Shown one piece after another: positions 1 to 23,903 of a stretch of DNA of 23,903 bases. Numbering within the stretch: the first letter of the stretch is position 1; every line of letters begins with the position of its first letter. Source of the stretch: a virus. The position numbers and the translations under genes are program-made. The DNA lies in IMG/VR virus record IMGVR_UViG_3300030382_000905, positions 1 to 23,903 of that record, one strand, 5' to 3'. Below the pieces are notes generated by a model, which worked only from the letters and a program-made list of their open reading frames with translations, had not been told where the DNA came from and made no database searches.

Positions 1-170
1 TCGTATGATGAGCCACAACAATCTGAAATAACTTGACCATCACCACTTTGTGTCCAGCTATTAGCGTTTCCGTTTTCAAATGTTGGATTTGTTAAAAGAT
101 TCCCTGTCTGTTCTGCAAACAGGGAGAGAGGAAATACCATGAAAAAAAGTATTATAATTAATTGTTTCAT
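1..170 (-). CDS. Exported protein, N-terminal part (runs off window)
   Basis: An ATG at 168-170 opens a frame that continues to the window edge, so only the first 56 or so residues are visible. The protein begins MKQLIIILFFMVFPLSLFA, a textbook Sec signal peptide with a short basic start, hydrophobic core and LFA cleavage site, followed by EQTGNLLTNPTFENGN. The NLLxNPTFExGN...W pattern is the usual opening of a carbohydrate-binding-like beta-sandwich. A double cysteine follows (SDCCGSS). AAGGAT lies about eight bases upstream and the gap to the previous gene is three bases, so the start is well supported. The family was not recognised beyond this. The protein is probably secreted to the periplasm or cell surface of the host, together with the exported product of the preceding gene. 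The full length and C-terminal domains are unknown. Confidence 0.75.
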   Translation of the reverse strand, partial: MKQLIIILFFMVFPLSLFAEQTGNLLTNPTFENGNANSWTQSGDGQVISDCCGSSY

Positions 171-173
171 AGT

Positions 174-773
174 TTAATCCTTATTCCAAGTCATACTAGG
201 TTTAGTTGTTGCATTGCTTAATTCTTCCTTACGCTTCTCCATCCATTTAGCTTTAGCTTTAGCTCCTATTAATCCATCAATAGGGCATGGTGTACCAGCA
301 TCCATCATTGCTTGCCAGACATCTTTGTTCTGGCACATCAAACTTATTGCTGCTACTTTCATACCAAGCTTAGCTAATACTGCTGTTGCTTTTCTACGCT
401 CACACTCTGGATCGGTATAGTATGAACCGAATGAACCACTAAATCCTATGACTGTGACTCCAGCAGCTAAAGGAACAACACATGAGTCTTGTCCATATAC
501 GCTCATAGAGGGCGCTGACGCTGTATTTACGGCTGTTTTCTGATTGGTAGTGTTGTTTGTTGTATTCGTTGTATCTGTATTGGAAGATGAGCCTGATTGA
601 TATGTTGTTGATGACTCATATCCACCTGTGATTGCTGTATTACTTCCAGCATTATTTGTTTGAGAGTTAGTTGTAGAACCTGATGAGGTTACATCTGCTC
701 TAGCTTCTATTGTAAGCAGTAAAGCTACCACTATCATAACTACTACTGCTTTTGCTATGAGCTTCCAGTCCAT
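174..773 (-). CDS. Exported Ser/Thr/Asn-rich protein with four-cysteine domain
   Basis: This is a 199-residue protein of unrecognised family. The frame is open further upstream, but the ATG at 771-773 is preferred. It overlaps the previous stop as TAATG, and GAGG sits five bases upstream. The N-terminus MDWKLIAKAVVVMIVVALLL followed by TIEARA-DV reads as a signal peptide or single anchor. Residues 29-90 form a linker very rich in Ser, Thr, Asn and Gln. Residues 95-180 are a compact domain with cysteines at about 98, 124, 147 and 163, enough for two disulfides, which fits an extracytoplasmic location. The last 35 residues are charged and helical. With the membrane protein upstream and another exported protein downstream, it forms an envelope-directed set. 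A spanin-like or exclusion role is possible but nothing in the sequence proves it. Confidence 0.7.
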   Translation of the reverse strand: MDWKLIAKAVVVMIVVALLLTIEARADVTSSGSTTNSQTNNAGSNTAITGGYESSTTYQSGSSSNTDTTNTTNNTTNQKTAVNTASAPSMSVYGQDSCVVPLAAGVTVIGFSGSFGSYYTDPECERRKATAVLAKLGMKVAAISLMCQNKDVWQAMMDAGTPCPIDGLIGAKAKAKWMEKRKEELSNATTKPSMTWNKD

Positions 774-1204
774 TACTTCCTCGTTAGTGAGCCACCAAAG
801 TATAGTCCAATGATTGAGAATATTGTATGTGATTGGAGTGGTCCTATTACTATCCCAGTCATAGGCATCCACTTAGTTACGTCATAATCACTAGCAAATA
901 TCCACCAACCCTGTGAGCTGGTCTCTATATATCCCATGTATACAGGGATGTCGACAAAGATAGGTGCCATGATTGGCACGACTATGATTGAGAATACACA
1001 CATTAAAGCTATCCATCTTCTGGTATGTTTAGTGTGTGGATCTGAAACTGCTCTTGCCTTATCAGTTTGTCTAGCTGCAAACCTAGCTTGTTGCATCATA
1101 GCTTTCTCTCTATCTGCTTGAGCTTGTGCTTTCTGTGCCATGATAGACATGACTCCACCTAGTACAGTAGACGCTAGCATTGATAGTAATTCCATTGGTA
1201 TCAT
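773..1204 (-). CDS. Membrane protein, holin-like layout
   Basis: The 143-residue product begins MIPMELLSMLASTVLGGVMS. A TTG at 1216 would add four residues, but the ATG at 1202-1204 has GGAG six bases upstream and overlaps the previous stop as ATGA, so it is chosen. There are three hydrophobic segments: the N-terminal one at about residues 3-22, one near 66-88 (WIALMCVFSIIVVPIMAPIF), and a C-terminal one near 117-140. Between the first two lies a charged, Gln/Ala-rich cytoplasmic helix. This layout resembles three-segment holins (the GTA-holin type), and it lies after the tail genes, where T7-like phages place lysis genes. No endolysin is visible in the window, so a holin role is inference. 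A structural membrane-interacting protein is the main alternative. Confidence 0.6.
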   Translation of the reverse strand: MIPMELLSMLASTVLGGVMSIMAQKAQAQADREKAMMQQARFAARQTDKARAVSDPHTKHTRRWIALMCVFSIIVVPIMAPIFVDIPVYMGYIETSSQGWWIFASDYDVTKWMPMTGIVIGPLQSHTIFSIIGLYFGGSLTRK

Positions 1205-1485
1205 TTCCATCTCCAAATTTTTGATATTGATACAGAATTACCTCTATTATTTTTTTCAAATCTTAAATCAAGCCCTTGATTATTGTAACTAGCTGATGTC
1301 TTACCAGCTCCAACACGAAACATTAAGCTGTTGTTATCATTTCCTGTATGGATGACATGCCTTAATACCACACTTTTTATTGCTTTTTTGAAAGGTTTAT
1401 TATTACTAAATCTACTAGCATAATTCATATCTACATCAGAAAAAGATTCGCTATAACCCTTACCATTTGATTTAATTTTTTTCAT
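1201..1485 (-). CDS. Small protein of unknown function
   Basis: A 94-residue, Lys/Asn/Ser-rich protein with no recognised family. It has AGGAGA a few bases before the ATG at 1483-1485, and the upstream gene's TAG stop lies inside that ribosome binding site. Its end overlaps the next start as ATGA, which supports translation of the whole frame. The second half (FRVGAGKTSASYNNQGLD, then LRFEKNN and SVSISKIWRWK) alternates polar and hydrophobic residues like a small beta structure. There are no signal peptide and no cysteines. Position between the adhesin genes and the membrane/secretion genes would suit either a tail-tip component or a small lysis-related protein. No choice between these can be made from the sequence. 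Confidence 0.6.
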   Translation of the reverse strand: MKKIKSNGKGYSESFSDVDMNYASRFSNNKPFKKAIKSVVLRHVIHTGNDNNSLMFRVGAGKTSASYNNQGLDLRFEKNNRGNSVSISKIWRWK

Positions 1486-1494
1486 TCCATTCTC

Positions 1495-2547
1495 CTATAT
1501 AGCTAATGCTATTGTTCCATTACTTCCTACTATTGGGTGGTCTGCAAATGCCATATATAAATATATATTACCATCACCATTTGCTTTACCATCTGTTGTT
1601 ATTGGTCTAAATCCAGTTGCTGTAACTTGGAAAGTACAGTTTGTTGATGAAGTGTTATCATCATATTTAACTGTTCTTGTTAATTTTCCACCAACACCAT
1701 AACCTGTTAGACCTGTCTGTTTTGTAAACCAGTTTTCCGCAGTATCACTTTTCTTAGCCAAAATCCATTTAGGTCTAAACCCACAGTAAATATATGAGCC
1801 ATTAGCATTACCATTACCTTTGTAAAATCCCATTTTACTAAATCCATTTTTCTCTGCAAAGCAATAAGCAACATAATCATCACCACTTTTATTGGTTGTA
1901 TTGTGATTTTTAACTGAAAAAACTGTGCTTGTAGGTGCTGTGTCATTCCAAAATGTATCTTTATCTGTCCAAGTAGAGGCGTTGCTTGCCATTTCCATGC
2001 AGTCTGTCCAAGGGTCAGTGTAATAAAGTGTACTTCCGTTACCTACTCCACCAAAATCTGCTGTGTCCATACTTTTGGTTATAATCATTTTAGGAACTGT
2101 ACCTAAACCATGTCCTACTGTTGCACCACTACCTGTTCCTGTATAAGTTACTACTGAAAATCCTGAAGTTGTATTAGCTTGTACTACTGAGCTAATACTG
2201 CCATCTGAATTTGCACTGGTACTTCCACCATTGGCTTTCCAACAAGCTGCAACATAATCATCACCATCATTATTTGTATTTTCTATATTACCAGTTAGAG
2301 TAAATCCATCTGATGTATAACTAGCTACATAAGTTGTCGTATCAACAGTATTCTGTCCACTTGGAATCCAGTTTTTAGCTGTGCCTTGTGTTGAATTATT
2401 GAATACTGGATGTCCATTACCATTATATCTTTTAATCCAAAGAGCATCAGGTTTAAATTGCATACCAGTAATTGTTTTTGTGCTATCACTTCCGTCCCAT
2501 GTAGGTACTGAAAAGTGGTCGTGTGGTTGAAATGTAATATATGCCAT
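1495..2547 (-). CDS. Tail adhesin of three DUF7483-like repeats
   Basis: A 350-residue beta-rich protein built from three divergent copies of one domain, at about residues 12-104, 129-232 and 236-338. Each copy has a Y/F-x-G-x-G-type start, a strand such as FKPDALWIKR, VPKMIITKS or FRPKWILAKK, a DGF- or TGF-type turn near its end, and a closing G(D/N)xYxA(A/Y)CxxE or YLYMAFADHP strand. This is the pattern of the DUF7483-type domain found in marine phage tail proteins (recalled, not searched). AGGAG precedes the ATG by eight bases and includes the end of the upstream stop (TAGGAG). It has no T7-type tail-attachment domain, so it probably binds to the fibre or tail through the neighbouring adhesins. 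Receptor contact is inferred from context. Confidence 0.75.
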   Translation of the reverse strand: MAYITFQPHDHFSVPTWDGSDSTKTITGMQFKPDALWIKRYNGNGHPVFNNSTQGTAKNWIPSGQNTVDTTTYVASYTSDGFTLTGNIENTNNDGDDYVAACWKANGGSTSANSDGSISSVVQANTTSGFSVVTYTGTGSGATVGHGLGTVPKMIITKSMDTADFGGVGNGSTLYYTDPWTDCMEMASNASTWTDKDTFWNDTAPTSTVFSVKNHNTTNKSGDDYVAYCFAEKNGFSKMGFYKGNGNANGSYIYCGFRPKWILAKKSDTAENWFTKQTGLTGYGVGGKLTRTVKYDDNTSSTNCTFQVTATGFRPITTDGKANGDGNIYLYMAFADHPIVGSNGTIALAI

Positions 2548-2558
2548 GTTATTTTCTC

Positions 2559-3962
2559 CTATCCATAATTCTTAAGATTAGCTGTACATATTGAATAAAA
2601 TCCAGATAAAGGACTATGCTCAAACGAGCCATTGTCATCATTATCTGCTACCGCTGATGATAATGCAGTTGTTCCAAATCTTCCTTCGCCAAAGTTTACT
2701 TGACATTGACAAGCACCATTGAATCCATATAGAGATACTGCTGGTATATAAAATTCAGTTCCAACAGTAAAAGTAACATGGGGATATGTTCCAGAATTAG
2801 GTACACCCACACCACTGCCACTATTCATAACAGTACCATTGATACCCCACCATGCTTTGCCATTATCTAAATCTAACCAACATTGTATAATATCATTAAC
2901 TGCTGGTGTCACTCCCATATCTGCAACAGCATCAGCATTGTTGTGTCTTAGTTTTTTAACTATTTGTCCAGATGAATTACCTGCCCTGAAAGCCCATGAG
3001 TTTCCAGCACCATCAGAATCATCTCCAAGTTGATTATTTTTTCTTATATTATTCGTTATGCCGTCACAACCATTTCTAGCAAAACCAACAGATAAATAAC
3101 CACCAGTACTAGAGTATTTGGTTTCCCAATACCATTTGCCTTTGTTCATACCTAATGTTGCACAAGTTATTTTCCCAGTATAAGTGTCGTTGGCATGGTC
3201 TATCTGTGTACCGGCATAGCTTATAACATTGTCCTGACCTACACCATTGTGTAAATAATTAAATGTTGCAAATAAATTACTAGGCGTAGAGATAGATTGT
3301 TTTAAATTTCCATTAACTGTAAATGTGTTGCTATTACCTGATGAATCTGTGCCTAATGCACCACTGTTTTCAAATTTTAAAAAGAAACCCTCGCTACCAT
3401 AAGTAACACTTGGATTTAATTTAGGTTTCCATTCTCCAGTTGTGCTATCAGTTTCTCCAAATACTGTTGGTGCTGATGCAGTTCCATCTACGAAATGAAA
3501 GTGAGCTAGCTGCCCATTAAAATATTGACTAGTAGAGCCACCATAAATCTTAGCTCCTATAGCCCAAGATTGAGCTGAACTATTCCAATTAAAATCTGTA
3601 TTTTGGTTAGGATAAGTTTCACTAGAAAAATCAGTTTCTCTTACTCCATTAACATATAACTGTACTCTATCTGCAGCAGTTGATTGCGATGAATCAAGAA
3701 TATAATGAATATGATACCAAGAAGTAGTATCAAAAAATTGTCTTGTAGTTGCTAATATCCATTGACCGGCTTGACCATTATAATCAAATATTTTTAACTG
3801 GTCATTAGTTTCGAATCTGCAGAATGAATTTACTGAACCTTGTCCACTACCAAATAAATTTTCTTCAACTCCTAATTCTGACCTTTTTATCCAAAAAGAA
3901 ATAGTCATAGTTCTTCTGTTGCCATTACTTGTAAATGTTTTTTGTAAATATGAATTTGCCAT
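2559..3962 (-). CDS. Tail adhesin with LamG and SPRY domains
   Basis: A 467-residue protein. Residues 15-165 form a concanavalin-like LamG sandwich: MTISFWIKRS, then strands ending in WYHIHYILD, VQLYVNGVRE and the FNGQLAHFHFVDG segment. Residues 193-214 contain FLKFENSGALGTDSSGNSN, a signature common after LamG in phage adhesins. Residues 270-425 look like a SPRY/B30.2 domain: GKWYWETKYSSTGGYLSVGFA, the W-rich CWLDLDNGKAWWGINGT strand, and a final FGEGRFG. The tail GFYSICTANLKNYG is also a usual ending for such proteins. Its ATG overlaps the fibre gene stop as TAATG, so the two are translationally coupled. Both domain types bind glycans or proteins, so receptor recognition is the likely role. 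The exact ligand cannot be told. Confidence 0.8.
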   Translation of the reverse strand: MANSYLQKTFTSNGNRRTMTISFWIKRSELGVEENLFGSGQGSVNSFCRFETNDQLKIFDYNGQAGQWILATTRQFFDTTSWYHIHYILDSSQSTAADRVQLYVNGVRETDFSSETYPNQNTDFNWNSSAQSWAIGAKIYGGSTSQYFNGQLAHFHFVDGTASAPTVFGETDSTTGEWKPKLNPSVTYGSEGFFLKFENSGALGTDSSGNSNTFTVNGNLKQSISTPSNLFATFNYLHNGVGQDNVISYAGTQIDHANDTYTGKITCATLGMNKGKWYWETKYSSTGGYLSVGFARNGCDGITNNIRKNNQLGDDSDGAGNSWAFRAGNSSGQIVKKLRHNNADAVADMGVTPAVNDIIQCWLDLDNGKAWWGINGTVMNSGSGVGVPNSGTYPHVTFTVGTEFYIPAVSLYGFNGACQCQVNFGEGRFGTTALSSAVADNDDNGSFEHSPLSGFYSICTANLKNYG

Positions 3963-5833
3963 TAGTTGAATTGTCCTGAATTATTCATTCCTACTGTTAC
4001 TTTAATACTAAATGCTCTATCTGCTGTTTGTGATTCTGCATCAGTAGCCCTCAATGTAAAATTATAAGTCGTCTCACTCGTTGCAGACGGAGCTGTTCCT
4101 GTTATTGCACCAGTACTACTATTCAATGTCAAGTTCATGGTAGATGCTGGTGTGTTTGCATTGCTGGTTAAGATGCTGGTAGTCTCACTAAATGCTACTG
4201 TTGAATCTGATGAGGCATCTACATCTAAAGATACTGTTGCTCCAGCCGCTACTTCTCCTAAACTTCCAGCTGTGGTAGACCATGTAGGTGCATCAGATAC
4301 TGTGAGTAAAGCACTACTGCTTAGAACACTCAAGCCATCTGGATTCTCTACTCTTAATTTATAAGTAGCATCTACTGCTAAAGTAAAAGTAGCCACGATC
4401 GTAGTGGCATTGGTAAACGATACACTGTCTGCTATATACCAGATACCAGTAGATGGATTGATTGCCTCTACTTGTGGCACTGTTACAAAGTTAGTTCCAG
4501 TTATCGTTACAGCTGTTGCTGTATTAGGTATTGTGCTAGGAGAGATTGAGCCGATTGTCGGTTTAGTTTCTCCAACAGTTACACTCCCACCCAAACTAAC
4601 AGCACTACCATTAACAGTTATAGCTGAGTTTGCTAAAGAGGCATTAGGCATACTTGCTGCCGTAATGTTTAAAGTCTCATTACTTCCATCACTGGTTTCA
4701 GTTAGTGTAATTCCTGTACTGCCTGTTGCTGTGAGCTTAGCTCCTAGTAATCCTTGAGTAGTATCATTACCTGATATTTTTACCAAAGAGTCTGTGATAG
4801 CAACAGACGCCCATGCGCTGCCTGTATAATATTTTAATTCACTTGCTGATGTATTGAATACTAAATCCCCAGCATCTAGTGAGCTGGATGGATCAGATGA
4901 GGCTACTCTATATCTATCTGCAAAACTATTAACTCCACTTACATTACTAGCCACTGTATTGACATTTGCAATAGAGCCAGAGACTGTCGCAATATTACTT
5001 ACTACACCTGATGCTCCAAGCGTAGCCATATTGGTCACATTGGCTGATGTTGCTAATAAATTTAAGTCAGTAACAATATCACTTGTTGCCAGAGTATTTA
5101 AGTCTGAGACGATATCGCTTGTAGCTAGGGTATTCATATCTGCAACCACATCGGCTGTTCCAAGAATTGCCATATCAGCTACGGCATCTGCTGTTCCAAG
5201 TCTACCTATCTCAGTAGCTTTGCCAGCAACAGCTGTTACATCTGATGCGATACCAGAAACTGTGGTAACATTTGCTGCGATACCAGCAACCGTTGTAACA
5301 TCAACAGCTGTATAGCTTGTATCGGGTTCTCCATCGCTGTCAAAAGTAAGCACTTTAGATGCTCTGGTAGCTTTTGCGGGAAGCGTCATGGTAGCAGCAA
5401 TAGAATCTGTATCTGCCAACTTCATTGAGCGGTCAGACTGTTGATCTATATCTGAAAGTTTTGCATAAACTTTATCTAAATCTGTATTAAGAGATGATAC
5501 AGCAAACGCTCCAGATGGAGAAAAGTCTGATGCTCTCTCTATGGTTATATCTCTAATAATAGTAATGATAGCTCCGTTAAGAATACCGGTAGCTCCTATA
5601 GTTACTGTGCCTCCAGCTCCATATTCATAAGCCTCATCGCTGTCAGAAGCTGCGCCTGTAATTGAATATTCAGTTACAGCGTCAGCATTAGCGTCATATG
5701 TGAGTAATGTTGTGCCGTTATAAACTTTTACATCTCCAACAGCAAAGAACTCAAACGGTATAGTAAAGGTTTGTTGGTCTGCTGTTGCTGTATAAGCAAC
5801 TCTTGGCGTATTTTTATTACTAGCTATTGTCAT
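3962..5833 (-). CDS. Tail fibre with T7-type N-terminal anchor
   Basis: A 623-residue fibre. Residues 1-150 match the T7 gp17 N-terminal tail-attachment domain in pattern: VAYTATADQQTFTIPFEFF, VKVYNGTTLL, an ITIIRDITIERASDF strand, then a helix starting near LNTDLDKVYAKLSDIDQQSD. Residues 179-283 are tandem short repeats, three of 10 and six of 12 residues, probably a trimeric rod. Residues 310-345 resemble the common fibre segment DLVFNTSASELKYYTGSAW. Residues 424-512 form a TIG/IPT-type Ig fold (ISPSTIPNTATAVTITGTNF), and 514-614 a putative-Ig/cadherin-like domain (STGAITGTAPSATS, YNFTLRATDAE). There is no Shine-Dalgarno before the ATG, which lies two bases after the upstream stop, so reinitiation is likely. 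It is the anchor gene of the adsorption cluster. Confidence 0.85.
   Translation of the reverse strand: MTIASNKNTPRVAYTATADQQTFTIPFEFFAVGDVKVYNGTTLLTYDANADAVTEYSITGAASDSDEAYEYGAGGTVTIGATGILNGAIITIIRDITIERASDFSPSGAFAVSSLNTDLDKVYAKLSDIDQQSDRSMKLADTDSIAATMTLPAKATRASKVLTFDSDGEPDTSYTAVDVTTVAGIAANVTTVSGIASDVTAVAGKATEIGRLGTADAVADMAILGTADVVADMNTLATSDIVSDLNTLATSDIVTDLNLLATSANVTNMATLGASGVVSNIATVSGSIANVNTVASNVSGVNSFADRYRVASSDPSSSLDAGDLVFNTSASELKYYTGSAWASVAITDSLVKISGNDTTQGLLGAKLTATGSTGITLTETSDGSNETLNITAASMPNASLANSAITVNGSAVSLGGSVTVGETKPTIGSISPSTIPNTATAVTITGTNFVTVPQVEAINPSTGIWYIADSVSFTNATTIVATFTLAVDATYKLRVENPDGLSVLSSSALLTVSDAPTWSTTAGSLGEVAAGATVSLDVDASSDSTVAFSETTSILTSNANTPASTMNLTLNSSTGAITGTAPSATSETTYNFTLRATDAESQTADRAFSIKVTVGMNNSGQFN
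4985..5299 (-). repeat. Tandem short repeats in fibre gene (3 x 30 nt, then 6 x 36 nt)
   Basis: Within the fibre gene, residues 179-208 are three 10-residue units (VTTVAGIAAN type). Residues 212-283 (DNA 4985-5200) are six 12-residue units of consensus L-(G/A)-T-(A/S)-D-x-V-x-(D/N)-(M/L)-x-x, for example LGTADVVADMNT and LATSDIVSDLNT. DNA copies are similar but not identical, so unit gain and loss by recombination is plausible. Confidence 0.85.
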
Positions 5834-5835
5834 AA

Positions 5836-8800
5836 TTATTTAAACAGTGCCTCATAAGTAGCGTTATAACCCTTTTTAAACATTCTGTCCCACAGAAGAT
5901 AGTTATTCAAGGGAATAAATCGTCTTATAGCATCTTTTTGATTGTCACTATCTCCGCTTTCAAAAGCTTTGTATATGTCAGCAATGTTAGATCCAGCTGC
6001 TCCAAGCATAGGTCTATAAACATCGTGGTCTTCTGGCTCTCCATATGGATTATCCATGTCAAACATCGGTCTAATCCCATATTCATGTCCTGATACTGTT
6101 TCTATCATATTTGGTATGTCACTAAATACTGCTAAAACACCTGATTTTTCTACAGCAGCCAAGAATTTTTCTTCTGTTGATTTTCTATACCAAAACTCTG
6201 GAGACTTTAAAAAATCTCCCCACATACCAAAAGCAACCATTGCTGTAGCACCTTGCATCATGTGTTGTTCTCTTCCTGATAGTCCAGACATCATAAGTTT
6301 TCTGTTTGCTGATATCATCCACGAGTAAAATTGAAATGGTAATGCCATATAACCATTTTGTATTTTACCTCCTCTGTCTGTTTTATAAAAACCCAACGAT
6401 CTTCCTAAAGGATTATCAAATGCTGTGGCTACTTCTTCGCTATCTATTCTATAAACACCATACATCATATTTCCTTTATCGTTAGGTGATGGAGTAATAA
6501 TAGTTCTTTCTATATCTGCTTTTACAGCCTGTCTATATTTAGTTAATGTTTCTTGAGCGCCTTTTGCCTCCCATGTACTCGCATTAGGTAAATATATACC
6601 GTCTTCAAATGTAATTACCTTTTGTTTTACTAATTTATCAATAGATAAAGCTTCTTTTCTTCCTATATTTAAAGCCGCTAATCTTGCTATTTCGTCTTTT
6701 GTTGCAGTTTTATTTGCTACTTTTAAAGCATCTTCTATTATTCTGTGTTGTGAAACATAGCCTGTCATTTGTTTCATTTTAATAGTCCATGCTGTTAATC
6801 CATTCGCCCAGAAATAACCACCTTGAGCTTTTTGAAAAAATCCCTCTGTGCCACCTACTATCCCACTAGTAAAGGGTGTCGTTCCCATTCCAGCTCCAAC
6901 GGCTCTTTCCATCGCTCCGCCTTGCATTGTTAATTCCTGTGCTGGTGCTAAGAATTTTAAATCTTTAGCCATTTTGATAAATAATTTTTTATTATCTATC
7001 ATTGGTTTTAACCAGAAATCCCACATTCTAGCCATGCCATGTACCATAATTGGTCTACCCATATCAGCTTGAGCTGTATAGACGACTTTCCCCATTGCAG
7101 ACAATGAAGTCCAGTTTCTAAGAAAGTTAGCTATTCTTTTATTAACATTTAAAGGATCTATTGTATTAAATGTTCCATACATTTTATCTTTTGCATCTGT
7201 AAAAGCGTTTATAACTCTATTACTTTTAGTAATATCTTCTGGTCCTTTGACTTTATTAATCGCTATATCTATTTCTATGTTGTCTAAAAATGAATCTAAA
7301 TGTCTATCTCCGAATCTTTCTGTAATTGAAATAGCCAAACCCATGCGTTGTCTATACATTTTCATAATTGCAAATATATCTTTTTCAACAAAATCATCTA
7401 ACATCTTATTAGGTATGTTTAAATGTCTTTGTAAAAATGGCTTGCCTCCAGCCTTGTATTGACCTTTAACGTTTTTTACTGCTAATATTCCATCTGCATC
7501 ATAATGTGTAGCATCACCCAGTATGTTTTCATATGTTTCTTCAACTCTTTCATCTACTGTTTTTTTAAGTTTTAATATCTTTCCATTCTTGTCTTTTAAA
7601 GGGTTAGCTTCATACCAGTCTTTGAGTATTTTTTTAAATGCTTTAGGGTTTTTTAGCATTAATTCTCTGTTGTAAAATCTAGTTATATACTCAACATCCA
7701 TTTCAAAAGGAGCGTGTATATCTGGGTTTGCTTTCATTTCATCTAGCATATCTTGGGTTAGTTGCCTTTTTTCCCCAATCCTTTTTTTTATTTTTTCTAG
7801 TTGTTTTTTAGCTGCTGGGTTTATATTTTTATTTTTTAAAGCTGCATCTATTTTGTCTATCATAAAGTTTTTCTTAACTATATTTTTAGCAAGATTTTTT
7901 TGAGATGCAAACATTCCTAATTCAGCAGCTTCTTCTCTGTATTGTTTAAAAAACTTTCGTACTACCGTTGCCGCTTGTTTTAAATTTTTGTCTGTATTAA
8001 TGTCATTGAATCTTTTTTCATCAATAACTATATCAAATAACTCTCTATTAAATGTTTCAAAACTTCTTTCTGCTGGATCTCTGTGTTTGTTTCCAAAAAA
8101 AGAAAGTTTATTTTTTAACCAATCTTTCCTTTTGAGTCTTTCTGCTGTTATATTTTTACCAAACCACATGTTTCCTTCCATTTTTTCAGCACTATCTTTC
8201 ATGTAAGTAATAAAATAGTTATCTAATTCTTCCAGATGTTGTTGTAAATGTAATTCCCATTTAGTTATATGCTCTAAATATGCTGATGAATTCATAGTTT
8301 GACCAGCTTTTGACGCTCTGGTTACAACACCAAAGTCTCCAGCTAGTTCTAGTATTTTCCTAGAAAGGTTATTGGCAAACTCTGGATCATCTTTATAAGC
8401 GTGCATTACTTTACCAGTATCTGTAAACTCATCTAGTGTTTGCAAAAACCAATTCATTCCGGGAGTGTCAATATCAGTAAGAAATTCTTTAGCGTTATTG
8501 TTATTAATATCATCATATACTTCTTGGTTTAATCTTGTTTCAAACTCTAAAGGAGTTTCATCTGCATTTTTTTGTATATATTTATGTCTCCATACTTCTT
8601 TTTTAATCAATACTTGTGCTAATTCGTCATCACTTTCTATTCTTTGAGCTATATAATTTGGCAAAGAAGAGTCTAAAAATGTTTCTTCTTTAGCTATATG
8701 CTTCTTATCTTTAAACATTTTTCTTATATACGGTATATCTACTTCTACTATTATTTTCCCATCTACTTCTTTAACAACAACAGGTGCATAGTTTTTTAAG

Positions 8801-9687
8801 TAATTTGCAGAAACTCTTTTTACTTTTTTAGTTTTTGATTTTATTATTTTTATAGGTTTGCCAGTAGCGCCAGACTTAGCTACAATTTTTGGTATTGATT
8901 TAAGAAAAGAAACAATTGTGCCATCTTCTCCAAACACATGATGTGTCCCCCTTGCTGGCTGATTTATTTCTATTGCCTTTTCTTCATTTTTTATATTTAT
9001 GTTTAAAGGACCATCGTCTAAAGCCCCCTCTGTTTTTATATGAGCTTTATTAACACCATTAGATAATTTATCAGCACCGCCTTTAGCGTCAATAGTTTCT
9101 CTGGCAATTGTTCTGCTACCTAAAGCTCCAGATAAAACACCACCAAGTATAAAAGCTGTGCCTACATACATCATGGTTTCTTCGTTTGTTGCTGTTGGAT
9201 CGTAGCTTCTTCTTATAGGTTCTGTCGCTCCTACTAAAACTGACGCTCCTAATCCACCTTTTGCTGCTCTACTATACCAAGCCACTCCTTTTGCAAAAGG
9301 TATTGGTATATAGTTTATTGGGTCTAACAAACCAGCTACTAATGCTGGTCCTATACTTCTGTGTGAACCTACAAGTCTTTGTCTTCTAGCCCTGTTTCTA
9401 ACTATTTGGGCTTTCATAAACTCATGTTCTTCTCGATTAGATACATCTACAAATTGGTCTGCATATTGTTCAAACCCTAATAAATTCTCAGTACTCATTG
9501 AGTCATAAGTCGGATCTAATTCTTTATTGTATGGTCCGTGTTCTCTAAATTCATCTTCAATGTATTGACCTACCCAGCTAAGCCAGAAGTTATCGCTTAC
9601 ATCTTGTGAAAAAGATGTCGGTTTACTCATAACACTATGCTGTGTTTGAAGAATTCTTGCTCCTGTATATGATGTAGGTTCAGTCAT
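5836..9687 (-). CDS. Large internal virion/ejection protein (gp16-like)
   Basis: A 1283-residue protein close in size to T7 gp16 (1318) and in the same place, last of the three internal proteins and just before the fibre. The N-terminal part has a Trp- and acid-rich start, then a hydrophobic, Gly/Ala-rich stretch at about residues 112-187 (GPALVAGLLDPINYIPIPFA; YVGTAFILGGVLSGALG), suited to membrane insertion during ejection. The rest is mainly charged helix, with Lys-rich regions near residues 550-680. No lytic transglycosylase signature is evident at the N-terminus, unlike T7 gp16. Its ATG overlaps the gp15-like gene by eight bases (ATGACTGA). The role in forming the ejection channel is inferred from size, order and neighbours. 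Confidence 0.75.
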   Translation of the reverse strand: MTEPTSYTGARILQTQHSVMSKPTSFSQDVSDNFWLSWVGQYIEDEFREHGPYNKELDPTYDSMSTENLLGFEQYADQFVDVSNREEHEFMKAQIVRNRARRQRLVGSHRSIGPALVAGLLDPINYIPIPFAKGVAWYSRAAKGGLGASVLVGATEPIRRSYDPTATNEETMMYVGTAFILGGVLSGALGSRTIARETIDAKGGADKLSNGVNKAHIKTEGALDDGPLNINIKNEEKAIEINQPARGTHHVFGEDGTIVSFLKSIPKIVAKSGATGKPIKIIKSKTKKVKRVSANYLKNYAPVVVKEVDGKIIVEVDIPYIRKMFKDKKHIAKEETFLDSSLPNYIAQRIESDDELAQVLIKKEVWRHKYIQKNADETPLEFETRLNQEVYDDINNNNAKEFLTDIDTPGMNWFLQTLDEFTDTGKVMHAYKDDPEFANNLSRKILELAGDFGVVTRASKAGQTMNSSAYLEHITKWELHLQQHLEELDNYFITYMKDSAEKMEGNMWFGKNITAERLKRKDWLKNKLSFFGNKHRDPAERSFETFNRELFDIVIDEKRFNDINTDKNLKQAATVVRKFFKQYREEAAELGMFASQKNLAKNIVKKNFMIDKIDAALKNKNINPAAKKQLEKIKKRIGEKRQLTQDMLDEMKANPDIHAPFEMDVEYITRFYNRELMLKNPKAFKKILKDWYEANPLKDKNGKILKLKKTVDERVEETYENILGDATHYDADGILAVKNVKGQYKAGGKPFLQRHLNIPNKMLDDFVEKDIFAIMKMYRQRMGLAISITERFGDRHLDSFLDNIEIDIAINKVKGPEDITKSNRVINAFTDAKDKMYGTFNTIDPLNVNKRIANFLRNWTSLSAMGKVVYTAQADMGRPIMVHGMARMWDFWLKPMIDNKKLFIKMAKDLKFLAPAQELTMQGGAMERAVGAGMGTTPFTSGIVGGTEGFFQKAQGGYFWANGLTAWTIKMKQMTGYVSQHRIIEDALKVANKTATKDEIARLAALNIGRKEALSIDKLVKQKVITFEDGIYLPNASTWEAKGAQETLTKYRQAVKADIERTIITPSPNDKGNMMYGVYRIDSEEVATAFDNPLGRSLGFYKTDRGGKIQNGYMALPFQFYSWMISANRKLMMSGLSGREQHMMQGATAMVAFGMWGDFLKSPEFWYRKSTEEKFLAAVEKSGVLAVFSDIPNMIETVSGHEYGIRPMFDMDNPYGEPEDHDVYRPMLGAAGSNIADIYKAFESGDSDNQKDAIRRFIPLNNYLLWDRMFKKGYNATYEALFK

Positions 9688-11845
9688 TGTAAATTTCTTT
9701 TAAATCCTCCACGCTAATTGTTACAGGCTCTCCTTTTATAGACCTTGATATTGGATCACTTAACCCCTCTCTATAGTAAATAACATATTCTTGTCTTCCG
9801 CTTGGGCTAATTCTATACCTAAGATAAATATTATTAAAATCTAAAGGCTTACTCTTCTCTAATAATTGTTCTGCTGCAACATTATCTCCTTTACCAAGTA
9901 TTGTCTTAAAGTGTTGTAATATAATTTTTCTTGTATCATTTATGTTGTCATCACTAAAAGCTATTGGGTTATAGTTTTCAGGAGGATGTTTTACAAATGA
10001 CTTAGTATCATCTAAATCTCCTGTGGGCAATATTCTTTCAAAAGGCAAAGCTATTGTGCTAAACCCAAACTCTTGAGATGCTTTTAATTGTTCATATTTA
10101 TTTTTTACGAGTTGCTTTAATCTCGTGTCATCTAAAGCATATCCTTGTTTTACGGCTTTGTGTACTGATCTCATTATATTATTGAAAGCTAAGGTGCCAA
10201 AATAAACACTCTTACCCTCTTGGGATGAAGAGATAGCATCTAATTGCTTATAAACTTCATCAGCAACTTTGCTTACATCTTGGTATTTTTCTTTTGATTG
10301 TCTTTTGTAATTTTGTGCTAAATCTTTAGGCATATTTTTTTCATCTTGTACTTGTTGGTTTTGATAAAAGTTTTCTAATGCTGAGCGTGGCGCTGTCTTT
10401 GATAATATTTGTACAAGTTCACTGGCATCATCGCCAAGGCTATCACCTAAATGTATGTGTAAATGCCCCTGTTCATTTATAAGCTTGAGCATAACTTGAT
10501 GCTTCATAATGCCCTCTATGTCTTTGTTTTCTATAACATTTTTTAATGTATTTATTTCTGCATCAGTAAGTAATCCTTGTTCTACTTTATACCTTGTAAA
10601 CTCAAATCGAGTAGGAGCATCTTGATTATCAAAATCGGTAGACATTTTAGCGCCACTTAGTGTTCCGCTTTTATCTAATTGTTTAATAAAATATTCAAAC
10701 ATTAGCTTTTGTCCATCTGGTCCAGCATTGGTTATTGCTTCCCTTTTCTTTTCTAGAGTTATAGCATTAGCAAAATCTTTGCTGTTTAATATTTGTTCAA
10801 CCGTAGCCATTCCTTTGCCGTGGGAATTACTTTGCTGTACAGATGATTTAAAAGGTTTAAGCCTATTATTTCTCAAAAAGTCTATTTGTTTACCAGTTAG
10901 TCCTTTTTCTAATTGTTCTCTAGTAAATGTTTTTTTCTTTCCATTAACTATTAATTCTATTTCTATTTCTTTATTAGTAATATTAAAAAAATCATATAAA
11001 GCCTGAGCATTCTTTTCAGCATTATCATTTTGCTCTTCTATGTTATAAGGCAAAAGAGGTTTAAATCTTTCTAAATAAACTCTGTCAGCTTCTTCTTCTA
11101 TTTTTAGGTTATCTTTTAGTTCTTGATATATAATATCTGATATCTCAAAATTTTGATTTTGCATATCAAGTCTTTTACGTAAAGTACTATAATGTTCTGT
11201 TGAATCAGCTGTCCCGTATAATATATCTCTTGAATAGTCTTTATTTGCATTGAATTCAAAATCTTGAAAATCAGATAATCCTTGTTTATATGTATTTTCT
11301 AAAAACTTTTGATTAACATATTTGCCTCTATCTTGCATATAGGCTCTATCTTTTAGTTTTACAAGCTGTCTAATGCTTGGGTCTATGTTTTTGTATATTG
11401 TTTCTAAATCTTGTGTAAGAAGACTAGCAAACTTAGCTTCATCTGCTCCGTTTATTTGTGCATCAGCTGAGTGTTTATCAATAATTTGACTTGTAGTAGT
11501 TAGCAGATCCTCCACATATCTTTCTGTTGATAATCTCTCATAGACATTAACTGCTGACTTTCCTACTAAATCTTTTGGTTTAATAGGTTTTTTTGCAACA
11601 CTAACCTCTTCTCCGTCTGGATTAATTATTGTTTCATATAATATTTCTTGTTCGTTTGCTGCTTTTTTACCTCTTTTTTCTCCCTTTTCTACTGCTTCTG
11701 CATATAAATCATTGCTAAATTGAGTAAATATTTGCTCAATATCTCCAGCTTGTCTACGTGCTGTAGCTGCAGCAGAAGTAAAACCAGCGCCTCTATTGAC
11801 ACCAATGTTTGCTATATATGTTTCTCTTTCAAATCTTTTTACCAT
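9680..11845 (-). CDS. Internal core/ejection protein (gp15-like)
   Basis: A 721-residue protein, close to T7 gp15 (747), between the gp14-like and gp16-like genes as in T7. It is almost wholly helical and charged. The N-terminus has FTSAAATARRQAGDIEQIF, typical of the internal virion protein that stacks in the core, followed by long Glu/Lys/Gln-rich helices. No enzyme motif or membrane segment was found. The ATG overlaps the gp14-like stop as TAATG and has no clear Shine-Dalgarno, so translation probably depends on coupling to the gene before it. The assignment rests mostly on order, length and composition, because this family diverges fast. Confidence 0.7.
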   Translation of the reverse strand: MVKRFERETYIANIGVNRGAGFTSAAATARRQAGDIEQIFTQFSNDLYAEAVEKGEKRGKKAANEQEILYETIINPDGEEVSVAKKPIKPKDLVGKSAVNVYERLSTERYVEDLLTTTSQIIDKHSADAQINGADEAKFASLLTQDLETIYKNIDPSIRQLVKLKDRAYMQDRGKYVNQKFLENTYKQGLSDFQDFEFNANKDYSRDILYGTADSTEHYSTLRKRLDMQNQNFEISDIIYQELKDNLKIEEEADRVYLERFKPLLPYNIEEQNDNAEKNAQALYDFFNITNKEIEIELIVNGKKKTFTREQLEKGLTGKQIDFLRNNRLKPFKSSVQQSNSHGKGMATVEQILNSKDFANAITLEKKREAITNAGPDGQKLMFEYFIKQLDKSGTLSGAKMSTDFDNQDAPTRFEFTRYKVEQGLLTDAEINTLKNVIENKDIEGIMKHQVMLKLINEQGHLHIHLGDSLGDDASELVQILSKTAPRSALENFYQNQQVQDEKNMPKDLAQNYKRQSKEKYQDVSKVADEVYKQLDAISSSQEGKSVYFGTLAFNNIMRSVHKAVKQGYALDDTRLKQLVKNKYEQLKASQEFGFSTIALPFERILPTGDLDDTKSFVKHPPENYNPIAFSDDNINDTRKIILQHFKTILGKGDNVAAEQLLEKSKPLDFNNIYLRYRISPSGRQEYVIYYREGLSDPISRSIKGEPVTISVEDLKEIYND

Positions 11846-12459
11846 TATGTGCTAAACAAACTTTTAGATTCTCCATAAATCTTACCAGCTGATTGTACTC
11901 CTTTGATTAAACTTACAATGCCTGTTTCTTTTTGTGCGTTTCTTTGAACCTTAGATTCTACTCCAGATATATAAGCGCTTTCTTTGGATTTTATTATTTG
12001 GTCCATATCTACCATTCTCATGTTATTTGAAGTAGCCATGAAGTTATCATAATTTTCTTCCATCAAAGCTTTGTAGCTAGCTGATGCAACACTAATGCCT
12101 CTTGATGCAAGTATAGCTTTATTACTACCTCTGTCTGTTAAGTATTTTTTCTTTAAATTATTTTGTTTTTGCAATGCTTCTAAATCTCTCATTTCTGCTT
12201 CACGCTTGTAAGCTTTAGCTTGGTACTCTGCTCTTTGTGCTTCGTAATCATAGGCTCTTGCTTGGTGTCTTCCGCCTAATAAACTCATGCCTATAGTAGT
12301 TATAGGGCTTTTTGCTACAGCAGTTGCAACAGACATAGCTTGACCTATGCCAACAGAAAGAGATGAGCCTGCCGCACTCGCAAAAAAAGCAGCTCCTTGT
12401 TGCATACCTAAATTACCGACTGCTGTACTAACAGCTGTTAAAGTTACTGGATCACACAT
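11845..12459 (-). CDS. Internal virion protein (gp14-like)
   Basis: A 204-residue protein, close to T7 gp14 (196). It starts MCDPVTLTAVSTAVGNLGM, followed by an Ala/Gly/Ser-rich hydrophobic segment through about residue 60, then a Gln/Glu/Arg/Lys-rich coiled region (about 65-105: YEAQRAEYQAKAYKREAEM). A TDRGSNKAILASRGISVASAS segment follows, a form common in gp14-like proteins, where RG...A..G is conserved. In T7 the equivalent protein is ejected and sits in the outer membrane at infection. GGAG lies 11 bases upstream and the start overlaps the nozzle gene stop as TAATG. The three ejection genes are consecutive and in T7 order, which strengthens the call. Confidence 0.78.
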   Translation of the reverse strand: MCDPVTLTAVSTAVGNLGMQQGAAFFASAAGSSLSVGIGQAMSVATAVAKSPITTIGMSLLGGRHQARAYDYEAQRAEYQAKAYKREAEMRDLEALQKQNNLKKKYLTDRGSNKAILASRGISVASASYKALMEENYDNFMATSNNMRMVDMDQIIKSKESAYISGVESKVQRNAQKETGIVSLIKGVQSAGKIYGESKSLFST

Positions 12460-14930
12460 TAGTAATAAATCTCCGTTGTTATGCCTAATAACCTTAAAGG
12501 TAAAGGTACAGACTGTGTTATCTCTATTGTAGGTTCGTTGCTATAACCTAAAAAGTGTACATCTTTTTTACCAGTAAATGCTGTTAAGGTAGTAGATGTA
12601 TCTAAATTTGATATGTCATTAATTAAAACATCCATAGTGTTTACCTTGACGTTATAGCATGATGACAATTCTAATACAGCTTTAGCTATTTTTCTAGGAT
12701 AAGCTGTTAAAGCCCCTGAGTTTGCTATCATTGCATTAGCTGGTAATGTTTTAATTGTTAGCGTGTAATTTAATCCTATATCTACAGCAGCAGCAACAGA
12801 GTCAAGTACAACAACACCCCCACTAGTAACTGTTCCATCTCCATAATAATTGATATTGCCTCCCTCTTCTGATCCAGATGTTCCATATACTGTTAATCCT
12901 CTCATATCAGGAGTAGCATTTAAACCTGACCATGTTTTAGAAGCTGTAAAAGTAAGGGCTACATCGTTAGCTGTGCTAACAGCAGCGTTAAGCGTTAAGC
13001 TATACTCTCCAGAGTTTGATGTCGCTGATGATGCGTTTATTGTATATACTGTGGCATTGCCAGCAAAGGTAAACTTTTCTCCTACTGAGGGAGCATTAGT
13101 AAACCCATTGACAATTACACCAGTGGAGCTACTAGTTGTACCGTTGGTCAGGGGGGACCCGTGGGGTTGGTAGCTCCCAGACAATGTTTTGGTTACGGTC
13201 ATGTCTGTTGGTATATCAAAAGAATTTGAAGCTATTTGCTCAAGATAATAAACAGTTGCGCTATTGATTGTTCTCTGTACTGCAATATAAATATTATCTG
13301 TTGTACATGCTACTGATTGAATCGTTCCTGATGTTTCCCATAATAACCATCCTGTTATTTCTTGAATTTTTTGTGTGTAATAAACAGCTAATGTGCCATC
13401 TGTATTAACTAAAAAGTAAGCTTGTTCATCTCTGCCGGATTGTGATTTAATTCTATCAGCATCTATTGGCGTATCTATTAAATGACTAGAGGCTAAGCTA
13501 ATCGGCGCTGATACAAATTCTTCTGTAGATGAATTATAAGTATACTCTCTTACTGTTTTCCCATTAGTTTGAATAAATATTGTTGATCCATCTATGGCTC
13601 TAGCTTTAGCTTTTTGCTGACACCCCAAAGAACTTTGTCTTACTATTTGTATATCTACAGGAGTAATAGGTTTTGACACTTGTGGTTTTAAAAAATACTC
13701 TGCTGTATTTGTTAAAATCTCTAATACTTTACCAGATACTAAATGTCTGATTTCATTTATTTCATCAGATGCTATTTGTATTTGTACAGAATCTGCATCA
13801 CTTGCATCTCCTACATCAAAATTATAAAATTCACCTACTTTACTGCTAGCTATTAAATCTGGTAAATTAGTTACTCCTCCAAAAAATAACCTCTGTTCGT
13901 GAAAAGCTACAGCTTTAGGATATCCATTGATATCATTTAATACTTGTTCATCCCAATTTCTAGTAGGCGGATGTCCAGATACGGTAACTCTCACACCCCC
14001 TCCATCTACTGATTCTGTTGCTGCATCACTACTTCCTGTTGTAAATTGATAATGGTCATCGTCTACCACAGTAATTGTTCTAGCCCCATTTAAGTTTGAG
14101 TAAGTTATACCATCTCCATCGGTATCAAATATAGACTCGGCTCCAGCTATAGTTACAGAAGCTCCTGTACTAAAGCCATGAGCTACATGAGTCACCACTA
14201 CAACCGCACTTCCAGCTGATGTTGCAAACGGATCTTCATCTAATTCCATAATAGGCACTGATTTAAGTGTAGCAGTAACCACTGTAGCACTGGTATATCC
14301 AGTAATAAGTAATTCTGCGTCCATATATCGTATTCTTGTTCCCACATAATCTGATGTAAAATAACTAGAAGATGCAGTACAAGTTACTCCTGTTGCATCT
14401 TTTGTAACAGAATCAATGTCTAATGTAATCGTATCATTAGCAAATTTAAAATATGGCTGATAAACTTTCTCGCTATTAACACTTAAATCAAAAGCAAAGG
14501 CAGCTGCTGTAAAGGTTGTTGCACCTGTTCTGGTAATAATTACAGGCATAAAAGAAGATTGAGCTATAATCATAGTATCTCCTTGTTGAGTAACTGTAAA
14601 TTCTCTCATTGTAGATGTGGTCCAAGGCTGACTTGTTATTGTTTGAAGTAATGTGCCAGCAGTAGAGTAAATTTTTAAAGCTGTGTTGTAAAAAGCAAAG
14701 ATGTATTCTTGACTTCCACTGAAGATAAAAGGTTCTAGTCTAGCTTCAGCTCCTATGTCTGCTCTAAAGTATGAGCCTCCTCTTCTTTCTATCCCGCCTT
14801 GATTTTTTAATATACAATTTCTAGCTGTTTGTAATCCTTTGCCATATGTTTTGACATCATTTCTAGATATCATGTTTGGGTCTAGTTCGCCAGCTGTAAA
14901 GTTAGCTTGATGTACTCTTGCTATTCCCAT
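12459..14930 (-). CDS. Tail nozzle / tail tubular protein B (gp12-like)
   Basis: An 823-residue protein, near T7 gp12 (794). The N-terminus ANFTAGELDPNMISRNDVKTY, with NCILKNQGGIERRGGSYF after it, is the family signature. HEQRLFFGGVTNLPDLIASS followed by EFYNFD (about 344-372) is the second conserved block. Residues 235-317 (THVAHGFSTGASVTIAGAES; LNGARTITVVDDDHYQF) look like an inserted E1-FCCH-type beta barrel. The last 200 residues are beta-rich (GLTVYG...GLNYTLTIKT). The gene starts directly after the adaptor stop (TAGATG) with no Shine-Dalgarno, implying coupled translation. A short GC-rich island lies in the frame at 13140-13178 without breaking it. The protein forms the distal tail tube through which DNA leaves. 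Confidence 0.88.
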   Translation of the reverse strand: MGIARVHQANFTAGELDPNMISRNDVKTYGKGLQTARNCILKNQGGIERRGGSYFRADIGAEARLEPFIFSGSQEYIFAFYNTALKIYSTAGTLLQTITSQPWTTSTMREFTVTQQGDTMIIAQSSFMPVIITRTGATTFTAAAFAFDLSVNSEKVYQPYFKFANDTITLDIDSVTKDATGVTCTASSSYFTSDYVGTRIRYMDAELLITGYTSATVVTATLKSVPIMELDEDPFATSAGSAVVVVTHVAHGFSTGASVTIAGAESIFDTDGDGITYSNLNGARTITVVDDDHYQFTTGSSDAATESVDGGGVRVTVSGHPPTRNWDEQVLNDINGYPKAVAFHEQRLFFGGVTNLPDLIASSKVGEFYNFDVGDASDADSVQIQIASDEINEIRHLVSGKVLEILTNTAEYFLKPQVSKPITPVDIQIVRQSSLGCQQKAKARAIDGSTIFIQTNGKTVREYTYNSSTEEFVSAPISLASSHLIDTPIDADRIKSQSGRDEQAYFLVNTDGTLAVYYTQKIQEITGWLLWETSGTIQSVACTTDNIYIAVQRTINSATVYYLEQIASNSFDIPTDMTVTKTLSGSYQPHGSPLTNGTTSSSTGVIVNGFTNAPSVGEKFTFAGNATVYTINASSATSNSGEYSLTLNAAVSTANDVALTFTASKTWSGLNATPDMRGLTVYGTSGSEEGGNINYYGDGTVTSGGVVVLDSVAAAVDIGLNYTLTIKTLPANAMIANSGALTAYPRKIAKAVLELSSCYNVKVNTMDVLINDISNLDTSTTLTAFTGKKDVHFLGYSNEPTIEITQSVPLPLRLLGITTEIYY
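13140..13178. other. GC-rich island inside nozzle gene
   Basis: In an AT-rich gene this stretch uses CCC CAC GGG TCC CCC CTG ACC for residues 589-595 (PHGSPLT), codons rare in the neighbouring sequence. The plus strand holds runs of six and four G. The hexamer ACCAAC (coding strand) occurs on both sides of the GC-rich core, at 13143-13148 and 13166-13171. The reading frame is intact. Confidence 0.7.
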
Positions 14931-15542
14931 CTATGAGCCAACAGTGGCTTTGATAGTTCCTAAAGCCCCTGTATTCCTCCTATTTCTAAAGCGATCAACA
15001 TCAATTCTTTTGTTGCTTTGAGCTTGTGAATCTTGTGCTTTTGCAATAGCTAATTGCTGCATTGCTCTATTCTGGTAAAGATTAGACAAAGCATCATTTC
15101 TAGCTATGGCTCCAGCAAATAAAGACGCTAACTCAAAGACTAATGCTTGTGTGAAATAAGGTGGAAAATTAGCTTCTGATGGTTGAAATGTATAATCAGC
15201 TACTACTACATCACTAGAAGAAGCATCGCAATATATTTTATCTTCATACCTATCATATTGAATAACAGAATCTCCTATAGTTACTGTATGAATAGCTAAT
15301 GTGCCAGATGGTACTGCATAGCTAGCAGAAAATCTAGCTGTTGGCGCACTACTCTCTCTTGAAAGTTGAGCTTGTTTTGAAGCAAATCTCCATCTGCTTC
15401 TAGTTAGCATGTTTTCTAGTGTTGATTCGTATAACTGATTAGCTATAACTGATTCAGTAGTATTCTCAGAGAACGATGTAATAGTATTAGCCCCTACTAA
15501 AACTAATCCTTTGCTACTAATTGTAAACTTACTCTCGCTCAT
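14931..15542 (-). CDS. Tail adaptor / tail tubular protein A (gp11-like)
   Basis: A 203-residue protein, near T7 gp11 (196). The family layout is visible: an early GLVLVGANTITSF segment, the ANQLYESTLENMLTRSRWRF helix, KQAQLSRES, then SASYAVPSGTLAIHTVTI, IYCDASSSDVVVADY, and the helical PYFTQALVFELASLFAGAIA with NLYQNRAMQQLAIAKAQDSQ after it. It forms the ring joining the portal to the nozzle. It is the first gene after the intergenic stem-loop, and a weak AAAGA precedes its ATG. Position immediately before the gp12-like gene is as in T7. I see no truncation or unusual insert. Confidence 0.88.
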   Translation of the reverse strand: MSESKFTISSKGLVLVGANTITSFSENTTESVIANQLYESTLENMLTRSRWRFASKQAQLSRESSAPTARFSASYAVPSGTLAIHTVTIGDSVIQYDRYEDKIYCDASSSDVVVADYTFQPSEANFPPYFTQALVFELASLFAGAIARNDALSNLYQNRAMQQLAIAKAQDSQAQSNKRIDVDRFRNRRNTGALGTIKATVGS

Positions 15543-15595
15543 ATTCTTTCAGGTGATACGGGAGACCTTGGAGAATCTCCCGTATCGTAGTAGTT
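15543..15595 (-). terminator. Intergenic stem-loop between capsid and tail genes
   Basis: GATACGGGAGA at 15555-15565 pairs perfectly with TCTCCCGTATC at 15576-15586 across a 10-base loop. It is one of only two gaps longer than 40 bases here, and it lies where T7 has its late terminator after the capsid gene. No U-run follows the stem on the minus-strand transcript (ACCTGAAAGAATATG comes next), so it is not a standard intrinsic terminator. An attenuator, a processing site or a 3'-end stabiliser for capsid mRNA are all possible. Confidence 0.5.
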
Positions 15596-15844
15596 TTACG
15601 TACCGTTTGTAGTCGTTACAGTTGTAGCTGCCGTAGCAGATGAAACAATAACAACATCAACAGTAGCAGTACCACCAGTGGCACCGACACATAGTATAAT
15701 GTCGAATTGTTTTAGATCGTCTGTGGAATTATTAAAATACCCAGAACCTACAATTGTACTAATAGCGTCAGTACTTTTATATAAGAAGACATTCATATCT
15801 CCAGCACCAGCTACTTTTTTTAAGTTTGTTGCATCTAAAGCCAT
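15596..15844 (-). CDS. Small capsid-associated (decoration-type) protein
   Basis: An 82-residue protein directly after the major capsid gene. It starts MALDATNLKKVAGAGDMN, then has VGSGYFNNSTDDLKQFDIIL and a Thr/Val/Ala-rich end of alternating strand type (TATVDVVIVSSATAATTVTT). The GYFNxxxxxLxxxDII pattern recurs in small phage head or decoration proteins, recalled rather than searched. It has the strongest ribosome binding site in the window, which suits a high-copy structural product. The next gap contains the stem-loop, so it ends the capsid unit. A capsid cement or head-fibre subunit is the best guess. Chaperone-like roles cannot be excluded. Confidence 0.65.
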   Translation of the reverse strand: MALDATNLKKVAGAGDMNVFLYKSTDAISTIVGSGYFNNSTDDLKQFDIILCVGATGGTATVDVVIVSSATAATTVTTTNGT

Positions 15845-15847
15845 GTT

Positions 15848-15856
15848 ATCCTCCTT
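15848..15856 (-). promoter_or_regulatory. Strong ribosome binding site for decoration-type gene
   Basis: The minus strand reads AAGGAGGAT four bases before the ATG at 15842-15844. The capsid gene stop TAA (15855-15857) overlaps the first bases of this site. Most other genes here have weaker sites, so this one marks a highly translated product. Confidence 0.8.
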
Positions 15857-16679
15857 ATTCTGTAATCTGTACTTTAATCATACCAGCTTCGTCTATTTCG
15901 ACGCAACCAGCACTAAAGTAAGATGTGATTAAATTACTGACCTTTTCAGGTACATAGTTCATTTCTGTTCTAACATCTGCACCAGATGCCAAGCCAACAC
16001 TACTAGCGTGATAAGCGTGACATTCTCTAGTGGTACTAGATATAGACAGTCCCGAGTGAGTAAACACTGTAAACCCTAACCAACGCTTAGCAGTCATACC
16101 GCCAGCATATGGTAGGTCAGCTTCGCCCACATATTCTGCTCTTGAAAATTGATCTAAAGCTAATAAATCAGCCCAACCAGCTGGAGATACTACTAAGTAT
16201 CTTTGCCCGTCGTCTGGTACATCAGCTTCGCCCATTGATTCCCAGACAGAAGTTGCTTTCGCTAAAGTAAATGCCGCACTTCCGTGAGCAATGTTATTAC
16301 TATTACCGTTAGCATCTAATACTGTGATAATGAGACTATCAATTTTTCTACCAAGTGCCGCAGCAGCAGATGTTGCTAGCACTTGTCTCTCGTCAATATT
16401 TGTTTTTAGCTCATCTAAGCTATCGACATAGTCGGCAGCATAGTAATCAGCTAATGTTGCATCAACAGTGGTATGTGCAACTTCCATAGTATTGACTTGA
16501 CCATGTCTAGATTTAGTAGACGCTGCTCCTTTGCCAACCTTTTGGAATCTGCATTGATTACCAACAACATTATTTGACTGTCGTACTGTATTCTTTAGTT
16601 TGGAACCCATACGCTGATAAGCCATATGTACTTCGGCTTCAAACTGCTTAATAAACGCAGTCGAAATTTGAGTTGCCAT
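15855..16679 (-). CDS. Major capsid protein
   Basis: A 274-residue protein placed between the scaffold/gp13-like genes and the decoration-type gene. It starts MATQISTAFIKQFEAEVHMA and has a long helix. RFQKVGKGAASTKSRHG, DYYAADYVDSLDELKTNID and ATSAAAALGRKIDSLII follow, the spine-helix region of an HK97-fold coat. Later come RYLVVSPAGWADLL, LGFTVFTHSGL and SYFSAGCVEIDE. It is clearly shorter than T7 gp10A (345) and does not resemble it in sequence. It looks like the small coat proteins of other marine and environmental podoviruses. AAAGGAGAA lies a few bases upstream of the ATG, after a 44-base gap. No frameshifted longer form is apparent. Confidence 0.85.
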   Translation of the reverse strand: MATQISTAFIKQFEAEVHMAYQRMGSKLKNTVRQSNNVVGNQCRFQKVGKGAASTKSRHGQVNTMEVAHTTVDATLADYYAADYVDSLDELKTNIDERQVLATSAAAALGRKIDSLIITVLDANGNSNNIAHGSAAFTLAKATSVWESMGEADVPDDGQRYLVVSPAGWADLLALDQFSRAEYVGEADLPYAGGMTAKRWLGFTVFTHSGLSISSTTRECHAYHASSVGLASGADVRTEMNYVPEKVSNLITSYFSAGCVEIDEAGMIKVQITE

Positions 16680-16723
16680 TGCAATTCTCCTTTTCTATTT
16701 CGTTAATAAAACAGTTGTCCTAT
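16680..16723 (-). promoter_or_regulatory. Leader before capsid gene, possible promoter
   Basis: This 44-base gap is the only free space between the terminase genes and the capsid gene. The minus strand reads ATAGGACAACTGTTTTATTA, then ACGAAATAG and the AAAAGGAG ribosome binding site. I see no standard -35/-10 pair and no match to the T7 promoter. Its place just before the capsid gene, matching phi10 in T7, is the only reason to suspect a phage promoter. Confidence 0.25.
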
Positions 16724-17254
16724 TTAGCTTATCTCGGTTGTCCAATGAGGACCGATATCCCCTAAAACGGGCTGTATCCCATTAGATACACTAGGTATCT
16801 TCTTATAAAAGTATAACATTTCTATACCATTTACAATTATTTCTTTATCTTTAAAGCTAAAATCTTGCCATTTTAACCATTTAATTGTTCTTTTATTAGA
16901 TTTTGGCACCATGTTTGCTACATATTCGTAGTCAGATAAGAAGTATTGTGTCCACTTTCTATTTCTTTTTAAGAAATATAACCATTCTTTTTTAGATAAT
17001 TCAGTAGAAAGAAACCATACGCTACCATGTTTTATATTATTTCTTTGTGAAACAACACCAAACATAGACTTAACATTACCGTCTAAATCTAAAACAGTAT
17101 AAGTATTTACATTATCTCTGGTATATCTAAAAGGGTTTATTAAAGCCGTTAATGGATCGTGACCTACTATAGCTACTTCATATTTGTCTTCTTGTCTAAG
17201 GTTGAACGCCAGCTCGAACGCATGAGCTGGTGTTCCTCTCTCTACTACTAACAT
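16724..17254 (-). CDS. T7 gp13-like protein with acetyltransferase (GNAT) fold
   Basis: A 176-residue protein. A TTG 33 bases further upstream is in frame, but the ATG at 17252-17254 overlaps the scaffold stop as TAATG and begins a natural N-terminus, MLVVERGTPAHAFELAFNL. The pattern matches the T7 gp13/DUF2833 family: YTVLDLDGNVKSMFGVV (about 52-68) as the central GNAT strand pair, GSVWFLST (77-84), a helix with WLYFLKR and TQYFLSDY, then NMVPKSNKRTIKWLKW with DFSF (about 114-134) as the final GNAT strand-helix. T7 gp13 is 138 residues, a minor virion assembly protein made just before gp14. Here the gene lies between scaffold and capsid. Whether the acetyl-CoA site works cannot be judged; no clean Q/RxxGxG/A loop is visible. 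Confidence 0.7.
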   Translation of the reverse strand: MLVVERGTPAHAFELAFNLRQEDKYEVAIVGHDPLTALINPFRYTRDNVNTYTVLDLDGNVKSMFGVVSQRNNIKHGSVWFLSTELSKKEWLYFLKRNRKWTQYFLSDYEYVANMVPKSNKRTIKWLKWQDFSFKDKEIIVNGIEMLYFYKKIPSVSNGIQPVLGDIGPHWTTEIS

Positions 17255-18072
17255 TAAACTTTGCCAGCAGTCTGTAACCTCGCCCAAGCAGCATCTACTT
17301 CTCTAACATAGTTTGGATCTCTAAACCTGTTATCAAAATAACGCTTATCATTCATCATTTGCTTAACATCTGCTATTGTAAGCTCCCTATTAGGTTGCGC
17401 TACTGTCTCAGATTTAGACATATTAGACTGATTCATAGCCATAATTCTTTCAAGAGCAGCAATTCCTTGAGCAGATGTACCCAAAGTATTGGCTACTGTC
17501 TCAAATTCTTCTGGCGGAAACACCGATGAAGCCCAAGCATTGACAGCATCTATCCTTTCTGGACCATTTTCTCCTAGATTTTCTATTTCTTTGTTTAAAT
17601 CAGGCGCTCCAGCACTCATCATGTCTATATATTTATTGATACCAGATTGAAATTGCTCATTATCTAAGCCAATTTCATGGCATTTTTCTCTCCACCAGCC
17701 AGTTAATGGATTAGCTTCTACTATTTCCTCATTAAGTCCCTCTACTAATTTAGGAAGCTCATAGTCTTTTGGATTTTCTGGCAAACCCTCTTTGGCTTCT
17801 GCTTGTAATTCTGCAATAACAGCTTCTCTAACTTCCTCTTGCTTACCGCTAGCAAACTTTTCTAAGTGAGCGTATGACTTAGCCATATCCTCAATATTTG
17901 CTTCTCCAGTTTCAGGATTCCAAAACTTTTCTGGGATAATCTCTGGTCTTTCAGCAACAGGGGGCGTTGCTTCTGTATTTATCTCTGTTCCACGTGAAAC
18001 ATCATTAGTTTGTACTTCTTGCTGTACAGGTTCAGCTTGTTCTTCTGTACTTTGTGTCTGTTCTTCAATCAT
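17254..18072 (-). CDS. Capsid scaffolding protein
   Basis: A 272-residue acidic, helical protein. The N-terminus is Glu/Gln/Thr-rich and disordered. RPEIIPEKFWNPETGEANIE then EDMAKSYAHLEKF (about 42-73) is the hallmark of T7 gp9-type scaffolds. Residues 100-220 are charged helix with LTGWWREKCHEIGLDNEQF. The basic C-terminus (MMNDKRYFDNRFRDPNYVRE) would be the part that binds the coat. AAGGAG lies seven bases before the ATG, and the start overlaps the Bbp19-like gene by eight bases (ATGATTGA). T7 gp9 is 307 residues. It directs coat assembly around the portal and leaves the head before or during packaging. Confidence 0.85.
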   Translation of the reverse strand: MIEEQTQSTEEQAEPVQQEVQTNDVSRGTEINTEATPPVAERPEIIPEKFWNPETGEANIEDMAKSYAHLEKFASGKQEEVREAVIAELQAEAKEGLPENPKDYELPKLVEGLNEEIVEANPLTGWWREKCHEIGLDNEQFQSGINKYIDMMSAGAPDLNKEIENLGENGPERIDAVNAWASSVFPPEEFETVANTLGTSAQGIAALERIMAMNQSNMSKSETVAQPNRELTIADVKQMMNDKRYFDNRFRDPNYVREVDAAWARLQTAGKV

Positions 18073-18352
18073 CTTTACTCTCCTTTATCATGTTTTGGCT
18101 TATGCCTTTGTTAACTCGCCTTTGTATAAGACCTACTAAATATCTTTGACCCTCTAGATGCCTTAGCTGTTGATCCGATATCTCTGGACCAGCTACTGCT
18201 TCAAGAGTTAAAGATTTTAAATGTTTGAGGATTTCAGAACCGCCAGCTGTGTTGAACATTTTGTAAAACAAAGTATTTAAGTTCTCCTCTACGTCTGGGC
18301 TGCGTTTTATTCCGTCTAACCCTATCAATGTATTGGGCTTTTTCTCTGCCAT
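18065..18352 (-). CDS. Bbp19-like small head protein
   Basis: A 95-residue protein between portal and scaffold, the same position as Bbp19 in Bordetella phage BPP-1. The family pattern can be seen: LFYKMFNTAGGSEILKHLKS (28-47), then a loop, GPE, and QQLRHLEGQRYLVGLIQRRV (61-80), where EG-R-x-LV-x-x-I-x-x-R is the conserved helix. It is helical and charged, with no signal or membrane segment. TAGGAG, which contains the portal stop codon, serves as its ribosome binding site. Its function in these phages is unknown to me, but constant linkage to head genes suggests a role in head assembly. Confidence 0.65.
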   Translation of the reverse strand: MAEKKPNTLIGLDGIKRSPDVEENLNTLFYKMFNTAGGSEILKHLKSLTLEAVAGPEISDQQLRHLEGQRYLVGLIQRRVNKGISQNMIKESKDD

Positions 18353-18360
18353 ATGAACTC

Positions 18361-19944
18361 CTATTGTTCAGGAGGCGCTTCCTCCTGTGGTTGTTGTTGT
18401 TGTTGTTGCATCATCTGTTGCATTTGTTGTGCAGCAGCTTGCATTTCTTCTTCTGAACGCACCAGATGTTCTGGAACGCCTAGTTTTTTAGCTACATACT
18501 TAGCAACTTCAATCTGATTAACCAATATATTGGCTAATTCTGGACCAACTCTGCCTTGTATCATACCTAAAAATCTATCAACGGTAGCAACATCACCTTG
18601 TTGTTGAGCTTGTGCTAGTGGAGAAGTAGATTGTACCTTGATTTCTCTACCATTTATCTTAGGAAGCTTAATTCTTCCTTGTTTTTTAAGGATAAATACT
18701 ATCCTTTGTAGCACTGGAACTACCAATTCTGCCTGTAATCTGCCGAAAGCAGCACCTATTTGACGAGATAAATCAGCCTGTCTCTCTGCTACTTCTGTTG
18801 CAGACATAGGTGTTTTCTCATTAGGGTTGCCTAACATATCGTTATATAAAGCTTTTTTAATATTGGTTCTCATATCTTGTAAAACTAAATCAGAGATATT
18901 AAAGTTACCAGCAGATGGCACAGGAGTTAATCCTTGTGATCCAGCAGCTTTAGGAATAATAGTCCCCGGAATTAAAGATATGTTATCTACATTAATAACT
19001 CCATCATCTTCTACTTGGTACATTCCTGATATAGACATCTGAGCGTTCTCTAAAATCAACTCTACTACTAGATTTGCTGTCTTAACTGCTGGCATTGCCA
19101 ACATTAATGGACCTCTTCCATAGGTTTCTCCACTACATTTGCTCCATCTATACACTAAATATGGGTTAGAACCCTGTCCTTTATAGACTTCTTCATAGAT
19201 TTTATGCTCATATAGCTTAGAAATAACACAGAAATGATGCTCTTCTTCCTTTAAATTATAGTAATTTCTGTATACTACCTCTATAATTTCGCATTCTTTG
19301 TCTGGGTTTTTCTCTATATCTGTTATCATTTTCTCTGTAAACATGCCTTTTGGATAGGCAACATACAATTCTTTGTTCTTAATCATTCTTCTTCTAAAGA
19401 TGTGATCTACTTTATCATCATGTCCAGATGTCATTGCTGCTTGTGGCAATGGTATTGCTTTGAATTTTATAGGTTGTACAGCATCTCCCTCTTCTACTAA
19501 AAGAATGCCCGTGCCTAATGCTATGTCTAAAAATGACTCATGTATTTCTTGTGAGAAGTTAGAGTTTTGTAGTATTTCAAATATGTAATTGGTTACTTCG
19601 TCTAGCATTAGATTAACTTCTTTTTGATTTTCTTTAGGAATCTCTGTCCCAGCTACAAAATCAGCCCATCTAGCGTAGTTTGGTACTATTCCAGACTGTA
19701 ATCTGGATGCAAATTCTTGTACTCCAACAACAGCAGTCTCGTCAAATATCCTATCTGTACGTCTTCTTCCTTGATTTTCTTGGTAAAAACTCTCTCTTTG
19801 AGGCAAAGCATATTCATAACACTCCTCATAAGTATTAGCCCACTGTTGCTTAATAGTTTTGGCATGTTCATATCTTGCCAATAATTGTTTAATGGGTGAG
19901 GCTTGAGGAGACACCTCTGCTGCTGTATTGGTTTCTAATAACAC
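18361..19944 (-). CDS. Portal (head-tail connector) protein
   Basis: A 527-residue protein, close to T7 gp8 (536). The N-terminus has the family motifs WANTYEECYEYALPQRESFY, RTDRIFDETAVVGVQEFASR and LQSGIVPNYARWADF. Later come ALGTGILLVEEGD, then YLVYRWSKCSGETYGRGPLM with an A-x-x-x-K-x-x-N helix, TPMSATEVAERQADLSRQIG and LVVPVLQRIVFIL. The C-terminus is Met/Gln-rich with a six-Gln run. It starts with GTG at 19942-19944. GGAG lies six bases upstream, inside the end of the preceding gene, and no better ATG is near. The ring of twelve forms the DNA entry and exit pore and joins to the gp11-like adaptor. Confidence 0.92.
   Translation of the reverse strand: MLLETNTAAEVSPQASPIKQLLARYEHAKTIKQQWANTYEECYEYALPQRESFYQENQGRRRTDRIFDETAVVGVQEFASRLQSGIVPNYARWADFVAGTEIPKENQKEVNLMLDEVTNYIFEILQNSNFSQEIHESFLDIALGTGILLVEEGDAVQPIKFKAIPLPQAAMTSGHDDKVDHIFRRRMIKNKELYVAYPKGMFTEKMITDIEKNPDKECEIIEVVYRNYYNLKEEEHHFCVISKLYEHKIYEEVYKGQGSNPYLVYRWSKCSGETYGRGPLMLAMPAVKTANLVVELILENAQMSISGMYQVEDDGVINVDNISLIPGTIIPKAAGSQGLTPVPSAGNFNISDLVLQDMRTNIKKALYNDMLGNPNEKTPMSATEVAERQADLSRQIGAAFGRLQAELVVPVLQRIVFILKKQGRIKLPKINGREIKVQSTSPLAQAQQQGDVATVDRFLGMIQGRVGPELANILVNQIEVAKYVAKKLGVPEHLVRSEEEMQAAAQQMQQMMQQQQQQPQEEAPPEQ
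18391..18408 (-). repeat. CAA triplet run coding six Gln
   Basis: Six perfect CAA triplets (TTG on the plus strand) code for six consecutive Gln in the Met/Gln-rich portal tail. Such a run can change length by slippage, and the tail is not expected to be part of the portal fold. Confidence 0.9.
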
Positions 19945-19957
19945 ACTATGCTCCTAA
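19941..19957 (-). repeat. Junction repeat, copy 2 (before portal)
   Basis: The 17-base sequence TTAGGAGCATAGTGTGT encodes the last residues LGA and the stop of the 19946-20221 gene. It also supplies the GGAG ribosome binding site and the GTG start of the portal gene. It is identical to the copy at 20218-20234. Confidence 0.9.
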
Positions 19958-20221
19958 AGTTTGCTTGCTCATTAAACTTTTACTCATCATTGTTTGTTTG
20001 TTTGTTGTATTTTTTGATTGCATTTTCTTTTTGTAATTTATATTGGCAATAGTATTATTGTTTTTAGTTTCGCCTTTATCAGTAACTGTACTAGATTTAA
20101 CTCTAGAAGCAACATCGTTTTTCTTTTTTTGATTAGTTAATCGAATAGGAAAAGGTGTATCCGGATATTTTTTCCCCCACTCAGATACTAATTTCTGATG
20201 TTTTGGATTAGGACTACACAC
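19946..20221 (-). CDS. Small basic protein, MCS...MSKxTLGA type
   Basis: A 91-residue Lys/Asn/Thr-rich protein with no recognised fold. It begins MCSPNPKHQKLVSEWGKKYP and ends MMSKSLMSKQTLGA. The start is GTG at 20219-20221, six bases after GGAG, and no ATG fits near it. The first three and last eight residues resemble those of the gene just upstream (MCS, MSKxTLGA), so the pair probably arose by duplication, with the middle region having diverged. T7 has small basic virion proteins near the portal (gp6.7, which also starts MCF, and gp7.3), so a minor head or ejected protein is plausible. This is inference from position and composition only. Confidence 0.65.
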   Translation of the reverse strand: MCSPNPKHQKLVSEWGKKYPDTPFPIRLTNQKKKNDVASRVKSSTVTDKGETKNNNTIANINYKKKMQSKNTTNKQTMMSKSLMSKQTLGA

Positions 20222-20234
20222 ACTATGCTCCTAA
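20218..20234 (-). repeat. Junction repeat, copy 1
   Basis: The 17-base sequence TTAGGAGCATAGTGTGT ends the 20223-20489 gene (LGA-stop) and provides the GGAG and GTG start of the next gene. The identical copy lies 277 bases further along the transcript, at 19941-19957. Confidence 0.9.
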
Positions 20235-20489
20235 TGTATCTTTACTCATAATTGATGAGTCTAATGCAAATCCACTTCCGCCTTGTCTGGTTCCAGTTAG
20301 AAGACTTTTTCTTCCTCTTTTCCCGTATACAGAAGCAACTCTTTGTTCATATGCCTCGTCTTTAAGTTTGGTTTTTTCTGCTAAAGCATCTTGTCTAGCA
20401 CGTTTACGAGCATCTTTTGCGCTTTCACTCTCTACTTCTGGTGGTGGTGGCGGTGGTGGTGCTGGTCTACTTCCTCCAAAACTACACAT
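20223..20489 (-). CDS. Small proline-run protein, gp7.3-like
   Basis: An 88-residue protein. An ATG at 20507 is in frame, but the ATG at 20487-20489 has AAAGGAG eight bases upstream and does not overlap the terminase gene, so it is chosen. The protein starts MCSFGGSRPAP with a run of seven prolines (11-17), followed by an Arg/Lys/Glu/Ala helix (22-52). GKRGRKSLLTGTRQGGSGFA comes next, and MSKDTLGA ends it. The GRKSLxx...GGxG part recalls the T7 gp7.3 C-terminus (GKKSLSVARSSGGG, from memory) and similar proteins coded beside podovirus portals. Those are minor virion or tail-assembly proteins. It lies one base after the terminase stop and before its presumed paralogue. Confidence 0.65.
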   Translation of the reverse strand: MCSFGGSRPAPPPPPPPEVESESAKDARKRARQDALAEKTKLKDEAYEQRVASVYGKRGRKSLLTGTRQGGSGFALDSSIMSKDTLGA

Positions 20490-20490
20490 A

Positions 20491-21996
20491 TCATCTTCTC
20501 CTTTCATAAATTGTTTTCGACTTTAAATCAAAAACATTAAAATCTTTTTTAGCTACCCTAGGTTTACTAGTTTTTTGACCAATAGTCAATGATCTTCCCT
20601 CCCCAGCGCCCAATAACATATACTGTAAAGCATCATGTATATGAGAAAATCTATTCTTATTAGGTTTCTCATCGTAGCGTTCCCCTGATACTTGCATTCT
20701 TCTGTAATGATATCCGCCATCAAATCCTTTGATAATGTTTATACATTTCGGATCTATCAATAGCCCAGAATCTCCATCTATCATTCTTGATAATGTAGCA
20801 TTAACACTTTCTAATCTTAATGTAACATCGTTGCTTGGTGCTGGTCTGGCACTAATACCACGCCCCCTAAGTATTTGAAATGGTGTTGATTCATCGGTCT
20901 GCGCCCTGTGATCACCAGCCGGATCACCGAATATCACAAAATTTCTAGGCATATACTCTGACATTTTCTGTTTCATAAGGTCACTGAAGCGTAATATACC
21001 CATATCTTCAGCTACTAACTCATCAATGATAAGCCATCTGCCTCTAACTCTTTGTCCAAATACACAGGCTGGAGTCAATCCAAAGTCTATTCCTACGTAT
21101 ATAGGAACATCTTTCATGATTGCTACATCAGATTTGGCAATATGAACATCTCTTCTAAACATTTCATACACAGGTTTTCCATCCTCAATCTGTCCTAACC
21201 TGTTTAAAACATAGACATCAATCCATGATTTGCCTTTACCTCGAATGATATTAGAGTAATAACATTCTGTTAAATTCTTTCCGTTTTCTTTTTTAGGGTT
21301 ATCCTCATATGTTTCTAGATGTCCATCAGTGTCCATGATTTCTTTCATTGCTGGAGGCTGGTTATAGAATCTCCAATTGTCTGGTTTGACTAACATCTTA
21401 ACTTCTTGTTTGGTAATATAATCAGGAATAACTGCCTCTCCTGATAGGATTGACCACCAATGGTCTGTATCTGGAGGGTTAGTATCACAGATAACGCCAT
21501 ACCAAGTAGGTCCACCATCTCTCATAGAGGGATATCTGCCTACTCTCATAGTACAAGCATCGACAATTGACTTGGGAATCTCCCTAGCTTCATTGATCCA
21601 GACACCTGTAAGCTCAAGTGACAATAGTTTTTTCATATCTTCTGGTCTATCGAGTGCTAAAAAGATAACTTCTAAATCTAATTCTCCCTTTTTTATGTGG
21701 TGAGTATAGGGAACAGACCAGCCAAAATTACCCCAGTCTTCTTCTGGGAACCAATCTAACCAAGTCTTAATCGTTGTAGTTTTAAGCTGTGGATTGGTAT
21801 TACGAATGACAGCCCATCTAGATTTTCTAATGCCCTCGCTATTTTTCTTTTGAGTTAAGGCTCTTCTTAGTATTTCAATACAACAACAAACCGACTTGCC
21901 GCTTCCTACTGGACCACGCAACCCTCTAAAAAAGGATTCATCTTTCATAAACTGCTTAATTATATCGCCATCTGGCTTATAATTTAATGATGCCAT
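20491..21996 (-). CDS. terL: Terminase large subunit
   Basis: A 501-residue packaging motor with ATPase and nuclease parts. Walker A is GPVGSGKS (28-35), Walker B is LTGVWINEAR (129-138) with catalytic Glu136, and the coupling motif is DTNP (171-174). The RNase H-like nuclease has its three acids in YVGIDFGLTPACVFG (Asp304), VIFGDPAGDHR (Asp358) and HIHDALQYMLLGAG (Asp455). All key residues are present, so it should be active. It is shorter than T7 gp19 (586). The ATG overlaps the preceding small gene by 20 bases and has no good Shine-Dalgarno, so coupled translation is likely. Unlike in T7, where it lies at the far end, the gene here precedes portal and head genes. Confidence 0.96.
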   Translation of the reverse strand: MASLNYKPDGDIIKQFMKDESFFRGLRGPVGSGKSVCCCIEILRRALTQKKNSEGIRKSRWAVIRNTNPQLKTTTIKTWLDWFPEEDWGNFGWSVPYTHHIKKGELDLEVIFLALDRPEDMKKLLSLELTGVWINEAREIPKSIVDACTMRVGRYPSMRDGGPTWYGVICDTNPPDTDHWWSILSGEAVIPDYITKQEVKMLVKPDNWRFYNQPPAMKEIMDTDGHLETYEDNPKKENGKNLTECYYSNIIRGKGKSWIDVYVLNRLGQIEDGKPVYEMFRRDVHIAKSDVAIMKDVPIYVGIDFGLTPACVFGQRVRGRWLIIDELVAEDMGILRFSDLMKQKMSEYMPRNFVIFGDPAGDHRAQTDESTPFQILRGRGISARPAPSNDVTLRLESVNATLSRMIDGDSGLLIDPKCINIIKGFDGGYHYRRMQVSGERYDEKPNKNRFSHIHDALQYMLLGAGEGRSLTIGQKTSKPRVAKKDFNVFDLKSKTIYERRR

Positions 21997-22201
21997 CGTC
22001 TGTAACTACCTTTTTATTAACCACCATTTTATACAATTGCTCTAATGTTTGTGGATTAAGCGTCTCAAGGACCTTATCTGCCTCATAATCGCTTACAAAT
22101 TCTTTTGGATAGTCTTTCATGTACCGAAGTTTAACGGCTTGTCTGAGCTTCTTAAGACCATCAAATGAGTATTTATTGAGTTTCTCTATTGAGTGTGCCA
22201 T
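21977..22201 (-). CDS. Small protein before TerL, candidate terminase small subunit
   Basis: A 74-residue helical protein. An upstream ATG at 22222 is in frame, but the ATG at 22199-22201 overlaps the previous stop as TAATG and has GGAGG about 14 bases before it, so it is chosen. It reads MAHSIEKLNKYSFDGLKKLR, then QAVKLRYMKDYP, ADKVLETLNPQTLEQLYKMV: two or three amphipathic helices rich in Lys and Leu. T7 gp18 (89 residues) has a similar size and also precedes its large terminase. No helix-turn-helix is obvious. Position supports a small terminase; sequence alone does not prove it. Confidence 0.5.
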   Translation of the reverse strand: MAHSIEKLNKYSFDGLKKLRQAVKLRYMKDYPKEFVSDYEADKVLETLNPQTLEQLYKMVVNKKVVTDDGIIKL

Positions 22202-22947
22202 TAGTATCTTTCTTTCCTCCATCCGCCTCGCATTAAATAATGTGTCTGTTTTATTTTTTCCGTATCCATTGATATTTTTTTCAATGGTATTTTCACAGAT
22301 TTATTTAATAAACTTTTACTAAGTGGACCATGAAAACCTTGTTCCCAGATTTGCTTGTTTCCAAACATTTTAGACTGATTTCCCAGCAAAAACACCTTTG
22401 CGCGTGGAATACCTTTTTCTAGATGTGCAGCTAACATTTCTTTTTGATTGAGTGTTACTTTCCTCAATTCTCCTCCGCCTTTATTAGCAATATTTATCCA
22501 TGCCTGGCTATATGCTTTACGATCATCTAGAACTTTTGGTAGTTTATCTAATTTTATTTTAGATACTACGCCATAAGGCATAGTATATCTTATTGCATAA
22601 TCTTTTTTATCAGTAAACCATTTATCATATTTAGCTCCCTTTAAAGATGTAGGATATTTTTCCCCTTTTACGCTGCCACTGTACAAAGTCCATTTTCTTT
22701 TTGGTACACCAATTGCTTTTCGTATAGCTTGTTTTGCTTCTATCGGGTGCATCTTTCCGAGAGTACTAATTTTTTTAATTCCTCCTCTCAACAAACTAAT
22801 GCCTCCTTTTACAAAACCAAGACCTCCTATTGCATAAGAACCATACTCTAATCCTTTATAAATATTAGCAACATTGCGATTAGTAATAGCTATTTCTTCT
22901 GCTGTTGCTGGGTTTGCTATGGTTCTTTTAGGTAATAGATTAGCCAT
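22201..22947 (-). CDS. Protein with possible ADP-ribosyltransferase-like core, copy B
   Basis: A 248-residue basic protein of unrecognised family. Residues 30-60 are Gly-rich and hydrophobic (YGSYAIGGLGFVKGGISLLR), possibly membrane-active. Residues 86-133 read KWTLYSGSVKGEKYPTS ... KWFTDKKDYAIRYT ... VVSKIKL, which is strand-loop-strand with a W(F/Y)T-x-x-x-x-YA helix as in ADP-ribosyltransferase folds. The YRG Arg typical of such enzymes is Ser here (LYSG), which would weaken catalysis. The gene upstream shows the same pattern with LYRG, suggesting paralogues. A Lys-rich C-terminus includes QKEMLAAHLEKGIPRAKVFL. It is coupled to both neighbours by TAATG. A host-directed or virion role is open. 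Confidence 0.5.
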   Translation of the reverse strand: MANLLPKRTIANPATAEEIAITNRNVANIYKGLEYGSYAIGGLGFVKGGISLLRGGIKKISTLGKMHPIEAKQAIRKAIGVPKRKWTLYSGSVKGEKYPTSLKGAKYDKWFTDKKDYAIRYTMPYGVVSKIKLDKLPKVLDDRKAYSQAWINIANKGGGELRKVTLNQKEMLAAHLEKGIPRAKVFLLGNQSKMFGNKQIWEQGFHGPLSKSLLNKSVKIPLKKISMDTEKIKQTHYLMRGGWRKERY

Positions 22948-23492
22948 TATTTCTTAACTGCCTTTATTTTGTTTATACCCTCTTGCCATTTAAGCATACT
23001 TTTGTAATCAAATAGTTTTGCCTTTTTTGTTATGCTTGCTGGCATTACGCCTATAATCATATCTGGCATCGTTGGATCGGGTGTCTCTAAATAGGAGCCT
23101 TTTTCAATATCTTTCATCTTAACATTCTGGATTCTTTTCATAAGAGATCCTTTCCCTGTGCCTTTATAAAATTGTGCATACCATGCTTTAGACGCATACC
23201 AGCGACCGCTCATAGGAAGAGCGCCGCCAAGATTATCTTTAGCTAATGTTTTCCCGTATAGTTTATCTTGCCCTCGGTATAAAGTTACCGTGTTTACATC
23301 AAATAAATTCTTAGGTACGTATTGTCCTTTGTTAAGAGCCTTAGCTACCTTTGCTCCCTTATAGGCATTGTATGCCCGCATACCGCCCTTATAAGCTGCC
23401 CCAATAATTCTAGCCCCCGGGTGTATGGATAAGAGTGTTGCCGCTACGGTGTAAGGATTTTCTTTAACATATTGGAAAGCTTGGTTTATCAT
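22947..23492 (-). CDS. Protein with possible ADP-ribosyltransferase-like core, copy A
   Basis: A 181-residue basic protein. Residues 10-50 contain a weakly hydrophobic Ala/Gly stretch (YTVAATLLSIHPGARIIGAA, then AYKGGMRAYNAYKGAK). Residues 68-109 read TVTLYRGQDKLYGK ... MSGRWYASKAWYAQFY, then SLMKRIQNVKMKDIEKG. LYRG with Arg73, followed by a GRWYASxxxYA strand-helix, fits the order seen in Arg-type ADP-ribosyltransferases. The usual STS is not exact and the catalytic Glu is unclear (Glu130 or Glu136 are candidates). The ATG overlaps the 58-residue gene by ATGA, and the stop overlaps the next gene by TAATG. Alternatives are a minor virion protein of unrelated fold or an inactive relative. Confidence 0.5.
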   Translation of the reverse strand: MINQAFQYVKENPYTVAATLLSIHPGARIIGAAYKGGMRAYNAYKGAKVAKALNKGQYVPKNLFDVNTVTLYRGQDKLYGKTLAKDNLGGALPMSGRWYASKAWYAQFYKGTGKGSLMKRIQNVKMKDIEKGSYLETPDPTMPDMIIGVMPASITKKAKLFDYKSMLKWQEGINKIKAVKK

Positions 23493-23665
23493 TCACTATC
23501 ATAAACGCCTTGAGCCATCTTAGATGCTGCTTCTCTAGAATGTCCACGTTGCATTTTAGCCTCAATGTATTGTTTAACCTTTGTATTCCTTGCCTCTCGC
23601 TTTCTTCTAGCTTCCATATCCAATATCTTTTTTACTCTTTTATTTATTTTAGATAGGTCTTTCAT
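23489..23665 (-). CDS. 58-residue basic helical protein
   Basis: A short frame, MKDLSKINKRVKKILDMEAR through to QRGHSREAASKMAQGVYDSE. It is strongly basic in the first half (Lys/Arg-rich) and predicted helical throughout. The ATG at 23663-23665 overlaps the previous stop as TAATG, and its TGA overlaps the next ATG as ATGA. It therefore fills the space between two genes with no spare base, strong evidence that it is translated. No family was recognised. A nucleic acid-binding or packaging accessory role would fit its charge and place near terminase, but this is a guess. No signal peptide or membrane segment. Confidence 0.7.
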   Translation of the reverse strand: MKDLSKINKRVKKILDMEARRKREARNTKVKQYIEAKMQRGHSREAASKMAQGVYDSE

Positions 23666-23903
23666 TACTTTAAATTTAATAATCTATTGAATTCTTTGTC
23701 TGTAAAGTTTTTAGATTTTTCAAGTAGTTTTTTTAGTTTTGAGTCATCTTGTTTAACAGGAGATGATTGTGATGTTGCATAATCATATCCTTTTACCAAT
23801 CCTAACGTATGTAGTGGTATTTTAACAAGAGCAGTAGCGCCACTGCCTATGTCTCTTATTAGTTTTTTCTCTGCGATAATAGCCTTATTAGCGTCTCTAA
23901 CGG
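23665..23903 (-). CDS. Unknown protein, C-terminal part (runs off window)
   Basis: The frame is open from the window edge to the TAA at 23665-23667, giving the last 78 residues or so. It reads VRDANKAIIAEKKLIRDIGS, then GATALVKIPLHTLGLVKGYDYA, a Ser/Gln/Pro spacer, and a Lys/Leu-rich end (DSKLKKLLEKSKNFTDKEF, then NRLLNLK). The Gly/Ala/Leu segment is similar in character to the Gly-rich hydrophobic stretches of the two ADP-ribosyltransferase-like proteins downstream. Its stop overlaps the 58-residue gene start as TAATG, making it the first visible member of this coupled block. The true start and the main domain lie outside the window, so no function is given. Confidence 0.6.
   Translation of the reverse strand, partial: VRDANKAIIAEKKLIRDIGSGATALVKIPLHTLGLVKGYDYATSQSSPVKQDDSKLKKLLEKSKNFTDKEFNRLLNLK

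Follow-up and report, generated by a model that had tools for sequence, protein, structure and literature searches.

Gene content and organization of the locus

Few ocean viruses are as abundant as the phages of SAR11, most of whose genes have no assigned role. The virus contig studied here (IMGVR_UViG_3300030382_000905, 23.9 kb; its whole stretch of 23,903 nucleotides is called the window below) likely derives from a phage with a SAR11 host, since its terminase large subunit (TerL) is 79% identical to that of Pelagibacter phage EXVC031P Hodr. On the minus strand throughout, terL is followed by genes for the portal, the capsid, the tail, and then an internal virion protein of T7-like type. Two open reading frames, A and B, lie shortly before terL, and in related phages the other side of the same interval is bounded by terS, which is absent from this record because the contig ends first. 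Abbreviating ADP-ribosyltransferase as ART, we describe the region as follows:

20491..21996, minus strand: TerL, terminase large subunit
21977..22201, minus strand: conserved 74-aa ORF (MAHSIEKLNKYSF...), from the ORF list, at the terL-side edge of the variable island
22201..22947, minus strand: ORF B, 248 aa, net charge +31; N1-type N-module, linker, and ART-like C1 domain with WTLYSG
22258..22704, minus strand: B residues 82-230, the putative ART-like C1 domain (based on relatives, VIA matches, and hhalign), with the codon of S90 (ART Arg/His position) at 22678-22680
22807..22947, minus strand: B residues 1-47, swappable N-module N1 (LLPKRxIxNPATxEEIxxTNRNVxxIYKxLExGSYAxGGxG; leave-one-out HMM E = 1e-26)
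22947..23492, minus strand: ORF A, 181 aa, net charge +20; N2-type N-module and ART-like C-domain with VTLYRG
22983..23294, minus strand: A residues 67-170, the putative ART-like C-domain (VIA-align ART matches; alignment A11), with the codon of R73 at 23274-23276
23370..23492, minus strand: A residues 1-41, swappable N-module N2 (YVKENPxxxAxTxxSIHPxxRxxxxAYKxG; leave-one-out HMM E = 2.2e-8)
23489..23665, minus strand: 58-aa basic ORF (MKDLSKINKRVKK...), directly upstream of A
23665..23901, minus strand: further island ORF from the ORF list, C-terminal end only, cut by the contig end

The preliminary description of this DNA had proposed a tandem of ART-like genes, and both reading frames and their motifs were confirmed (VTLYRG and RWYASKAWYAQFY in A, WTLYSG and KWFTDKKDYAIRY in B). 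The tandem stands in that the two genes overlap, but the pair was seen only in this record. Three consecutive junctions consist of overlaps (ATGA, where the stop of the 58-aa ORF overlaps the start of A; TAATG between A and B; and TAATG between B and the 74-aa ORF), which looks like the pattern of a tightly coupled late operon. A small ORF similar to the 58-aa ORF is present in many relatives, and the 74-aa ORF is without a confident Pfam family. Searching window positions 19900-23903 against Rfam gave no match, and the NCBIfam and PADLOC searches gave no meaningful match.

Relationship of A and B to each other and to a third subfamily

Sequence comparisons place both A and B in real gene families, with an N-module common to relatives in the case of A (leave-one-out E = 2e-8) and with relatives of 63, 50, and 37% identity and dN below dS in the case of B. 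Direct paralogy of A and B, as suggested initially, was not borne out (BLASTP E = 1.2). The B-type domains (C1) are homologous to a third subfamily, C2, as judged by hhalign (95%, E = 2.5e-8), and locus L033 forms a bridge that matches both HMMs, B-type and C2 (1.5e-9 and 4.9e-7). A itself is a borderline C2 relative, scoring 10.2 bits against a maximum of 10.7 among 995 shuffles of A (1/995 as good) and P = 0.004 in hhalign. The core shared in the alignment consists of TLYxG, xxW(F/Y)(T/A)xxxxAxxY, G(S/E)LxK, and xxGxxP. The basic strand SKIKL, previously assigned as the third motif of B, is not equivalent to its supposed counterpart; alignments and model place the equivalent strand at GELRKVTLNQ (around residues 159-168). 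The N-termini, described as Gly/Ala-rich and possibly membrane-active, are unrelated modules in A and B, and neither protein reaches the hydropathy expected of a clear transmembrane helix (maximum 19-residue KD 1.16 for A and 1.14 for B).

Modular architecture of the terS-terL slot

The modularity of the slot is the clearest and most surprising result of our analysis. Among relatives collected via TerL (n = 80), the terS-terL interval ranges from 187 to 3831 bases in length (45 loci with both genes seen), and at three loci with around 200 bases terS adjoins terL while the cargo genes precede terS. Many unrelated genes occupy the last position ahead of the conserved ORF of 68-74 aa. Two N-modules are recurrent, N1 (LLPKRxIxNPAT...) and N2 (YVKENPxETALTVASIHPAVR...), and N3 (LLPDNRTKYALxKQQ...) is an additional, N1-like one. 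The C1 domain is preceded by N1 (in the window and L005), N2 (L019), or N3 (L044); C2 follows N2 (L008, L029, and L048) or N3 (L039 and L043); and C3, with the motif KVYRGEN, follows N1 (L002) or N2 (L037). The N2 module that begins A precedes other C-domains in relatives, including unrelated, non-ART C-parts (L004, L006, and L019), and residues 3-59 of B are 82% identical in L002, where a different C-domain comes next.

Closely related phages illustrate how these parts are exchanged. L043 and L048 share 98% identity in TerL and 76% in the C-part with only 16% in the N-part, meaning that the N-module was exchanged alone, and L006 and L008 (97.6% in TerL, 80% in the N-part, 18% in the C-part) represent the exchange of the C-domain alone. 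L008 and L010, with 99.4% identical TerL, carry unrelated cargo. N-modules and C-domains therefore recombine like cassettes, and the cargo is replaced rapidly. Common N-modules fused to differing C-domains by recombination are the mark of polymorphic effectors, and this is what we find here. The C-domains are under purifying selection, with dN/dS of about 0.25-0.5.

Relatives of A, B, or C2 were not detected by tblastn in 50,697 phage records, and scans for N2 and C2 across representative bacterial genomes gave no match. A single tblastn match of C3 in the phage records was judged to be due to chance, as was phrog_19838 as a PHROG match of B (E = 0.21).

Evidence for an ART-like fold of the C-domains

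An ART-like fold, as postulated in the preliminary description, received moderate support from ART structural matches to both C-domains and from sub-threshold ART-PolyVal matches of C2 relatives, though the models are poor and no Foldseek match is significant; overall, we consider this fold likely. The AF2 models of A and B have a mean pLDDT of 53 with pTM of 0.40 and 0.46, respectively, and neither gave a Foldseek match at E<=0.001. When the Foldseek candidates were re-aligned with VIA, ART-fold chains accounted for 15 of the 18 rows for A, all within residues 65-176 (VPA0770 with Z 5.7, Tpt1 with 5.6, and TreX with 5.2). In the case of B, ARTs take up the first 17 rows, over about residues 81-230 (Z 2.6-3.7); most of the remaining rows match the N-terminal helix only. 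Both models show a strand order consistent with the split beta-sheet core of ARTs, at a pLDDT of 53 and Z below 6. Because the alignments behind the two models have members in common, the outcomes for A and B partly depend on each other.

The closest known domains seem to be those of ART-PolyVal (PF18760), a family of ART domains found in polyvalent proteins of phages and plasmids such as the virion RNA polymerases of N4-like phages. Five of 13 family members match this Pfam family with a best E-value of 0.002, below the cut-off; the best scores are found in C2 relatives (19.2-20.1 bits compared to a curated cut-off of 31.2 bits), and A and B themselves gave no match. E-values around 0.002 are not proof, since shuffled and reversed controls, without any match to ART-PolyVal, included one unrelated Pfam match at E = 0.0015. 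Used alone, the ART-PolyVal profile selects the right ORF in 3 of 5 viral records, and hhalign against it is weak (23% for C2 and 3% for the pooled family). The likeness lies in the order of motifs (Y[H/R]G, Gx[F/Y/W][F/L]T...AxxYA, and a beta-strand), which is also that of true ART-PolyVal domains from N4-like roseophages (FYHG...GIFLTTRKxxAREYA...SVNVRL), and in the phage context with predicted delivery. Unlike the giant, multidomain ART-PolyVal proteins, those described here are short and have a single domain. A PDB sequence search with the family profile found no match, and a search of BFVD gave weak matches only (best probability 0.90, E = 0.02), several of them in large podovirus proteins.

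Catalytic residues

The Arg and Glu expected to align in active ARTs were not recovered as a pair, with A having the Arg without a clear Glu and B having neither. Neither protein contains a complete ART catalytic triad (R-S/T-E or H-Y-E/D/Q). Of the residues typical of ART-PolyVal (strand-1 His, strand-2 Tyr, and strand-5 Asp), the His is exchanged for Arg or Ser and the Asp is replaced. A keeps the Arg, but Ala stands where motif 2 would have its first Ser/Thr, and the alignment shows no Glu (the nearest Asp is off by one column). All four distinct B-type domains have Ser instead of Arg/His and lack a conserved acidic residue. The C2 relatives all retain Arg and Thr/Ser, and three of the four shown have the Glu. 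From these alignments, C2 relatives would be the best candidates for active enzymes, and A may be a weak or atypical enzyme at best.

A division of labor between an active A and a decoy B, as had been proposed, finds no support and was rejected: Ser is fixed in the four distinct B-type domains, A has Ala in place of its first Ser/Thr, and B-type genes occur without an A-type partner (L005, L019, and L044). Judged by classical criteria, the B-type domains seem to have lost catalysis, but selection maintains them, and binding is therefore the likelier function. B is a conserved domain of ART-like type for which the usual way of using NAD is improbable. Such conserved, apparently dead domains could serve as natural tools for finding the host molecule that is bound by SAR11 phages.

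Proposed role of the cargo proteins and alternative explanations

A possible link to NAD/ADP-ribose also comes from the same slot in a relative. A 583-aa island protein (L010:4063-5814) carries a NADAR-like insert of around 127 aa (PF08719, E = 2.7e-4; phrog_1017, E = 3.5e-11) that is absent from an otherwise very similar protein (L053:4444-5814), which reads as a clean domain insertion or loss. The island cargo has a charge of +11 to +17 per 100 aa, and almost every other window protein lies between -10 and +4. Of the proteins tested beyond the island, only a 94-aa ORF (window 1201-1485; +12.8 per 100 aa) is also strongly basic.

Hints at packaging come from the proximity to terL, the apparent late operon, the strong positive charge of the cargo (virion proteins are acidic or close to neutral), and stretches in other phage proteins that may be remote copies of N2. 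Based on context and strong positive charge, it seems plausible that A and B are packaged and injected into the host. We favor, at roughly even odds (about 0.5), the explanation that A and B belong to a family of swappable, NAD/ADP-ribose-linked cargo proteins that are plausibly packaged and delivered. They would be members of a modular cargo family in a hypervariable terS-terL slot of SAR11-type short-tailed phages, each composed of a short swappable N-module (N2 for A and N1 for B) followed by a C-domain that most likely has an ART fold and may be a remote relative of the ARTs in polyvalent phage proteins. The cargo would be produced late from the packaging operon, enter the head by means of the N-module and/or its strong positive charge, and be delivered alongside the DNA, its point of attack being either a host target or an NAD/ADP-ribose-based defence. 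If the N-modules were packaging signals, cargo could be recognized in many uncultured phages. More tentatively, the whole island may encode virion-delivered polymorphic effectors of SAR11 podoviruses, in which short packaging modules are joined by recombination to a NADAR-like domain, to active ARTs, or to ART-like domains that only bind, for counter-defence or against rival phages.

The strong basicity of every tested cargo protein would also fit internal head or DNA-binding proteins with a structural job like DNA condensation or aid in packaging, their ART-like fold being kept or lost without an enzymatic role. The missing catalytic residues of all four distinct B-type members, the position of the slot next to terL, and the other proteins (DUF6321 and HNH) found there in a distant clade including isolate Hodr are in line with this explanation. 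However, complete turnover between phages with 99% identical TerL is rare for structural proteins, the C2 domains retain Arg, Thr/Ser, and mostly Glu, and the NADAR-like domain lies in the same slot; we thus regard a purely structural role as rather unlikely. It appears similarly doubtful that the C-domains have a different small alpha+beta fold with convergent YRG and W(F/Y) motifs: ARTs dominate the VIA lists of both models and make up nearly all matches to the C-domain region, and motif order, spacing, and strand prediction agree with ART-PolyVal members, although sequence and Foldseek searches give no significant ART match, model confidence is low, and the active sites are degenerate.

Finally, the proteins might act late and unpackaged in the producing cell, for host takeover or superinfection exclusion, with N-modules that direct them to the membrane or a partner. 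Hydropathy shows no clear transmembrane helix for such targeting, and ARTs next to terminase genes are usually interpreted as packaged (PMC9503650), which makes this improbable despite the late-operon position with overlapping genes, the Gly/Ala-rich N-modules with helices in the models, and a diversity consistent with phage-phage competition.

Comparison with known systems

The C2 domains resemble T4 Alt, ModA, and ModB (Alt/VIP2-type ARTs) in their R-S-E-like motif layout, and T4 Alt is packaged and injected. Unlike these enzymes, the proteins described here are much smaller, give no detectable sequence match to them, and miss key residues in A and B.

Packaged phage ARTs and exchangeable C-terminal effectors have already been proposed in studies of polyvalent proteins (PMC5512222), of MuF toxins (PMC5576092), and of viral NAD+/ADP-ribose functions, where ARTs and NADAR beside terminase and head genes were suggested to be packaged (PMC9503650). 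The text of the latter survey does not mention pelagiphages, and our locus adds recombining N-modules and degenerate ART-like domains. The polymorphic MuF toxins of temperate phages similarly join an N-module to an exchangeable C-terminal effector, sometimes an ART, in the DNA-packaging region (PMC5576092). In contrast to MuF, which is encoded after the portal, the genes studied here lie between terS and terL without a recognized immunity gene, and their N-modules are short and absent from Pfam and PHROGs; at E<=10, neither A and B nor the 13 family members matched a MuF domain (PF04233 or PF06152). The hypervariable region of HTVC010P-type pelagiphages lies in virion and tail genes and not in the terS-terL slot (PMC10504331). 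Our search of the openly available literature found no report of this locus. What it adds to the known systems is an ART-like family that is degenerate yet conserved, N-modules of short length, a position between terS and terL, and an occurrence in phages of SAR11 type.

Additional genes related to the slot

Directly upstream of the C3 gene, L002:2268-4001 encodes an island protein of 577 aa in which a second motif may be ART-like (VFYRAQHG...PEWSVTKW...AEVEMIPL). In L034:4816-5814 and L035:4487-5452, N1 is followed by another YRG-type domain (LNVYRGEG...GRYATTDPRRGKMYG...YRIKVSDF) that does not match the C1 or C2 profiles. A partial 482-aa ORF upstream of and adjoining terS (L016:1-1449) matches a PHROG GTP-binding domain (E = 3e-7), and from its motifs we suspect a SLOG-type nucleotide-binding domain. 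In the more distant clade with L071:1791-3351 and Hodr (L084:7431-7829), the slot is occupied by DUF6321, by proteins of EF-hand/dockerin-like and HNH type, and by a conserved protein of 132 aa that has no Pfam family. Possible remote copies of N2, short matches that serve as a lead only, are present in a basic protein beside the adaptor gene of L115 and in a protein of 723 aa (L117:1795-3966), which combines the internal N2-like stretch (NYVKENPVETAATLATLPLGGG) with a strong SLT transglycosylase domain and adjoins a 732-aa protein of unknown family.
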